DNA of 64,000 bases from Flavobacterium fragile (GTDB taxonomy: Bacteria; Bacteroidota; Bacteroidia; Flavobacteriales; Flavobacteriaceae), in the NCBI RefSeq assembly GCF_023634865.1, contig NZ_JAMLJN010000006.1, positions 62,001 through 126,000 on the forward strand. The letters are read 5' to 3'. The translations under genes were made by a program, and so were the position numbers. Positions 1 to 64,000 of this stretch are shown piece after piece (the stretch's first letter is position 1; the number at the start of each line of letters is the position of its first letter). The notes beneath the pieces are model-generated. The model worked only from the letters and a program-made list of their open reading frames with translations. It was not told where the DNA came from and did not search any database.

Positions 1-391
1 AGTGTTTATGTTGGTTGTACCATCAGATGTTTTTTCTCAAGGGCCTCCACCATGGGCTCCAGCTCATGGCTACAGAGCAAAAACAAGACATATTTACTTC
101 CCTGATCAGAACATGTATTATGACATTCAAAAAGGGGTTTATATTTATTTTAATAATGGAAAATGGTCGGTTAGCGCAAAAGTTCCTTCAGTTTTTGTTA
201 GTATTAATCTGGGAAGAAGTACCCAAGTTGAATTGGATTTCTATGGAGATAGACCACAACGATATAATTATTCTCATAAAACAAAATACAAAGTAAAGAA
301 GCACAAATCTCATAAACACGACCACCACAATCATCATCACCATAAAAAAGGGAATGGTAATGGAATTAATGGGAGAGGAAATGGTAAATAA
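1..391 (+). CDS. Secreted small protein with His/Lys-rich tail, 5' end cut by window edge
   Basis: The frame is open from the first base to a TAA at 389-391, so the true start lies outside the window. The first residues look like the end of a signal peptide (hydrophobic VFMLVV, then a cleavage-like VFSQ), which implies export. About 75 residues of aromatic-rich sequence follow, then a basic tail full of histidine (HKHDHHNHHHHKK) and a Gly/Asn-rich end. The tail could bind divalent metals or a polyanion, but no family is recognised. It ends at a hairpin terminator shared with the convergent phosphomutase gene. Coding is credible because signal peptide, composition and terminator agree; function is unknown. 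Confidence 0.6.
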   Translation, partial: VFMLVVPSDVFSQGPPPWAPAHGYRAKTRHIYFPDQNMYYDIQKGVYIYFNNGKWSVSAKVPSVFVSINLGRSTQVELDFYGDRPQRYNYSHKTKYKVKKHKSHKHDHHNHHHHKKGNGNGINGRGNGK

Positions 392-392
392 A

Positions 393-422
393 AAAAGGTC
401 AGATTTTTAAATCTGACCTTTT
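393..422. terminator. Bidirectional intrinsic terminator
   Basis: An inverted repeat GGTCAGATTT/AAATCTGACC is flanked by an A run on the left and a T run on the right, so it can stop transcription from both convergent neighbours. Confidence 0.85.
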
Positions 423-425
423 CAT

Positions 426-1814
426 TTATATTCTCGCTATCTCTTTTAGCTCCTTAACAAAGCGTTCGGCTAAAACATCGGCTTCGGTTTGTGATGGTGC
501 TTCCGTGTAAATTCTGATGATAGGTTCTGTGTTTGATTTTCTTAAATGCACCCATTCGGTTGGGAAATCAATTTTTACGCCATCTATAGTTGAAATATTT
601 TCCGATTTATATTTTTCGGTTAACGTGGCTAAAACGTTGTCTACATCAATTTGAGGGGTTAATTCAATTTTGTTTTTACTCATGTAATATTGTGGAAAAC
701 TCGCTCTAATTTCAGCAACCGTCTTATCTTGATTGGCTAAATAGGTTAAAAACAAAGCCGCTCCTACAATACTATCACGACCATAATGCGATGATGGATA
801 GATAATTCCTCCATTTCCTTCACCACCAATAATAGCATTGGTTTTCTTCATTAATTCTACAACATTCACTTCTCCAACAGCACTTGCTTGATACGTTCCG
901 CCATGTTTTTCGGTAATATCACGTAAAGCACGAGAAGACGACATATTAGAAACCGTATTTCCTGGAGTTTTTGATAAAACATAATCCGCAACAGCTACCA
1001 AAGTATATTCTTCACCAAACATTTCGCCATCGTTCGAAATGAAAGCTAATCGATCTACATCTGGGTCAACTACAATTCCGAAATCAGCTTTTTCTTCTAC
1101 AACTAATTTACAAATATCACTTAAGTGTTCTTTCAAAGGCTCTGGATTGTGTGGAAAATGTCCGTTTGGCTCGCAGTATAATTTTACGACTTCAACACCC
1201 ATTTGCTCTAATAGGTTGGGAATAATAATTCCTCCTGAAGAATTTACAGCATCTACAACCACTTTGAATTTTTTAGAACGAACTAAGTCGGCATCAACCA
1301 AAGGCAATTCTAATACTTCATCAATATGAATATCCATGTAAGCATGGTTCTCAGTAACTTCTCCTAATGAATCTACATCAGCAAAATCAAAGGCTTCAGC
1401 TTCTGCAATTTCAAGAATTTTAGCTCCATCGGCACCGCTTAAAAATTCGCCCTTTGCATTTAATAATTTAAGAGCATTCCATTGTTTTGGGTTGTGTGAT
1501 GCGGTTAAGATGATTCCGCCATCCGCTTTTTCCATTGGTACTGCAATTTCAACCGTTGGTGTAGTGGATAAACCCAAATCGATAACATCAATTCCTAAAC
1601 CAACTAAGGTATTCACCACCAAATTATGAATCATAGGCCCCGAGATTCTCGCATCTCGACCAATAACTACTTTTAGTTTCTCTTTTGCAATGTTTTGTTT
1701 TAAAAAGGTTCCGTAGGCAGAAGCAAATTTTACGGCATCAACCGGAGTTAAATTATCACCAACTTTGCCTCCAATAGTACCGCGAATTCCTGAGATAGAT
1801 TTTATTAATGTCAT
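426..1814 (-). CDS. glmM: Phosphoglucosamine mutase (alpha-D-phosphohexomutase family)
   Basis: This cytoplasmic enzyme would interconvert glucosamine-6-phosphate and glucosamine-1-phosphate for UDP-GlcNAc, peptidoglycan and lipid A synthesis. The 462-residue protein has all four phosphohexomutase landmarks: phosphoserine loop TASHNP at residues 104-109 (Ser106), metal loop DPDVDR at 250-255, sugar-binding GEGNGG at 331-336, and phosphate-binding RKSNTEP near 425-431. The metal loop is DPDVDR rather than the DGDGDR of proteobacterial GlmM, so a phosphomannomutase or phosphoglucomutase role is not excluded. A TATATTTG box lies about 40 bp upstream on the minus strand. It is a stand-alone gene converging on the His-rich protein. 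Confidence 0.88.
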   Translation of the reverse strand: MTLIKSISGIRGTIGGKVGDNLTPVDAVKFASAYGTFLKQNIAKEKLKVVIGRDARISGPMIHNLVVNTLVGLGIDVIDLGLSTTPTVEIAVPMEKADGGIILTASHNPKQWNALKLLNAKGEFLSGADGAKILEIAEAEAFDFADVDSLGEVTENHAYMDIHIDEVLELPLVDADLVRSKKFKVVVDAVNSSGGIIIPNLLEQMGVEVVKLYCEPNGHFPHNPEPLKEHLSDICKLVVEEKADFGIVVDPDVDRLAFISNDGEMFGEEYTLVAVADYVLSKTPGNTVSNMSSSRALRDITEKHGGTYQASAVGEVNVVELMKKTNAIIGGEGNGGIIYPSSHYGRDSIVGAALFLTYLANQDKTVAEIRASFPQYYMSKNKIELTPQIDVDNVLATLTEKYKSENISTIDGVKIDFPTEWVHLRKSNTEPIIRIYTEAPSQTEADVLAERFVKELKEIARI

Positions 1815-1855
1815 TTTTATAGTTTAAAAGTTTAAAAGTAAACCGAATTGTGTCA

Positions 1856-1863
1856 CAAATATA
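1856..1863 (-). promoter_or_regulatory. -7 promoter box of glmM
   Basis: The minus strand reads TATATTTG, matching the Bacteroidota TAnnTTTG consensus, about 41 bp before the glmM start. No well-placed TTG -33 element was found. Confidence 0.5.
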
Positions 1864-1992
1864 AAAAGTTAGAAATTGGAATTCGTCAAAAATTAGAAAG
1901 ATTTTTATATATTTACTCTTGATAGTTATGTGTAAACAAAATCAGCAATCCTTTTAAACTTATAAACACATAAACTTTTAACCTTTTCCAAT

Positions 1993-2586
1993 ATGAATTT
2001 TCTCGCACATATTTATTTATCTGGTGATAATGATTTTGTTAAAATTGGCAATTTCATGGCGGATAGTATTCGTGGTTCCAGGTATTTAGATTATTCGCCT
2101 GAGATTCAGAAAGGGGTTTTGTTGCATCGTCATATCGATAGTTTTACTGACGCACATTCTATTTATCGGAGAAGTAAACATCGTTTGCATGAAAAATACG
2201 GACATTATTCAGGGGTGATTATGGACATAGCATATGATCATTTTTTAGCGAAAAATTGGAGTAAATATTCTAATGAAAAGTTAGAACATTATGCCGCTGA
2301 TTTTTATCAATTAATGCAAGATAACTACGAAATTCTAACCGAAAGAACAAAAGGAATGTTGCCTTACATGATTGGCAGAAATTGGTTAGTAAGTTATGCA
2401 TCTTTAGAAGGTTTAGAAATGATTCTTTTTCAAATGGATCATAGAACTAAAAACAGAGTGCATATGCAGGAAGCGGTTGTAGAAATTAAAGCATTTTATT
2501 CTGAATTTGAAGCCGAATTTTTTCAGTTTTTTGAGGAATTAAAACTTTCATGTCAACAAAAATTAAAGGAATTGAATCAACTATAA
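1993..2586 (+). CDS. acpH: Acyl carrier protein phosphodiesterase (AcpH/DUF479 family)
   Basis: The 197-residue product matches AcpH in length (about 193 in E. coli) and in its start MNFLAHIYLSG, followed by the GNFMAD and LLHRHIDSFTD blocks that hold the His/Asp metal ligands of this HD-like family. AcpH removes the 4'-phosphopantetheine arm from holo-ACP; some homologues in other bacteria may act on other substrates. It stands alone, 178 bp from the divergent glmM and 49 bp before the chloride channel gene, which has its own promoter. Confidence 0.85.
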   Translation: MNFLAHIYLSGDNDFVKIGNFMADSIRGSRYLDYSPEIQKGVLLHRHIDSFTDAHSIYRRSKHRLHEKYGHYSGVIMDIAYDHFLAKNWSKYSNEKLEHYAADFYQLMQDNYEILTERTKGMLPYMIGRNWLVSYASLEGLEMILFQMDHRTKNRVHMQEAVVEIKAFYSEFEAEFFQFFEELKLSCQQKLKELNQL

Positions 2587-2589
2587 ATT

Positions 2590-2618
2590 TTGATTTCGAT
2601 TTATAAAACTTAATTTCG
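2590..2618 (+). promoter_or_regulatory. Promoter of the chloride channel gene
   Basis: TTG (2590-2592), an 18-bp spacer and TAATTTCG (2611-2618) fit the -33/-7 layout with one mismatch in the -7 box. The start codon is 17 bp downstream. Confidence 0.5.
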
Positions 2619-2635
2619 CATGTAAAATCAAAACA

Positions 2636-4453
2636 ATGCCAAGAAAGAAATCCTTTTCCTTAAAAACGTTTTTACATAAAACCTTCCGACGTTTAGAGCG
2701 ATTTGTTTTTCTTTTGAAATCGTTATTAACACCGCGTCAGTTTATTTATTTGTCATGTGTTTTAGTTGGAATTTCTTCTGCATTAGCGGTAATTATTCTT
2801 AAAACTTTTGCACATTGGGTTTTTAAATCTTCCCAAAAGTTAGATGATATTTTTCATCTTCCCTATAGTAATAGTACATTACCTATCATTGGAATTATAA
2901 TAACTGTAATTATTGTAAAAAAAGTTTTGGATGGTTCCATTGAAAAGGGAACTTCTCAAATTATGTATGCCGTTGCCAAAAAGCGCGGTATTATGTCTAG
3001 AAAACAAATGTTTGCCCAAATTATCACAAGTTCCTTCACCGTAGGTATGGGCGGAAGTGCTGGTTTAGAATCACCCATTACCATTACTGGAGCTGCTTTT
3101 GGAAGTAATTATGCGCAGAATTATCGTTTAAGTTACAAAGACCGAACGCTATTATTAGCTTGTGGTGTCGCTGCTGGAATCGGTGCTGCCTTCAACGCTC
3201 CGATTGCTGGAGTTTTGTTTGCTATCGAAGTAGTTTTGGCTGAAATTAGTATTACAGCATTTATCCCGATTATGATTAGTGCTGCTACAGGAGCTTTAGT
3301 TTCAACGGTAATGTTAAATGAAGACATCTTGTTTTCGTTTAAAAAAGTGCAGTTTTTCGATTATCATAATTTACCGTATTATATTTTATTAGGCGTTTTA
3401 AGCGGATTAGTTTCAATAAACTATGCACGAACTTTTAGAAAAATCGAACATTATTTTAGTGGTTTAAAATTTAATATCATCAATAAAGCATTGTTTGGAG
3501 CTGGAATTTTAGGTGTACTGATTTTCTTGTTTCCGTCTTTATTTGGTGAAGGTTATGAAAGCATCAAGCTATTAGCCGACAGTAATCCCGAGCGATTAGT
3601 TCAAAATACCGTTTTTGAGCGCTTTGAAGATTCGAAATGGATTTTGTTGTTGTTTGTTGGTGCTACCATGTTGATTAAAGTCTATGCCACAAGTTTAACA
3701 TTAGGCGCTGGTGGAAATGGTGGAAATTTTGCTCCTTCGCTTTTTGTAGGTTCGTATTTAGGATTTTGTGTGGCTTATTTTTTCAACATAATAGGTTTTG
3801 CCAAATTGCCAATTGGGAACTTTACTCTTGTTGGAATGGCAGGTATTTTGAGCGGATTGTTTCACGCACCTTTAACCGCAATTTTCCTTATTGCTGAAAT
3901 TACAGGTGGTTACAATTTGATGGTTCCTTTAATGATCGTTTCCTCGGTAAGTTTTGCGATTTCTAAGCGTTTTGAGCCTTATTCTTTCGATATTAAAAAT
4001 TTGGCTGATAAAGGTGAAGTTTTTACCGATAATCGCGATGCTAATATTTTGAATTCTATCGATGTAGCGAAATTAATTCAAAACGATTACAAGGCAATTT
4101 CTGTTAGTGATAACCTTACCGAATTGGTTGAAAAGGTCCAATATTCTGAGGATGTCGTTTTCCCCGTTTTGGATGAAAATCATAAGCTATTGGGTTTGAT
4201 TTCACTGGATGAAATAAGACCTATTGTTTTTTCATCATTTAAAGTGAAATATACTTCCACTAGCGAAGTTATGAAACCTCCAAAAGAAATAATTTTCTAT
4301 GATGAGACTTTGGAAACTATCATGGAAAAATTCGACACTTCAAACTGTAAAGTATTGCCGGTATTAAAAGATGGAATCTTCCTTGGATTCATTCATAAAC
4401 AACTTATCTTAGAGAAATACAGAATGCGATTGAAATCGATGATTATTGAATAA
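2636..4453 (+). CDS. ClC-family chloride channel with C-terminal CBS pair
   Basis: The 605-residue membrane protein has a ClC core (about residues 35-450, many hydrophobic helices) followed by two CBS domains (about 475-600) that usually bind nucleotides and tune gating. Filter signatures are visible: GTS at 105-107 in place of GSGIP, GLESP at 143-147 with the gating glutamate Glu145, and GNFAP at 363-367. The intracellular proton-pathway glutamate of H+/Cl- exchangers (E203 in the E. coli protein) aligns with Val199 in FAIEVV, as in vertebrate channel-type ClCs. This suggests a passive anion channel rather than an exchanger; that step is inference. The gene has its own promoter and is monocistronic. 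Confidence 0.9.
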   Translation: MPRKKSFSLKTFLHKTFRRLERFVFLLKSLLTPRQFIYLSCVLVGISSALAVIILKTFAHWVFKSSQKLDDIFHLPYSNSTLPIIGIIITVIIVKKVLDGSIEKGTSQIMYAVAKKRGIMSRKQMFAQIITSSFTVGMGGSAGLESPITITGAAFGSNYAQNYRLSYKDRTLLLACGVAAGIGAAFNAPIAGVLFAIEVVLAEISITAFIPIMISAATGALVSTVMLNEDILFSFKKVQFFDYHNLPYYILLGVLSGLVSINYARTFRKIEHYFSGLKFNIINKALFGAGILGVLIFLFPSLFGEGYESIKLLADSNPERLVQNTVFERFEDSKWILLLFVGATMLIKVYATSLTLGAGGNGGNFAPSLFVGSYLGFCVAYFFNIIGFAKLPIGNFTLVGMAGILSGLFHAPLTAIFLIAEITGGYNLMVPLMIVSSVSFAISKRFEPYSFDIKNLADKGEVFTDNRDANILNSIDVAKLIQNDYKAISVSDNLTELVEKVQYSEDVVFPVLDENHKLLGLISLDEIRPIVFSSFKVKYTSTSEVMKPPKEIIFYDETLETIMEKFDTSNCKVLPVLKDGIFLGFIHKQLILEKYRMRLKSMIIE

Positions 4454-4525
4454 GACTGTATTTAAAAAATTATAATTAACAGAATTCTTCACATTTGTCT
4501 ATCTCAAAAATTGGATTGAAATCAG

Positions 4526-4533
4526 TATCTTTG
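4526..4533 (+). promoter_or_regulatory. -7 promoter box of uvrA
   Basis: TATCTTTG matches TAnnTTTG and lies 17 bp before the uvrA ATG. Confidence 0.6.
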
Positions 4534-4550
4534 CGTTTTGCTAAAAAAAC

Positions 4551-7382
4551 ATGCAACACTCAGAAGAAACAATCGAAATTATTGGAGCAAGAGCTCATAA
4601 TCTTAAGAATATAGACGTAACTATTCCGCGTGAAAAACTGGTTGTGATTACGGGTTTATCAGGTTCAGGAAAATCCTCACTGGCTTTTGATACGATATAT
4701 GCCGAAGGCCAACGACGATACATCGAAACCTTCTCAGCTTATGCGCGTCAGTTTTTGGGTGGATTAGAACGTCCTGATGTAGATAAAATCGACGGTCTTT
4801 CGCCTGTGATTGCTATTGAGCAAAAAACTACAAGTAAATCACCGCGTTCTACTGTAGGAACGATTACTGAAATTTACGATTTTTTACGTTTATTGTATGC
4901 TCGTGGCGCCGATGCTTACAGTTACAACACGGGTGAAAAAATGGTTTCGTATTCCGATGAGCAAATTAAGCAATTGATTTTAGAAGATTTCAACGGAAAA
5001 CGAATCAATATTTTAGCACCAGTAATTCGTTCTCGAAAAGGACATTATCGCGAATTATTTGAGCAAATTGCCAAGCAAGGGTTCTTAAAAGTTCGTGTAA
5101 ATGGCGAAATCCGCGATTTAGAGTACGGAATGAAAGTCGATCGTTATAAGACGCATGACATTGAAATCGTAATCGATAGAATGGCAATTGATACAGAAGA
5201 AGATACCGATAAACGTTTATCAGAAAGCATCAAAACAGCTATGTATCATGGCGAAGATGTAATGATGGTCATCGAGCAAGAAAGTCAAGAAGTCCGTTTT
5301 TACAGCCGTAATTTAATGTGTCCGTCTTCTGGAATTTCGTATCCAAATCCAGAACCAAATAATTTTTCATTTAACTCTCCAAAAGGCGCTTGTCCGTGTT
5401 GTAACGGATTAGGAACGGTGAATGAAATCAATCTTCAAAAAATTATCCCAAATCCAAAAGCTTCCATAAAAAACGGTGGTTTTGCTCCTTTGGGTGAATA
5501 TAAAAGTTCGTGGATTTTCAAGCAATTGGAAATTATCGCACAAAAATATGATTTCAAAATAACCGATGCCATTGAAACCATTCCGCAGGAAGCTATGGAT
5601 ATGATTTTGTATGGTGGAAACGAAAAGTTCTCAGTAGTTTCTAAGGTTATGGGAATTACTAAAGACTACAAAATAGATTTTGAAGGAATTTCAAATTTCA
5701 TCAAAAATCAATACGATAATTCGGATTCGGCAAGTATCAAACGTTGGGCAAAAGAATTCATGGACGAAAATGATTGTCCAGAATGTAAAGGAACGCGTTT
5801 GCGAAAAGAATCGTTATATTTCAAATTAAACGGAAAAAATATTGGCGAATTAGTTCAAATGGACGTTGCCGAATTATCGGAATGGTTTGCCGATTTACCC
5901 AATCACCTTTCTGAAAAACAACAAGTAATTTCAACTGAGATTTTAAAAGAAATTACAGCGAGATTGCAATTTTTATTAGATGTTGGTTTGAATTATTTAT
6001 CACTAAATCGAAGTTCAAAATCGCTTTCGGGTGGTGAAGCGCAACGAATTCGATTGGCAACGCAAATAGGTTCGCAATTAGTTGGGGTTTTATATATTTT
6101 GGATGAACCAAGTATTGGTTTGCACCAAAGAGACAACGAACGTTTGATTAAATCGTTAGAAAGTTTACGTGATATTGGAAACTCAGTAATCGTCGTGGAA
6201 CACGATAAAGACATGATTGAACGTGCCGATTATGTGATTGATATTGGTCCGAAAGCAGGTCGTTTTGGTGGACAAATCATCAGCAAAGGAACACCAAAAG
6301 AATTGTTGAAAGAAAATACCATTACGGCTCAGTACATGAATGGTAAAATGCAAATTGAAGTACCAAAAACACGTAGAGAAGGCAACGGAAAATCCATCAA
6401 ATTATCAGGAGCAACGGGAAATAATTTGAAGAACGTTTCAATTGAAATTCCGCTAGGAAAATTAGTTTGCGTTACTGGAGTTTCAGGAAGTGGAAAATCG
6501 ACATTGATTAACGAAACGTTGTATCCGATATTAAACGCGCATTTTTTCAATGCAGTTAAAAAACCGCAACCGTATAAAAAAATCGAAGGTTTAGAACATA
6601 TCGATAAAGTAATCGACATCGACCAAAGTCCGATAGGAAGAACACCTCGTTCGAATCCGGCTACTTATACAGATGTTTTTTCGGAAATAAGAACTTTGTT
6701 TACTCAAGTTCCTGAAGCTATGATTCGTGGCTATAAACCAGGAAGATTTAGTTTTAATGTAAAAGGCGGAAGATGTGAAACTTGCGAAGGTTCAGGTGTT
6801 AGAACTATAGAAATGAGCTTTTTACCTGATGTTTATGTAGAATGCGAAACCTGTATGGGAAAACGCTTCAATAGAGAAACATTAGAAATTCGTTACAAAG
6901 GAAAATCAATTTCGGATGTATTGAATATGACGGTTGATGAAGCGGTAGATTTCTTCGAAAATATTCCAAAAATTTATCGAAAAGTCAAAACGATTCAAGA
7001 GGTTGGATTGGGGTATATTACCTTAGGTCAACAAAGCACAACACTTTCGGGTGGTGAAGCGCAGCGTATTAAATTAGCAACGGAACTTTCCAAAAAAGAT
7101 ACAGGAAATACATTTTACATCTTGGACGAACCTACAACAGGTTTGCATTTTGAAGACATTCGCGTGTTAATGGATGTAATTAATAAGTTAGTTGATAAAG
7201 GAAATACGGTATTAATTATCGAACATAATTTAGATGTGGTTAAATTATCAGATTACATCATCGACATTGGTTACGAAGGAGGGAAAGGCGGTGGAGAAGT
7301 AGTAGCCAAAGGTACTCCGGAAGAAATCGTGAAAAATAAAAAAAGTTATACAGCGCAGTTTTTGAAAAAAGAATTATCTTAG
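4551..7382 (+). CDS. uvrA: Excinuclease ABC subunit A
   Basis: UvrA finds DNA damage and loads UvrB in nucleotide excision repair. The 943-residue length is typical. Two ABC ATPase modules are present, with Walker A motifs GLSGSGKSS (about 35-43) and GVSGSGKST (about 643-651), and LSGGEAQRI signatures in both halves. Zinc-finger pairs CPCC/CPEC (about 280 and 409) and CETC/CETC (about 742 and 765) are intact. The ATG at 4551 lies just after a clear -7 box, which supports this start. Nothing is degenerate. It is the only UvrA here and stands alone as a single-gene unit. Confidence 0.97.
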
Positions 7383-7469
7383 CAGTCTAATTACTTCACA
7401 CAACAACTCAGCTAAACTTTAATTTTTATTTCTAATAGTTTGTTTACAAACAAATTAACTAAAATTATT

Positions 7470-8195
7470 ATGGCATTAGATCAATACGAAAACGAAGATC
7501 ACAAAATTCAAGAAAAATTCAAGCAAAAGACTTGGAACGAAATAAGAACCAATGATTCATGGGCAATTTTTAAAATCATGTCAGAATTCGTAAATGGTTA
7601 CGAATCAATGGGAAGAATTGGTCCATGTGTTTCTATTTTTGGGTCAGCAAGAACAAAACCGGAAGATAAATATTATTTATTAGCTGAAAAAATCGCTTAT
7701 AAAATTAGTAAGGCAGGTTACGGAGTAATCACGGGTGGCGGTCCTGGTATAATGGAAGCAGGTAACAAAGGAGCACATTATGGAGGCGGAACTTCGGTAG
7801 GTTTAAATATTGAATTGCCTTTTGAGCAACATTTTAACCCTTATATCGATAAAGATAAAAACTTAAACTTTGATTACTTCTTTGTAAGAAAAGTAATGTT
7901 CGTAAAATATTCGCAAGGTTTTGTGGTAATGCCAGGAGGTTTTGGAACCTTAGACGAATTGTTCGAAGCGGTTACTTTAATTCAAACGAAGAAAATTGGA
8001 AAATTCCCTATCATTTTAGTGGGAACTGAATTTTGGTCAGGTTTATTGGATTGGATTAAAACCGTTATGATTGACAAAATGAAAAATGCCAATCCAGAAG
8101 ATATGAACTTAATCAAAGTGGTAGATACAGAAGATGAGGTATTGGAAGCGTTAGATAACTTCTACAAAAAATACAATTTGTCACCAAACTTCTAA
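7470..8195 (+). CDS. LOG-family protein (putative cytokinin-type phosphoribohydrolase, TIGR00730)
   Basis: The 241-residue protein has the Rossmann-like lysine decarboxylase/LOG fold with VITGGGPGIMEAGN and the diagnostic PGGFGTLDE motif. LOG enzymes release free base from nucleoside 5'-monophosphates; older annotations as lysine decarboxylase are not supported biochemically for this group. The start chosen is the ATG at 7470 (MALDQYENED); an upstream in-frame TTG at 7440 would add eleven unlikely residues. It follows uvrA by 87 bp and ends at a hairpin terminator shared with the convergent hydrolase. The natural substrate in this organism is unknown. Confidence 0.85.
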   Translation: MALDQYENEDHKIQEKFKQKTWNEIRTNDSWAIFKIMSEFVNGYESMGRIGPCVSIFGSARTKPEDKYYLLAEKIAYKISKAGYGVITGGGPGIMEAGNKGAHYGGGTSVGLNIELPFEQHFNPYIDKDKNLNFDYFFVRKVMFVKYSQGFVVMPGGFGTLDELFEAVTLIQTKKIGKFPIILVGTEFWSGLLDWIKTVMIDKMKNANPEDMNLIKVVDTEDEVLEALDNFYKKYNLSPNF

Positions 8196-8201
8196 AAAAG
8201 C

Positions 8202-8234
8202 AAAAGTCCTTCAAATCGAAGGACTTTTTTTATT
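8202..8234. terminator. Bidirectional intrinsic terminator
   Basis: The inverted repeat AAAAGTCCTTC/GAAGGACTTTT has a 5-nt loop with T-rich tails on both strands. It separates the convergent LOG and alpha/beta hydrolase genes. Confidence 0.85.
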
Positions 8235-9099
8235 TTAATAGAAATTCTTTAATTTTATAAATTACAGTTTCATCCCCTAAAATTTTACGATGACCCAAAC
8301 CTTCTGTAATTACCAATTCTGAACCTTGTAAATGTTCGTGAATATGATAAGCCGCTTTAACTGGAACATCATCATCTTCTTTATCGTGCATAATTAAAAC
8401 TGGTATTTTAATGACTTTAGCTGCTTTGTAAGCTGAATAATCATCCATTTTTCCCGTAAACCTTTTTTCAAAATGATCTCTCAATTTGATTCCATATTCG
8501 GGTTTTAATTGTAGTTTTTTGATAAAATCATCAATAATATCTTGAATAATATCACCAGCTCCAATGGTAACGGCTTTTTTAACATTCAGATTTTGCTTTA
8601 TCGCATTTAAAACCGACATTCCACCAAGTGAATGGCCAATTGCATATTCAAACGAACCATATTTTTTTTCCAATTCTAAAATCGAAGCGATAAACTCAGT
8701 CATTATCGAATAATTTCCCTTTGATTTTCCATGCCCAGGCGCATCAAAACTAATCGTCATGTAACCCATTTTAAGTAGCTCGTCTGCAATTTTGACCAAT
8801 TGGGTTCCTCTACCCGACCATCCGTGAACCAAAAGTATTCTTTTATTACTTTTTCCATATTCATAAACTACGATTTCTTTGTTTATGGAGGGCACCATAA
8901 TACTTTTTTGAACACTTTCGCGTTCCATATGTAATTCACGTTTTGGTAATTTATGACGAATTGGAGTAGTAAAAAGTTTGGCAGCAAATTTAGTTGTTAA
9001 ACTAGGAGAAATAGCCTGCAAAATTTTAGCAGAAAACAAAATAGCTTTAGGTATTTCAATAACTTGCGATTGTTTTTGTTTCTTTTTGGACATGTTCAT
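8230..9099 (-). CDS. Alpha/beta hydrolase
   Basis: The 289-residue protein has an alpha/beta-hydrolase fold: oxyanion region VHGWSGRG (residues 91-98), nucleophile elbow GHSLGG with Ser157, an acidic cluster in HDKEDDDVP (238-246) that would provide the catalytic Asp, and His270 in EGLGH. All triad members are present, so an active esterase, lipase or related hydrolase is likely, but the substrate cannot be read from sequence. The N-terminal 50 residues are basic with a hydrophobic stretch, but no cleavable signal peptide is evident. Two close ATG codons (9099 and 9093) could serve as start. It diverges from the M48 peptidase gene. Confidence 0.8.
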   Translation of the reverse strand: MNMSKKKQKQSQVIEIPKAILFSAKILQAISPSLTTKFAAKLFTTPIRHKLPKRELHMERESVQKSIMVPSINKEIVVYEYGKSNKRILLVHGWSGRGTQLVKIADELLKMGYMTISFDAPGHGKSKGNYSIMTEFIASILELEKKYGSFEYAIGHSLGGMSVLNAIKQNLNVKKAVTIGAGDIIQDIIDDFIKKLQLKPEYGIKLRDHFEKRFTGKMDDYSAYKAAKVIKIPVLIMHDKEDDDVPVKAAYHIHEHLQGSELVITEGLGHRKILGDETVIYKIKEFLLK

Positions 9100-9217
9100 A
9101 AATTTTGTGCAAGTTACAATTTATGTAAACGAGGAAGTAAATTTTGGACTATAAAATAAAGTTAAATTATAAATTGTTTCTAGTTTACATGGTTACAAAA
9201 TTTGTTTTGGGGATTAA

Positions 9218-9244
9218 TTGTTAAACTATAAAATCGTATTTTTG
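9218..9244 (+). promoter_or_regulatory. Promoter of the M48 peptidase gene
   Basis: TTG (9218-9220), a 16-bp spacer and TATTTTTG (9237-9244), with the ATG 17 bp further on. It closely matches the Bacteroidota consensus. Confidence 0.65.
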
Positions 9245-9260
9245 TAAAAAATTTTCACTC

Positions 9261-10079
9261 ATGAATTTCAAATTTAAATTTATTGCTTTTGTTATCTTGA
9301 TACTCGTAGTATCATGTTCTAAAAATCCTTTCACGGGAAAAAGTACAATGGCTTTAGTTCCTAATAGTCAAATTTTTCCATCGGCTTTTCAACAATATAA
9401 TCAATTTTTATCTGAAAATAAGGTAATAAAAGGAACAGCCGATGCCAAAAGAATAGAAACTATTGGATCAAAAATTAAAACTGCATCAGAAAGATGGTTA
9501 GCGGCTAATGGTCACGTAGGGTATTTGGACGATTATGCTTGGGAGTATAAATTGGTAGACAGTAAAGAAGTTAATGCATGGTGTATGCCAGGTGGAAAAA
9601 TCGTTTTTTACACGGGTATTTTACCTATTTGTAAAGATGACGCAGGAATAGCAGCTGTTATGGGACATGAGGTTGCGCACGCATTAGCAAATCATGGACA
9701 ACAAAGAATGAGTGCTGGACTTTTACAGCAATTAGGTGCGGTTGGTACTCAAGTAGCAGTTGGAAATAAAGATCCTGAAACACAAGCCTTAATCATGCAA
9801 GCTTATGGAATAGGAACTCAGGTAGGAGGTATGCTCCCTTTTAGTAGAGCTCATGAAAGTGAAGCAGATATGATTGGATTAACCTTAATGGCAATTGCAG
9901 GTTATGATCCAGGTCAAGCGGTTAAATTATGGGAACGTATGTCGGCAAATTCAGGAGGACAAGCACCACCAGAGCTTTTAAGTACACACCCAAGTAATGA
10001 AACACGTATTAAAGAATTGACCGCTTTAGTTCCACAAGCAAAAGCCGAGGCTGCTAAGTTTGGAGTAACTTTTAAATAA
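9261..10079 (+). CDS. M48-family zinc metalloprotease, lipoprotein
   Basis: The 272-residue protein begins with a lipoprotein signal peptide ending in VVSC (Cys19), so it is probably anchored in an envelope membrane facing the periplasm. The zinc site is complete: HEVAH at residues 136-140 and the downstream HESEAD segment with Glu201 as third ligand. This arrangement is that of the M48 Oma1/BepA/LoiP-like peptidases that police envelope proteins. There are no TPR repeats, unlike BepA, so it resembles LoiP/YcaL in architecture. It has its own promoter, stands alone and ends before a strong hairpin. Confidence 0.9.
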   Translation: MNFKFKFIAFVILILVVSCSKNPFTGKSTMALVPNSQIFPSAFQQYNQFLSENKVIKGTADAKRIETIGSKIKTASERWLAANGHVGYLDDYAWEYKLVDSKEVNAWCMPGGKIVFYTGILPICKDDAGIAAVMGHEVAHALANHGQQRMSAGLLQQLGAVGTQVAVGNKDPETQALIMQAYGIGTQVGGMLPFSRAHESEADMIGLTLMAIAGYDPGQAVKLWERMSANSGGQAPPELLSTHPSNETRIKELTALVPQAKAEAAKFGVTFK

Positions 10080-10102
10080 TTAGAAAAATACTTTTATATT
10101 TG

Positions 10103-10128
10103 AATCCCGACATTGTCGGGATTTTTTT
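10103..10128 (+). terminator. Intrinsic terminator after M48 gene
   Basis: Stem AATCCCGAC/GTCGGGATT with a 3-nt loop is followed by a T run. A TATATTTG sequence at 10095-10102 directly precedes it, so the hairpin could also lie in the leader of the next gene. Confidence 0.75.
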
Positions 10129-10145
10129 ATTTTAAAATAAATGCT

Positions 10146-11441
10146 ATGCAACAATTTCAAAAAGGAGATTCAAAACTTCTAAACGCTTGGGCTTTTTATG
10201 ATTGGGCAAATTCTGTTTATGCTTTGGTAATTTCATCTACTATTTTTCCTTTATATTATGGCGCTTTATTTCGCCAAAAAAATATTGAAGAAATTGCATT
10301 GTTTGGACTTTCAATTCGGAGTGAAGCTTTAATAAGTTATGTTACAGCATTAGGTTTTTTAATCATTGCTTTTATATCGCCATTATTATCAGGAATTGCC
10401 GATTACTTAGGAAATAAGAAGTTTTTCCTGAAACTTTTCTGTTATGTTGGTGCTATTTCATGTATGAGTTTGTACTTTTTTTCAATAGATGATGAAAAGG
10501 TTATTTTCAGTTTGGTTTCTTATTTACTTGCCTTAATCGGTTTTTGGGGCAGTTTAGTATTTTATAATTCGTATTTACCCGATATTGCTCACAAAGAACA
10601 ACAAGATAAGATCAGCGCAAAAGGGTTTAGCTTAGGATATGTGGGAAGCGTTATTTTGTTGCTAATTTGTTTGGCAATGGTAATGTCGGTAGAGGATGAC
10701 CAAAAGTTGCAAATGATGCAATATTCGTTTCTTTTAGTTGGATTTTGGTGGATAGGATTTAGTCAGTATACCTATTATTACTTGCCCGATAACAAAAACT
10801 CAAATAAACTCCACAGAAATCTGCTTTTCAATGGTTTTAAAGAGTTGCGAAAAGTTTGGCATCAGTTAAAAGAATTAAAACCTTTACGACGTTATTTAGC
10901 TGCTTTCTTTGTTTACAGTATGGCCGTTCAAACCATTATGATTGTGGCGGCTTATTTTGGAGAAAAAGAAGTGCAATGGGGAAGCGATAGCAAACGAACA
11001 ATGGGTTTGATAGTAAGTATTTTATTAATCCAATTAATTGCCGTTTTAGGTGCTTGGTTAACCTCAAAAGCTTCAGCAAAATTTGGCAATATTAAAGTGT
11101 TGATTTTTATTAATTTCTGTTGGATTTTAATTTGTACATATGCTTATTTCGTAATCACTCCAAACGATTTTTATATTGCAGCTGCTTTCGTTGGATTGGT
11201 CATGGGAGGGGTTCAGTCTTTATCACGATCAACGTACTCTAAATTCATACCAGAAAATACGGTTGATACAACATCTTTCTTTAGTTTTTATGATGTAGCC
11301 GAGAAAATTGGTATCGTAATCGGAATGTTTACCTACGGTTATATCGCTGATGTTACAGGTAAAATTCAAAATGCTATCTTATTTTTAATCTTATTTTTTG
11401 TTGTGGGATTACTTTTATTATTACGAGTGCCAAAAAAGTAA
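10146..11441 (+). CDS. MFS transporter, UMF1/Atg22-like family
   Basis: The 431-residue protein has about twelve hydrophobic segments and the UMF1-type N-terminus NAWAFYDWANSVYALVI. Family members are major facilitator carriers; the yeast relative exports amino acids from vacuoles, but bacterial substrates are not established. The start is the ATG at 10146; the longer reading from a TTG at 10113 would begin inside the preceding terminator stem and is rejected. A conserved VMGGVQSLSRSTYSKFIP loop is seen in the C-terminal half. It is monocistronic between the M48 peptidase and lon. Confidence 0.8.
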   Translation: MQQFQKGDSKLLNAWAFYDWANSVYALVISSTIFPLYYGALFRQKNIEEIALFGLSIRSEALISYVTALGFLIIAFISPLLSGIADYLGNKKFFLKLFCYVGAISCMSLYFFSIDDEKVIFSLVSYLLALIGFWGSLVFYNSYLPDIAHKEQQDKISAKGFSLGYVGSVILLLICLAMVMSVEDDQKLQMMQYSFLLVGFWWIGFSQYTYYYLPDNKNSNKLHRNLLFNGFKELRKVWHQLKELKPLRRYLAAFFVYSMAVQTIMIVAAYFGEKEVQWGSDSKRTMGLIVSILLIQLIAVLGAWLTSKASAKFGNIKVLIFINFCWILICTYAYFVITPNDFYIAAAFVGLVMGGVQSLSRSTYSKFIPENTVDTTSFFSFYDVAEKIGIVIGMFTYGYIADVTGKIQNAILFLILFFVVGLLLLLRVPKK

Positions 11442-11533
11442 TTTATTGGCATACATCTTGACCTATATCTTTTGAAATTGCTATTTAGAATTGTTTTATG
11501 ATTTGATTATCAATAAAATAACGCTTTTCTGCG

Positions 11534-11541
11534 TACCTTTG
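11534..11541 (+). promoter_or_regulatory. -7 promoter box of lon
   Basis: TACCTTTG matches TAnnTTTG. Transcription would start near 11546, so the in-frame ATG at 11543 cannot be used, which helps choose the lon start. Confidence 0.6.
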
Positions 11542-11590
11542 AATGGTATTTCAAATGATTATTACTGACAAAAAGACCAGATATATTATT

Positions 11591-14053
11591 ATGCCGAATC
11601 AAAAAATACTAGCACTTGACAATTTGTCACTTCAAGAAATGGATCCAGATGCGGAATTGATTCCGTTAATGACGCCTGAAGACGAAGAAGAAATGAACAA
11701 CGAGGCTTTGCCCGAAGATATTGCCATTTTGCCTTTACGAAATACCGTTTTATTTCCAGGAGTGGTTATTCCAATTACTGCAGGAAGAGATAAATCGATT
11801 AAATTAATTAATGATGCTAACGCCAAAGGTAAAATTATTGGTGTCGTAGCTCAAATTGATGAAAATGTAGAAGAACCTACTCCAAATGACGTCCATCATA
11901 TTGGAACAGTAGCTCGTATCATGCGTGTTTTAAAAATGCCTGATGGAAATACAACTGTAATTCTTCAAGGTAAAAAACGTTTCGAAATTGAAAATTTTAC
12001 CCAGGAAGAACCTTATTTGAGAGCTACTATAAAAGAAGTTCCAGAAGAACGCCCTGATACTAAAAACGTTGAATTCAAAGCGATTGTAGAGTCAATTAAG
12101 GAACTGGCTATCCAAATTATCAAGGAAAGTCCAAACATCCCAACAGAAGCTACTTTTGCTATTAAAAATATCGAAAGCAACCCGTTTTTAATCAATTTTG
12201 TTTCTTCTAACATGAATCTTTCGGTTGAAGAAAAACAAGAATTGCTGTCAATTCCAAATTTAAAAGACAGAGCATTAGAGACTTTACGTTATATGAATTT
12301 AGAACTTCAAAAATTAGAAGTTCGCAACGATATTCAGTCTAAAGTGCGTTTTGATTTAGACCAACAACAGCGCGAATATTTCTTGCAGCAACAAATGAAA
12401 ACCATTCAAGAAGAATTGGGTGGCGTTTCGTATGAAGCCGAAATTGAAGAAATGCGTGCCAAAGGAAAAAAGAAAAAATGGGACGATAAAACTGCCAAAC
12501 ATTTCGAAAAAGAATTGTCTAAGTTGCAGCGAACCAATCCAAATTCGCCTGATTTTGGTATTCAAAGAAATTACATCGAGTTGTTTTTAGAATTGCCTTG
12601 GAACGAATTTACCAAAGACAACTTCGATTTAAAACGTGCTCAAAAAATTCTTGACAGAGATCATTACGGTTTAGAAGAAGTAAAGAAACGTATTATCGAA
12701 CATTTGGCTGTTTTGAAATTGCGTAACGATATGAAATCGCCAATTTTATGTTTGTACGGACCTCCAGGGGTTGGTAAAACCTCAATTGGAAAATCTATTG
12801 CAGAAGCTTTAGGAAGAGAATATATTAGAATGTCTTTAGGCGGTTTACGTGACGAAGCAGAAATTCGTGGTCACAGAAAAACCTACATTGGTGCAATGCC
12901 AGGACGAATTCTTCAAAATATTAAGAAAGCGAAAACGTCAAATCCAGTATTTGTTTTGGATGAGATTGATAAATTGTCATCTAGTCATAACGGAGATCCA
13001 TCTTCGGCTTTATTAGAAGTTTTAGATCCAGAACAAAACAAAGAATTTCATGATAATTTCTTGGAATTAGGATATGATTTATCAAAAGTGATGTTCATTG
13101 CAACATCCAATAGTTTGTCAACGATTCAGCCAGCACTTCGTGACCGTATGGAAATCATCGAAATGACAGGTTATACCATTGAAGAAAAAATCGAAATCGC
13201 CAAAACACACTTATTGCCAAAACAATTAAAAGAACACGGATTAACCGCTAAAGATTTACAAATTGGTAAAAAACAATTAGAGAAAATCGTTGTAGGTTAT
13301 ACACGTGAATCTGGAGTTCGTGGTTTAGAGAAAAAAATTGCTCAAGTGGTGCGACATGTAGCAAAATCAATTGCTATGGAAGAACCTTACAACGTAAAAG
13401 TTTCCGATGCTGATATTTTAGAAGTATTGAAATCGCCACGAATGGAGCGCGACAAATACGAAAATAACGATGTTGCAGGAGTAGTTACTGGTTTAGCGTG
13501 GACATCAGTAGGTGGTGACATTTTATTCATTGAATCCTTAATCTCAAAAGGAAAAGGAGCGATGACCATGACGGGTAATTTAGGAACCGTTATGAAAGAA
13601 TCAGTTACCATTGCTTTGGAATACATTCGTGCTAATGCAGAAGATTTAGGGATTAATCCAGAAGTTTTAAACAATTATAATATTCACATTCACGTTCCAG
13701 AAGGAGCAACACCAAAAGACGGGCCAAGTGCCGGAATTGCCATGTTGACTTCAATGGTGTCTTCGTTTACTCAAAAAAGAGTGAAAAAACACATCGCCAT
13801 GACAGGAGAAATCACACTTCGTGGAAAAGTATTGCCTGTAGGTGGAATCAAAGAAAAGATTTTGGCTGCGAAAAGAGCAAACATCAAAGAAATCATTTTG
13901 TGTAAGGAAAACAAACGCGATATCGAAGAAATTAAACCTGATTATATCGAAGGTTTAACGTTTCATTACGTTGACAGAATGAGTGAAGTGTTAGACATCG
14001 CCATTACAAATCAAAAGGTGAAAAACGCCAAAGATTTAGGAACTAAAAAATAA
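11591..14053 (+). CDS. lon: ATP-dependent protease La (Lon)
   Basis: Lon is the cytoplasmic AAA+ serine protease that degrades misfolded and regulatory proteins. The 820-residue protein shows the N-terminal substrate-binding domain (about residues 40-235), Walker [10 protein letters not shown], Walker [10 protein letters not shown] and the Ser-Lys protease dyad: Ser713 in DGPSAG and Lys756 in GGIKEK, 43 residues apart as in E. coli. In-frame ATGs at 11543 and 11555 would add 16 or 12 residues, but the first lies at the -7 box, so the ATG at 11591 ([13 protein letters not shown]) is preferred. It ends at a strong terminator. Confidence 0.95.
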
Positions 14054-14073
14054 TTTCAAATTTATAAGTACAG

Positions 14074-14112
14074 GAACTCTCAATAATTCACTTATTGGGA
14101 GTTCTTTTTTTG
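14074..14112 (+). terminator. Intrinsic terminator of lon
   Basis: A 13-bp stem GAACTCTCAATAA/TTATTGGGAGTTC with one G-U pair, a 5-nt loop and a run of seven or more T residues. The T-run overlaps the presumptive -33 region of porQ. Confidence 0.9.
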
Positions 14113-14140
14113 TTTCCTAACCGATATAATTTTATCTTCG
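14110..14140 (+). promoter_or_regulatory. Promoter of porQ
   Basis: TTG at 14110-14112, a 20-bp spacer and TATCTTCG (14133-14140), with one mismatch in the -7 box. The start codon is 33 bp downstream. Confidence 0.45.
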
Positions 14141-14173
14141 CACTTGCGTTATAAGTAAGATTAACATCAAAAA

Positions 14174-15193
14174 ATGCTAAGAAAAGTCGTATTCCTTTCA
14201 TTCCTACTGCTATCGGCTGCTACATTTAGCCAAATAGGAGGTAAGGCAGTATATCAGTTTTTGAACTTAGCACAATCACCGCGACAAGCTGCTTTAGGTG
14301 GAAAAACGGTTACCGTTGTGGACTATGATGTAAATCAGGCTTTTTATAATCCAGCTACGATAAATCCTGATATGCACAATCGCTTGTCTGCAAATTACGG
14401 AAGTTATTACGGAGAAGTTTCTTATGGAACTGCGGCTTATGCTTACACGTATGACCGTCATTTGCAAACTTTTCACGCTGGAATTAGTTATATCAACTAC
14501 GGTACTTTTGAAGGTCGTGATGAACTTGGGAATGTAACCTCCAATTTTACAGGAAGTGAAGCTGCATTATCGCTAGGTTACGCTTATAATTTACCTTGGA
14601 CCGATATGTATGTTGGGGCCAATGCTAAATTGATTTCTTCTACTTTAGAAAGTTACAATTCCATTGGAGCAGCGGTAGACTTAGGGTTTTTGTATATCGA
14701 TACAGCTAATGATATTAATTATGGTTTTACGATTCGAAATTTAGGTTTTCAAATTAAGCCATATGAAACTACCAATGAAAAGTTACCATTAGCTATTGAT
14801 GCCGGAATTTCGCAATTGATGGAAAATGTTCCAATTCGTTGGCATGTGACTTTTGAAAATTTACAACAATGGAATATTGCTTTTTCCAATCCAAATCGAG
14901 CACAAGGAAGTTTAGATGGAGGTTCGGAAGAAGAAAAAGTATCGTTTTTTAACAACGCTTTACGTCACCTAATTTTAGGAGCCGAATTGTTTCCAGAAAA
15001 AGGCTTTAATCTTCGATTAGGTTACAACTTTAGAAGAAGTGAAGAATTACGAATTGTAGACCAACGCAATTTTTCAGGAATATCAGTTGGTTTTGGATTG
15101 CGATTTGGAAAAGTAAAATTCGATTATTCGTATTCCAGATATACCGTGGCAGCCAACACGAGTTTGTTTGGCTTGATGATTGATTTGAATTAG
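14174..15193 (+). CDS. porQ: Type IX secretion system protein PorQ
   Basis: The 339-residue protein has a signal peptide ending in TFSQ and an outer-membrane beta-barrel pattern of alternating hydrophobic strands (for example HAGISYINYGTF). The N-terminal motif VYQFLNLAQSPRQAALGG with a following NPATI segment is characteristic of PorQ. PorQ acts with PorU, PorV and PorZ in the attachment complex that processes T9SS cargo and links it to A-LPS; this role was established in Porphyromonas. The giant adhesin at 53-63 kb in this window is a predicted T9SS substrate. It is followed by a small secreted protein and cmk. Confidence 0.88.
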   Translation: MLRKVVFLSFLLLSAATFSQIGGKAVYQFLNLAQSPRQAALGGKTVTVVDYDVNQAFYNPATINPDMHNRLSANYGSYYGEVSYGTAAYAYTYDRHLQTFHAGISYINYGTFEGRDELGNVTSNFTGSEAALSLGYAYNLPWTDMYVGANAKLISSTLESYNSIGAAVDLGFLYIDTANDINYGFTIRNLGFQIKPYETTNEKLPLAIDAGISQLMENVPIRWHVTFENLQQWNIAFSNPNRAQGSLDGGSEEEKVSFFNNALRHLILGAELFPEKGFNLRLGYNFRRSEELRIVDQRNFSGISVGFGLRFGKVKFDYSYSRYTVAANTSLFGLMIDLN

Positions 15194-15206
15194 TAAAAAG
15201 TAAAAA

Positions 15207-15773
15207 GTGAAAAAGTTAATTAAAATTTTGATTTCTATAGTTTTTATTTGGACAATCGATTGTTATTGCCAACAAAAAAATAATGAAAAGTTAGATTTTA
15301 AAAACTCTATAGAATACTCTATTGAAAGTGTAAGTAATGAATTGAATCCATTAATAAAAAAAATAAATATTCTTTTTAACGATGGTGATATTGATAGTTT
15401 AACGATGAATGACTATCACTTGTGTAAATCTACAATTAATCTGAATAAGCATTTTGTAGAAAAATTAGTTGAAGTTGATAATGAAATTAATTTAAAAAGT
15501 GGAACTATAAAATATTTAGAAGATTGTGAAAAAATTCTTGATATTTTTATACTACCAGTCATAAAGGTTTTAAATTATTCTGAAGAAATTGACAGAAATA
15601 AAATTATTGACGGAATTTCATTAATTGAGACTTCATTGAAACAAACTACCGATTTAAGCCAATCACTCGATGAATTTTGTTTGAAATATAACTTATCAAG
15701 AAGAATGAGAGATTTTGATAAGAACGTTTTTAAAGAGAAAATCGAAAAACTCAAGTCAGAATTAAATAATTAA
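15207..15773 (+). CDS. Secreted helical protein of unknown function, GTG start
   Basis: The 188-residue product starts with GTG; no upstream or early internal ATG is available. It has a signal peptide (LIKILISIVFIWTIDCYC, cleavage probably before QQK) and a mature part that is charged and predicted largely helical, with coiled-coil-like Leu/Ile spacing. No lipobox is convincing. It lies 13 bp after porQ and 21 bp before cmk, so it is probably co-transcribed, yet its A+T-rich codons differ from both neighbours. No family is recognised. It may be a lineage-specific insertion between porQ and cmk. Confidence 0.65.
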   Translation: MKKLIKILISIVFIWTIDCYCQQKNNEKLDFKNSIEYSIESVSNELNPLIKKINILFNDGDIDSLTMNDYHLCKSTINLNKHFVEKLVEVDNEINLKSGTIKYLEDCEKILDIFILPVIKVLNYSEEIDRNKIIDGISLIETSLKQTTDLSQSLDEFCLKYNLSRRMRDFDKNVFKEKIEKLKSELNN

Positions 15774-15794
15774 TTCACTTATTTTTGATTATAT

Positions 15795-16478
15795 ATGAAA
15801 AAAATTACCATAGCAATAGACGGTTTTTCGTCAACAGGAAAAAGTACATTGGCTAAGCAATTGGCTGCAGCATTGGGTTACGTTTATGTAGATACGGGTG
15901 CGATGTATCGAGCAGTTGCTTATTATGCGATGCAACATAACTTGGTTTCAGAAACCCATTTAGATAAAGCAGGTTTGATTGCTCAATTACCGAATATCAA
16001 TTTACGTTTTCAATTCAATCCTGCTTTAGGATTTGCCGAAATGTACTTAAACAACGAGAATGTAGAAGCTCAAATCAGAACGATTGAAGTTTCACGTATG
16101 GTGAGTAAAGTAGCCGAAATTTCGGAAGTGCGTGCTATGTTAGTCGAGCAACAACAAGCCATGGGCAAAGATAAAGGCATTGTAATGGATGGAAGAGACA
16201 TTGGCACCGTAGTTTTCCCGGATGCAGAATTGAAATTGTTCATGACCGCAAGTTCAAAAAAGAGAGCTCAAAGACGTTTTGATGAATTAGTTGAAAAAGG
16301 ACAACACATTACCTTTGAAGACGTACTTCAAAACGTAGAAGAACGCGATTATATCGATACGCACAGAGAAGATTCGCCTTTAGTGAAAGCAGATGATGCT
16401 ATTGAAGTCGATAATTCTTCGCTAAGTAAGAAAGAGCAATTTGAATTGGTTTTAAATTTGGTAAAGGAGAAACTTTAA
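15795..16478 (+). CDS. cmk: Cytidylate kinase
   Basis: Cmk phosphorylates CMP and dCMP for nucleotide synthesis. The 227-residue protein has P-loop GFSSTGKS at residues 10-17, VDTGAMYRAVA as the NMP-binding region and DGRDIGTVVFP, all diagnostic of bacterial cytidylate kinase. The length is normal. The stop codon abuts the stop of the convergent mlaD gene with no intergenic base, so no terminator separates them and transcripts may overlap. Confidence 0.95.
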   Translation: MKKITIAIDGFSSTGKSTLAKQLAAALGYVYVDTGAMYRAVAYYAMQHNLVSETHLDKAGLIAQLPNINLRFQFNPALGFAEMYLNNENVEAQIRTIEVSRMVSKVAEISEVRAMLVEQQQAMGKDKGIVMDGRDIGTVVFPDAELKLFMTASSKKRAQRRFDELVEKGQHITFEDVLQNVEERDYIDTHREDSPLVKADDAIEVDNSSLSKKEQFELVLNLVKEKL

Positions 16479-17453
16479 CTATTTCCCCTGTTTTGCTTTC
16501 TGCTTTGCTTGTTTTTTAAAATATCCTCTAAACAAGAAATTATGTTTCAAAGCCTCTAAATCTTCATTTAGTTTGATGCTTGCTTTGTTGATGTTGGTAA
16601 TGGTTGAATCGATTTGTTTTACCAATTTTGGATCATTCGAAAGATAATTTATTGCACCTTTTCCATCTTTAACATTGGTAATAGTGGTATTTAAATTGGT
16701 AACCACTTTGTCTATCTCACCACTTGATTTTTCTAAATTAATCACAATTTTTTTCATTCGATTCGCAACAACTGTATCATTTAAAGTACCGATAACATTG
16801 TCTTTTCGATTTAAATCGTTGATTAATTTATTCAAACTAGCTACAGATTCCGAAGTTCCTTTACTCGTAATGCGCAAATAATTCATCGTTTCTTGAAGGT
16901 TTTTCGACATTACTGTGTCGCGAATTAACATGCCAACAGTCCCTTTTCCTTGTGTGATTTCTTGTGTTATCTTCAACAAATCTGCGGTTAACATGGCCGC
17001 ATTTTCATTGGTTACATTTAAGGTTTCTAGCATCGCATCAGTTCCAATTCGGCTGTAAGATTGAATAGTGTCGCCATTTTTTACTTTTTGTGCTTCACCT
17101 TTTCCAGGAATAATATTGATAATCATGTTGCCCACCAAACCATCGGAACTAATCGTAGCAATTGCATTTTTCTTAATGTGTTCCATAATTTTGTTATCGA
17201 TAATCATGTGCACACTAATAGTGGTATCGTTAATCATTTCGATTTCCCTTACGGTTCCAATGTCAATTCCTGCATAACGTACATTGTTGCCTAATTGTAA
17301 ACCATTTACGTTGACAAAAACCGCTTTCAAATGCGAGGTATTACCAAACATATTTTGCTTGTTTCCAATAAAATAAATGGCGGCTAAGAATACCAAAGTG
17401 CCTATGATAACAAAGATTCCGAGTTGTATTTTTTGAGAATTGGTTTTTTCCAT
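16479..17453 (-). CDS. mlaD: MCE/MlaD-family lipid transport protein
   Basis: This is the membrane-anchored substrate-binding subunit of an Mla-type importer that moves phospholipids between envelope membranes. The 324-residue protein has one N-terminal membrane helix (about 10-30), an MCE domain (about 35-120, with VNGLQLGNNVRYAGIDIGTV) and a long helical periplasmic tail with repeated Asn/Leu heptads ending in a basic KKQAKQKAKQ segment. The tail is longer than in E. coli MlaD (183 residues). It is the last gene of mlaE-mlaF-mlaD, 8 bp after the ATPase. Confidence 0.87.
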   Translation of the reverse strand: MEKTNSQKIQLGIFVIIGTLVFLAAIYFIGNKQNMFGNTSHLKAVFVNVNGLQLGNNVRYAGIDIGTVREIEMINDTTISVHMIIDNKIMEHIKKNAIATISSDGLVGNMIINIIPGKGEAQKVKNGDTIQSYSRIGTDAMLETLNVTNENAAMLTADLLKITQEITQGKGTVGMLIRDTVMSKNLQETMNYLRITSKGTSESVASLNKLINDLNRKDNVIGTLNDTVVANRMKKIVINLEKSSGEIDKVVTNLNTTITNVKDGKGAINYLSNDPKLVKQIDSTITNINKASIKLNEDLEALKHNFLFRGYFKKQAKQKAKQGK

Positions 17454-17461
17454 TGCTAAAA

Positions 17462-18208
17462 CTATTTAAAAAATGCTTGTACTTTTGGATCGGTTGAATT
17501 GGTTAATTCGTCAAACGTTCCTTCTATATAATTAATACCATCTATTAATAAAATCATGCGATTAGCAATTACTTTCGCGCAATCTACATCGTGTGTGATG
17601 ATAATCGATGAGGTGTTGTATTGTTTTTGTATTGAATTCATCAAAAGTACAATTTCTTTTGATGTAATGGGGTCTAAACCAGTTGTGGGTTCGTCATATA
17701 AAATTATTTTGGGTTTTAAAATCAAGGTTCTGGCTAAGGCAATTCTTCGTTTCATACCGCCCGAAAGTTCGTTTGGCATTAAATCAATAGCATGCACTAA
17801 GCCCACACTTTCCAAAGCTTCCATAACCAAAGGTGTCGTGTCATTAATATTTCCAAATTTTTTCATGTGACGACGCAAGGGAAATTCCAAGTTCTCTCGA
17901 ACCGACATCGAATCGTATAACGCACTTCCTTGAAATAAAAATCCGATCTCAGTGCGTAATTCGTCTAAATCTTCTTGTTCGAGGTTGTTGATTTCTTGGT
18001 TCATGACTAAAATCGAACCGCTATCAGGTTGCTCTAAGCCTATCACACATTTAATCATCACCGATTTTCCCGAGCCCGATTTTCCCATTACCACTAAATT
18101 TTCTCCTTCAAAGAGTTCCAAATTGAAACCATTCAAAACCACATTGCTGCCAAATTGCTTGTGCAAGTCTTTGATGGTAATAATCGCATTTTTAGTTGGA
18201 GTTGTCAT
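17462..18208 (-). CDS. mlaF: Mla-type ABC transporter ATPase
   Basis: The 248-residue ATPase energises lipid transport by the MlaE permease. Walker A is GKSGSGKS (residues 42-49), the signature is the Mla-typical LSGGMKRRIALAR, and Walker B is IILYDEPTTGLDP. The neighbours fix the assignment: the permease gene ends 2 bp upstream and the MCE protein gene starts 8 bp downstream, all on the same strand. No partner MlaB/STAS gene is present in the cluster. Confidence 0.92.
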   Translation of the reverse strand: MTTPTKNAIITIKDLHKQFGSNVVLNGFNLELFEGENLVVMGKSGSGKSVMIKCVIGLEQPDSGSILVMNQEINNLEQEDLDELRTEIGFLFQGSALYDSMSVRENLEFPLRRHMKKFGNINDTTPLVMEALESVGLVHAIDLMPNELSGGMKRRIALARTLILKPKIILYDEPTTGLDPITSKEIVLLMNSIQKQYNTSSIIITHDVDCAKVIANRMILLIDGINYIEGTFDELTNSTDPKVQAFFK

Positions 18209-18210
18209 GG

Positions 18211-18996
18211 TTATAAATCGTAAAAAATGTTCGTTACAAAAACCGCTACAAAGTCAATAATAAAAAGCAACATTGAAGTATAAACTACCGCTGCATTGGC
18301 AGCTTTTCCTACGCCAGCCGTACCTTTTTTACAGTTGTAGCCTTTGTAGCAACCTACTAAACCAATCGCAAACCCAAAAAAGAAAGTTTTGATGGTTGCC
18401 GGCACAATATCGCTATATTCTAAAATATTAAAAACCTGATTGAAATATAAGGTAAACGATACATTTCCTTTTATGTTTTCTACCAAATAGGAACCATAAA
18501 TAGCAATGAAATCACCTAAAATTACTAATAATGGCAACATTAACGTAGTCGCTAAAATTCGTGTAATGACTAAATATTTGAAGGGATTGGTTCCCGAAAC
18601 TTCCATGGCATCAATTTGCTCGGTTACTTTCATGGAACCTAATTCAGCTCCAATACCTGAGCCAATTCTTCCAGCACAAATTAAAGCGGTGATGATGGGA
18701 CCAATTTCGCGAATAATGGAAACACTAACCATAGATGCCATCCATGAAACGGCACCAAATTCCTGCAACGTTGGACGCGATTGCAAGGTAAACACCAATC
18801 CAATGATAAAGCCCGTAACGCTTACCAACAATAAAGAGCGATTTCCGATGTAAAAACACTGGCGCAACAATTCTTTGAATTCGTAAGGCGGTTTCCAAAA
18901 TTCTTTGAAAAAACGTTCTGCAAAGTAGGAGAGTTCCCCCACTTCGATGAGAAATTTTTGTAAAGCTTCAGTAAGGTTGTTTAAGTATTTTTTCAT
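18211..18996 (-). CDS. mlaE: MlaE-family ABC transporter permease
   Basis: The 261-residue integral membrane protein has five to six hydrophobic segments and the MlaE landmarks SIIREIGPIITALICAGR and GSGIGAELGSMKVTEQIDAM. It forms the inner-membrane channel of the lipid transporter. It is the first gene of the operon. Its promoter (minus-strand TATATTTG at 19016-19023) lies in a 75-bp segment that is duplicated upstream of the neighbouring RhuM gene. Confidence 0.92.
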   Translation of the reverse strand: MKKYLNNLTEALQKFLIEVGELSYFAERFFKEFWKPPYEFKELLRQCFYIGNRSLLLVSVTGFIIGLVFTLQSRPTLQEFGAVSWMASMVSVSIIREIGPIITALICAGRIGSGIGAELGSMKVTEQIDAMEVSGTNPFKYLVITRILATTLMLPLLVILGDFIAIYGSYLVENIKGNVSFTLYFNQVFNILEYSDIVPATIKTFFFGFAIGLVGCYKGYNCKKGTAGVGKAANAAVVYTSMLLFIIDFVAVFVTNIFYDL

Positions 18997-19007
18997 GAAG
19001 CATCATT

Positions 19008-19082
19008 ATTACAACCAAATATAGTAATTTTTAATCAGATATTACATGACATTTGTAAGAGTTGTAGTAAAAAATAGGAGTT
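19008..19082. repeat. Direct repeat copy 1, containing the mlaE promoter
   Basis: This 75-bp segment resembles 20155-20230. The distal 34 bp (19049-19082, beginning ACATTTGTAAGAGTTGTAGT) match the second copy at 33 of 34 positions; the proximal part is similar but diverged and includes the -7 box (CAAATATA on the plus strand). Weaker similarity may continue another 20 bp. Confidence 0.8.
19016..19023 (-). promoter_or_regulatory. -7 promoter box of mlaE
   Basis: The minus strand reads TATATTTG, 19 bp before the mlaE start codon. Confidence 0.55.
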
Positions 19083-19112
19083 ATAGTGGAGTAGGATTTT
19101 AAAACAAAAGCT

Positions 19113-20108
19113 TTAATCTAGTTTTTTAATTTGTTTATCAAAATCAGAAATTATCTTTTGGGTTTTATTAAACACTTCATATTCTTGAATAGCTTTTTTA
19201 TCCGCTTGGAGTTTAGAAATGAAGCCTTTTCCCTCTAAAATTTTATAGTCATTGAAGTTTAAAAATCTGTTAACACTTTCTGCTAATTGTTCCATCGTAA
19301 AAGTATTCTCACGTTCGATTAAGCCTTCAATATAATCGAAATAGGAAGTAACTCTTCGTTCTAATTGTTTGATTTCTTTTTCATCTAAGTAGTTTTTTGA
19401 TTTGATAACATCTTGCTTTAAAATTCTACCATCAGGAGCATTTTTCCAAGTTGTTAAACCCATATTTTCAGCAGTTTTATTTGCCTTTTTGTGAATGATT
19501 TCGGCAGCTGTATTTCCAGTTATGGCAAAATGAAACTTATTCTGAATCATAGCATAAAAGTTCTTTGTGATTTCGGAATTTCTGTCGTAATCTAAACAAC
19601 ATTCGGCAAAAATATCAGTTACTTGTTGATAAATACGACGCTCACTTGCTCGAATAGAACGAACGCGTTGCAATAATTCTTTAAAATAATCTTTTCCAAA
19701 AACTGCTTGCCCTTGTTTTAGGCGATTATCATCTAAAACAAAACCTTTAATAATATATTCTTTTAATGCTTGTGTTGCCCAAATACGAAATTGCGTAGCT
19801 TTAGCCGAATTTACTCTATAACCAACAGAAATAATGGCATCGAGGTTGTAATAGTCTAAATCTCTATTTACTGTCCGATTACCTTCTGTTTGAACTGTTC
19901 GGATTTTCCGAACAGTTGAAGTTTCATCTAGTTCGTTAGTAGTATAGATATTAGTTAAATGCTCGCTAACAGTTGATTTTACTACACAAAAAAGCTCAGC
20001 AATTGCCTTTTGTGTTAACCAAACCGATTCATCCTGCAACAAAACATCAACCCGAATTTCACCAGTAGGAGCGGTGTATAACAAGAATTTTTTTAAACTT
20101 TCCTCCAT
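19113..20108 (-). CDS. RhuM-family protein (virulence RhuM/DNA-binding family)
   Basis: The 331-residue protein matches RhuM proteins: an N-terminal winged-helix-like segment (VWLTQKAIAELFCVVKSTVSEHL, about residues 29-51), the typical VNRDLDYYNLDAIISVGYRVNS block and the RIWATQALKEYIIKGF block. RhuM was first seen on a Salmonella pathogenicity island; its biochemical function is unknown and homologues are common on mobile and defence islands. The gene is complete, lies between two direct repeats and has its own promoter (TATATTTG at 20163-20170, minus strand). No toxin partner, restriction gene or integrase is adjacent. It is likely an accessory gene inserted upstream of mlaE. Confidence 0.85.
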   Translation of the reverse strand: MEESLKKFLLYTAPTGEIRVDVLLQDESVWLTQKAIAELFCVVKSTVSEHLTNIYTTNELDETSTVRKIRTVQTEGNRTVNRDLDYYNLDAIISVGYRVNSAKATQFRIWATQALKEYIIKGFVLDDNRLKQGQAVFGKDYFKELLQRVRSIRASERRIYQQVTDIFAECCLDYDRNSEITKNFYAMIQNKFHFAITGNTAAEIIHKKANKTAENMGLTTWKNAPDGRILKQDVIKSKNYLDEKEIKQLERRVTSYFDYIEGLIERENTFTMEQLAESVNRFLNFNDYKILEGKGFISKLQADKKAIQEYEVFNKTQKIISDFDKQIKKLD

Positions 20109-20154
20109 GTTTATTTCTTTAGAAATTCTTTTTCATAAGCTTTTCAGTAACATA

Positions 20155-20230
20155 ATTACAATCAAATATACTGAATTATTTATCACTTGCCAACTTACAT
20201 TTGTAAGAGTTGTAGTAAAAAATTGGAGTT
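20155..20230. repeat. Direct repeat copy 2, containing the rhuM promoter
   Basis: The same-orientation partner of 19008-19082. The best-conserved part is 20197-20230 (33 of 34 identical). It carries CAAATATA (minus-strand TATATTTG) and a TTG 20 bp upstream of it, so it is the likely promoter of the RhuM gene. Confidence 0.8.
20163..20170 (-). promoter_or_regulatory. -7 promoter box of the RhuM gene
   Basis: Minus-strand TATATTTG, preceded by TTG with a 20-bp spacer; about 55 bp before the start codon. Confidence 0.55.
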
Positions 20231-20269
20231 TTGGTGAGTTGGGTTTTGGTTGGATTTTGAATTTGTTTA

Positions 20270-20737
20270 CTAAGTATTAACATTCAAAAAGCTTGTAAAC
20301 TTTTCGTAAATCAAATTAAATGACCTTTCAAAAATTAAACCGAGAAATACAAACCTTATTAATCCAACAAACATTGTGAACGGTACTAACATTCCTAGTG
20401 CATTTGGGAAACCAATTTTAAAAGCATTGTAAAAAATTCCGCTTATTCCAAATATAAACATTATTGAAATTAATATTTTGAATGGTTTATTGACTTCTGC
20501 AATAATATTAACTGAGTGATTTGAAAAATCACCTTTTAATACCGTAAATGCACCAATACCAAATTTAGAATTTATAATTTCAAAATGATTCCCATTAATT
20601 CGTCCAATAAATTCTTTATTTGTTAATTTAGTTGAAAGACTATCTGAATGCAAAGTATTTGACCTTAAAATCTGTATATTCTTTTCAAAATTATCTATCA
20701 ATTCAATTTTGTAATTCTTTGTTGGAAAAATTTTCAT
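20270..20737 (-). CDS. Small membrane protein of unknown function
   Basis: The product from the ATG at 20737 is 155 residues (MKIFPTKNYKIELID). It has a soluble N-terminal half and two or three hydrophobic segments at the C-terminal end (ILISIMFIFGISGIFY, LVPFTMFVGLI, FVFLGLIF), so it is probably inner-membrane anchored with a cytoplasmic head. A longer reading from an ATG at 20824 (184 residues) exists, but a possible promoter (TTG, 16 bp, TATTTTTA on the minus strand) lies downstream of that codon, so the shorter form is preferred. No family recognised. It adjoins the RhuM accessory patch. Confidence 0.6.
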   Translation of the reverse strand: MKIFPTKNYKIELIDNFEKNIQILRSNTLHSDSLSTKLTNKEFIGRINGNHFEIINSKFGIGAFTVLKGDFSNHSVNIIAEVNKPFKILISIMFIFGISGIFYNAFKIGFPNALGMLVPFTMFVGLIRFVFLGLIFERSFNLIYEKFTSFLNVNT

Positions 20738-20880
20738 AAATAGCTTTAAAAATATTAAAAAATGATTGTACTTAAATGTTATAAAAATACATCTTGTTAA
20801 TTTGTCAAAATTGTAACTATACATTTATAGTACTTCAAATATAATCAATTTTTCCTACAAACCCTTTCCAAGTTTTTAAC

Positions 20881-20913
20881 AAAAAATCCGACTTGCTTTC
20901 ACAAATCGGATTT
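20881..20913 (-). terminator. Intrinsic terminator of lpd
   Basis: Stem AAATCCGA/TCGGATTT with a 14-nt loop; on the minus strand it is followed by a T run. It lies 40-70 bp after the lpd stop. Confidence 0.7.
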
Positions 20914-20915
20914 CA

Positions 20916-20939
20916 TCTATTTTCTAAAATCTATTTTCT
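20916..20939. repeat. Dispersed 24-bp intergenic repeat, copy 1
   Basis: This 24-mer (TCTATTTTCTAAAATCTATT plus TTCT) is identical to 24439-24462. It sits just after the lpd stop codon. It is itself an internal repeat of TCTATTTTCT. Confidence 0.75.
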
Positions 20940-20952
20940 TTGTTCCAAAAGA

Positions 20953-22341
20953 CTACAAGTGAATTACTTCACCATAAGCATCAGCCACAGCTTCCATAAC
21001 CGCTTCACTCATGGTTGGGTGAGGGTGAACTGCTTTTAAGATTTCGTGCCCTGTAGTTTCTAATTTACGTGCTACAACTGCTTCTGCAATCATATCGGTA
21101 ACACCAGCACCAATCATGTGGCAACCTAACCATTCACCATATTTAGCATCGAAAATTACTTTTACAAATCCATCTGGAGTTCCAGCAGCTTTTGCTTTTC
21201 CTGAAGCTGAGAATGGGAATTTACCCACTTTGATTTCGTATCCTTTTTCTTTCGCTTGTTTTTCAGTCATACCCACAGAAGCAATTTCTGGAGTTGCATA
21301 CGTACAACCTGGAATGTTTCCGTAATCTAATGGCTCAACATGTAAACCTGCAATTTTTTCCACACATAAAATACCTTCAGCAGAAGCAACGTGTGCTAAT
21401 GCTTGTCCTGGCGTTACATCACCAATAGCGTAGTAACCTGGAACGTTAGTTTGGTAATATGCGTTTACTAAAATTTTATCTCTATCGGCAGCAATACCGG
21501 TTTCTTCTAATCCAATGTTTTCAATGTTGGTTTTAATTCCAACAGCTGATAATAAGATATCCGCTTCTAAAACTTCTTCTCCTTTTGCTGTTTTAACGAA
21601 TGCTTTTACGCCGTTTCCAGAAGTATCAATTCTTTCCACAGAAGAATTCGTCATTACATTAATTCCAGCTTTTTTCAACGAACGCTCAAATTGTTTTGAG
21701 ATGTCTTCGTCTTCCACTGGAACTACGTTTGGCATGAATTCTACAATCGTAACTTCAGTTCCCATTGCGTTATAGAAATGAGCAAACTCAACTCCAATCG
21801 CACCAGAACCCACAACAATCATTTTCTTTGGTTGCTCAGGTAATGTCATCGCTTGACGGTATCCGATTACTTTTTTACCATCTTGCGGTAAGTTTGGTAA
21901 TTCGCGAGAACGCGCTCCTGTTGCAATGATGATATGATCAGCTGAATATTCTGTTACTTTTCCGTCAGCAGCAGTAACGTCAACTTTTTTACCTGGTTTT
22001 ACTTTTCCAAAACCATCAATAACGTCGATTTTATTTTTCTTCATTAAGAATTGAACTCCTTTGCTCATTCCTTCTGCAACCGAACGCGAACGTGCAATCA
22101 CAGCATTGAAGTCTTTGTCAAATTCCTTAACGGTTAATCCGTAATCTGAAGCATGTTTTAGGTAATCAAAAACTTGAGCCGATTTTAATAATGCTTTCGT
22201 TGGAATACAACCCCAATTCAAACAAATTCCACCCAAATTTTCTTTTTCGATAACGGCTACTTTGAAGCCTAATTGTGATGCTCTAATAGCAGTTACATAA
22301 CCACCAGGACCACTTCCTAAAACTATGATATCGTATTTCAT
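20953..22341 (-). CDS. lpd: Dihydrolipoyl dehydrogenase (E3)
   Basis: This cytoplasmic FAD enzyme reoxidises lipoamide in 2-oxoacid dehydrogenase complexes and the glycine cleavage system. The 462-residue protein has FAD motif GSGPGG (residues 9-14), redox disulfide Cys40/Cys45 in GGICLNWGCIPTK, NAD motif VVGSGAIGVEFAHF and the C-terminal HPHPT..E with His441 and Glu446. All catalytic residues are present. It stands alone with no E1 or E2 gene nearby; a TAAATTCG sequence upstream may be its -7 box. Confidence 0.96.
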   Translation of the reverse strand: MKYDIIVLGSGPGGYVTAIRASQLGFKVAVIEKENLGGICLNWGCIPTKALLKSAQVFDYLKHASDYGLTVKEFDKDFNAVIARSRSVAEGMSKGVQFLMKKNKIDVIDGFGKVKPGKKVDVTAADGKVTEYSADHIIIATGARSRELPNLPQDGKKVIGYRQAMTLPEQPKKMIVVGSGAIGVEFAHFYNAMGTEVTIVEFMPNVVPVEDEDISKQFERSLKKAGINVMTNSSVERIDTSGNGVKAFVKTAKGEEVLEADILLSAVGIKTNIENIGLEETGIAADRDKILVNAYYQTNVPGYYAIGDVTPGQALAHVASAEGILCVEKIAGLHVEPLDYGNIPGCTYATPEIASVGMTEKQAKEKGYEIKVGKFPFSASGKAKAAGTPDGFVKVIFDAKYGEWLGCHMIGAGVTDMIAEAVVARKLETTGHEILKAVHPHPTMSEAVMEAVADAYGEVIHL

Positions 22342-22662
22342 TTTATAAAGTATTTCAGTTTTATTTATAAGTTGCGAATTTAAGGAATTAATTTAAAACA
22401 AGTGCAAGGTCAAGAACAATTTCAAAGTCAAATTCAAGTTCAATTGCAAATTCAATTTAAAGTACAAAAAGTAAAACGTCTCTGTGTAGCTCTATCAACA
22501 CAAAGCAAATCAAAAAAACCTCGGTGAATCTCTGTGTAAAAAATTTAACCACAAAGGGCACAATGAAAGCACAATGAACACAAAAAATCAGCGATAATCC
22601 ATTCAATCCGTGTTATCCGCGTTCTAAAACTGAATACTAATCACTGAATACTGAACACTACA
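22342..22662. repeat. 321-bp non-coding spacer with low-complexity word repeats
   Basis: No reading frame or RNA gene is supported. The left third is built from CAA/TTCAA words (AAGTTCAATTGCAAATTCAA). The middle carries CTCTGTGTA twice, then ACCACAAAGG and two copies of CACAATGAA. The right end (22629-22664) repeats ACTGAATACT and ends in CTGAACACTA, abutting the stop of the ABC exporter gene. Related words occur in other spacers of this window, at 31757-31816, 44815-44880 and 46225-46257. Confidence 0.6.
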
Positions 22663-24414
22663 CTATTCAACCTCCACAGCAAACTGCGAATCGTACAATT
22701 TCTTATAATAACCATTTGGTTTGTTCACCAATTCGCTATGTTTTCCGAATTCTACGATTTGACCCTTATCCATTACGATGATTTTACTCGCGTTGATAAC
22801 AGTTGCTAATCGGTGGGCGATTACTATAGAAGTTCTATTTTTTGTTATGGTTTCCGTAGCTTTTTGAATCAATTCTTCCGAATGTGTATCGATTGAAGAA
22901 GTCGCTTCATCCAAAATTAAAATACTTGGATTGCTAACATACGCTCTCAAAAAAGCAATCAATTGACGTTGGCCTGAAGAAAGCATCACACCACGCTCTT
23001 TTACGTTGTAATCGTAGCCTTCTGGTAAAGACATGATGAAATCGTGGACGCCAATTTTATTTGCGGCTGTAATGACATCTTCTCTAGTAATTGCCTCGTT
23101 ATGTAGCGTAATGTTATGATAAATCGTATCAGCAAACAAGAAAACATCTTGCAACACAATAGCAATTTGCTTGCGAAGACTTTCTAAGGTATATTCTTTA
23201 ATGTTTCGATTATCAATAGCAATTTCACCTGAATCAATTTCGTAAAAACGATTCAATAAATTGATAATGGTTGATTTTCCAGCACCCGTACTTCCTACAA
23301 TAGCAATGGTTTCGCCCGGTTGGACTTCTAAATTGATGCCTTTTAAAACTTCTTCGTTTTTGATGTAACTAAAACGAACGTCTTTCAATTGAATAAATCC
23401 TTTAAAATGCGTCGCTTCAACTGTTCCGTTATCTTGAACATCATCTTGTTTTTCTAAGATTTCAAAAACTCTATCGGCGGCAATGATTCCCATTTGCATT
23501 ACGTTGAATTTATCAGCAATTTGACGCAAAGGATTAAATAACATGTTGATTAACATCGTGTAAGCAAATAAATCTCCTACGGTTGTTAATGTATCACCAT
23601 TTATGATGGAAATTCCAGCATAATACACAATCGCACCAAGGGTTAATGAAGAAACAATATCGGCTATAGGGAAAAAGATGGAGTTGTACAAAATGTTTTT
23701 CAACCAAGCTACATTGTGTTTTTGATTGATTTCTTTGAATTTTTCTAATTCAATCGCTTCTCTATTAAATAATTGTACGATTTTCATTCCGGTTAATCGC
23801 TCTTGTACAAAAGTGTTTAAGTTGGCTACTTCGTTTCGAACGTCGTTAAAAGCGACTTTCATTTTCTTTTGAAAAACATCGGTAGCGTAAATTAAAACCG
23901 GCATGGCTAAAAGTACTATTAGCGATAATTTCCAGTTCATATAAAACATGATTCCGAGTATCACAACCATTTTGAGTACATCACTCACAATCATGAACAA
24001 ACCTTGACTAAAAATACTAGCAATCGATTCAATATCCGAAACGGAGCGTGTTACTAATTTTCCAACAGGTTCATTATCAAAGTACTTCATTTTAAACGAA
24101 GTAATATGATGGAATAATTTATCGCGAATGTCTTTTATGATATCTTGTCCGAGCCAATTTGCCCAATACGTAAAGTAAAACTGCGCCAATACTTCTAATA
24201 AAAGTACTACAGCCATTAAAACAACATAAAGGAGTAAACCGTTTTTGTCTTCAGGTTTAATGTATTCGTCAACTGTTTGTTTTAATAAATAAGGTCGCGC
24301 TGCAGCAAAAATAGAAAGTAAGATAGCCCAAATAATCACCCAATTGAACCTTTTTTGATAAGGTTTTGCATAGTGTAATACTTTTTTTAATGAATTGGAT
24401 TTGATGAGCTTCAT
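22663..24414 (-). CDS. ABC exporter, fused permease and ATPase (MsbA-like type)
   Basis: The 583-residue half-transporter has six membrane helices in the first 320 residues and an ATPase domain after about 340. Walker A is GSTGAGKST, the signature is LSSGQRQ (one Gly of LSGGQ replaced by Ser, a common exporter variant), Walker B is ILILDEATSSID, and the switch is AHRL. Such proteins work as dimers, exporting lipids, peptides or drugs; the substrate is not readable. Its start lies 39 bp after the truA stop on the same strand, so the pair is probably co-transcribed. Confidence 0.88.
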   Translation of the reverse strand: MKLIKSNSLKKVLHYAKPYQKRFNWVIIWAILLSIFAAARPYLLKQTVDEYIKPEDKNGLLLYVVLMAVVLLLEVLAQFYFTYWANWLGQDIIKDIRDKLFHHITSFKMKYFDNEPVGKLVTRSVSDIESIASIFSQGLFMIVSDVLKMVVILGIMFYMNWKLSLIVLLAMPVLIYATDVFQKKMKVAFNDVRNEVANLNTFVQERLTGMKIVQLFNREAIELEKFKEINQKHNVAWLKNILYNSIFFPIADIVSSLTLGAIVYYAGISIINGDTLTTVGDLFAYTMLINMLFNPLRQIADKFNVMQMGIIAADRVFEILEKQDDVQDNGTVEATHFKGFIQLKDVRFSYIKNEEVLKGINLEVQPGETIAIVGSTGAGKSTIINLLNRFYEIDSGEIAIDNRNIKEYTLESLRKQIAIVLQDVFLFADTIYHNITLHNEAITREDVITAANKIGVHDFIMSLPEGYDYNVKERGVMLSSGQRQLIAFLRAYVSNPSILILDEATSSIDTHSEELIQKATETITKNRTSIVIAHRLATVINASKIIVMDKGQIVEFGKHSELVNKPNGYYKKLYDSQFAVEVE

Positions 24415-24438
24415 TTATTTATTTTCTATTTTCCTTGT

Positions 24439-24462
24439 TCTATTTTCTAAAATCTATTTTCT
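24439..24462. repeat. Dispersed 24-bp intergenic repeat, copy 2
   Basis: Identical to 20916-20939. It overlaps the last codons and stop of truA, so the C-terminal ENRK residues of TruA are encoded by the repeat. Confidence 0.75.
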
Positions 24463-25200
24463 GTTTTCAACAAACGGATAGCTTACATTCACCAAATACA
24501 ATCCGTGTGCTGGAACTGAAAATCCGGCTTTTCCTCTGTTTTTACTTTCGATAATCGTTCTTAAATCAGCGACTTCTATTTTGCCTAAACCAATGTTTAC
24601 CATAGTTCCCACAATCGCTCTTACCATATTGCGCAAAAATCGATCCGCGGTGATGGTAAAGATAAGCTGATTTCCCGATTGTTTCCAATGCGCTTCCGAA
24701 ATTTTACAATTAAACGTATTCACATCGGTATGTACTTTCGAAAAACATTCAAAATCAATGTATTCGAATAAAATTTTGCACGCATCATTCATTTTATCCA
24801 AATCCAAATGATGTGAATGATACCAACTTCCATCGGTAATAAACGCATCTTTAAACGTGTGCATGTAATATTCGTAAGTTCTCGAACTCGCATCAAAACG
24901 CGCATGAGCCTCATCAGCCACTTTAAAAATACGATACACTACAATCGACGGCGGTAAAAACGAATTCAATTTGTGTGACCAATAGTCGGAATCCAATTCC
25001 AATTCGGTTTCAAAATGCGCATACATTTGTTTGGCATGTACGCCCGAATCGGTTCTTCCGGCACCTACAATTGCGATAGTTTCTCTGAAAAGGGTAGAAA
25101 GCGCCTTTTCCAAAGTTTCCTGTACCGAAGCGGCGTCAGGCTGACTCTGAAATCCGTGGAAGTTTTTTCCATTGTAGGCAAATTCTATGAAATATCTCAA
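24454..25200 (-). CDS. truA: tRNA pseudouridine(38-40) synthase TruA, TTG start
   Basis: TruA isomerises U38-U40 in tRNA anticodon arms. The 248-residue protein contains AGRTDSGVHA with catalytic Asp51, plus RFDASSRTYEYYMH and FLRNMVRAIVGTMV. The start codon is TTG at 25200: no in-frame ATG lies between it and an upstream stop, and the MRYFIEFAYNG start fits the family. The promoter box TAAATTTG (minus strand, 25232-25239) lies 31 bp upstream. It diverges from the phosphoesterase gene and probably runs into the ABC exporter. Confidence 0.93.
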   Translation of the reverse strand: MRYFIEFAYNGKNFHGFQSQPDAASVQETLEKALSTLFRETIAIVGAGRTDSGVHAKQMYAHFETELELDSDYWSHKLNSFLPPSIVVYRIFKVADEAHARFDASSRTYEYYMHTFKDAFITDGSWYHSHHLDLDKMNDACKILFEYIDFECFSKVHTDVNTFNCKISEAHWKQSGNQLIFTITADRFLRNMVRAIVGTMVNIGLGKIEVADLRTIIESKNRGKAGFSVPAHGLYLVNVSYPFVENRK

Positions 25201-25231
25201 AATTGGGTGTTCGGTTTTCTTAAATAGCTTA

Positions 25232-25239
25232 CAAATTTA
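25232..25239 (-). promoter_or_regulatory. -7 promoter box of truA
   Basis: Minus-strand TAAATTTG, matching TAnnTTTG, 31 bp before the TTG start. Confidence 0.5.
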
Positions 25240-25285
25240 CAAAATTCAAAAGTAAAGTTCCTTTCAAATTGTGATAATAAAAACT

Positions 25286-25293
25286 TAATTTTG
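25286..25293 (+). promoter_or_regulatory. -7 promoter box of phosphoesterase gene (short or leaderless mRNA)
   Basis: TAATTTTG ends only 4 bp before the ATG at 25298, so the transcript would begin at or next to the start codon. Confidence 0.45.
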
Positions 25294-25297
25294 TCTT

Positions 25298-25792
25298 ATG
25301 AAGAAAATTCTGTTGTTATCCGATACGCACAGTCATATTGATGATGCTATTTTGAAATACGTCAACCAAGCCGATGAAGTGTGGCACGCGGGCGATATTG
25401 GGAATTTAGAAGTCACTGACACAATTAAAAAACTAAAACCACTTCGCGCTGTTTATGGCAACATCGACGATGAAAAGGCACGTTTAGAATTCCCATTAAA
25501 CAATCGATTTTTCTGTGAAGGTGTAGATGTTTGGATGACACATATTGGCGGTTATCCTGATAAATACAATCAAGCAATTCGTGCCGAAATCACAAAAAAT
25601 CCTCCGAAACTATTCATTTGTGGACATTCGCATATTCTAAAAGTCCAATTTGATAAGAAATTGAATTTGTTACACATGAATCCAGGCGCTTGCGGAAAGT
25701 ATGGTTTTCATCAAGTCAGAACCATGTTGCGTTTTGAAATCGATGACGATAAAATACAGAGATTGGAAGTGATTGAATTGGGTAAGAAGTAA
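25298..25792 (+). CDS. YfcE/MJ0936-family metallophosphoesterase
   Basis: The 164-residue protein is a compact calcineurin-like phosphoesterase. Metal-ligand motifs are complete and in order: SDTHSH (residues 8-13), GDIGN, YGNID, a THIGG segment and CGHSHIL. Characterised relatives hydrolyse phosphodiesters and model substrates; the cellular substrate is uncertain. No signal peptide is seen, so it is cytoplasmic. Its -7 box sits almost on the start codon, suggesting a leaderless message. Confidence 0.9.
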   Translation: MKKILLLSDTHSHIDDAILKYVNQADEVWHAGDIGNLEVTDTIKKLKPLRAVYGNIDDEKARLEFPLNNRFFCEGVDVWMTHIGGYPDKYNQAIRAEITKNPPKLFICGHSHILKVQFDKKLNLLHMNPGACGKYGFHQVRTMLRFEIDDDKIQRLEVIELGKK

Positions 25793-25850
25793 TCATAATG
25801 AATATTGAAAGCATTCTAGTAATTAATCTGTTAAATAAAAAAGGATTTCT

Positions 25851-25858
25851 TACTTTTG
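25851..25858 (+). promoter_or_regulatory. -7 promoter box of the aldolase gene
   Basis: TACTTTTG matches TAnnTTTG, 40 bp before the ATG. Confidence 0.55.
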
Positions 25859-25898
25859 CATTTCAAAACAACACACAATACTTTAAAAACGAAAAGAC

Positions 25899-26555
25899 AT
25901 GAAATTTTTTATTGACACGGCTAATTTAGAGCAAATTAAAGAAGCACAAGAATTAGGAATTTTAGATGGTGTTACTACAAATCCATCATTAATGGCTAAA
26001 GAAGGGATCACTGGTAAAAACAATATTCTGAAACATTATGTAGACATTTGTAACATTGTTGACGGCGATGTAAGTGCCGAAGTTAATGCTATGGATTTAG
26101 AAGGTATGATCAGAGAAGGTGAGGAATTAGCTGATTTACATGAACAAATTGTAGTGAAATTACCTATGACTAAAGAAGGTGTAAAAGCATGTAAATATTT
26201 CTCAGATAAAGGAATTAAAACGAATGTTACTTTAGTGTTCTCTGCGGGTCAAGCGTTATTAGCGGCAAAAGCAGGTGCTACTTACGTTTCTCCTTTCTTA
26301 GGAAGGTTAGATGATGTTTCTACTGATGGATTAAATTTAATTCAAGAAATTAGAGATATTTACGACAACTATGGTTTTGAAACTCAAATTTTAGCGGCTT
26401 CTGTTCGTCATACGATGCATGTTGTAAATTGTGCTAAAATTGGAGCTGATGTAATGACAGGACCATTATCTTCAATTACGGGATTATTGAAACATCCTTT
26501 AACAGATATCGGAATTGCTCAGTTTATAGCGGATTACGAGAAAGGAAATAAATAA
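25899..26555 (+). CDS. fsa: Transaldolase-like fructose-6-phosphate aldolase (TalC/FSA family)
   Basis: The 218-residue single-domain protein belongs to the short transaldolase/FSA subfamily: [21 protein letters not shown], and VVKLPMT with Schiff-base Lys87. Proteins of this length act either as transaldolase in the pentose phosphate pathway or as fructose-6-phosphate aldolase; sequence inspection does not separate these. In Bacteroidota it is usually taken as the transaldolase. It is monocistronic with its own promoter and a terminator shared with the convergent TlpA-like gene. Confidence 0.9.
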
Positions 26556-26575
26556 TTTTCCGAACTATACAAAAT

Positions 26576-26605
26576 AAAAAAGCGTTCTATTTGAACGCTT
26601 TTTTT
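26576..26605. terminator. Bidirectional intrinsic terminator
   Basis: Stem AAAAAGCGTTC/GAACGCTTTTT with a 5-nt loop and T runs on both strands, between two convergent genes. Confidence 0.88.
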
Positions 26606-26616
26606 AATGTAGTATT

Positions 26617-28023
26617 TCAATTTTTTAGATTTTGCTCGAAGTTCACATCAAATAAATTAGCAAATCCATTTTTGATGGTACCATCAGCGTTTAATATGAT
26701 TATTCTGTGAATTTTAGTAATAACCCATTGTTTTCTGATAGTTTCAAAATCTACAGCATGTAACTCAAGTACATTCTTAAAATTATATTTCTTTAGTGCA
26801 TTAGTCCAATTCACTTCATTATCATTGACATTTATAGCAATAAATTCATATTCAGGATATTTAGCTTGTAATTCGTTTACCTTTCTGTGAGACGCAACAA
26901 AATGAGATTCAGCATGACTTGTCCAAAAGAATAAAACGGTTGGCTTTTTTATCAAAGAATTGATATTGATAATCTGCTTGTTTCGATGCATTAATTTGAC
27001 TTCTGGCAATTGATTACCTACTTTTAGGTTTTGAACGGAATTGTAAATTTCGGAAATCTCTTTCTTATTTTCTTCGTCAGTAGTCAACTGTAAATAACGT
27101 TCAATAAATTTTTGATTATTATACATGTTTTGATCTTCTAACAAATACATCATTGCTACATTATTCAATACCACATTTTTTACCTTTTGATTTTTAATTA
27201 AGGTATCAGTAATATTGAGTTTTTCGATATTGTTTTCTAACGAGTTTTCATTCAAATCTGAATGATCTTTTTGAAGTGCCACATTATTAAGCATTACACT
27301 CACATACTTTATGAACGGAGAATAATTCGTTAAAAGTGCATTTTCAAAATCTACATTTTTACGATGGTTGTAGTAATTTGAGGGTAATTTGGCTCTAACA
27401 TTTTCACCCGTTCTGAATTGATGTGCGTAAGGATAAATTTCTTTTTTTGTAATGTGATGAAAATCTAAACAAGCCTTTGCTACAACATCGAAGTTTTCGT
27501 CCCACCCAATTTCTGCTTTTCGTTTTAGATAAAATGATTTACGGATTGCAAAACTAGAATCGATATTTTTAATAAAACTTTTTACATCTCTATCAAAAGT
27601 ATCATACATTTTATCTTTGTCCGCTTCGTTTTTCAGATACAATTCCATCAAGAAGTTATTTTTTGTATCACCGCGACCACAAAAAACAACAGAGTTGTCA
27701 AAGTCAAACGTATTTACTCGAACCATCAAGCTATCATTCTTATCAAAATAGACATATTGATATTCAGGATTATGTTTAAAAGTGTACAAACCTGGAGTTA
27801 AAGAATCAAACTTGTGCATGAAACGATTATTTTTGTCCAAATAAATCGTATCAATTACCTCGTTGTCTTTCAGGAATAAAACATACTTTTCTTGCGGATT
27901 TATTATTTCTCCTCCAAAATAAGCAACGTAATCATCTCCTTTAAAAACTTTTTTACAAGAAACTAAAGAAGAAAAAAAGACGATAGATAGGGGTAAAAAA
28001 TATTTAAAGTAATTTTTAATCAT
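26617..28023 (-). CDS. TlpA-like lipoprotein with a cysteine-free thioredoxin domain
   Basis: The 468-residue protein has a lipoprotein signal (lipobox LVSC, Cys23), a beta-rich N-terminal region, a helical middle and a C-terminal thioredoxin-like domain (about 335-468). The layout matches Bacteroidota TlpA/ResA-like lipoproteins. The active-site stretch reads FFWTSHAESHF (about 362-372) where redox members have W-C-x-x-C, and the usual cis-proline region reads ITKIHRIIIL. It therefore cannot act as a dithiol oxidoreductase and may instead be a binding or chaperone protein. A TACTTTTG promoter box lies 21 bp upstream. It diverges from the ABC-F gene. Confidence 0.8.
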   Translation of the reverse strand: MIKNYFKYFLPLSIVFFSSLVSCKKVFKGDDYVAYFGGEIINPQEKYVLFLKDNEVIDTIYLDKNNRFMHKFDSLTPGLYTFKHNPEYQYVYFDKNDSLMVRVNTFDFDNSVVFCGRGDTKNNFLMELYLKNEADKDKMYDTFDRDVKSFIKNIDSSFAIRKSFYLKRKAEIGWDENFDVVAKACLDFHHITKKEIYPYAHQFRTGENVRAKLPSNYYNHRKNVDFENALLTNYSPFIKYVSVMLNNVALQKDHSDLNENSLENNIEKLNITDTLIKNQKVKNVVLNNVAMMYLLEDQNMYNNQKFIERYLQLTTDEENKKEISEIYNSVQNLKVGNQLPEVKLMHRNKQIININSLIKKPTVLFFWTSHAESHFVASHRKVNELQAKYPEYEFIAINVNDNEVNWTNALKKYNFKNVLELHAVDFETIRKQWVITKIHRIIILNADGTIKNGFANLFDVNFEQNLKN

Positions 28024-28044
28024 TCACTCTGTATTATTTAACAA

Positions 28045-28052
28045 CAAAAGTA
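28045..28052 (-). promoter_or_regulatory. -7 promoter box of TlpA-like gene
   Basis: Minus-strand TACTTTTG, 21 bp before the start codon. Confidence 0.55.
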
Positions 28053-28118
28053 TCAGATATAATTAAACTATGTTGTTAAGGTACAGTTAAAATAAGTTAA
28101 TATTAATTCTAAACTTAA

Positions 28119-29798
<1,680 letters not shown>

Positions 29799-29802
29799 TA
29801 TC

Positions 29803-29838
29803 AATCCCGTTACTACAACTAGTAACGGGATTTTTTTT
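29803..29838 (+). terminator. Intrinsic terminator of the ABC-F gene
   Basis: A 12-bp perfect stem AATCCCGTTACT/AGTAACGGGATT, 6-nt loop and a run of eight T residues. Confidence 0.92.
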
Positions 29839-29847
29839 ACAATACGA

Positions 29848-29877
29848 TTGCTATTAGAAATATAAATTCTAAATTTG
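29848..29877 (+). promoter_or_regulatory. Promoter of pyrR
   Basis: TTG (29848-29850), a 19-bp spacer and TAAATTTG (29870-29877): an almost ideal Bacteroidota promoter, 15 bp before the ATG at 29893. Confidence 0.7.
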
Positions 29878-29892
29878 TACAAACAACACACT

Positions 29893-30432
29893 ATGAGTCA
29901 AAAACTTTTGCTCACTTCAAAAGAAGTACACATTATCTTGCATCGATTAGCTTGTCAACTAATTGAAAATCATTTAGATTTTTCCAATACCGTTTTAATA
30001 GGATTACAACCAAGAGGTAAATATTTAGCGGAGAGAATTAAGCAAATTCTGGAATCGGATTATAATATTTCCAACATTCAATTAGGATTTTTGGATATTA
30101 CATTCTTTCGTGATGATTTTAGAAGAGGAGAAAAACCATTGGAAGCCAACAAAACCCAAATTGATTTCTTAGTAGAAGATAAAAAAGTAGTCTTCATCGA
30201 TGATGTTTTATACACTGGAAGAAGTATTAATGCCGCTTTAACTGCCATACAATCTTTCGGAAGACCATCAGAAGTAGAACTTTTAACGCTAATCGACAGA
30301 AGATTCAGTCGCCATTTACCGATTCAACCAGATTATAGAGGAAGACAAGTGGATGCCATAAACAATGAAAAAGTAATTGTTAAATGGCAAGAAAATGACG
30401 GAGAAGACGCGGTATATCTGGTTACAAAATAA
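29893..30432 (+). CDS. pyrR: PyrR, bifunctional pyrimidine regulator/uracil phosphoribosyltransferase
   Basis: The 179-residue protein has the PyrR layout of a type I phosphoribosyltransferase, with PRPP loop VVFIDDVLYTGRS and the GLQPRGKYLA region. In Bacillus PyrR binds pyr mRNA and attenuates transcription; no attenuator-like hairpin is obvious here, so the enzyme role or another control mode may dominate. The start is the ATG at 29893; a TTG at 29875 would overlap the -7 box. It is the first gene of a run with pyrB 28 bp downstream, which supports a pyrimidine role. Confidence 0.92.
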   Translation: MSQKLLLTSKEVHIILHRLACQLIENHLDFSNTVLIGLQPRGKYLAERIKQILESDYNISNIQLGFLDITFFRDDFRRGEKPLEANKTQIDFLVEDKKVVFIDDVLYTGRSINAALTAIQSFGRPSEVELLTLIDRRFSRHLPIQPDYRGRQVDAINNEKVIVKWQENDGEDAVYLVTK

Positions 30433-30460
30433 ACAACAACAAACACACAACTACATATAA

Positions 30461-31390
30461 ATGAAAGAATTATCAGTAAATCATTTAATCGGAATAAAAT
30501 ATATTACCAAACAAGATATTGATTTAATTTTCGAAACGGCCGACCATTTCAAAGAAGTTATCAATCGTCCTATCAAAAAAGTACCATCTTTACGAGATGT
30601 TACCATTGCTAACATTTTCTTTGAAAACAGCACTAGAACCAAATTATCTTTCGAGTTAGCACAAAAGCGACTATCAGCGGATGTAATTAGTTTTTCGGCA
30701 GCACAATCTTCGGTTAAAAAAGGAGAAACTTTGATAGATACGGTAAATAATATTTTATCAATGAAAGTGGATATGGTGGTTATGCGTCATAGTAGTCCTG
30801 GAGCAGCTCATTTCTTGTCGAAAAATATTAACGCAAGTGTTGTAAATGCTGGAGATGGCGCACACGAACACCCAACACAAGCGTTATTAGATAGCTTTAC
30901 GATTAGAGAAAAATTAGGCGATGTAGGCGGAAAGAAAATCGTAATCGTAGGTGATATTTTACACTCGAGAGTAGCCTTATCCAATATTTTCGCTCTTCAA
31001 ATGCAAGGCGCAGAAGTTAAAGTGTGTGGACCAAAAACGTTAATACCAATATATATTGAATCGCTAGGAGTGAAGGTAGAACCAAATCTTCGTAAAGCCT
31101 TAGAATGGGCAGATGTTGCGAATATGTTACGTGTTCAAAACGAACGTTTAGATGTAAGTTATTTCCCTACGACTAGAGAATATACACAACAATATGGTGT
31201 GACCAAAGAATTATTAGATTCGCTAAACAAAGAAATCGTAATCATGCACCCTGGACCAATTAATAGAGGAGTAGAGATTACTTCAGATGTTGCAGATTCT
31301 CAGCAATCCGTGATTTTGGAACAAGTAGAAAATGGAGTTGCCGTTCGTATGGCAGTGATTTATTTATTGGCAAGTAAGATTAAAAATTAG
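30461..31390 (+). CDS. pyrB: Aspartate carbamoyltransferase catalytic subunit
   Basis: PyrB joins carbamoyl phosphate and aspartate, the committed step of pyrimidine synthesis. The 309-residue protein has the carbamoyl-phosphate loop STRT (residues 57-60) in FFENSTRTKLSFELA, HPTQ (137-140) and MHPGPINRGVEI near the C-terminus. No pyrI regulatory subunit is adjacent, as in Gram-positive-type enzymes. It lies directly after pyrR and is probably regulated together with it. Confidence 0.96.
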   Translation: MKELSVNHLIGIKYITKQDIDLIFETADHFKEVINRPIKKVPSLRDVTIANIFFENSTRTKLSFELAQKRLSADVISFSAAQSSVKKGETLIDTVNNILSMKVDMVVMRHSSPGAAHFLSKNINASVVNAGDGAHEHPTQALLDSFTIREKLGDVGGKKIVIVGDILHSRVALSNIFALQMQGAEVKVCGPKTLIPIYIESLGVKVEPNLRKALEWADVANMLRVQNERLDVSYFPTTREYTQQYGVTKELLDSLNKEIVIMHPGPINRGVEITSDVADSQQSVILEQVENGVAVRMAVIYLLASKIKN

Positions 31391-31419
31391 TATCTTAGCA
31401 TAAATTCAGAATTCAACAA

Positions 31420-31752
31420 ATGAAAGTCGATCAAAAAGGACATACTACAATAATTAAAGATACCCACAACAATGTGGAAGCTTTTGTGGAAAAGTTAACT
31501 AATGAATATCATGCATTTCAAGGTCAAAACTTGATTTTGGATGTATCGCAAGACAAAGCCATTTCGAATGCCGATTTAGCGCATTTTAAAGAATTAGCCA
31601 AAAACCACAAAAAGGCAAAAAAATCAATGATTATTGTTACTGACACGGTTGATTTTAATAAAGTTCCCAATTATTTAAACGTGGTTCCTTCTGTTTTAGA
31701 AGCTCATGACATGATTGAAATGGACGAAATTGAACGCGATTTAGGATTTTAA
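31420..31752 (+). CDS. Conserved small cytoplasmic protein of unknown function
   Basis: The 110-residue protein has no signal peptide or membrane helix. It has an alternating beta/alpha pattern (QNLILDVSQ, helix, KSMIIVTDTV, helix) reminiscent of a STAS-like fold, but without the phosphorylatable serine motif that would make it an anti-sigma antagonist. It lies 29 bp after pyrB and 69 bp before the ribonuclease Z gene on the same strand, so it is probably part of the pyr-rnz transcript. Function unknown; the STAS comparison is only structural guesswork. Confidence 0.72.
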   Translation: MKVDQKGHTTIIKDTHNNVEAFVEKLTNEYHAFQGQNLILDVSQDKAISNADLAHFKELAKNHKKAKKSMIIVTDTVDFNKVPNYLNVVPSVLEAHDMIEMDEIERDLGF

Positions 31753-31756
31753 TAAA

Positions 31757-31816
31757 AGTTTACAGTCTCAGTTTACAGTATTCAGTAACTGCGACTGAAA
31801 ACTGCGACTGAACACT
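31757..31816. repeat. Intergenic ACTG-word repeat, copy between pyr genes and rnz
   Basis: The spacer is made of GTTTACAGT, ACTGCGACTG (twice) and a final CTGAACACTA, the same vocabulary as at 22629-22664 and 46225-46257. Confidence 0.6.
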
Positions 31817-31821
31817 AAAAA

Positions 31822-32727
31822 ATGAAACTACAAATACTCGGTTGTTACGCAGCCACTCCTAGAACCATTACGAATCCCACCTCACAAGTTTTAGACATAA
31901 AAAATCATATGTTTTTAATTGATTGTGGTGAAGGAACGCAAGTGCAATTACGTAAGCATAAAATCAAGTTTTCTCGTATTAATCATATTTTTATTTCACA
32001 TTTACACGGTGATCATTTTTATGGATTAATCGGTCTAATTTCAACATTTATGTTGTTAAATCGAGAAAACGATTTACACGTTTATGGTCCAAAAGGAATC
32101 AAAGAAATCATTTTATTACAATTGAGAGCTTCGGGTTCGTTTACGGGTTATAATTTGTATTTCCACGAATTAGAATCGAAAGAAAGCGAAGTCATTTTTG
32201 AAGACGAAACGGTAATTGTAAAAACGATTCCATTAAATCATCGTGTGTATACAAATGGATTTTTGTTTCAAGAAAAGTTAGGAAAACGCCATTTGAATAT
32301 CGAAGCAGTTGCCAAATACAAAATTGAAAAAGTGTATTTCGATAAAATTAAATCCGGAGGCAATGTGACATTAGATTCAGGTGAAATAATTGACAATGAA
32401 TTGCTTTCGTTTCCGCCTGATGCTCCTATGAGTTATGCGTTTTGTAGCGATACTTTATATGATGAATCTATTGTTCCCATTATCAAAGATGTCGATGTTT
32501 TATATCATGAATCTACTTTCTTAGATTCGGAAATGCAATACACGGAAAAAACGAAACATGCAACAGCAAAAGAAGCGGCTAAAATCGCAAAATTAGCTAA
32601 TGCTAAAAACTTAATTTTAGGACATTATTCTACACGTTATGGTTCTATCGAACCTTTCAAAACCGAAGCAGAAACTATTTTTGAAAATGTACTTTTAGCC
32701 GATGACGGCAAAGAATTTGAATTTTAA
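31822..32727 (+). CDS. rnz: Ribonuclease Z
   Basis: RNase Z cleaves tRNA precursors at the 3' end. The 301-residue metallo-beta-lactamase-fold protein has ISHLHGDHFYG with His60, His62, Asp64 and His65 as zinc ligands, then FCSDTLYDE, YHESTF and GHYSTRY, all in the order expected for the short form RNase Z. Length is normal. It is followed after one base by a HAD phosphatase gene, so the two are translationally linked. Confidence 0.95.
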   Translation: MKLQILGCYAATPRTITNPTSQVLDIKNHMFLIDCGEGTQVQLRKHKIKFSRINHIFISHLHGDHFYGLIGLISTFMLLNRENDLHVYGPKGIKEIILLQLRASGSFTGYNLYFHELESKESEVIFEDETVIVKTIPLNHRVYTNGFLFQEKLGKRHLNIEAVAKYKIEKVYFDKIKSGGNVTLDSGEIIDNELLSFPPDAPMSYAFCSDTLYDESIVPIIKDVDVLYHESTFLDSEMQYTEKTKHATAKEAAKIAKLANAKNLILGHYSTRYGSIEPFKTEAETIFENVLLADDGKEFEF

Positions 32728-32728
32728 T

Positions 32729-33385
32729 ATGATACAGACTGTAATTTTCGATATGGATGGCGTAATTGTAGATACCGAACCGGTACATCATTTTGCGTAT
32801 TACCAACATTTTAATGAATTAAACATCGCAGTTTCAGATGAAATGTATCGTTCGTTTACAGGAAATTCCACTCGAAATATCTTTCAGAAATTAAAAGCTC
32901 AATTCGATTTGCAAGACGATGTGGAAGATTTAATCTTGAGAAAACGCCATTTGTTTAACGAAGCTTTCGATTTAAAAGAAGATTTGTATTTGATTGAAGG
33001 TGTAGAAGAATTAATCCAAGAATTACATGCAAACGGAATTCAGCTAATTCTAGCTTCTTCGGCTTCAAAGGTGACGATTAACAGAGTGTTTACTCGCTTT
33101 AATTTACACCAATATTTTACCCATATTGTATCGGGAGAAGATTTTCCTAAGTCGAAACCACATCCAGCAATTTTTGAACATGCTGCAAGTTTATCAGTTG
33201 CTCCAATAGAAAATTGCATCGTAATTGAAGATAGTACCAACGGAATTCAAGCCGCAGTTTCAGCTGGAATTTTTTGTGTGGGTTACGATAGTTTTCATTC
33301 GAAAGACCAAGATTTATCCAAAGCTAATGTCGTTATTCGACATTTCAATGAATTGAATTTTGAGAAAGTTCGTGATTTAAACTAA
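32729..33385 (+). CDS. HAD-superfamily phosphatase (beta-phosphoglucomutase-like)
   Basis: The 218-residue protein starts at the ATG one base after the rnz stop ([18 protein letters not shown]). The nucleophile Asp8 and acid Asp10 are in FDMDGV; the helical cap, LASSA (motif II), KPHP (motif III) and IEDSTNG (motif IV) follow. Relatives are sugar-phosphate or phosphoglycolate-type phosphatases and beta-phosphoglucomutases; the substrate is not clear. Its stop codon overlaps the stop of the convergent photolyase-like gene by 4 bp. Confidence 0.87.
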
Positions 33386-34842
33386 CTCATTTCTTGATCG
33401 TGTAAGGTATGTTTCGCTAAAATGCGCTTACTATCTTTTTTAACCGATTCATTTTTTCGCATCGACCAAAAGAAATCGCTCGAAAACTTTCTAGCTTCTT
33501 CCAAATTCACAATAGGATTCGGATAATCGCGTCCCAATTCAAACCCATACAACATGGATTCTATTGGAGTTAATTTCCAAGGTTCGTGGATGAATTCGGT
33601 TGGAATATTTGCTAATTCAGGCACCCACTTTTTGATGAAATTTCCATCTTCATCATGTTCGTACGAATTTTTCACCGGATTGTAAACACGTAGTGTATTG
33701 ATTCCTGTAACGCCAGCTTGCATCTGAATTTGCGGATAGTGAATTCCAGGTTCAAAATCTAAAAATTGTTGGGCCAAATGCGGGCTACAATTTTGCCAAG
33801 GTTGGAACAAATGATGTGTATAAAACGATACTACCAAAGCACGCATTCTAAAATTCAAATAACCAGTCGTATTCAAACAACGCATACAAGCATCAACCAA
33901 AGGAACGCCCGTTTTTCCAGTAATCCAAGCTTTGTGGAATTTTTCGTTAACTCTTTGATTCAAATTGCGATAGCCTTTATTTACAGCGATGAATTCCATT
34001 GAACATTCCATCTCAAATTTCTGAATGAAATGCGCTTGCCAACGCAAACGTGAAGCAAAATTGGAAATCTGACGCTTAAATTTTCCTTGCTGATGCAATT
34101 CCCAAGCTTTAGTATATACTTGTCGAATTGATAAATTTCCCCATGCAATATAAGGCGATAAACGACTACATCCTTTTCTGGCTAATTCTGGTTTTGAAAT
34201 GTGGCTGCTGTAATTTTGAATGCGTTCTTCAAAAAATGATTTCATGTAACGTAAGGCTGTTGGAACGCCACCTTTCTGAAAATTGGGATTGTGAACCGTT
34301 TGAATCGATGGAATTTCGAAATGATTTTCTAATTCTTCAATTTCAATATATTTAACAAAACTTCTGGGTGTAGGTTGAAATGGAAGGCAATCTTTATCCA
34401 TAAAATCATACCAATCTTCTTTCCACGTTTTTCGATTTTTGATGCCTCGAATAACGCCGTTAGTGATGTATTCGTTCCAAGTGATACCTTTATTTTTTAA
34501 TAATTTCGAAACAGCTAAATCTCTATCAAAAGTCAATTTAATTCCAGTCTCTTGATGTGAATAAACGGCTCTGATGGAAATAAGTTTCGATAGTTTTTCA
34601 AAAACTGCAACTGCTTCGCCTTGAACAATTAAGATTTGCGTGTGATATTTTAAAAGTTCTTTCTGTAAAGCTTCTAACGATTGTTTTATAAAATCAAAAT
34701 GACGTTGACTGTAATGATAATCTTTCATCAACGAAGGTTCGAAAATGTAAAGCAATAAAGTCTTCCCAGAAGTTGATAAGGCTTCATGTAAGGCTTCATG
34801 ATCGTGCAAACGCAAATCTCTCTTGAACCAAACAATTTTCAT
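33382..34842 (-). CDS. Divergent photolyase/cryptochrome-family flavoprotein
   Basis: The 486-residue protein has the full photolyase layout: N-terminal antenna domain ([14 protein letters not shown]) and C-terminal FAD domain ([34 protein letters not shown]). It differs from class I photolyases at the flavin: the loop that reads ASNVGNWQW in its neighbour is [11 protein letters not shown] here, so the Asn next to FAD N5 and the FAD-proximal Trp (aligned Pro370) are missing, while the other two triad positions (Trp306, Trp349) remain. It may have another photochemistry or serve as a sensor. It is the last gene of SRPBCC-SDR-phr-cry, 36 bp after phr. Confidence 0.82.
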
Positions 34843-34878
34843 TTTTTTACGTTTTATAGTGTTTAGGGCAACGCTATT

Positions 34879-36165
34879 CTAACCAACAGCTTCTTTGTAG
34901 ACTTTTAAACATTTTTCACGTGCTTCTTTATGGTCTACAATAGGTTTTGGATAATATTGAGTTTCCAATTCAGGAATCCATTTTTTGATGTATTTTAAGT
35001 CTTTATCAAACTTTTTGATTTGTTCTGTTGGGTTGAAAATTCGAAAATAAGGTGCAGCATCCACTCCAGAGCCAGCAGCCCATTGCCAATTCCCAACGTT
35101 ACTAGCCATTTCGTAATCCAAAAGATTTTGAGCAAAATAAGCTTCGCCCCAACGCCAATCAATTAAAAGATGTTTACAAAGGAAACTGGCTACAATCATT
35201 CGAACCCGATTGTGCATGTGTCCCGATTTGTTTAATTCACGCATTCCGGCATCAACAAAGGGGTAACCCGTTTTTCCTTGACACCATTTTTTGAATTTTT
35301 CTTCGTTATTTTCCCATTGAATTGCATCGTATTTTTCCTTGAAACTTTTGTTTGCCGTATGTGGAAAATGCCATAAGATTTGCATGAAAAATTCGCGCCA
35401 AATCAATTCGTTCCAAAAGGTTTCGTTTTTTTCAGCAATAGCTTTGGCAATCATTTTTCGGATAGAAACCGCTCCAAATCGGAGATAAATTCCCAAATAC
35501 GAGGTTTTGTTTAATGCAGGAAAATTTCTAGTAGCTTCGTAATTTTGAATTAAACTTTCGGAAACATCATAAGGCGTAACTTTAATTTCAGATTTTTCAA
35601 AACCAATTTCGTCTAACGATAAAAAAGGGTAGTAGTGTTTGGCTATCTTATCCAATTTTTCTTCCGAAGGATAATGAACTAATTTTATTTTTTTGAAGTT
35701 CTCTTTCCATTTTTTCGAATAAGGCGTGTACACCACATAAGGACTTCCATCATCTTTAACTACTTCGCTTTTTTCAAAAATTACTTGATCTTTCGAAGTT
35801 AAAAACGAAATTCCATTGGAAATAAATAACTGATTCATTTCCTTATCACGTTTACGCGCGTAAGGTTCGTAATCGTGATTGGTGAAAACAGACCTAATTT
35901 TATTTTCAGCAATTAACTTTTCGAAAATTTCAATAGGTTTACCATAAAAAACGGCTAATGATTTTCCGTGTTTATTCAATTCCAATTGAATTTTCTCTAA
36001 TTGTTCGTGGATAAATGTTACTCGCGCATCATTTTTTGGTAATTGTGACAGAATATTTTCATCAAAAATAAAAATGGGTAAGACATCTTCATTACTATTC
36101 AAAGCATGAAAAAATCCTACGTTATCATCTACTCTTAAATCGCGTCTAAACCAAAAGATGTTCAT
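34879..36165 (-). CDS. phrB: Deoxyribodipyrimidine photolyase, class I
   Basis: This light-driven enzyme repairs cyclobutane pyrimidine dimers. The 428-residue protein has antenna domain FWFRRDLRVDDN, then FAD-domain motifs LIWREFF, GKTGYPFVDAGMREL, HNRVRMIVASFL and the loop ASNVGNWQWAAGSG. The electron-transfer Trp residues are all present (Trp294, Trp337, Trp360), as is Asn356 next to the flavin. It is canonical and probably active. It follows the SDR gene by 71 bp of AACTTGAAA-type repeats and precedes the divergent homologue. Confidence 0.94.
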   Translation of the reverse strand: MNIFWFRRDLRVDDNVGFFHALNSNEDVLPIFIFDENILSQLPKNDARVTFIHEQLEKIQLELNKHGKSLAVFYGKPIEIFEKLIAENKIRSVFTNHDYEPYARKRDKEMNQLFISNGISFLTSKDQVIFEKSEVVKDDGSPYVVYTPYSKKWKENFKKIKLVHYPSEEKLDKIAKHYYPFLSLDEIGFEKSEIKVTPYDVSESLIQNYEATRNFPALNKTSYLGIYLRFGAVSIRKMIAKAIAEKNETFWNELIWREFFMQILWHFPHTANKSFKEKYDAIQWENNEEKFKKWCQGKTGYPFVDAGMRELNKSGHMHNRVRMIVASFLCKHLLIDWRWGEAYFAQNLLDYEMASNVGNWQWAAGSGVDAAPYFRIFNPTEQIKKFDKDLKYIKKWIPELETQYYPKPIVDHKEAREKCLKVYKEAVG

Positions 36166-36185
36166 TTTTTTTGTTTTGGGTTAAA

Positions 36186-36233
36186 GTTTCAAGTTTAAGG
36201 TTTCAAGTTTGATTTTTGAACTTGAAATTGAAC
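36186..36233. repeat. AAGTTTCAAG-word spacer repeat
   Basis: GTTTCAAGTTT occurs at 36186-36196 and 36200-36210, followed by inverted copies TTGAACTTGAAATTGAACTTG. The same word in the other orientation is repeated at 50980-51003. Confidence 0.55.
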
Positions 36234-36236
36234 TTG

Positions 36237-36935
36237 TTATCCGTTTACTAATAAACTTGACATTCCACCATCAACATGGAAAATTTGTCCTGAGATCCAA
36301 CTGCTTTTATCACTTAATAAAAAGGTTGCCATTTGTGCGCTGTCTTCTGGTTTTCCAAATCGTTTTAACGGATGGCGCTCGGCTGATTTTTCTTGTTTCG
36401 TTTCGTTATTCAAGAATTTATCGGCTAAAGGGGTATCGGTTAATGATGGTGCAATTACGTTTACTCTAATTTTTGGTGCATATTCTGCGGCTAATGCTTT
36501 TGCAAAACCTTCAATTGCACCTTTTGAAGCGGCTACGCTAGTATGAAATGGCATTCCCATGGTAGCAGCTACACTACTAAAAGCAACTATACTCGCTTGT
36601 TCCGATGCTAATAGATTTGGCAAGACTGATTGAATTACTTTTACCAAACTTAGGAAATTAATTTGTAAATCGGTTTCAAAAGCTTCTGGTTTTAGTCCTT
36701 TGAAAGGTCTTAAATTGATGCTTCCCGGACAATATACTAATCCATCAATGATAGTTGGTAATTTAGATGTGTCAATTGTGTCAGTTGTTGCATCAAATGC
36801 AATGTGAATAGCTTTAACATCGGATAAATTTTCATTACTTCTTGAAGCAATGTAAACGTTATTTTCGAATTGTAGTTCTTTTGCTATGGCTAATCCAATT
36901 CCGTAAGAACCACCTATTAATAATATGTTTTTCAT
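36237..36935 (-). CDS. SDR-family protein lacking the catalytic tyrosine
   Basis: The 232-residue protein has the Rossmann NAD(P) motif GGSYGIG (residues 8-14) and a Ser pair at 120-121, as in short-chain dehydrogenases. The YxxxK motif reads VAASK: Lys138 is kept but Val134 replaces the catalytic Tyr, so normal SDR redox chemistry is doubtful. The start is the ATG at 36935, preceded by a good AAGGA ribosome-binding site; an earlier ATG at 36959 would overlap the preceding gene by 20 bp. It lies 4 bp after the SRPBCC gene and upstream of two photolyase-family genes. SDR and SRPBCC genes recur near photolyases in other bacteria, from general knowledge. Confidence 0.82.
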   Translation of the reverse strand: MKNILLIGGSYGIGLAIAKELQFENNVYIASRSNENLSDVKAIHIAFDATTDTIDTSKLPTIIDGLVYCPGSINLRPFKGLKPEAFETDLQINFLSLVKVIQSVLPNLLASEQASIVAFSSVAATMGMPFHTSVAASKGAIEGFAKALAAEYAPKIRVNVIAPSLTDTPLADKFLNNETKQEKSAERHPLKRFGKPEDSAQMATFLLSDKSSWISGQIFHVDGGMSSLLVNG

Positions 36936-36939
36936 GATG

Positions 36940-37407
36940 TTATCCTTTAAATTCCCCAAATAATTCGATTAATTTTTTTCTACGATATTCAAATATCTCA
37001 TCTAATTTTGGTTTCACTAAAATAGGATGAACCAACTGACCTAAAATTCCCATTGGGACTTTATAATCTACAATATCTTCCATTTCAACACCACCGGGAA
37101 TTTCTTTGATGAAATGTTTGTGATGCCATAATGCATAAGGACCAAAACGTTGTTCGTCTACAAAATAGTGTTTGTCAACCACATGAGTAATCTCTGTCAC
37201 CCATTTAGTTGGAATTCCTAAAACTGGAGTCACTATATATTGAATAATTTGCCCCGGAAACATTGGTCTATCAGCTCCAGAAAGAATTTTAAATCCCATG
37301 TAATCTGGGGTAATCAATTGTAAATTTTTGGGATCAGATAGAAGTTTCCAAGCTTTGTCAATTGAAATTGGTAAATTTTGTTTGGTATGTAGTCGATAAA
37401 TTTTCAT
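36940..37407 (-). CDS. SRPBCC-family (START-like) ligand-binding protein
   Basis: The 155-residue protein from the ATG at 37407 (MKIYRLHTKQNLPIS) has the SRPBCC pattern: an N-terminal strand, AWKLLSDPKNLQLITP, WVTEITHV, FVDEQRFGPYALWHHKH, VEMEDIVDYKVPMG and a long C-terminal helix. These helix-grip proteins bind hydrophobic ligands; the ligand here is unknown. A longer ATG reading begins at 37467 but reads through promoter-like sequence. It is the first gene of the photolyase cluster, and a long imperfect palindrome lies just upstream. Confidence 0.8.
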   Translation of the reverse strand: MKIYRLHTKQNLPISIDKAWKLLSDPKNLQLITPDYMGFKILSGADRPMFPGQIIQYIVTPVLGIPTKWVTEITHVVDKHYFVDEQRFGPYALWHHKHFIKEIPGGVEMEDIVDYKVPMGILGQLVHPILVKPKLDEIFEYRRKKLIELFGEFKG

Positions 37408-37421
37408 GATTATTTTTTTTT

Positions 37422-37451
37422 GTAAAAGTACAAAATTGTTTAAACTTTTAA
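37422..37451. promoter_or_regulatory. Imperfect palindrome upstream of the SRPBCC-SDR-photolyase operon
   Basis: GTAAAAGT (37422-37429) and ACTTTTAA (37444-37451) are inverted arms around an ACAAAATTGTTTAA core. On the minus strand it overlaps TTTTGTACTTTTAC, which contains a near -7 box (TACTTTTA). Candidate operator; no regulator gene is adjacent. Confidence 0.35.
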
Positions 37452-37496
37452 GTAAAAAATTAAACAAAAAAATATCATTTAAGTATTAATTAACAT

Positions 37497-37523
37497 TTGG
37501 TTTGATCACAATTTGTAAATTTG
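37497..37523 (+). promoter_or_regulatory. Promoter of the DUF2911 gene
   Basis: TTG (37497-37499), a 16-bp spacer and TAAATTTG (37516-37523), 20 bp before the ATG at 37544. Confidence 0.65.
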
Positions 37524-37543
37524 ACCATCTAAAAACACTAACT

Positions 37544-38395
37544 ATGAGAAAAATTATTGTAATGTTGGCCTTAGTATTAGCCAATTTTGTGGTAGAGGCA
37601 CAAGTAAAAACACCTCAGTCAAGTCCATTAGCAAAAGTTGAACAAGTTGTTGGATTAACTAATGTACAATTAGAATATTCTAGACCAAGTGCAAAAGGAA
37701 GAACTGTTTATGGAGATTTAGTTCCTTTTGGTAAAATGTGGAGAACAGGAGCAAATGGAAACACAACTATTTCCTTCAGTGATGATGTTAAAGTTGCAGG
37801 AAAAGAACTTAAAAAAGGAAAATACGCGTTGTTTACAACTCCAAAGGCAGATAGTTGGGATGTGATTTTCTATACGGATACTAACAATTGGGGTTTACCA
37901 GAGAAATGGGATGATACAAAAGTGGCATTAAAAGTAACGCTTAAGCCTGAAACTTCAAATAAATCAGTAGAATCATTTACTATTTCTTTGAACAACTTAA
38001 CTAGTGATGCTGGTGTTGTTGAAATTTCTTGGGAAAGAACTTCAGTAGCTATTCCTTTTACAGTTCCTTCAGAAGAAATGGCTATGAAGAGTATAGAGAA
38101 AACGTTAGCAGGTCCAACTGCAGCAGATTATTTTTCATCTGCTCAATATTTCTATCAAACTAATAAAGACATGAATAAAGCGTTAACTTGGGTTAACAAT
38201 GCTATTTCAAACTCACCAAAAGACAGAGATGTTCCTTTTTGGTATTTGAGATTAAAGTCTTTAATACAAGCAAAATTGGGTGACAAAAAAGGAGCTATTG
38301 CTACAGCAAAAGAATCTTTAGCTTTATCAGTTAAAGCTGGAAACGCTGATTATGAGAAAATGAACAAAGACAGCATTGCTGAATGGTCTAAATAA
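37544..38395 (+). CDS. Secreted DUF2911-family protein
   Basis: The 283-residue protein begins MRKIIVMLALVLANFVVEAQ, a signal peptide with cleavage before VKT. The DUF2911 domain (about 25-165) has the hallmark VQLEYSRPSAKGRTVYG and GKMWRTGANGNT blocks. The C-terminal third (about 190-283) looks like helical repeats (YFYQTNKDMNKALTWVNNAI), possibly TPR-like. The family is widespread in Bacteroidota with no known function. The start is fixed by the promoter and signal peptide; a TTG reading from 37502 is not credible. It is monocistronic with a strong terminator. Confidence 0.85.
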   Translation: MRKIIVMLALVLANFVVEAQVKTPQSSPLAKVEQVVGLTNVQLEYSRPSAKGRTVYGDLVPFGKMWRTGANGNTTISFSDDVKVAGKELKKGKYALFTTPKADSWDVIFYTDTNNWGLPEKWDDTKVALKVTLKPETSNKSVESFTISLNNLTSDAGVVEISWERTSVAIPFTVPSEEMAMKSIEKTLAGPTAADYFSSAQYFYQTNKDMNKALTWVNNAISNSPKDRDVPFWYLRLKSLIQAKLGDKKGAIATAKESLALSVKAGNADYEKMNKDSIAEWSK

Positions 38396-38413
38396 TGAAG
38401 CATTTTAATAAAC

Positions 38414-38440
38414 AAAATCCCGATTCAATCGGGATTTTTT
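38414..38440. terminator. Intrinsic terminator after DUF2911 gene
   Basis: Stem AAAATCCCGAT/ATCGGGATTTT with a short loop and a T run; it may also serve the convergent symporter gene on the minus strand. Confidence 0.85.
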
Positions 38441-40119
38441 TATGTTTTATTTGAATATTTTTGGATTAAGAATGATAACGTAATTGTTAAAAGCGCTCCA
38501 ATAAAATTCAACCATAAATAACTTACCACATCCAAATAAAAGATATAAAAAATGGTTAACTGGCTCACGCAAGCTCCAATGAAGACTGCCTTTCCTTTGA
38601 TATAATTGATATAGAATCCTATTAAGAAAATACCTAAAACGGTTCCGTAGAAAATCGAACCAATGATGTTCACCAATTGAATCAAATTTTCGAATAACGA
38701 ACTAATACATGCAAATCCAATGGCTACCATTCCCCAAAATACTGTGAAATATTGTGTGGCTACTACATAATGCTTATCGGATTTACTGCTCACGTTTCTT
38801 TTGTAAATGTCGATAGCTGAAGTAGCACCAAGGGAATTCAAGCCAGATGCACTAGACGACATAGCCGCACTAAAAATTACAGCTAAAAGTAAGCCTAGAA
38901 GTCCTTTTGGTAAGTAATTTAAAATGAAATACAAAAACACATAATCTTTGTCATTAGTTTCTGTTTTTTCGTCTACTTTTTTAATCACTTCTTTCGCGTC
39001 TTCTCTTAAATCTTTTTCTTTCAAGGAAAGTGCTACCATTTGTTTCTTTAAAATAGGATTATCGAATTCATTGTGCTTTAATTGTTCGATATAAATTTGA
39101 TTCACAATCTTTTTGTCTGTGTTGATTTGTGATAATTTTTGTTCTAAATTTTCGTAATCGGCCTTGTATTCCGAAGCTTTTACTTTTTCAACATTGGTTG
39201 GATTGAAATGAAGGGGAGCATCGTTAAATTGAAAGAAAACAAATACTAAAACTCCAGTTAAAAGAATGAAAAACTGCATCGGAACTTTCAAAATTCCGTT
39301 CATTATTAATCCCATTTGACTTTCTTTAACCGATTTTCCAGATAAATAACGTCCTACCTGAGATTGATCCGTTCCAAAATAGGAAAGCATCAAGAAGAAT
39401 CCACCGGTAATTCCACTCCAGAACGTGTAACGTGTCTCTGGATTGTAAGAGAAATCTAGAATGTCCATTTTTCCATTTGCGCCTGCAATATGAAGTACAT
39501 TTGAAAAATCAACTTCGTGAGGAAGATTCGCTAAAATGTAAAAGAAAATGATGAACATTCCCGACATAATCACGAACATCTGATGTTTTTGGGTAACATT
39601 AACTGCTTTAGTTCCGCCTGTTACGGTGTAAACAATTACTAAAATTCCGATGATGATATTCAGCATATTTAAGTTCCAACCCAATAAAGCCGATAAAATA
39701 ATCGATGGCGCATAAATCGTAATTCCGGTTCCAAGTCCTCTTTGAATTAGGAATAAAATGGCGGCTAATGTTCTAGTTTCAATATTAAAACGTTGCTCTA
39801 AGTATTCATAAGCGGTATATACTTTCAGTCGATGGTATATTGGAATAAAAGTATAAGCAATTACAATCATCGCTAAAGGCAATCCAAAATAGAATTGCAC
39901 AAATCCCATTCCGTCATGATAGGCTTGACCTGGTGTTGATAAAAAGGTAATTGCGCTTGCTTGTGTAGCCATAACCGAAACCCCAACGGTGAACCAAGGC
40001 GTTTCGTTGTTATCTAATAAATAGTCTTTTACATTGGTGCTTCCTTTGGTTTTAAGAATTCCGTAAATGACAATAAACGATAAAGTGACTGATAAAACTA
40101 TCCAATCTAAATTTTCCAT
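38440..40119 (-). CDS. Sodium:solute symporter (SSS/SLC5 family)
   Basis: The 559-residue protein has about 13 membrane segments and SSS features such as VSVMATQASAITFLSTPGQAYHDGMGF near the N-terminus and SAAMSSSASGLNSLGATSAIDIY in the second half. It is a Na+-coupled importer of a small solute, probably a sugar or sugar derivative. A hydrophilic, Lys/Glu-rich insert (about residues 305-390) interrupts the helices. It is the third gene of an operon with a PIG-L deacetylase and a 33-residue peptide, which suggests uptake of a glycan-derived compound; this link is inference. Confidence 0.88.
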   Translation of the reverse strand: MENLDWIVLSVTLSFIVIYGILKTKGSTNVKDYLLDNNETPWFTVGVSVMATQASAITFLSTPGQAYHDGMGFVQFYFGLPLAMIVIAYTFIPIYHRLKVYTAYEYLEQRFNIETRTLAAILFLIQRGLGTGITIYAPSIILSALLGWNLNMLNIIIGILVIVYTVTGGTKAVNVTQKHQMFVIMSGMFIIFFYILANLPHEVDFSNVLHIAGANGKMDILDFSYNPETRYTFWSGITGGFFLMLSYFGTDQSQVGRYLSGKSVKESQMGLIMNGILKVPMQFFILLTGVLVFVFFQFNDAPLHFNPTNVEKVKASEYKADYENLEQKLSQINTDKKIVNQIYIEQLKHNEFDNPILKKQMVALSLKEKDLREDAKEVIKKVDEKTETNDKDYVFLYFILNYLPKGLLGLLLAVIFSAAMSSSASGLNSLGATSAIDIYKRNVSSKSDKHYVVATQYFTVFWGMVAIGFACISSLFENLIQLVNIIGSIFYGTVLGIFLIGFYINYIKGKAVFIGACVSQLTIFYIFYLDVVSYLWLNFIGALLTITLSFLIQKYSNKT

Positions 40120-40121
40120 AC

Positions 40122-40223
40122 TTAGGTATAAATTTCTTTTAATAAATAGAAAATCAAAATGTAGATAGCATTCAAAATCAGTACAATGCTATAACTTTTT
40201 TTCCATCTGTGTTTTTCTTCCAT
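40122..40223 (-). CDS. 33-residue single-pass membrane peptide coupled to PIG-L and SSS genes
   Basis: The minus strand between the PIG-L and symporter genes encodes MEEKHRWKKSYSIVLILNAI followed by YILIFYLLKEIYT and TAA. The start codon overlaps the PIG-L stop as TAATG, and the stop is followed by GT and the symporter ATG. This packing leaves only two non-coding bases across the whole junction. The peptide has a charged, basic N-terminus and one hydrophobic helix of about 17 residues, so it is probably a small inner-membrane protein with its N-terminus in the cytoplasm. It may be an accessory subunit of the symporter; that role is inference. Confidence 0.75.
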   Translation of the reverse strand: MEEKHRWKKSYSIVLILNAIYILIFYLLKEIYT

Positions 40224-42670
40224 TACTTATCCAATGCAATTAAATTAGCCAATAATCTATAAGCGCCACTTACCCCTTCAGGAAGTTCTCTAAAGAAACT
40301 TAATCCAGTGTAAATATAATTTCCTTTTCCGTATTTAGCGATTAATAAACCTCCATTTTTTGGTGTTTCGCCTGGATCATTGGAAGCTAAAATTGGAATA
40401 AATTCGGAACTCCATTCGTTTGGATAATACAATCCTTGCTCTTGGACCCAACCTGTGAAGTCCTTTTCAGAAATTTTATTAGGTTGATTCAGTACTTTGT
40501 GATTTGGGGATAAGAAAGTAACTTTCGCATTTTCATCGGTAACGCGATCTCTTGAAAGTTTTATGTTGTAAGGTGCTATTTCTTTGGTAATCAAATTATT
40601 GGTAGTATTATACTGAACGATAACATTTCCACCATTAGCCACATAATCAAAAAGTATTTTATTCTTAAATTTCAATTCGTCTACCACATTAAAAGCACGA
40701 ATTCCTAAAATTACAGCATCAAAGGATTTTAAATTTTCGGTTGTGATTTCGTTTGGATTCAGATTAGTCACTTGGAAACCTAAGTTTTCTAAATTTTTGT
40801 TCACTTCGTCACCAGCACCCATGATGTAACCGATATTTTTACCTTTTGTAGCAATATCTAATTTTACCACTTTAGATTCAGAAGTTACTAAAATTGTTTG
40901 TTTTGGGATGTGAGGATATTGAATGCTAACTAATTCTTTGTCCAAAGTTCCGTTTGATGTACTTATTTGCGCTATTAATTTTGATGTAATTTCAGGTTTT
41001 GTAGGATACACTTTAAAAGTGAACTTACGTTCTTCATTTTTGGCTTCAATTGAAAACGGAATTTCCTTAGGTTCGATTTTCCAATCTTGTGGAATTACTA
41101 ACGACAGTTTTCCCGAAGTATTCGCTTTATGAGCTTTTACTTTTATAGTTATTTCTTTAGGTTGGGTTGAATTGAAAATAATTACTTTAGGCTCAATTGA
41201 AGAAGTAAATTCAGGTAAAATGGTAAAAGGAACATAGGTTTCGCCATCATCTGGATTATTGAATTTGTAGCTAATATTTTTAACGAATTCGATAGTTTTT
41301 CCTTCGATTTCCATAGTAAAAATTACAGGAAATGAAGTAGAAATTTCAGGTAAAATACGAATCGATTTATCCGAAACTTGATACATACCTTCGGTTTGTT
41401 GTTCTTTTAACCAAAATAAATTAGAATAATCAACCGCATTTCCAACCACAACATCTTTGAATTCAAGACTTACTCTTTCGTTGTTTTTTAGAGGTTTGTT
41501 TTGAGTTTCGTTTTTAATATTTAATGCGTTAATCGAAATCAGTTTTACATTCGATTGACTACGATTAATCACCTCCAATTGAAGATTGAATTTACTATCT
41601 TTTGTAATCGTTTCTGTATCTGCAATGGCTTCCATGAACAAACCGCTACAAGCTTCAATAATTTTGATAATTTGTTTCGTTTTGATTTCTTTCCAATGCG
41701 AATCTTCTAATTTTTGAATCAAATCGTAGGCTTTGATTAAATTTGGAATGTGAGTGGATGGATTTCCAAAGTTGAAATTCTTTTCAATTTCGTATAAAAT
41801 TTTACCGATTTCATTGCCACCTTTTACTCGATTCCAAGACGTATCGATGCCTTCAAAAAGGTTGGTATTGCTTGGTAAATCACCTTTTAGCAACTCTAAA
41901 TACTCAATTTCGTCACCACGTGTTCCTAAAGTTCCAAAACCTTGACATTTGTGTTGGCTGCGACTCAAAGCAGCAATTTCGTTATTGCTTTTTCCTTTTA
42001 AAGGATAAAAAACGTTAGAGTTTACAGCTAAAAGATTCGATTTATCGGCTGCATCAAACGCTTCTTGGCTGCCATAAAACCACCAAGAGGTGTTGAAAAA
42101 AACACGTTTTGGTTTGTATTTTATTATATCATAAGCTTCTAAACTTAGCATAGCAGAAGCAGTATGATGTCCGTGAGTGGTTCCTGGCGTATTGTGCGCA
42201 AAACGGTTTACAATGATATCAGGACGAAAGGTTTCCATAACCTGTATTACGTCTTCCATAACCTCTTCTTTATTCCAAATGGCAAATGTCTCATTTGGTT
42301 CTTTCGAAAAACCAAAGTCATTAGCGCGAGTAAAAAATTGTTCACCACCATCAATTCTTCTAGCTGCTAGTAATTCCTGAGTTCTGATAGCCCCTAATTT
42401 TTCTCTAAGTTCGGTTCCGATTAAATTTTGTCCGCCATCGCCACGAGTTAAGGATAAATAGGCAGTTTGTGCGTGGTAATGATTGGAAAAATAGGTGATA
42501 AGCTTCGTGTTTTCATCATCAGGATGTGCGGCAACGTAAAGTACTTTTCCTAGGAAATTTAGTTTTTGAATTTGCTCGTAAATTTCAACTGAATTCAGTT
42601 TTTGTGGAGCTTGAGCTAATGTTGCTATTGAAATAAAAAAAATAAAGATTGAAGTAAAGCTTCTTTTCAT
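40223..42670 (-). CDS. Secreted PIG-L-family deacetylase with C-terminal domains
   Basis: The 815-residue protein has a signal peptide ending in LAQ (about residue 20), then a PIG-L/LmbE domain with the zinc motif AHPDDE (48-53) and HGHH (166-169). These enzymes remove acetyl from N-acetylglucosaminyl groups. The middle (about 350-590) is beta-rich and Ig-like, and the C-terminal part (about 600-815) resembles a class I glutamine-amidotransferase-like fold without an obvious Cys nucleophile. It acts outside the cytoplasm. It heads the operon with the 33-residue peptide and SSS importer, and its promoter box is at 42687-42694. Confidence 0.85.
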   Translation of the reverse strand: MKRSFTSIFIFFISIATLAQAPQKLNSVEIYEQIQKLNFLGKVLYVAAHPDDENTKLITYFSNHYHAQTAYLSLTRGDGGQNLIGTELREKLGAIRTQELLAARRIDGGEQFFTRANDFGFSKEPNETFAIWNKEEVMEDVIQVMETFRPDIIVNRFAHNTPGTTHGHHTASAMLSLEAYDIIKYKPKRVFFNTSWWFYGSQEAFDAADKSNLLAVNSNVFYPLKGKSNNEIAALSRSQHKCQGFGTLGTRGDEIEYLELLKGDLPSNTNLFEGIDTSWNRVKGGNEIGKILYEIEKNFNFGNPSTHIPNLIKAYDLIQKLEDSHWKEIKTKQIIKIIEACSGLFMEAIADTETITKDSKFNLQLEVINRSQSNVKLISINALNIKNETQNKPLKNNERVSLEFKDVVVGNAVDYSNLFWLKEQQTEGMYQVSDKSIRILPEISTSFPVIFTMEIEGKTIEFVKNISYKFNNPDDGETYVPFTILPEFTSSIEPKVIIFNSTQPKEITIKVKAHKANTSGKLSLVIPQDWKIEPKEIPFSIEAKNEERKFTFKVYPTKPEITSKLIAQISTSNGTLDKELVSIQYPHIPKQTILVTSESKVVKLDIATKGKNIGYIMGAGDEVNKNLENLGFQVTNLNPNEITTENLKSFDAVILGIRAFNVVDELKFKNKILFDYVANGGNVIVQYNTTNNLITKEIAPYNIKLSRDRVTDENAKVTFLSPNHKVLNQPNKISEKDFTGWVQEQGLYYPNEWSSEFIPILASNDPGETPKNGGLLIAKYGKGNYIYTGLSFFRELPEGVSGAYRLLANLIALDK

Positions 42671-42686
42671 TGCTATGGTTTTGTTT

Positions 42687-42694
42687 CAAAAATA
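42687..42694 (-). promoter_or_regulatory. -7 promoter box of the PIG-L operon
   Basis: Minus-strand TATTTTTG, 16 bp before the start codon. Confidence 0.55.
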
Positions 42695-42754
42695 AGGAAT
42701 TAAAAAAAAGGAAGATTTTTTTGCTTTCTATTTAACAGATTTTTATAAAATGAA

Positions 42755-43291
42755 TCAGTCAAAAAATTCTTTTTCTTCTAATGATTTGTAAATTACTGAA
42801 ATTCCTTTTTGCATTAATAGGTTGTTAGGATAGGTAATCATTTCACCATCATTTGTTTTTAAGATTACATAGAAGGCTTTAATATCTTCAATTTCTCCTT
42901 CAACAGGATATTCTTTATCGTGAATTTTGATTTTATCTCCAATCTTAAACGGATAAGAAAAGAAAATAATAATGCCTGCTGTAATGTTACTTAGAATCGA
43001 CCATTGGGCAAAAGAGGCAACACCAACAACGGCAAAAATTGAAGAAATAAAAAGTAAAATTTGATCTTTTTTTACTCCCCAAATTATAGTGATCGAAATC
43101 ACTGTTAAAATTCCCAATAAAAGATTAATGTATTTGATTATTAGATTAGTACGATGTTCTAATACTTCGTTTAATCTTGCAAAGCGAATGACCACTTTAG
43201 TAATGATTATTCTTAAAATGATATAAATTAGAATTACAGTTAAGGTAGCAATTCCTTCTTCCCAATACGGATTGTTAATTAGTTTTTGCAT
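42755..43291 (-). CDS. Small MscS-family mechanosensitive channel
   Basis: The 178-residue protein has three hydrophobic helices (about 15-35, 45-68, 72-100), then the MscS signature in NITAGIIIFFSYPFKIGDKIKI and a short beta domain. It is a minimal MscS-like channel for relief of osmotic shock. It lacks the larger C-terminal cytoplasmic domain of E. coli MscS (286 residues). Its start overlaps the end of the maf gene by 17 bp, so it is translated as part of the same transcript. Confidence 0.85.
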   Translation of the reverse strand: MQKLINNPYWEEGIATLTVILIYIILRIIITKVVIRFARLNEVLEHRTNLIIKYINLLLGILTVISITIIWGVKKDQILLFISSIFAVVGVASFAQWSILSNITAGIIIFFSYPFKIGDKIKIHDKEYPVEGEIEDIKAFYVILKTNDGEMITYPNNLLMQKGISVIYKSLEEKEFFD

Positions 43292-43868
43292 AATTCATCA
43301 GTTTTTGAAATAGCATTTCTGTGGGTAAACCTACTACATTGGTATACGAACCTTCAATTTTTGAAATTCCGACTAAACCAATCCAATCTTGAATTCCGTA
43401 ACTTCCGGCTTTGTCAAAAGGTTGGTAATTATCAAGATAATATCTGATTGCTTCATCAGATAAATTGGCAAAAGTAACTTTTGTCACACAATGAAAAACC
43501 TCTGTTTTGTCCATAGATTTCAAGCAAACAGATGTAATCACTTCATGCGTTTGATTAGCCAATTGTTGTAACATTTGAAAGGCATCATCATAATCTTTTG
43601 GTTTGCCCAACGCTTTTCCGTTTAACCAAACGATTGTATCACTTGTAACTAATACGTCGTTTTCTTTTAGTTCGTTTTCGAAGGCATTGGCTTTTAATTC
43701 GGCTAAGAAATTGGTAATTTCTTCGGCTTGCAAATACTCGGGATAGATTTCTTCAATTTCCTTTAAGCGAATGGTGTAATGCAAATCCATTTCTTTAAAA
43801 AACTGCTGTCTTCTGGGTGAACCCGAAGCTAAAATAATATTGATTGTATTGAGTTTGTCTTTAAGCAT
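43275..43868 (-). CDS. maf: Maf-like nucleotide pyrophosphatase
   Basis: Maf proteins hydrolyse non-canonical or house-cleaning nucleoside triphosphates to monophosphates. The 197-residue protein has the N-terminal ASGSPRRQQFF substrate motif, a conserved TSDTIVWLNGKALGKP block and GSYGIQDWIGLVGISKIEGSYTNVVGLP at the C-terminal side. Length is typical. It overlaps the UbiA gene by 8 bp and the MscS gene by 17 bp. Confidence 0.93.
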   Translation of the reverse strand: MLKDKLNTINIILASGSPRRQQFFKEMDLHYTIRLKEIEEIYPEYLQAEEITNFLAELKANAFENELKENDVLVTSDTIVWLNGKALGKPKDYDDAFQMLQQLANQTHEVITSVCLKSMDKTEVFHCVTKVTFANLSDEAIRYYLDNYQPFDKAGSYGIQDWIGLVGISKIEGSYTNVVGLPTEMLFQKLMNYAKTN

Positions 43869-44784
43869 GGGTTAATTTTAAATTGAAAACAATAACAGCA
43901 ACCGATAAAATTCCGAAAAAGAGAATCATTTTCAAGACCAAACTCAAATGATGAAATTCTTTTTTTGCACTAGCATTCAGTAATTTTACTCCACAATAAA
44001 TGAGTGGTCCAACGATTAAAATCATTGTATAATATACGACATAATCCAATTCGAATAAATTAGAATTTACATAATAGACTAAAATTCCAATTGAAATTAT
44101 GGTTAAAACGCCAACAATTATCTTCGTTTTTTGAACTCCGATAGCGATAGGCAACGAGTTAATTCCTGATTGATAATCGCCATCCATATCTTCCATGTCT
44201 TTAACAATTTCACGTATCAAATTGATGATAAAAGCAAAAACGGCATAATGCATTAAAATATCGAACGCTTCTTTCATTCGGAAACGATTTTCTACATCAA
44301 TTGCGGGTAAAATATCAAATAATCCAATGATGATGATACTCGTTGAAAGCATTAATGCCACTACAACATTACCTAGGACAGGAATTTGTTTGAAACTCGT
44401 AGCATACATATAAAGTAAGGTCGCCACCAAAATAAACATAGAAGCGAAAGTAGGTTTGTAAATCACATTTGACAAATAAAACCCAATTCCAACACCAACA
44501 ATTGTCAATCCAATATACCAATTATACGCCACAGTTTCCGAAATCGAAATCCCAACTACACGGTTTTGAGGTTTGGCAATTTCATCGGTATCTTGATCCA
44601 TAATATTATTGATGACATAGCCACCAGCTGCTATGCAAACGGTTGCAATTACTAATAAAATATAATTGAAATCGGTTAAAGCTAAATCAACATAGGATTG
44701 TTTTAAAAATAAATATCGAAAAACCAACTGCATAAAGGCTAGTAATAGTAGATTTTGAAATCGAATTAATTTTAAGTATTTCAT
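43861..44784 (-). CDS. UbiA-family prenyltransferase (geranylgeranylglycerol-phosphate type)
   Basis: The 307-residue membrane protein has about eight hydrophobic helices and the two Asp-rich motifs of UbiA prenyltransferases: NNIMDQDTDEIAKPQNR near residue 60 and DMEDMDGDYQSGINSLP in the middle. In flavobacteria this family is named geranylgeranylglycerol-phosphate geranylgeranyltransferase by similarity; the true prenyl acceptor is uncertain. The start is the ATG at 44784; a TTG at 44814 is unlikely. It follows the KdsC-like gene by 95 bp of repeat-rich spacer and overlaps maf. Confidence 0.82.
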   Translation of the reverse strand: MKYLKLIRFQNLLLLAFMQLVFRYLFLKQSYVDLALTDFNYILLVIATVCIAAGGYVINNIMDQDTDEIAKPQNRVVGISISETVAYNWYIGLTIVGVGIGFYLSNVIYKPTFASMFILVATLLYMYATSFKQIPVLGNVVVALMLSTSIIIIGLFDILPAIDVENRFRMKEAFDILMHYAVFAFIINLIREIVKDMEDMDGDYQSGINSLPIAIGVQKTKIIVGVLTIISIGILVYYVNSNLFELDYVVYYTMILIVGPLIYCGVKLLNASAKKEFHHLSLVLKMILFFGILSVAVIVFNLKLTHA

Positions 44785-44814
44785 TTTGTTTTTTGTTATA
44801 ATATTGTTACTCAA

Positions 44815-44880
44815 AGTTTCACTAAGTAAATCACAAAGTCACACTAAGTTTTTTGCGTCCTTTGCGTTAAAATCAACTTT
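44815..44880. repeat. CTTTGCGT-type intergenic repeat words
   Basis: The spacer contains TCACTAAGT and TCACACTAAGT, AATCACAAAGTCAC, and TTTGCGTCCTTTGCGTTAAA. Words similar to CACAAAG occur in the 22342-22662 spacer. Confidence 0.5.
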
Positions 44881-45407
44881 TAATCAAATTTCGCATCAAA
44901 ATGTTCCATCCATTTGCCTTGTACTTTCATTACTTGTTCGATAACATCTCGAACGGCTCCTTTTCCGCCTTCTACGTGTGAAATGTATTTGGATATTCCT
45001 TTGATCTCTGGTACAGCATTTTGTGGACACGTTGGTAAACCTACCAATTGCATTACGTGATAATCTGGAATATCGTCTCCCATGTACAACACGTTTTCAG
45101 GTTGGATATTGTAAATATCGGTGAATTCTTTAAACGTTTCTACTTTGTTTGGAACGCCTAAATAGATATCGGTAATTCCTAAATTTCTTAAGCGAACGCG
45201 AACACCTTCATTACTTCCGCCCGAAATAATACAAACGGTATAGCCATTTTCAATAGCAGCTTTCATAGCATAACCATCTCGGATGTTCATATTGCGAAGC
45301 ATTTCGCCTGTTGGGGTTACGTGAATAGTTCCGTCAGTTAACACTCCATCTACATCGAAGATGAAAGTGGTAATTTCGTTCATGAGTTCTTTATAACTTT
45401 TTGACAT
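44880..45407 (-). CDS. KdsC-like HAD phosphatase (KDO-8-phosphate phosphatase type)
   Basis: The 175-residue protein is a capless HAD subclass III phosphatase with the KdsC signature FIFDVDGVLTDG (Asp18, Asp20), IRDGYAMKAA, SGGSN and MGDDIPD. KdsC removes phosphate from KDO-8-P for lipopolysaccharide core synthesis; the tight family resemblance supports this, though a YrbI-like paralogue for another nonulosonate is possible. Its start lies 17 bp inside the end of the DUF2520 gene, implying coupled translation. Confidence 0.87.
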   Translation of the reverse strand: MSKSYKELMNEITTFIFDVDGVLTDGTIHVTPTGEMLRNMNIRDGYAMKAAIENGYTVCIISGGSNEGVRVRLRNLGITDIYLGVPNKVETFKEFTDIYNIQPENVLYMGDDIPDYHVMQLVGLPTCPQNAVPEIKGISKYISHVEGGKGAVRDVIEQVMKVQGKWMEHFDAKFD

Positions 45408-46149
45408 GTTGTATCGATTGTGTAAGTAATTGATATAGGTTTTTATATTCGGGGTTTTCTAAGAAATCTAAATGTTTTTCAATGGTTTTGGTATCGTTTC
45501 GTAAAGCCGGACCCGTTTGTGCTTCTTTCGGAGAAAGTTCCATGATTTTATGAGCTGTTTCCTGAATTAACGGATGCAATACTTCAAATGAGACGTTGCT
45601 TTCTGTGCAAATTTCATTCCCAATATGGTACAAATGATTCACGAAATTACAAACAAAAACAGCAGCTACGTGTAAACTTTTTCGTTGTTCCGAAGAAATT
45701 CGGACTACTTTTTGTGAAATGCAATTGCCTAATTTTTCCAAAAGTTGATAATCCGATTCTTTTTCAGCTTCTAAACAAATGGGAATAGGAGAGAAGTCGA
45801 TTTCTTTGCCTTTGGTGAAGGTTTGTAATGGATAAAAAACGCCTATTCGATTCTGATCATGCAATACTGAAATATCTGAAGTTCCAGAAGTATGCACTAC
45901 CAAACGATTTTCAAACGGTAATTGCGAAGAAACTTCCGAAATGGCATTATCTGAAACCGAAATAATGTACAAATCAGCCTCAATAATTTTATTATAATCA
46001 GATGTGATTTTTTCTTCAGGAAGCAAATGCAATAAATGATTTGGGTTGCGAGCAAATGCTTGAGCCAAATCCACATTTTTAGCCTGCAACAAGACTTGAA
46101 TTAAGTGTTGGGCAACATTTCCTGAACCTATTAAAACGACTTTTATCAT
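45391..46149 (-). CDS. Rossmann-fold protein with DUF2520 domain
   Basis: The 252-residue protein starts at the ATG at 46149 (MIKVVLIGSGNVAQHL). It has an N-terminal NAD(P)-binding Rossmann domain with GSGNVA and a C-terminal helical DUF2520 domain (about 125-252). The family resembles F420/NADP reductase and prephenate-dehydrogenase folds, but no activity has been proven. It is the first gene of a compact run followed by KdsC-like, UbiA, Maf and MscS genes. An extended reading to 46200 would run through the pheT terminator and is rejected. Confidence 0.85.
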   Translation of the reverse strand: MIKVVLIGSGNVAQHLIQVLLQAKNVDLAQAFARNPNHLLHLLPEEKITSDYNKIIEADLYIISVSDNAISEVSSQLPFENRLVVHTSGTSDISVLHDQNRIGVFYPLQTFTKGKEIDFSPIPICLEAEKESDYQLLEKLGNCISQKVVRISSEQRKSLHVAAVFVCNFVNHLYHIGNEICTESNVSFEVLHPLIQETAHKIMELSPKEAQTGPALRNDTKTIEKHLDFLENPEYKNLYQLLTQSIQHVKKL

Positions 46150-46186
46150 GGGGTAAAAATAGTGAATTTTAAGGAAATTTTGTGAT

Positions 46187-46222
46187 AAAAAAACTCCCAA
46201 TTCATTTGAATCGGGAGTTTTT
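46187..46222 (-). terminator. Intrinsic terminator of pheT
   Basis: Arms AACTCCCAATTC and GAATCGGGAGTT (one mismatch) with a 4-nt loop; on the minus strand a T run follows. It lies about 35 bp after the pheT stop. Confidence 0.82.
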
Positions 46223-46224
46223 TT

Positions 46225-46257
46225 ATACTGTAAACTGCGACTGTAAACTGAACACTA
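46225..46257. repeat. Intergenic ACTG-word repeat after pheT
   Basis: Contains ACTGTAAACTGCGACTGTAA and ends in CTGAACACTA, overlapping the pheT stop. It is the third place in the window with this vocabulary. Confidence 0.6.
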
Positions 46258-48684
46258 TCTCAAACTCGCTCCTAACTGTGTTTCAAAATTACCTTGTAAC
46301 TTACTCATAATTTTATCAATTTGAGTGTCGGTTAGCGTTTTAGAATCGTCTTGTAAAATGAAACTTACGGCGTATGATTTTTTACCTTCTGGTAAGTTAT
46401 TTCCTTGGTAAACGTCGAATAGATTAACATCTTTCAATAAGCCTTTTTCAGTTTGCTTCGCGATGGTATAGATTTGTTCGAATTTTACGTTCTCGTCTAA
46501 TAATAACGCTAAATCTCTTCGAACTTCTGGATATTTTGGAATATCGGTAAACTTGATTTTGTTAGAAACGTATTTTTGAATTTTATCCCAAGCAAAATCA
46601 GCATACAAAACTTCTTGTTTAATATCAAAATATTTTAAGATTGATTTTTTAACGGTTCCAAATTCTACAATCACTTCTTTTCCAACGGCTAAGGCTAATC
46701 CTTCCGCAAAAACATCATTTTCAAAAGGTAAAGAAATCACTTTTTTATCCAATCCTAAACGACTTAAAATCGTATTGACATATCCTTTGAATAAGAAGAA
46801 ATCAGATTTTGATTGTGCGTTAGTCCAACTTTCATTTTGACGATTTCCGGTTACCAATAATGTTAGGTGTTTGTTTTCATCATAACCACCTGGCATTTTG
46901 TGGTAACTTTTTCCAAATTCAAAGAATTTTAAATCGCTTCTTTTTCTGTTGATGTTGAAAGAAACCGCTTCTAATCCTGAGAATAATAACGATTGACGCA
47001 TCGAAGATAAATCACTACTCAATGGATTTAACATCATTACATTGAACTCTTCTTTTAAGTTTTCAGAAAGCTTTACGTAATCTGGCGTAGTTAGTGAATT
47101 CGCCATCATTTCGTTGAAACCTAAAGAACACAATTGGTTGGCAATGATATTTTGAACTTTATATTCTTCCGTTCTTGATGAATTTGCTGTAGTAGCATTT
47201 ACCTTAGAAGGAATTTTGATATTGTTATAACCGTAAACACGTAAAATTTCTTCGATTACATCAATTTCTCTAGTAACATCTACACGGTAAGATGGAATGG
47301 TTAATCCTAGACCTGCCTCTGTAATACTGTTAACTTTGATATCTAAAGACGCTAAAATTTTCTTAATTGTTTCTGGTTTAATTTCTTCACCAATGATTTT
47401 ATTCACTTTGTTGAAATGAATAAACACGCTGAAGTCTTCAATCTTTTTAGGATAAATATCCACGATATCCGAAGTAATTTCGCCACCCGCCACTTCTTGA
47501 ATTAATAAAGCAGCACGTTTTAAAGCGTATTCAGTAATACTAGGATCGATTCCTCTTTCAAAACGGAAAGAAGCATCAGTACTCAACGTATGTCTTTTAG
47601 CTGTTTTTCTCACCGAAACTGGATTGAAATAAGCACTTTCTAAGAAAATAGCCTGTGTTTTTTCAGAAACTCCTGAAGTTTTCCCTCCGAAAACTCCCGC
47701 AATACACATTGGACCACTTTCGTCACAAATCATTAAATCTTCTTCGTGAAGTGTACGTTCGATATCATCTAAAGTTACAAACTTTGTTCCAGCCGGAACT
47801 GTTTTTACAATGACTTTATTTCCTTTAATTTGAGCAGCATCAAAAGCGTGTAAGGGTTGCCCTAACTCGTGTAAAACGTAATTAGTAACATCTACAATAT
47901 TGTTTTTGGGAGTTAATCCAATTGCCTTCAAACGGTTTTGCAACCAATTTGGAGAGGATTTTACTGTCACTCCCGAAATTGTTACCCCACAATATCTTGG
48001 CACTAATTTTTCGTTTTCAACTTTTACATCGATTTTTAAAGTACGTTTTTCTACTTTAAATTTACTAACCGATGGTGTAATTAATTCAGAAGTAGTTCCC
48101 TTTTGTGATAATCCAGCACGTAGATCGCGAGCAACACCCATGTGTGACATCGCATCAGCACGATTTGGAGTTAAACCGATTTCAAATACTTTATCTGTTT
48201 CGATTTCGAAAACTTTTGAGGCTGGCGTTCCTGGTTTTAAGTCTTCATTCAAAATCATAATTCCGTCATGATTATCCCCAAGACCTAACTCGTCTTCAGC
48301 ACAAATCATTCCGTGACTTTCTTGTCCGCGGATTTTTCCTTTTTTAATTTCAAATGCGTTTCCGTCTTTGTCAAATAATTTGGTGCCAATAGTCGCCACA
48401 GGAACTTTTTGACCTACGGCTACATTTGGAGCACCACAAACAATTTGAACAGGCGCGTTTCCATCACCCAAATCAACGGTTGTGATTTTTAGTTTATCAG
48501 CATCAGGATGTTTTTCGCATGTTAAAACATGACCAATAACAACGCCATGTAAACCTCCTTTTAAACTTTCATATGTATCAACGCCTTCCACTTCTAAACC
48601 TAAGTCAGTTAGAATGTCAGCAATTTCTTCAGTTTTTAAATCGGTTTTGATAAATTGTTTTAACCAATTGTAAGATATACGCAT
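46255..48684 (-). CDS. pheT: Phenylalanine-tRNA ligase beta subunit
   Basis: PheT forms the alpha2-beta2 enzyme that charges tRNA-Phe. The 809-residue protein has the expected order: N-terminal MRISYNWLKQFI, EMAP-type tRNA-binding domain (about 40-150), B3/B4 domain with editing function, B5 domain, catalytic-like core, and a C-terminal anticodon-binding FDX-ACB domain (about 715-809, FTDIPKYPEVRRDLALLLD). The pheS subunit gene is not in this window. The promoter box TATCTTTG is at 48707-48714 and a terminator follows the gene. Confidence 0.96.
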   Translation of the reverse strand: MRISYNWLKQFIKTDLKTEEIADILTDLGLEVEGVDTYESLKGGLHGVVIGHVLTCEKHPDADKLKITTVDLGDGNAPVQIVCGAPNVAVGQKVPVATIGTKLFDKDGNAFEIKKGKIRGQESHGMICAEDELGLGDNHDGIMILNEDLKPGTPASKVFEIETDKVFEIGLTPNRADAMSHMGVARDLRAGLSQKGTTSELITPSVSKFKVEKRTLKIDVKVENEKLVPRYCGVTISGVTVKSSPNWLQNRLKAIGLTPKNNIVDVTNYVLHELGQPLHAFDAAQIKGNKVIVKTVPAGTKFVTLDDIERTLHEEDLMICDESGPMCIAGVFGGKTSGVSEKTQAIFLESAYFNPVSVRKTAKRHTLSTDASFRFERGIDPSITEYALKRAALLIQEVAGGEITSDIVDIYPKKIEDFSVFIHFNKVNKIIGEEIKPETIKKILASLDIKVNSITEAGLGLTIPSYRVDVTREIDVIEEILRVYGYNNIKIPSKVNATTANSSRTEEYKVQNIIANQLCSLGFNEMMANSLTTPDYVKLSENLKEEFNVMMLNPLSSDLSSMRQSLLFSGLEAVSFNINRKRSDLKFFEFGKSYHKMPGGYDENKHLTLLVTGNRQNESWTNAQSKSDFFLFKGYVNTILSRLGLDKKVISLPFENDVFAEGLALAVGKEVIVEFGTVKKSILKYFDIKQEVLYADFAWDKIQKYVSNKIKFTDIPKYPEVRRDLALLLDENVKFEQIYTIAKQTEKGLLKDVNLFDVYQGNNLPEGKKSYAVSFILQDDSKTLTDTQIDKIMSKLQGNFETQLGASLR

Positions 48685-48706
48685 TTTTGTATCGAATTTT
48701 AAACCG

Positions 48707-48714
48707 CAAAGATA
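48707..48714 (-). promoter_or_regulatory. -7 promoter box of pheT
   Basis: Minus-strand TATCTTTG, 22 bp before the start codon. Confidence 0.55.
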
Positions 48715-48871
48715 CTTTATAAAATTAGAATTTAGAAATTAGAATTTAGAAATTTTGAATACTAGTTTGGTGATAAGTTTAGAAAGATTAAATTGTTAAT
48801 TTGATAAATATTTGAGATAAAAATTAATAGAAATGTAATTTTTAGATGTTAAAATTATGTCAATATCAGTT

Positions 48872-48902
48872 TTGTGCTATTAAATGAAATAATTGTGCTA
48901 TT
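48872..48902 (+). promoter_or_regulatory. Candidate AraC-family operator: two 10-bp direct repeats 21 bp apart
   Basis: TTGTGCTATT occurs exactly at 48872-48881 and 48893-48902, same orientation, spaced by two helical turns. The second copy ends 19 bp before the -7 box (48922), covering the -33 position, as expected for an activator touching RNA polymerase. The AraC gene at 51009-51932 is the obvious candidate regulator. Confidence 0.6.
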
Positions 48903-48921
48903 CTAAAATAAGAATTGAATC

Positions 48922-48929
48922 TAAATTTG
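48922..48929 (+). promoter_or_regulatory. -7 promoter box of aldehyde dehydrogenase gene
   Basis: TAAATTTG matches TAnnTTTG, 24 bp before the ATG; no TTG -33 element is found at the right distance, consistent with activator dependence. Confidence 0.6.
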
Positions 48930-48953
48930 ATAAACAAACCTAAAATCAAAATT

Positions 48954-50459
48954 ATGAGTAATTTAATTCAAAGACCACAACTAAAAGAAAAGTACGATAA
49001 TTATATCAACGGAAAATGGACAGCGCCTTCAACAGGGCAATATTTCGAAGTACTTTCGCCAGTAGATGGAAAATTAATGGCAAAAGCAGCGCATTCGGCT
49101 AAAATGGATGTTGAAATGGCTGTAAATGCAGCTGACGAAGCATTCAAAACATTTAGCCAAACTTCGGCTACAGAAAGAAGTATTATGTTGAATAAAATCG
49201 CAGACAGAATTGAAGCTAATTTAGAATACATTGCTGCAGTTGAAACTGTGGACAATGGAAAAGCTATTCGAGAAACTTTAGCCGCAGATATCCCTTTAGC
49301 TATTGACCATTTTAGATATTTTGCAAGTGTTATTCGTGCTGAAGAAGGTTCTATCACTGAATTAAACAAAGATACGGTTTCTATTATTGTTCATGAACCT
49401 ATTGGAGTGGTAGCCCAAATTATTCCTTGGAACTTCCCAATTTTAATGGCCGTTTGGAAATTAGCGCCAGCTTTAGCTGCAGGAAATTGTGTGGTGTTAA
49501 AACCAGCAGAAAGTACGCCAATTTCCATATTGGTTTTAATGGAAATCATTGGTGATTTAGTTCCTGCAGGGGTTATTAATGTTATTAACGGATTTGGTTC
49601 AGAGTTAGGAAGAACTTTAGTTACCAATCCTAAAGTTAGTAAAGCTGCATTTACAGGTTCGACCGCTACGGGTAGAATGGTAATGCAATATGCAACCGAA
49701 AATATTATTCCAGTTACGTTGGAACTTGGAGGGAAATCGCCTAATATCTTCTTTCCATCAGTTATGGATGCAGATGATGCTTTTTTAGATAAAGCATTAG
49801 AAGGAGTAGCTCTTTTTGCCTTAAATCAAGGAGAAATTTGTACGTGTCCATCAAGATTGTTAGTTCATGAGTCGATTTATGATAAGTTTATAGAACGTGT
49901 ATTAGAACGAGTGAATGCCATTAAAATGGGTAATCCATTAGACCCTACAGTTATGATGGGGGCTCAAGCTTCTCAAATTCAAAAAGATAAAATTCTTTCG
50001 TACATTAAGTTAGGAAAAGAAGAAGGTGCCGAATTGTTATGCGGTGGCGATGTAAATCATTTAGGTGGCGATTTAGAAGGTGGTTATTACATTCAACCAA
50101 CCTTATTTAAAGGACACAACAAAATGCGTATTTTCCAAGAAGAGATTTTTGGACCGGTATTAGCGGTAACTACTTTTAAAGATACTGAAGAAGCAATTGC
50201 TATTGCAAACGACACCATGTATGGATTAGGAGCTGGAGTTTGGACACGCGATGCACACGAATTATACCAGGTGCCAAGAGCGATTCAAGCGGGAAGAGTT
50301 TGGGTAAACCAATATCATGCATATCCAGCAGGAGCACCATTTGGAGGTTATAAACAATCAGGAATTGGTAGAGAAAACCATAAAATGATGTTAGATCATT
50401 ACCGTCAAACAAAAAATATGTTGATTTCTTACAACAAGAACAAATTAGGTTTCTTTTAG
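48954..50459 (+). CDS. NAD-dependent aldehyde dehydrogenase (ExaC/AcoD-type)
   Basis: The 501-residue enzyme oxidises aldehydes, probably acetaldehyde or another short aldehyde, to carboxylates. Catalytic residues are Cys296 in [10 protein letters not shown] and Glu257 in [10 protein letters not shown]; the coenzyme loop FTGSTATG is present. The CTCPSR motif is typical of the acetaldehyde/AcoD group. The start is the ATG at 48954 ([14 protein letters not shown]); a TTG at 48915 would lie upstream of the -7 box. Linkage with a DUF779 gene and an AraC regulator is common for this group and supports alcohol or aldehyde catabolism. Confidence 0.92.
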
Positions 50460-50469
50460 TAGATGATAA

Positions 50470-50500
50470 ACGAACCCAGTGTAATGCTGGGTTTGTTTTT
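50470..50500 (+). terminator. Intrinsic terminator after aldehyde dehydrogenase gene
   Basis: Stem ACGAACCCAG/CTGGGTTTGT (one G-T pair), 7-nt loop and T run. Confidence 0.8.
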
Positions 50501-50593
50501 ATAAATAATTAGAGCTTTTGTGGACTTAATTTATAGTCATCTAAGTGTTTCTATGGTAAAACTTACGTAATTTAGATGTTTAAATTTCAAAGT

Positions 50594-50974
50594 ATGGAAA
50601 AAATAAAACGATTAGAAGCTACCGAAAAAGCAATAGAATTAATTAAAAGGCTATCGGATAAGTTTGGTGATTTGATGTTTTATCAGGCAGGTGGATGTTG
50701 TGAAGGAACGCAGCCACAATGTTTTGAAAAAGGTGGATTTTATTTGCGTTATGGCGATGTTTGTATCGGAACTATTCAAGGGTTTGAATTTTGGGTGGAC
50801 AAAGATTTATTCGAATATTGGAAACACGCACATTTTACACTAGATGTAACCGATGGAATAGGAGCAGGCGGATTTTCATTAGAAACCCCTTACGGAAAAA
50901 CATTCAAAGTAAATTATAGATTATTTACCGAAGAAGAAGTTCAGAATTTAAAGGAAACTAGGTTGAATGAGTAA
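50594..50974 (+). CDS. DUF779 protein linked to aldehyde dehydrogenase
   Basis: The 126-residue protein starts at the ATG at 50594 (MEKIKRLEATEKA). It has the family motif FYQAGGCCEGTQPQC with three cysteines that could bind metal, then DVCIGTIQGFEFWVD and FSLETPYGKTF. DUF779 genes are typically next to acetaldehyde dehydrogenase genes, as here, but the function is unknown. A terminator separates it from the dehydrogenase by 95 bp, so it may have its own weak promoter or depend on readthrough. It converges on the AraC gene. Confidence 0.87.
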   Translation: MEKIKRLEATEKAIELIKRLSDKFGDLMFYQAGGCCEGTQPQCFEKGGFYLRYGDVCIGTIQGFEFWVDKDLFEYWKHAHFTLDVTDGIGAGGFSLETPYGKTFKVNYRLFTEEEVQNLKETRLNE

Positions 50975-50979
50975 AAATT

Positions 50980-51003
50980 AACTTGAAACTTGAAACTTGA
51001 AAC
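50980..51003. repeat. Tandem AACTTGA 7-bp repeat
   Basis: AACTTGAAACTTGAAACTTG continues to three 7-bp periods between the convergent DUF779 and AraC stop codons. It is the reverse complement of the word repeated at 36186-36233. Confidence 0.55.
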
Positions 51004-51008
51004 AAAAA

Positions 51009-51932
51009 TCAACCATTGTAATTCATCAACTGATATTGCTTTGGCGTTACGCCTTCGTATTTTTTGAACAATCGAATGAAGTAATTACAGTCTTCAAATC
51101 CAGTAGCGTACGAAACTTCATTGATTTGTATGTTTGGATTGCTCAATAGTTTTTTGGCATATTTTATCTTTTCGTTGAGTATGTATTCTATGGGACTCAT
51201 ACCTAATTCTCTTTTAAAATAGCGATAAAATGAAGTCGTACTCATACAAGCTTTATCGCTCAAATCTTTCAAATTAATAGCTTCTCGTATGTTGTTTTTG
51301 ATGTATTCGATTGCAGGTGTAATTGGACTATTACTATCTATAAAGTTTTCATTATCAAAACGTTTAGTGGTTTGTGTTTGAATAATTCGGATAATCAATT
51401 CTTGAAGCGTTAAATCAGCTAAAACATCTTTGGTTAACGAATTGCCCATGCATTCTTTAATCAGTTTGTTAATTGTACCTGCTAATTCTACATTGTTATA
51501 AAAGAAATAGTTTTCATGGTCTAATTTCCATGAATTATTTTGCCCTTCTTTTGGATATTTTTCGTTTAAAAAATCTAAAGTATTGGTGATAATTTGATTA
51601 TCGATAGCCAAAGAAATACACTGCGTAGGATTATCTTTTGAAGCTTCGGGAAAATCGATTTTCATTTCGGCGTTAGATGGGACAATTACGGTTTCGCCTG
51701 GTAAATATTCAAAACTTGGATCTTCAAACAAATGCATTACTTTCTTACCACGCAACATACTCGTAACTACCAAGTCTTTAAACTTCAAAGGAACCAAATC
51801 TGATTTTTGATAGGTTTCAAAAATGTTTAGTTCACAATGATCTAAAGAAAAAATAGTACGATTTTCTACCAAAGTTTTTAATGACTTTTCTTGCGTTAAG
51901 GCGGGGGTAAATAGTAACGCTTTATTTGGCAT
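51009..51932 (-). CDS. AraC-family transcriptional regulator
   Basis: The 307-residue protein has an N-terminal AraC_N-type ligand-binding region (about 10-180) and two C-terminal helix-turn-helix motifs (about 205-305), with LKDLSDKACMSTTSFYRYFK and INEVSYATGFEDCNYFIRLFKK and the ending GVTPKQYQ. It probably activates the neighbouring aldehyde dehydrogenase gene, where direct repeats suited to an AraC protein lie. The ligand may be an aldehyde or alcohol, by context only. A TATTTTTG promoter box is at 51967-51974. Confidence 0.92.
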   Translation of the reverse strand: MPNKALLFTPALTQEKSLKTLVENRTIFSLDHCELNIFETYQKSDLVPLKFKDLVVTSMLRGKKVMHLFEDPSFEYLPGETVIVPSNAEMKIDFPEASKDNPTQCISLAIDNQIITNTLDFLNEKYPKEGQNNSWKLDHENYFFYNNVELAGTINKLIKECMGNSLTKDVLADLTLQELIIRIIQTQTTKRFDNENFIDSNSPITPAIEYIKNNIREAINLKDLSDKACMSTTSFYRYFKRELGMSPIEYILNEKIKYAKKLLSNPNIQINEVSYATGFEDCNYFIRLFKKYEGVTPKQYQLMNYNG

Positions 51933-51966
51933 AATTTTAATAAATAATTACCCTAAATTACAAAAA

Positions 51967-51974
51967 CAAAAATA
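51967..51974 (-). promoter_or_regulatory. -7 promoter box of the AraC gene
   Basis: Minus-strand TATTTTTG, about 34 bp before the start codon. Confidence 0.5.
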
Positions 51975-52042
51975 AAATAGATATAAAATCCTAAAAATTA
52001 ACAATTCTTAATCATCGATTTAAAAGATTTCGAATTAAAAAT

Positions 52043-52075
52043 AAAAAAACCTCTAACTTTAAAGATAGAGGTTTT
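52043..52075 (-). terminator. Intrinsic terminator of the adhesin-porP operon
   Basis: Stem AAAACCTCTA/TAGAGGTTTT with a 10-nt loop; on the minus strand a T run follows, just after the porP stop. Confidence 0.85.
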
Positions 52076-52093
52076 AAATTGGTTTATTAGTTT

Positions 52094-52975
52094 TTAGAAA
52101 GAGAATTTCAAATAGAATTCATTTGAGCCATTTGCTCTTCCTAAAAGTTCTTTTCTTAAGCTATATTCATAGGCATAACCTAACATGAAATTTTTACTGA
52201 TTTTAATTTTAGCTAGACCAGCAAGCGATTTATCAGTACGATAGGTTGCACCTAAATGAAATCCTTCGTTAATTATCGTTGTAGCAGTAAAATCTGTTGA
52301 AAAAGGAGCACCATTTACATAACGTACCATTACAGAAGGAACCAACTCAACGTTTCCACTAATATCAAAGTTATAACCTCCAGAAAAGTAGTAGTGTACA
52401 CGATCTGTTGACACAGTTGCATATCCATCTTCATTTTTAGCTCTTTCTGTATTTAGCATTTTTGGAGTAGAAAGTGATACATAAAACTTATCATGTTTCA
52501 GGTAGAAACCAACTCCCACATTTGGGTTAAAACGGGAGATAGGTACTAAGCTCGGATCACTAATAATGTTATAAGTCTCTAATCCATTCGTATTAACTTC
52601 ATAGTTATTACCACCGGCTTTAATTCCCATGAATAAATCTAATTCATCTGTTAAAGTAACATTGTAGGATAAGTCTAATGTTACAAAAGATTGTTTTTCA
52701 ATGAATACTTTGTCGTGAACAAAAGATAAACCAAGTGCTAATTTTTTACCTACAGGAGTCATAAATGATACCGCCTGAGTTGAAGGAGCATCCTTGATAC
52801 CGGTCCATTGTTGTCTGATAGTTGATTGAAAAATGGTTCCATTTTCGGTTCCAACAAAAGCTGGATTTACTAAATTTAAGTGATCTTTATAGAAAGTAAT
52901 CATACTTTCTTGTTGAGCTAATAGGCTACTGCTTGTAGCAAGCAGTAGTCCTAATAGAATGATTGTTTTTTTCAT
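52094..52975 (-). CDS. T9SS-associated outer membrane protein, PorP/SprF family
   Basis: The 293-residue protein has a signal peptide ending in LLAQ and the PorP/SprF pattern: QESMITFYKDHLNLVNPAFVGTENG, RQQWTGIKDAPSTQAVSF and beta strands ending in a Phe (YLKFSF), as in outer-membrane barrels. SprF of Flavobacterium johnsoniae is needed for secretion of the adhesin SprB encoded next to it, so this protein is probably the dedicated partner of the giant adhesin. Its start lies 30 bp after the adhesin stop and a terminator follows it. Confidence 0.92.
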   Translation of the reverse strand: MKKTIILLGLLLATSSSLLAQQESMITFYKDHLNLVNPAFVGTENGTIFQSTIRQQWTGIKDAPSTQAVSFMTPVGKKLALGLSFVHDKVFIEKQSFVTLDLSYNVTLTDELDLFMGIKAGGNNYEVNTNGLETYNIISDPSLVPISRFNPNVGVGFYLKHDKFYVSLSTPKMLNTERAKNEDGYATVSTDRVHYYFSGGYNFDISGNVELVPSVMVRYVNGAPFSTDFTATTIINEGFHLGATYRTDKSLAGLAKIKISKNFMLGYAYEYSLRKELLGRANGSNEFYLKFSF

Positions 52976-53005
52976 AATTTCTAAATTACCTTAAATTGGA
53001 AGTGA

Positions 53006-56000
53006 TTAGTTTCTTGAGATGTATAACCAACCATCATGGTCTACAGTTCCATTGCCATCTAAATCGATTTGATAGTAATATGAACCTCCATCAGGAAGTG
53101 ATTGTTCACGGTTTTTATAATATCCGTTCCATTCGTTACGGTATCCTCTAGCACTAAATACTAAGTCACCCCAACGATTATAAACTTTAACTGTATTATT
53201 TGGATGATTTTCGATATTGTAAATGATCCAAGTATCATTAATACCATCTCCGTTTGGAGTAATAGCCTCAGAAGGATTGATTTCTACTATATCACAAACA
53301 TCACCAATTCCATCGTTGTCTCTATCTTCTTGTAATGGGTTATATCCAAATTGACAGTTGTCTTGTAAGTCTAAAATACCATCATTGTCGTCATCATCAT
53401 CACAAGCATTTCCAATTCCGTCTTCATCAAAGTCTGCTTGATCCGGGTTAAATTGTAACGGACAATTATCGTTTTCATCTAAAATACCATCATTGTCATC
53501 GTCATCGTCACAATTATTTTTGATTCCATCGAAATCCGTGTCGATATCATTAGAAACAACATTTACAATAGCTGTTGCACTAGAAGTGTTTCCACTATAA
53601 TCTGTAACTGTTAAAATAACTGAATTTGGACCTAAATCATCACAATTGAAGTTAACAATATTTACGGAAATCGATGCAATTGCACAGTTATCAGTAGAGT
53701 TATTGTTAATCATATCAGCTGTAATACTTGCCATTCCTTGATCGTCTAAAACAATGGTAATATTTTGAACATTTGCGATTGGAGCTACAGGGTCAACAAC
53801 AGTTACTATTGCTGTTGCAGATGCTGAATTTCCATATATGTCTGTTGCTGTCAATGTAACAGTGTTTGGTCCTACATTTTGACAAGTGAATGTAGTAGGA
53901 TTTGCTACTATTGTTGCTAGAGCACAATTATCAAAAGTACCATTGTTAATGTCACTAGCCACTATTGTAGCTACCCCATTACCATTAAGTTGAACAGTTA
54001 TGTTTCGTGTTATTACTGTTGGAGGTGTTACATCTGTTACCGTTACTACTTGAGTAGCTGTAGCTATGTTACCTGAACCATCTATTACTGTCCAAGTTAC
54101 AGTTGTAGATCCAATAGGAAAAGCAACAGGTGCATTATTAGTTACAGAGGCTACTGAACAGTTATCCATTGCAACAGGATTTCCTAAAACTAAACCAGTT
54201 CTTGTACAATTGGTATTTGTTGTAGTATTGATTGCAATCGGTGCCACAATTGTTGGAGCTTGTGTATCCAGAATTGTTACAATTTGAGTGGCAGTAGCTG
54301 TATTTCCTGCAGCATCCGTTACAGTCCAGGTTACTGTTGTATTTCCTAATGGGAAGGCAAACGGAGCATTGTTAGTTACAGATGCAACCGTACAGTTGTC
54401 TGCGGTCATAGGATTACCTAAAGCTACGTTAAGTGCATAACAATCATTATTAGTTGAAGTAATAACATTGTTAGGAGCAGTTATTGTAGGTAAAGTAGTA
54501 TCGATTACAGTTACTAATTGAGTAGCAGTAGCTACGTTACCAGAACCATCCGTTACAGTCCAAGTCACAGTAGTAGTTCCAATAGGGAATGTAGCTGGAG
54601 CATCATTAGTTACACTTGCTACTGAACAGTTGTCAGCAGTTACTGGATTTCCTAGATTTACTCCCGTTGCTGTACATGTTGCATTAGCATTTACATTCAC
54701 TGCAGCAGGTGCTGTGATTGTTGGTAAGGTAGCATCTGTTACCGTTATCACTTGAGTAGCAGTAGCTGTGTTACCAGAACCGTCTACTACAGTCCAAGTT
54801 ACAGTTGTAGTACCTAATGGGAATGCTGCCGGCGCGTCGTTAGTTACGCTTGCTACCGAACAGTTATCAGAAGCTACTGGGTTACCTAATACCAATCCCG
54901 TTCTTGTACAACCTGTATTAGTGGTTGTATTTATAGCAATAGGAGCTACGATAGTAGGTAATTGCGTGTCAATTACAGTTACCACTTGAGTAGCAGTAGC
55001 TATATTACCAGAACCGTCTACAATAGTCCACGTTACAGTTGTAGCACCAAATGGGAATGTTGCTGGAGCATCATTAGTTATACTAGCTACCGAACAGTTG
55101 TCTGCCGTTACTGGAGTTCCAAGTGTTACATTCACTGCGAAGCATCCATTATTTGTTGAAACAGTTACTGCAGCAGGTGCTGTAATTGTTGGATTTGTTA
55201 CATCTGTTACCGTTACAATTTGAGTAGCTGTAGCTGTGTTTCCAGATCCATCTACAACTGTCCAAGTTACGGTTGTAGCACCTAATGGGAATGTTGCAGG
55301 AGCATTGTTTGTTACGCTTGCTACTGAACAGTTGTCAGCAGTTACAGGAGTTCCAAGAGTTACTCCAGTTGCTGTACAAGCTGTATTTGTCGTTACATTC
55401 ACTGCAGCAGGAGCTGTAATTGTTGGTAATGTTACATCTGTTACGGTTACTACTTGCGTAGCTGTAGCTGTGTTACCAGAACCATCTACTACTGTCCAAG
55501 TTACAGTTGTAGTGCCTAATGGGAAAGCAGAAGGAGCATCATTAGTTACTGAAGCTAACGAACAATTATCCGTTGCAACTGGATTTCCTAAAACTAAACC
55601 GGTTCTTGTACAGTTGGTATTAGTTGTAGTGTTTATTGCGATTGGTGCCACAATTGATGGAGCTTGTGTATCTACAATTGTTACAATTTGAGTTGTAGTA
55701 GCTGTATTTCCTGCACCATCCGTTACAGTCCAAGTTACTGTTGTATTTCCTAATGGGAACGTACTAGGTGCATTGTTAGTTACAGAAGTAATTGTACAAT
55801 TATCCGCTGTTATTGGAGTACCTAAAGCAACATTAACAGCATAACAACCATTGTTCGTTGAAGCAGTTACATTAGTAGGAGCTGTAATAGTTGGTAAAGT
55901 AGTATCCACAACGGTTACTGTTTGAGTAGCAGAAGCTTTGTTTCCAGAACCATCCGTTACAGTCCATGTTATTGTAGTAATTCCTAATGGGAACGTTGCT

Positions 56001-59000
56001 GGAGCATTATTTGTTATTGTTGCTACCGAACAATTATCAGCAATTACAGGAGTTCCTAAAGAAACACTAGTTGCTGTACAGTTAGCAGAAGCATTAACAA
56101 TAATATTTGCAGGTGCAACAATTGTTGGTAAAATAATATCAGTTACCGTTACTTGTTGTGTAGCAGTAGTAATATTTCCAGAACCGTCAGTTGCTGTCCA
56201 AGTCACCGTTGTTGTTCCCAATGGGAAGGCTGTGGGAGCATTATTAGTTACAGATAAAATCGAACAATTATCAGTAACAACTGGATTTCCTAAAACTAAA
56301 CCAGTTCTAGTACAATTGGTATTAGTTGTAGTATTAATTGCTATTGGAGCTATTAAATAAGGTGGTATAATATCTACAATTGTAACAACTTGATTTGCAG
56401 AGGCGGTGTTACCAGCCGTATCTGTTACTGTCCAAGTTACAGTAGTATTTCCAAGTGGGAAAAGATACGGTGCGTTATTTGTGATGCTTGCGATAGAGCA
56501 ATTGTCATTAACAACAGGCGAACCTAATAACACATTTACTCCATAACATCCCATGTTGGTTGGCCAAGTTGTTGAGATTGGAGCAGTTATAGTTGGTAAA
56601 ATAGTATCCACAACGGTTACAGTTTGAGTAGCAGAAGCTTTGTTACCAGAAGCATCTGTTACTGTCCAAGTTACTGTAGTAGTTCCAATAGGGAACGTTG
56701 CTGGAGCATTATTTGTTACTGTTGCTACCGAACAATTATCGGAAGTTACTGGTGTACCTAGATTTAAGCCAGTTACACTACATCCACTAGTTAAATTGTG
56801 AACAATATCTGCAGGTGCTGAGATTGTTGGTAATGTTACATCTGTTACGGTTACTACTTGCGTAGCCGTAGCTGTGTTACCAGAACCGTCTACTACTGTC
56901 CAAGTTACGGTTGTAGTTCCTAATGGGAAGGCAATAGGAGCATCGTTAGTTACAGAGGTAACCGAACAGTTGTCACTAGTTACAGGATTTCCTAATACTA
57001 ATCCCGTTCTTGTACAATTGGTATTAGTAGTGGTATTGATTGCCATCGGAGCTACGATAGTAGGAAGTTGCGTATCTATTACAGTTACTACCTGAGTTGC
57101 TGTTTCTGTATTACCAGAAGCATCTGTTACTGTCCAAGTTATAGTAGTATTTCCAAGAGGGAAAGTAGTAGGTGCATTATTAGTAACGCTCGTTACCGAA
57201 CAGTTGTCCGCTGTTACTGGAGTTCCTAAAGCCACATTAAGTGCATAGCAACCGTTATTAGTAGATGTAATTACGTTAGCAGGAGCTGTAATTGTGGGGT
57301 TTTCAGTATCGTTGACAGTTACTGTAAAAGAACACGATGAGGTATTTCCTGAAGCATCAGTTACTTTAAAAGTGTTTGTAGTATTTCCTATTGGGAATAA
57401 TGAACCAGAAGGAAGTCCAGCGATTTGAACAGGTGTAGGTAATGCATTGCCAACTAATACAAATGATACATTATCTACTCCTAGAGCACCAGGGCCGGTA
57501 TAAGTTTCAGGAATGTAAGCCTCAAACCTTAGATTTAAAGTACTGCCTTCGTGATTAGATAATACACTTAGAGCATTAATATTTTTGGTAGTCCAATCAT
57601 AGTATGTAAATCCATTTACAAATTCCTCTGTGTATAATGTGGCAAGTAACGTTGTGTTAGTGGCATCGTATAGGGTTACATTGAACCTACGATTTGCACC
57701 CCCATATATATCAACACTTGCTGCTTGAATCCACGAAAGGTCGGCACTAATCAGTCCTATTGGAACATTTAAAGGCTGACTCATTATGTAAGTGGTCGGT
57801 CCGTCTCCATCAATAGCTGTAGAGGCAAAGTTAGAACCAGATGAACTTTGTAAACAATTACAAGGACAAATGTTAGTTGTTGCCATCCATACTTGGCTAC
57901 AACCCGAATTACTTCCATTACCTGAATCAATTGTCCATCCAGTCATTCCATTTTCAAAATCTCCATTTATAATGACATCAGAACTTGAAGGGACACTACA
58001 GTTATCGTTTACTATTGGGTTACTGTAATTAACAACAGCTCCACAAGAATTTAGATTATTAGAAACTGTAAGGTCAGACGGACAATTTATTGTCGGAGCA
58101 ATACTGTCAACTACTGTTACAGTAGCTGTTCCTGTATTATTATTTCCTGAAGTATCTGTAACAGTAAGGGTTACCGTATTTGCACCTAAATCATCACAAG
58201 TGAACGAATTTGGAGCCACACTCATGCTTGCTATTTGTACATTATCTGTAGATCCATTATTAACTTGGTTTGCTGTAATACTTGCTAAACCATTGCTGTC
58301 TAAGTTGATGGTTATATTTTGAGTATTAACAGTAGGGTTTACATTATCAATTATTGTAACTTGTACAACAGTATAATGTGAGTTGCCTGATGAATCTGTT
58401 ATTACTAAAATTACATTGTTTACCCCAATATTAGCTGGTCCAAATGTATTTGGAGATGCAGTTAGTGTATAATCACAATTGTCATAAGAACCATTGTCGA
58501 TTAACGCTGGGTCTAAAATTAATTGACCATCTGCATTTAAAGATACAGTTATGTTTTGGCCAATAGCCACAGGGTTAATGTTATCTAGAACAGTAACTGT
58601 AACGTTTTGAGTAACTGTATTTCCGTTATTATCTACTACGGTATATACAACTGAATTGTTCCCTAAGTGTGAGCAATCAAAATTTACTTGACTTAAAGTC
58701 ATTGAAGCAATTCCACAATTATCGAAACTACCATTATCAATATCACTTGTTGAAATACTAGCTGTTCCAGAAGCGTTTAATTGTATGGTAATATTTTGTG
58801 TAAATAATACAGTAGGATTAATATTGTCTTCAACCGTTACTATTGCTGTATTTGAGCTTGAGTTCCCTTTAACATCTGTAACAGTTAATGTTACCGTATT
58901 ATCACCTACATTTGAACAATTGAAACTAATAGTATTTAAAGTAATAGTGTCAATATCACAATTATCAGAAGAACCGTTATCAATCATTCCAGTAGTAATA

Positions 59001-62000
59001 TTTGCATTACCATTAGAATCAAGTTGTATAGTAACGTTTTGAGTTACAACAGTAGGAGCTACTGTGTCGTCAATTGTTACAGTGAAACTTTCAGAAACTG
59101 ATAATCCTTCTTGATCTTCTACTACAATTGTTATAGTAGTTGTTCCAAATTGACCCGTAACAGGGGTTAAGGAAATCTCTTTTGTAGCGCCACTTCCCGT
59201 AATCGTAATTTGATTATTAGGGACTAATGTTGTATTTGAAGAAGTTGCTGTAACTGAAATGTTAGCAAAAGGTGTTGTATCGTCGCTGATTGTAAAAGAT
59301 TGAGCAGGAGTTGTTTGATTGAAACAACTATTAAAATTATCAATGGTAGTTACAGTAGGTGGTAAGTTTAATATTCGAGTTAAACAACTCTCTAATAGTC
59401 TTACAGCTTGTGTATTTACAGCACCACCAGTGGCAGCTGTAAATCCAAAATAAGCATTTTCATTTCCACTAAAGATATTGTTAACAATATCAATTGTTTG
59501 GTTGTATCTTAAACTTCCATCGTAGTAAACTTTTAAATTATTGGTACTAGCAGTCCAACTAACTTCAAAATCATGCCATGCATTATCTTCAATATTTCCA
59601 AGATCAATAGGGCTAGTATGATTAGTGGTATTTCCGTTAGTCATAATTGCCATGTGGTCATTTGAGTAAGGGTCGCCAGGGCTATTGAAATATGTATCAA
59701 ATTCAATAGCAAGAGAAGGGTTAATACCTGAATATCCAATACCTCCACCTGCAGAACCTTCGTTACTACTTAGAGGTTGAATTACAAATGCTAAACCATC
59801 AGCACCAGCGTCATTGTTACCGAAGTATAATTGTGATTTTACTCTAAAATCTTTAGTTAAATCCAAACGGTCAGTACTCCATAATGCACCAAATTGGTAT
59901 CCAGAAGCAGTTGTTAAAGTTACATCTCCTCCAGATATTGTAGCATTTCCTCTTAAAATCATGTCATTAGCATTAAAGCCATAACAAGTTAAAGCGTTTA
60001 ATTCAATAGTAGTAGTATCATTACAAGAACCATTTGTTCCTGTAATGGTATAAGTAGTATTACTAAAACCATCTGCAGGAGTTCCTGAAATTACTCCGGT
60101 ACTAGGATTAATTGATAATCCTAATGGTAGTGTAGGTGCAATTGTCCAAGCTGTTACTGGTCCACCTGAATTTGAAGGAGTTAGAGGAGATATTGCATTT
60201 CCTGAGTATAAAGTGTAAGCACTTTGTGAATATGAAATATTCGGGTTCGGAATTGCTGTAATTGTAAATACGTGAGCAATTTGACAACCATTGGCATCTG
60301 TAGCAGTAACTGTGTAAGTACCTGCAGTTAATCCAGAAGCTGCTGCTGCAGTGCCTCCTGAAGGAGACCATGAATAAGTATATCCACCAGCACCACCCGA
60401 AATAGAAACAGAGGCAGTAGCATTATTAGCTCCAGGACATGATTCTTGAGTTTGTGAATTTGAAGCCACCACTAATGCAGTTGGTTGTGTTACAACAAAA
60501 CTTTGAGAAGCAGTACATCCATTGGCATCTGTTACCGTACATGTCCAAGTTCCAGCTGTTAATCCTGATACTGAAGTTGTACCATCTCCAGTAGGGTTTC
60601 CAGGTGTCCAATTATAAGTATATCCACCCGAACCTCCTGTTGCTGCATTTACACTAGCTGCACCTGTTGCATTGCCATTACATGCGATGTTTGTTTGTGA
60701 GGCTGCAGTTAGTGCTAAAGCACTAGATGGTTGTGTTATTGTAAAAGTTCTAGACGCAGTACAACCATTAGCATCGGTAACCGTACAAGTCCATGTACCA
60801 GCTGTCAAACCAGTTACAGACGTTGTGCCATCTCCAGTAGGGTTTCCAGGTGTCCAATTGTAAGTATATCCGCCAGCTCCGCCAGTTGCAGCACTTACAC
60901 TAGCAGCACCTGTGGCATTTCCAAAACACGCAATATTGGTTTGTGAAGCAGCATTGAGCACAAGTGTTGTTAAATGAGTAATTGTAAAAGTTCTTGTAGC
61001 TGTTCCACCCGATGGATCAACTACTGTGATCGTAATTGTAGTTGTTCCTGTTTGACCTGAAGCGAAAGTATAACTTAATGTCCTTGCTGCTGTAGTACCC
61101 CCTAAAACTAAATTTGCATTTGGTAATAAAGTCGTATTACTTGAAGTTGCAGTAACAGTCATTAAAGTTAAGTCTGTTGTTTCTGCATCTCCAATAGTAA
61201 AGTTTATTGTAGCAGGAGTAGCAGCTTGACAAACTGTTTGATTTGTAATTGAACTAATTGTTGGATTTGTATTTATTGTTAATACAGGTTCGGTTGTTGA
61301 AACACCTGATGATCCATCAAAAGTACATCGTCCAACAGGTTGACCTGTAGAGGGGTTTACAAATTCTAAAGTGTAGTTACCTGCGTTAGGTAAATTAACA
61401 TTGTAAAAACAATAGGTTACTAAATAATCTCCACCACTCGTAGTTGTAACGGATGGAGGGCCAGCTTGAACTGTACTTAGTACTCCATCAATCCAAATTC
61501 TGTTGATAGCAGGAATAATTCCCGGTAAAGATGTAGGGGTATATTTGAATTGAATATTTCCTGTTTTTGAAGTCACTGGAACATTGGCATATATTGTGCT
61601 AGTAACACTTGGATTAGTTGGTGTGCCACTTACCCCGGGACATAAATTGGCTTGTCCATTTCCATTACTTCTTTGGTTAATAGTAGCGCAAGTGTACAAT
61701 GTTGTGAAATTTGAAGACGTTACTGCAGAATTAACAACATTGTTGTTAGTGTCAGTATATTGAGTAACAAAATAAACCGTATAATTTGTTAAAGGTGATA
61801 AACCTGTTAAAGGAAATGGAGATGTGGCTCCTGCTGATAAAACTTGGTTTCCACTATTAACAACTGTTCCCCCAGTATAAGAAGTGCCTGTCATAATTTG
61901 CGTTGCTGTTGGAGCTGTAGATCCTTGAGGAACAACTATAAAATATCCTGTCGCATTAACGCTCGAGTTAGCATTTAAGGTTGCAGAATTTGAAGTAATG

Positions 62001-62902
62001 TTTTGTACACTACTACTTGCATCGGCAACTGCTGCTACTACATCAGCTAATTCATTCAATGAAGCTGCAGCATAATACCAGTTGAAAGTATCTGACGCAC
62101 CCACTGCTAAATCGTTCATACGAACGTACATGCTGTATGAACCATCATTAGTTGCTTCGATTACTGCAGTCGCTGGGTTGACATTTGTTGCATTTGTGAA
62201 ACTACAACAGCCAGCATGAACGTTGTTACCTCTGTTTGAATTTGTAAAGAACATTACCCCCTCGTCGCCTGTTTTAATCATTAAGGCTGCTGCACGTTGT
62301 GAAGCTGCAGTTAAAGGAGTGAATACTCCATTTACAATATTCCCTCTCGTTTTGGTTGGGACGTCAGTACCTCCCACATAATCATCTCTAGTACCAATCC
62401 AAAAACGAAGGTTAGTTACATTTGAAGATCCAATGTTTTTGATTGTAGTAACCACAGAAACAAAGTTGTCTGTTTGTCCAGTTGTATAAGTGTTAGTTAG
62501 TTCAAATGTTGCGGAACCTATTGTAATGGTTCCCTTAACTTTTATAGTTCCATAACCTGTAGAACCAGAGGTAATAATAAACCCACTATCGTCAAATACT
62601 TGCCCTGTCATTATAGGGTTTTGTGTCATAGTTCCGTTAAGATTCCATTCTGACGTGCCATCACCACCTTGTCCAAACATATAATCTAGGGGATAATTAG
62701 AAAAAGTTAATTGACGCCATCCACCGTAAGTGTTGTTGTAATAAAAGGGTTGTTGTACGTTACCCGTATTATTAATTGATAGTTCTATACCATTACCAAA
62801 TCGTAAATCACCTGAGTTGATTGTTTTGTTGGTTCCTGTAAATTGTCCGTATGAAAAAAAGGAAATTAACAGTCCGATCCAAATAAGTAAATTTTTTTTC
62901 AT
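53006..62902 (-). CDS. Giant T9SS-secreted repeat adhesin with gliding-motility-type C-terminal domain
   Basis: The 3298-residue surface protein begins with a signal peptide (FFSYGQ). Domains in order: unknown beta domain (20-290), fibronectin-like region (about 295-400), cadherin/Ig-like (550-640), three SprB-type repeats (about 645-885, LNAASQTNIACFGN), a putative-Ig domain (890-965), an L-type-lectin-like domain (about 973-1175, LAIEFDTYFNSPGDPYSNDH), four DNGS-type repeats (about 1283-1600), an HYR domain split by a 185-residue insert (1602-1867), fourteen HYR repeats (1868-2959), two more DNGS-type repeats, calcium-binding thrombospondin-3 repeats (3120-3204, DDDDDNDGILD) and a type B T9SS sorting domain (ITPNGDGINDTW to the end). 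It likely mediates adhesion to glycans or gliding. Confidence 0.95.
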   Translation of the reverse strand: MKKNLLIWIGLLISFFSYGQFTGTNKTINSGDLRFGNGIELSINNTGNVQQPFYYNNTYGGWRQLTFSNYPLDYMFGQGGDGTSEWNLNGTMTQNPIMTGQVFDDSGFIITSGSTGYGTIKVKGTITIGSATFELTNTYTTGQTDNFVSVVTTIKNIGSSNVTNLRFWIGTRDDYVGGTDVPTKTRGNIVNGVFTPLTAASQRAAALMIKTGDEGVMFFTNSNRGNNVHAGCCSFTNATNVNPATAVIEATNDGSYSMYVRMNDLAVGASDTFNWYYAAASLNELADVVAAVADASSSVQNITSNSATLNANSSVNATGYFIVVPQGSTAPTATQIMTGTSYTGGTVVNSGNQVLSAGATSPFPLTGLSPLTNYTVYFVTQYTDTNNNVVNSAVTSSNFTTLYTCATINQRSNGNGQANLCPGVSGTPTNPSVTSTIYANVPVTSKTGNIQFKYTPTSLPGIIPAINRIWIDGVLSTVQAGPPSVTTTSGGDYLVTYCFYNVNLPNAGNYTLEFVNPSTGQPVGRCTFDGSSGVSTTEPVLTINTNPTISSITNQTVCQAATPATINFTIGDAETTDLTLMTVTATSSNTTLLPNANLVLGGTTAARTLSYTFASGQTGTTTITITVVDPSGGTATRTFTITHLTTLVLNAASQTNIACFGNATGAASVSAATGGAGGYTYNWTPGNPTGDGTTSVTGLTAGTWTCTVTDANGCTASRTFTITQPSSALALTAASQTNIACNGNATGAASVNAATGGSGGYTYNWTPGNPTGDGTTSVSGLTAGTWTCTVTDANGCTASQSFVVTQPTALVVASNSQTQESCPGANNATASVSISGGAGGYTYSWSPSGGTAAAASGLTAGTYTVTATDANGCQIAHVFTITAIPNPNISYSQSAYTLYSGNAISPLTPSNSGGPVTAWTIAPTLPLGLSINPSTGVISGTPADGFSNTTYTITGTNGSCNDTTTIELNALTCYGFNANDMILRGNATISGGDVTLTTASGYQFGALWSTDRLDLTKDFRVKSQLYFGNNDAGADGLAFVIQPLSSNEGSAGGGIGYSGINPSLAIEFDTYFNSPGDPYSNDHMAIMTNGNTTNHTSPIDLGNIEDNAWHDFEVSWTASTNNLKVYYDGSLRYNQTIDIVNNIFSGNENAYFGFTAATGGAVNTQAVRLLESCLTRILNLPPTVTTIDNFNSCFNQTTPAQSFTISDDTTPFANISVTATSSNTTLVPNNQITITGSGATKEISLTPVTGQFGTTTITIVVEDQEGLSVSESFTVTIDDTVAPTVVTQNVTIQLDSNGNANITTGMIDNGSSDNCDIDTITLNTISFNCSNVGDNTVTLTVTDVKGNSSSNTAIVTVEDNINPTVLFTQNITIQLNASGTASISTSDIDNGSFDNCGIASMTLSQVNFDCSHLGNNSVVYTVVDNNGNTVTQNVTVTVLDNINPVAIGQNITVSLNADGQLILDPALIDNGSYDNCDYTLTASPNTFGPANIGVNNVILVITDSSGNSHYTVVQVTIIDNVNPTVNTQNITINLDSNGLASITANQVNNGSTDNVQIASMSVAPNSFTCDDLGANTVTLTVTDTSGNNNTGTATVTVVDSIAPTINCPSDLTVSNNLNSCGAVVNYSNPIVNDNCSVPSSSDVIINGDFENGMTGWTIDSGNGSNSGCSQVWMATTNICPCNCLQSSSGSNFASTAIDGDGPTTYIMSQPLNVPIGLISADLSWIQAASVDIYGGANRRFNVTLYDATNTTLLATLYTEEFVNGFTYYDWTTKNINALSVLSNHEGSTLNLRFEAYIPETYTGPGALGVDNVSFVLVGNALPTPVQIAGLPSGSLFPIGNTTNTFKVTDASGNTSSCSFTVTVNDTENPTITAPANVITSTNNGCYALNVALGTPVTADNCSVTSVTNNAPTTFPLGNTTITWTVTDASGNTETATQVVTVIDTQLPTIVAPMAINTTTNTNCTRTGLVLGNPVTSDNCSVTSVTNDAPIAFPLGTTTVTWTVVDGSGNTATATQVVTVTDVTLPTISAPADIVHNLTSGCSVTGLNLGTPVTSDNCSVATVTNNAPATFPIGTTTVTWTVTDASGNKASATQTVTVVDTILPTITAPISTTWPTNMGCYGVNVLLGSPVVNDNCSIASITNNAPYLFPLGNTTVTWTVTDTAGNTASANQVVTIVDIIPPYLIAPIAINTTTNTNCTRTGLVLGNPVVTDNCSILSVTNNAPTAFPLGTTTVTWTATDGSGNITTATQQVTVTDIILPTIVAPANIIVNASANCTATSVSLGTPVIADNCSVATITNNAPATFPLGITTITWTVTDGSGNKASATQTVTVVDTTLPTITAPTNVTASTNNGCYAVNVALGTPITADNCTITSVTNNAPSTFPLGNTTVTWTVTDGAGNTATTTQIVTIVDTQAPSIVAPIAINTTTNTNCTRTGLVLGNPVATDNCSLASVTNDAPSAFPLGTTTVTWTVVDGSGNTATATQVVTVTDVTLPTITAPAAVNVTTNTACTATGVTLGTPVTADNCSVASVTNNAPATFPLGATTVTWTVVDGSGNTATATQIVTVTDVTNPTITAPAAVTVSTNNGCFAVNVTLGTPVTADNCSVASITNDAPATFPFGATTVTWTIVDGSGNIATATQVVTVIDTQLPTIVAPIAINTTTNTGCTRTGLVLGNPVASDNCSVASVTNDAPAAFPLGTTTVTWTVVDGSGNTATATQVITVTDATLPTITAPAAVNVNANATCTATGVNLGNPVTADNCSVASVTNDAPATFPIGTTTVTWTVTDGSGNVATATQLVTVIDTTLPTITAPNNVITSTNNDCYALNVALGNPMTADNCTVASVTNNAPFAFPLGNTTVTWTVTDAAGNTATATQIVTILDTQAPTIVAPIAINTTTNTNCTRTGLVLGNPVAMDNCSVASVTNNAPVAFPIGSTTVTWTVIDGSGNIATATQVVTVTDVTPPTVITRNITVQLNGNGVATIVASDINNGTFDNCALATIVANPTTFTCQNVGPNTVTLTATDIYGNSASATAIVTVVDPVAPIANVQNITIVLDDQGMASITADMINNNSTDNCAIASISVNIVNFNCDDLGPNSVILTVTDYSGNTSSATAIVNVVSNDIDTDFDGIKNNCDDDDDNDGILDENDNCPLQFNPDQADFDEDGIGNACDDDDDNDGILDLQDNCQFGYNPLQEDRDNDGIGDVCDIVEINPSEAITPNGDGINDTWIIYNIENHPNNTVKVYNRWGDLVFSARGYRNEWNGYYKNREQSLPDGGSYYYQIDLDGNGTVDHDGWLYISRN
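54026..57301 (-). repeat. Array of 14 HYR repeats, 234 bp each, in a 702-bp A-B-C higher-order unit
   Basis: Within the adhesin gene, 14 modules of exactly 78 codons follow one another without indels (14 x 234 = 3276 bp). Three module types alternate A-B-C four times, then A-B. The B marker (CTRTGLVLGNP) has its codons at 54177, 54879, 55581, 56283 and 56985, each 702 bp apart. Every module carries two cysteines near positions 18 and 34. Confidence 0.92.
60250..60970 (-). repeat. Three SprB-type repeats, the first two 246 bp apart
   Basis: The phrase encoding TPGNPTGDGTTSV recurs at 60595 and 60841, exactly 82 codons apart, and the third copy is diverged (QTQESCPGANNATASVSISG). The repeats belong to the adhesin gene. 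Confidence 0.75.
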
Positions 62903-62904
62903 GT

Positions 62905-63351
62905 TTAATTATGAGTTAATTTCCAATTTTCTTTTTCTAATACAAAAGTATAAGATAATTTTTGGGTTTCGTTTTCTGATTTCGTCACATAGAATTCATA
63001 TAATGCTTTAGTTGATGTGACGTCCATTCTCCAAAAAAGTATTAGATTTGATTCAAATAAATTGAATGCATTTTTGTCCATAGCTTCAAAAGAATATCCA
63101 TTAGTTTTCATTTTGAAGTCCACTAATTCTTGAAAATTGTTTAGAATGGCAACTTGTTTTTTTGAAAAATAATTGTTAGCAATAAGATCATTGAAGATCA
63201 TTCTTAAATGTGTTTTTGTTACATAATCTATAGAATTATTATTTTGTAATTTATTTAAATGTGTAGAGTCATTTTTCATTTTGGTGTTTGAATCTTGTGA
63301 TGACAGATTTAGAGAAAAAAATAATAGAAGAATAATTTTAAGTTTAGTCAT
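62905..63351 (-). CDS. Small secreted protein preceding the giant adhesin
   Basis: The 148-residue protein has a signal peptide (IILLLFFSLNLSSQ, cleavage before DSN) and a charged, mixed helical/strand mature part ending in a compact YEFYVTKSENETQKLSYTFV segment. No family is recognised. Its stop codon is two bases before the adhesin start, so it is the first gene of a three-gene operon with the adhesin and porP/sprF. It may be an assembly or chaperone factor for the adhesin; only position supports that. Confidence 0.72.
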   Translation of the reverse strand: MTKLKIILLLFFSLNLSSQDSNTKMKNDSTHLNKLQNNNSIDYVTKTHLRMIFNDLIANNYFSKKQVAILNNFQELVDFKMKTNGYSFEAMDKNAFNLFESNLILFWRMDVTSTKALYEFYVTKSENETQKLSYTFVLEKENWKLTHN

Positions 63352-63449
63352 AATTTACTTTTTTTAATTATTTAATTTGTATAAGTAGTTTAAATGTGAT
63401 AGTATTATTTTTAATAGAAATTATCAGGTTTGGTATCTGAATAATTATA

Positions 63450-63457
63450 CAAAAATA
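63450..63457 (-). promoter_or_regulatory. -7 promoter box of the adhesin operon
   Basis: Minus-strand TATTTTTG with a TTG 23 bp upstream; the spacer is at the long end of the known range. Confidence 0.4.
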
Positions 63458-63594
63458 TATTTACCACATCTAAAAGCTGGCAATATAAAACAATGTTTAA
63501 AAAAAAATAGTTATAATTTAAAAAATAGTAGTTTTGTCTAGTAAAAAAAACTAGAAAAAATTTCATAACGCGGGGGTTTATTGCAATAAATAAT

Positions 63595-63636
63595 ATGTTT
63601 TAAAATTTTAATCTTACACTTAAAATTTTAAAACAT
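63595..63636. repeat. Perfect 17-bp inverted repeat
   Basis: ATGTTTTAAAATTTTAA and its exact reverse complement are separated by 8 nt (TCTTACAC). It lies about 80 bp after the bestrophin stop and upstream of the adhesin operon; it could be a T-rich terminator or a protein-binding site. Confidence 0.7.
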
Positions 63637-63713
63637 AAGTAGTCGTACAAATACAAGTAGCGTATTTATAACATTATTTTAATGAAGTGAGAAGAATTTT
63701 TCAAGCACTATTT

Positions 63714-64000
63714 TTACAAGATTTCCTCAATGTGTTTTTTTATGTTTGAAGCAATTTTTTCGGTTGGTAAATCATTTGCGTCAAAACCAAAAGGATCTTC
63801 AATTTCCTCAGCAATTAATTCTAAACTTGCTAATACATAAAAAATAAAAACCACAACTGGAATTACATAATAGCCTAGACTAAATACAAATCCAAAAGGT
63901 AAGGTCATGATAAAGAAGAAGATGAATTTCTTGATAAAAGAGCTATAAGAATAGGGAATAGGAGTGTTTTTGATGCGTTCACAAGCACCACATACCTCGG
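63714..64000 (-). CDS. Bestrophin-family ion channel, 5' part outside window
   Basis: Only the last 95 residues or so are present; the frame stays open to the window edge. It reads CERIKNTPIPYSYS, then the hydrophobic IFFFIMTLPFGFVFSLGYYVIPVVVFIFYVLASLELIAEE and the acidic EEIEDPFG motif, followed by IASNIKKHIEEIL. NTPIPYSYS and EDPFG are diagnostic of bacterial bestrophins, pentameric membrane channels for anions or cations. Internal Met at 63908 is not the start. Confidence 0.9.
   Translation of the reverse strand, partial: EVCGACERIKNTPIPYSYSSFIKKFIFFFIMTLPFGFVFSLGYYVIPVVVFIFYVLASLELIAEEIEDPFGFDANDLPTEKIASNIKKHIEEIL

Follow-up and report, generated by a model that had tools for sequence, protein, structure and literature searches.

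Domain repeats are known to expand by multi-domain duplication units, as exemplified by nebulin, whose unit comprises seven domains (Bjorklund et al. 2006, PMC1553488). The stalks of the Periscope Proteins consist of highly identical adjacent domains (Whelan et al. 2021, PMC8201768; reviewed in PMC9704523), and the screen devoted to these proteins targeted long, highly identical repeats (PMC8201768). Regarding HYR modules, HycP from Clostridium cellulolyticum harbours 23 of them (PMC3723904). Finally, SprB is the gliding adhesin of Flavobacterium johnsoniae, and SprF carries a C-x-C pair (PMC12635249). The comparison that follows draws on excerpts of these sources.

The adhesin considered here is encoded in a window of 64,000 nucleotides from Flavobacterium fragile (contig NZ_JAMLJN010000006.1, positions 62,001 to 126,000), to which all coordinates below refer. 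Its HYR array resembles the repeats described by Bjorklund et al. in terms of an autocorrelation peak at a fixed domain number and of block-wise copies, but it belongs to a bacterial T9SS adhesin, has a unit of three HYR modules with a phase common to several related species, and is nearly saturated at silent sites. In common with the Periscope Proteins, it has a long stalk at the surface, made of folded domains in tandem, the number of which varies among relatives, here species. However, its neighbouring modules are only 56-82% identical (mean 0.64 for protein and 0.67 for DNA) and the identity maximum falls on the third neighbour, so that the highly identical adjacent repeats of Periscope Proteins are not found in this adhesin. 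Like HycP, it displays a long HYR run together with a carbohydrate-binding domain, in a protein that is secreted or exposed at the surface, whereas HycP is not a T9SS protein and the excerpts describing it do not mention a higher-order arrangement. Like SprB, it is a giant adhesin of T9SS type B accompanied by a partner of the PorP/SprF family, and the SprB repeat family itself matches here; in contrast to the SprF of SprB, no C-x-C pair was found in the 293-aa partner, the C-terminal C-x-C of SprF being the mark of an SprB-type gliding adhesin. Multi-domain duplication units are thus already known, and the F. fragile array adds another case. No paper on an A-B-C arrangement of HYR modules was found in the open-licence PubMed Central literature, judging by titles and, for some papers, the opening of the abstract, which is weak evidence of absence. 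Since the Periscope screen sought long, highly identical repeats, diverged higher-order arrays would probably be missed by a screen of that type.

The adhesin and its fourteen-module array

The adhesin gene (53006..62902, an ORF of the reverse strand, on which all features given here lie) codes for 3298 aa comprising SprB repeats, an L-type lectin domain, HYR modules, TSP3 and a T9SS type B C-terminal domain. Pfam matches were obtained for HYR (1.1e-101), Lectin_L-type (4.9e-46), CHU_C (1.4e-25) and TSP_3 (4.9e-12), in addition to TIGR04131 for the C-terminal sorting domain (5.8e-15) and to the SprB repeat family (6.4e-26). Membership of the HYR family (PF02494) is indicated by a score of 333.7 bits over 15 stretches, for a curated cut-off of 21.7, and the 15 HYR matches with E <= 0.001 in the whole genome are all located inside this gene. 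The Pfam lectin domain lies at 59396..59959. On the N-terminal side of the array are found four 80-aa HYR/LapB-type modules (58103..59065, edges approximate) and, just before its first module, an HYR module into which a domain of some 180 aa is inserted (57443..57982), with a weak CBM_4_9 hint below the cut-off. Two further 80-aa HYR/LapB-type modules (53567..54040) bound the array C-terminally, and the CHU_C sorting domain is matched at 53018..53272. The next gene downstream (52094..52975) encodes the PorP/SprF-family outer-membrane partner (TIGR03519, 7.4e-63; PF11751, 1.9e-62), and the combination of a CHU_C/TIGR04131 sorting domain with this adjoining partner is that of a T9SS type B surface protein. 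Such a partner also directly follows the sorting domain in F. celericrescens and in the relatives G263, G297 and L031.

The array itself (54041..57316) was described in an earlier note as 14 HYR modules of exactly 78 codons, without any indel over 3276 bp, alternating A-B-C four times and then A-B. Both statements are borne out: the DNC anchors of modules 1 to 14 are spaced by 78 residues, and the coding order A B C A B C A B C A B C A B is confirmed as strict. In this order, the A modules are numbers 1 (57083..57316), 4 (56381..56614), 7 (55679..55912), 10 (54977..55210) and 13 (54275..54508), the B modules numbers 2 (56849..57082), 5 (56147..56380), 8 (55445..55678), 11 (54743..54976) and 14 (54041..54274, the last before the 80-aa modules), and the C modules numbers 3 (56615..56848), 6 (55913..56146), 9 (55211..55444) and 12 (54509..54742). 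Module boundaries are arbitrary, the array having previously been placed at 54026-57301, and Tandem Repeats Finder returns a period of 234 with 13.7 copies at 54032-57230. The B marker, said to recur at 702-bp steps, does so as CTRTGLVLGNP, identical in all five copies. The C marker, written as CTATGVxLGTP, is loose, as the copies read CSVTGLNLGTP, CTATSVSLGTP, CTATGVTLGTP and CTATGVNLGNP, and a strict A pattern recovers four of the five A copies. As for the proposed strict length control, the 78 codons are indeed kept throughout, but constant module length is also seen in many single-type HYR arrays.

Periodicity and mosaic structure

Mean protein identity between modules amounts to 0.75, 0.77, 0.76 and 0.82 at lags 3, 6, 9 and 12, and to 0.60-0.65 at all other lags; the corresponding DNA values are 0.73-0.76 versus 0.64-0.68. 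The array therefore displays the identity peak at a fixed module number greater than one that characterizes a multi-domain duplication unit. When module order was shuffled, the observed lag contrast was reached in 4 of 100,000 cases for protein and in none of 100,000 for DNA, and in 3162 of 100,000 with third codon positions only. The silent-site trace of block duplication is almost absent in this array. For 13 of the 14 modules, the closest counterpart elsewhere in the array belongs to the same type, for DNA and protein alike. The exception is A10, which as a whole module is closest to its neighbour C9 (DNA 0.79) and resembles it in all but one tile, its type segment being A-like.

The block duplications in the F. 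fragile array are old: dS is 0.94 between modules of the same type and 1.04 between different types, and no exact repeat is longer than 44 bp. Besides, comparison with the array of the relative L030 shows the F. fragile array to be a mosaic. In a stretch of about 0.9 kb running from B8 (its last third) into C12 (two thirds of it; 54587..55522), each of the 12 tiles of 78 nt matches L030 array modules at 82-97% identity, whereas 24 of the other 30 tiles are at 59-79%. The last thirds of B2 and B8 reach 97% identity with L030 modules.

Orthologous stalks in related species

The comparison set comprised one genome per species. Outside the array, orthology is supported by the lectin (73-91%), the C-terminal domain (83-87%) and the adjacent PorP (78-83%), where these parts are on the contig. 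The stalks keep the phase at different lengths, namely six modules in L031, 14 in F. fragile and 39 in G263. In the latter, block-wise near-identity is directly seen: DNA identity is 0.971 at lag 3 versus 0.715 at lag 1, the longest exact run is 1898 bp at lag 3 versus 52 bp at lag 1, and dS is 0.10 within types versus 0.80 between them. The same holds for L029, where the longest exact run is 965 bp at lag 3 versus 14 bp. In L030, exact runs of 64, 60, 82 and 62 bp at lags 1, 2, 3 and 6 hardly favour the third neighbour, so that a strong recombination register is not evident there, and the lag-3 excess is weak in the six modules of L083.

The register is common to the close orthologues. When labels are assigned by counting from the right-hand end, they match the type of the segment that is closest in other species for 14/14 modules in F. 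fragile, 38/39 in G263, 6/6 in L083 and 4/6 in L031, while L030, labelled without a right end, reads CABCACCABCA with one of 11 labels off phase. The final pair of modules preceding the 80-aa ones is typed A-B in all four right ends seen in close orthologues (F. fragile, G263, L031 and L083), with a profile built from the F. fragile array, itself one of the four. Applied to G297 and L029, the same profile types the final pair as A and then a weak c or a. A tree of 61 distinct modules, taken from F. fragile and its relatives, recovered the expected same-type clustering: a single branch (73/96) separates the A modules from all others, and the three labels require 5 changes versus 29.2 when shuffled (0 of 200 shuffles as low). 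A 'WP.N.GC' variant found in A4 recurs in a single A module each of G263, L030 and F. celericrescens, and these form a clade (98/94). The C modules of L031 look like B, showing that a module type can be overwritten.

In the distant arrays, transfer of the A/B/C labels was near chance (nearest-neighbour agreement of 6/14 in G297 and 7/17 in L029). Because of this failure, shared types were discarded for these two arrays and a period of three alone is claimed. An earlier sign of type sharing with distant arrays, namely motifs and a tree with A as one group including L029, is only partly upheld.

Proposed growth of the stalk

The previously proposed growth by duplication of three-module blocks stands in part: it is favoured by the same-type clustering, by the lag-3 runs of G263 and L029 and by the phase kept at 6, 14 and 39 modules, but in F. 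fragile itself the duplications are old, the array is mosaic and A10 is closest to C9. Support for block-wise growth comes mainly from the relatives. As related species share the order at different stalk lengths, the data suggest that the stalk gains and loses length in whole blocks of three domains, a mode of evolution already known for repeat proteins. It is, in our opinion, probable that the array serves as a rod-like stalk for a lectin adhesin secreted by the T9SS, with a three-module unit of 702 bp, and that it changes by recombination in blocks. Three neighbouring modules would have drifted apart to the point where about 65-75% of the DNA letters were common to different types. Thereafter, unequal homologous recombination would have paired same-type modules best, so that whole A-B-C blocks would be gained or lost and the order kept. 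Depending on the lineage, some blocks would be homogenised, as in G263 and L029, and others would drift apart, as in F. fragile. The order, the register common to close orthologues, the near-identical blocks of G263 and L029 and the purifying selection on the B type are directly shown; we infer recombination as the agent, and the reach of the stalk as what selection sees.

One could also consider that function keeps the A-B-C order through type-specific contacts, for instance with one face per third module of a twisting rod, selection rather than a recombination register being responsible. In this line, differences between the types are found mainly within residues 10-32 of each 78-residue module, where 14 of the 16 best type-separating columns are located, and the B segment shows a dN/dS of 0.03 at a dS of 1.07, close to silent-site saturation, purifying selection keeping the B type in these residues. 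In G297, moreover, the period-3 signal survives in the type segment only (0.42 vs 0.31, 4 of 20,000 shuffles), the rest of the module showing none (3697 of 20,000). Nevertheless, constraint is weaker on the A and C segments (0.19 and 0.67), C can turn B-like in L031, and among the other HYR proteins surveyed in the family the repeat unit comprises 2, 3 or 5 modules or is absent, with neighbours at least 90% identical in 14 of 31 HYR array rows; since these units and near-identical neighbours exist, no three-fold geometry is required in general, and maintenance of the order by function is unlikely. A 120-degree twist was also considered as a structural reason for the number three; the same survey argues against any general rule of this kind, and the twist is retained only within the functional reading.

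The within-module patchwork, with A10 like C9 in all but one tile and the L030-like ends of B2 and B8, would fit single-module duplications followed by gene conversion at distance three, from which the alternation would have arisen. That scenario is very unlikely, as block-length events are needed both for the in-register exact runs, which in G263 exceed two blocks and in L029 reach 965 bp, and for the phase common to close orthologues. An assembly artefact is extremely unlikely: contigs of F. celericrescens do break inside the array, which indicates that assemblies can fail at such arrays, but no exact direct repeat in the F. fragile adhesin gene exceeds 44 bp, a length within the span of short reads, and the contig inside which the array is located measures 222 kb.

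Beyond block-wise recombination itself, the three diverged types might have been selected as a recombination register, providing exact, large length steps with near-identical domains never adjacent. This extension is unlikely; if true, a register of diverged types would keep length variability and folding safety together. The orthologous stalks of 6, 14 and 39 modules in one register constitute a natural series, from freshly amplified to nearly saturated, which allows a direct test of whether length changes in units set by identity and whether type identity is selected. As regards the fold of the stalk, four modules are predicted to be all-beta (pLDDT 92.4), with RTX-adhesin extenders and cadherins as best structural matches, and a PDB sequence search gave a single marginal match, 2kpn (E 0.0083).

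Module order, type segment and selection

The array comprises 14 HYR modules (54041-57316, minus strand), for which the earlier note had claimed a strict length and a strictly phased order of three types, A, B and C. Both were borne out: all modules count 78 codons without any indel, with DNC anchors every 78 residues, and the coding order reads (A-B-C)x4, A-B. Every third module is 0.75-0.82 identical in protein and 0.73-0.76 in DNA, against 0.60-0.65 and 0.64-0.68 elsewhere, and per 100,000 shuffles of module order this contrast was matched 4 times for protein, 0 times for DNA and 3162 times for the third codon position. Thirteen of the 14 modules have their closest match within the array in one of their own type. 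The exception, A10 (type and number in coding order), is closest to its neighbour C9 (DNA 0.79, protein 0.82): in 13-codon tiles, five of six are 79-90% alike, while codons 14-26, in the type segment, reach 59%. Since the longest exact direct repeat in the adhesin gene is 44 bp, between modules six apart, an artefact of short-read assembly appears unlikely. The array also contains two antisense open frames (55236-55691, plus strand, 151 aa; 55938-56360, plus strand, 140 aa), which are probably by-products of its composition.

Within the window, 14 of the top 16 type-separating columns fall in residues 10-32. Identity over residues 11-36 is 0.73 within types and 0.44 between them; the gap is smaller over residues 1-10 (0.68 against 0.54) and hardly exists over residues 37-78 (0.77-0.83 against 0.73-0.81). 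According to Nei-Gojobori estimates pooled across non-independent pairs, dS is 0.94 for same-type and 1.04 for different-type modules, silent sites therefore being almost as diverged within a type as between types. With the same estimates, dN/dS inside each type over residues 10-32 is 0.03 for B, 0.19 for A and 0.67 for C. On these values, the B type is maintained through purifying selection rather than recent copying, a conclusion that covers B and not C.

Types and phase among orthologues

In a search of 398 genomes of the genus with a six-module query (E <= 1e-90), 22 matched, the window's own among them. The gene or part of it is held by five of these 22, namely the window's own genome, G263 (a single-contig genome of 3.06 Mb), G187 (taken as F. 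celericrescens TWA-26, L032), G389 (taken as L030) and the more distant G297; the other matching genomes were compared by array alone, except G232, in which the gene parts outside the array matched weakly. Judged by those parts, the close orthologues are G263, F. celericrescens (loci L083 and L082), L030 (from a Flavobacteriaceae MAG) and L031 (from a Flavobacteriales MAG), with identities, for parts that the contig includes, of 73-91% for the lectin, 83-87% for the C-terminal domain and 78-83% for PorP. In G297, the C-terminal domain is 65% and PorP 47% identical, and no lectin match was found at 1e-5.

By position, the G263 array reads C + (ABC)x12 + A-B (39 modules) and that of L031 C-A-B-C-A-B (six modules); that of L030 ends at the contig end with 11 whole modules, and that of F. 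celericrescens is split across two contigs. The first array module behind the 80-aa modules is in C-position in L030, L082, G263 and L031, a position that the window fills with another HYR module, one carrying an inserted domain. With counting begun there, the complete arrays come to 39, 6 and 15 modules (14 plus the replaced one), all multiples of three; this count covers three arrays only and is a consequence of their phase at either end.

The maximum-likelihood tree of 61 distinct modules (78 columns) is weakly resolved, 15 of its 58 inner branches being well supported. All A modules lie on one side of one branch (support 73/96), B requires 4 label changes and C 5, and all labels jointly require 5 changes against 29.2 with shuffled labels, a value as low in 0 of 200 shuffles. 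Same-type clustering is thus upheld, and the clustering of neighbours, which the earlier note had named as refuting its claim, is not the general pattern; A10 departs from the rule at the level of whole-module identity.

Labels assigned by counting backward from the right end (last module = B) were set against the type that the closest segment (residues 10-36) has in other species. The two coincide for 14/14 modules in the window, 38/39 in G263, 6/6 in L083 and 4/6 in L031, against 6/14 in G297 and 7/17 in the distant L029 (a Vicingaceae MAG); overall agreement is 75/96, or 40/55 with identical segments of one array counted once. Labelled without its right end, L030 reads CABCACCABCA, with 1/11 off phase. 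This agreement supports homology of the types in the close orthologues, and not in G297 or L029. L029 is clearly periodic at three modules, its blocks being almost identical. In G297, whose 14 modules were chosen by us as those preceding the C-terminal 80-aa type module, the type segment has its own period of three (0.42 against 0.31; 4/20,000 shuffles), and no such period was found in the rest of the module (3697/20,000).

Probable block growth and the putative stalk

Three-module block growth, as proposed in the earlier note, is explicit in G263 and L029. In G263, DNA identity is 0.971 between modules three apart and 0.715 between adjacent ones, the longest exact runs are 1898 and 52 bp, and dS is 0.10 within and 0.80 between types; in L029, the corresponding runs are 965 and 14 bp. 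Such runs need duplication or homogenisation, in a register of three, of stretches exceeding one block (A-B-C, 702 bp). In the window the order is the same, and the copies are, from their same-type dS, aged. L030 displays a slight preference for three (82 bp, against 64 and 60 bp at one and two modules apart).

Over 969 bp, the 80-aa block adjoining the array has 92.6% DNA identity between the window and L030. When the array is cut into 78-nt tiles, the 12 at 54587-55522, which begin with the final third of B8 and stop two thirds into C12, share 82-97% identity with L030 modules. The remaining 30 comprise 24 tiles with 59-79% identity, five with 81-86% and one, closing B2, with 97%. As whole modules, C9 (0.94), A10 (0.90), B11 (0.88), B2 (0.85) and C12 (0.82) exceed the other nine (0.66-0.79). 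Given this patchiness, the array has probably been turned over piecewise since the two lineages split. An A module with the motif WP.N.GC seems orthologous across four genomes (clade 98/94), its window and L030 copies being just 0.66 identical.

The adhesin gene (53006-62902, minus strand; product 3298 aa) encodes, from N- to C-terminus, SprB repeats, an L-type lectin (aa 982-1169), 80-aa HYR/LapB-type modules, the 78-aa array, two 80-aa modules, thrombospondin type 3 repeats and a T9SS type B sorting domain, and contains all 15 HYR profile matches (E <= 0.001) of the 2.69-Mb genome. From this domain content, the HYR modules would form a rod that keeps a lectin-bearing head at a distance from the cell, with anchoring through the sorting domain and a PorP/SprF-type partner. 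The number of A-B-C blocks would set the rod length, and unequal crossing over would proceed in three-module steps, since modules of like type in fresh arrays have long exact runs in common and those of unlike type short runs only. We regard such block-wise stalk growth in a three-module register as fairly probable, our confidence being slightly lowered by A10 and the weak register of L030.

An AlphaFold2 model of four modules, A-B-C-A (12 aligned sequences; pLDDT 92.4, pTM 0.64), consists solely of beta strands, the long final strand of modules 1-3 extending into the opening residues of the module that follows. Top Foldseek matches are RTX-adhesin extender domains and cadherin ectodomains, with TM-scores by query length of just 0.23-0.44 among the best 50 rows. 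As to overall shape, the modules are likely to form a rod.

Directly downstream lies the PorP/SprF-family partner gene (52094-52975, minus strand). Its product lacks the C-x-C motif that PMC12635249 reports for SprF, the carrier of the gliding system, and because of this difference the adhesin may not travel along the gliding track. Immediately upstream, a gene for a 148-aa protein (62905-63351, minus strand; no Pfam match at 0.01) possibly shares an operon with the adhesin gene. Behind the DNCSVP loop of the HYR module preceding A1, a domain of ~180 aa is inserted (57443-57982, minus strand), with a weak Pfam hint of CBM_4_9 (E 0.085, under the cut-off) and no tblastn match at 1e-5 in the ten loci searched. 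The SprB-repeat region holds two tandem 246-bp units (60506-60953, minus strand; 1.8 copies, 82% matches).

Higher-order units in other HYR arrays

With the window's module profile, 31 array rows (30 distinct, L084 duplicating L030) were found in the window and 37 fetched loci picked by likeness to its array. In 14 of the 31, neighbours are at least 90% identical, these being single-type arrays, and L090 (from G232) has an independent three-module unit (0.77 at three modules apart, against 0.64-0.65). Searched with the Pfam HYR model at E <= 1e-10, 249 genomes of the family yielded 95 with a match. From the matches listed, long open frames were selected, and the 60 regions enclosing them gave 29 runs of six or more whole modules; at least two of those runs repeat a gene that another run already covers (L222 in L185; one L206 run in L198). 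Among the matches listed, higher-order units were detected in L180 (G696; three modules, p 0.001), L193 (G649; five, 0.001) and L222/L185 (G710; two, 0.015 and 0.035), with p values from 999 shuffles per run uncorrected for the number of runs, and the other 25 of the 29 runs gave none. This survey of listed matches indicates that higher-order HYR units are a recurrent minority and that the unit size of three is not unique.

Bjorklund et al. 2006 (PMC1553488) describe domain repeats as expanding mostly by several domains at once, often in mid-array and with family-typical unit sizes, which the window protein fits. According to Whelan et al. 2021 (PMC8201768), Periscope Proteins vary in length and have neighbouring domains that are highly similar, although in large proteins such neighbours are usually unlike; from the Periscope Proteins the window protein differs in neighbour identity. 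The kind of repeat growth is already known, and the window array and its orthologues form a useful comparative series. In another genome (G525:C14, 349823-351559), HYR module starts alternate by 246 and 252 bp.
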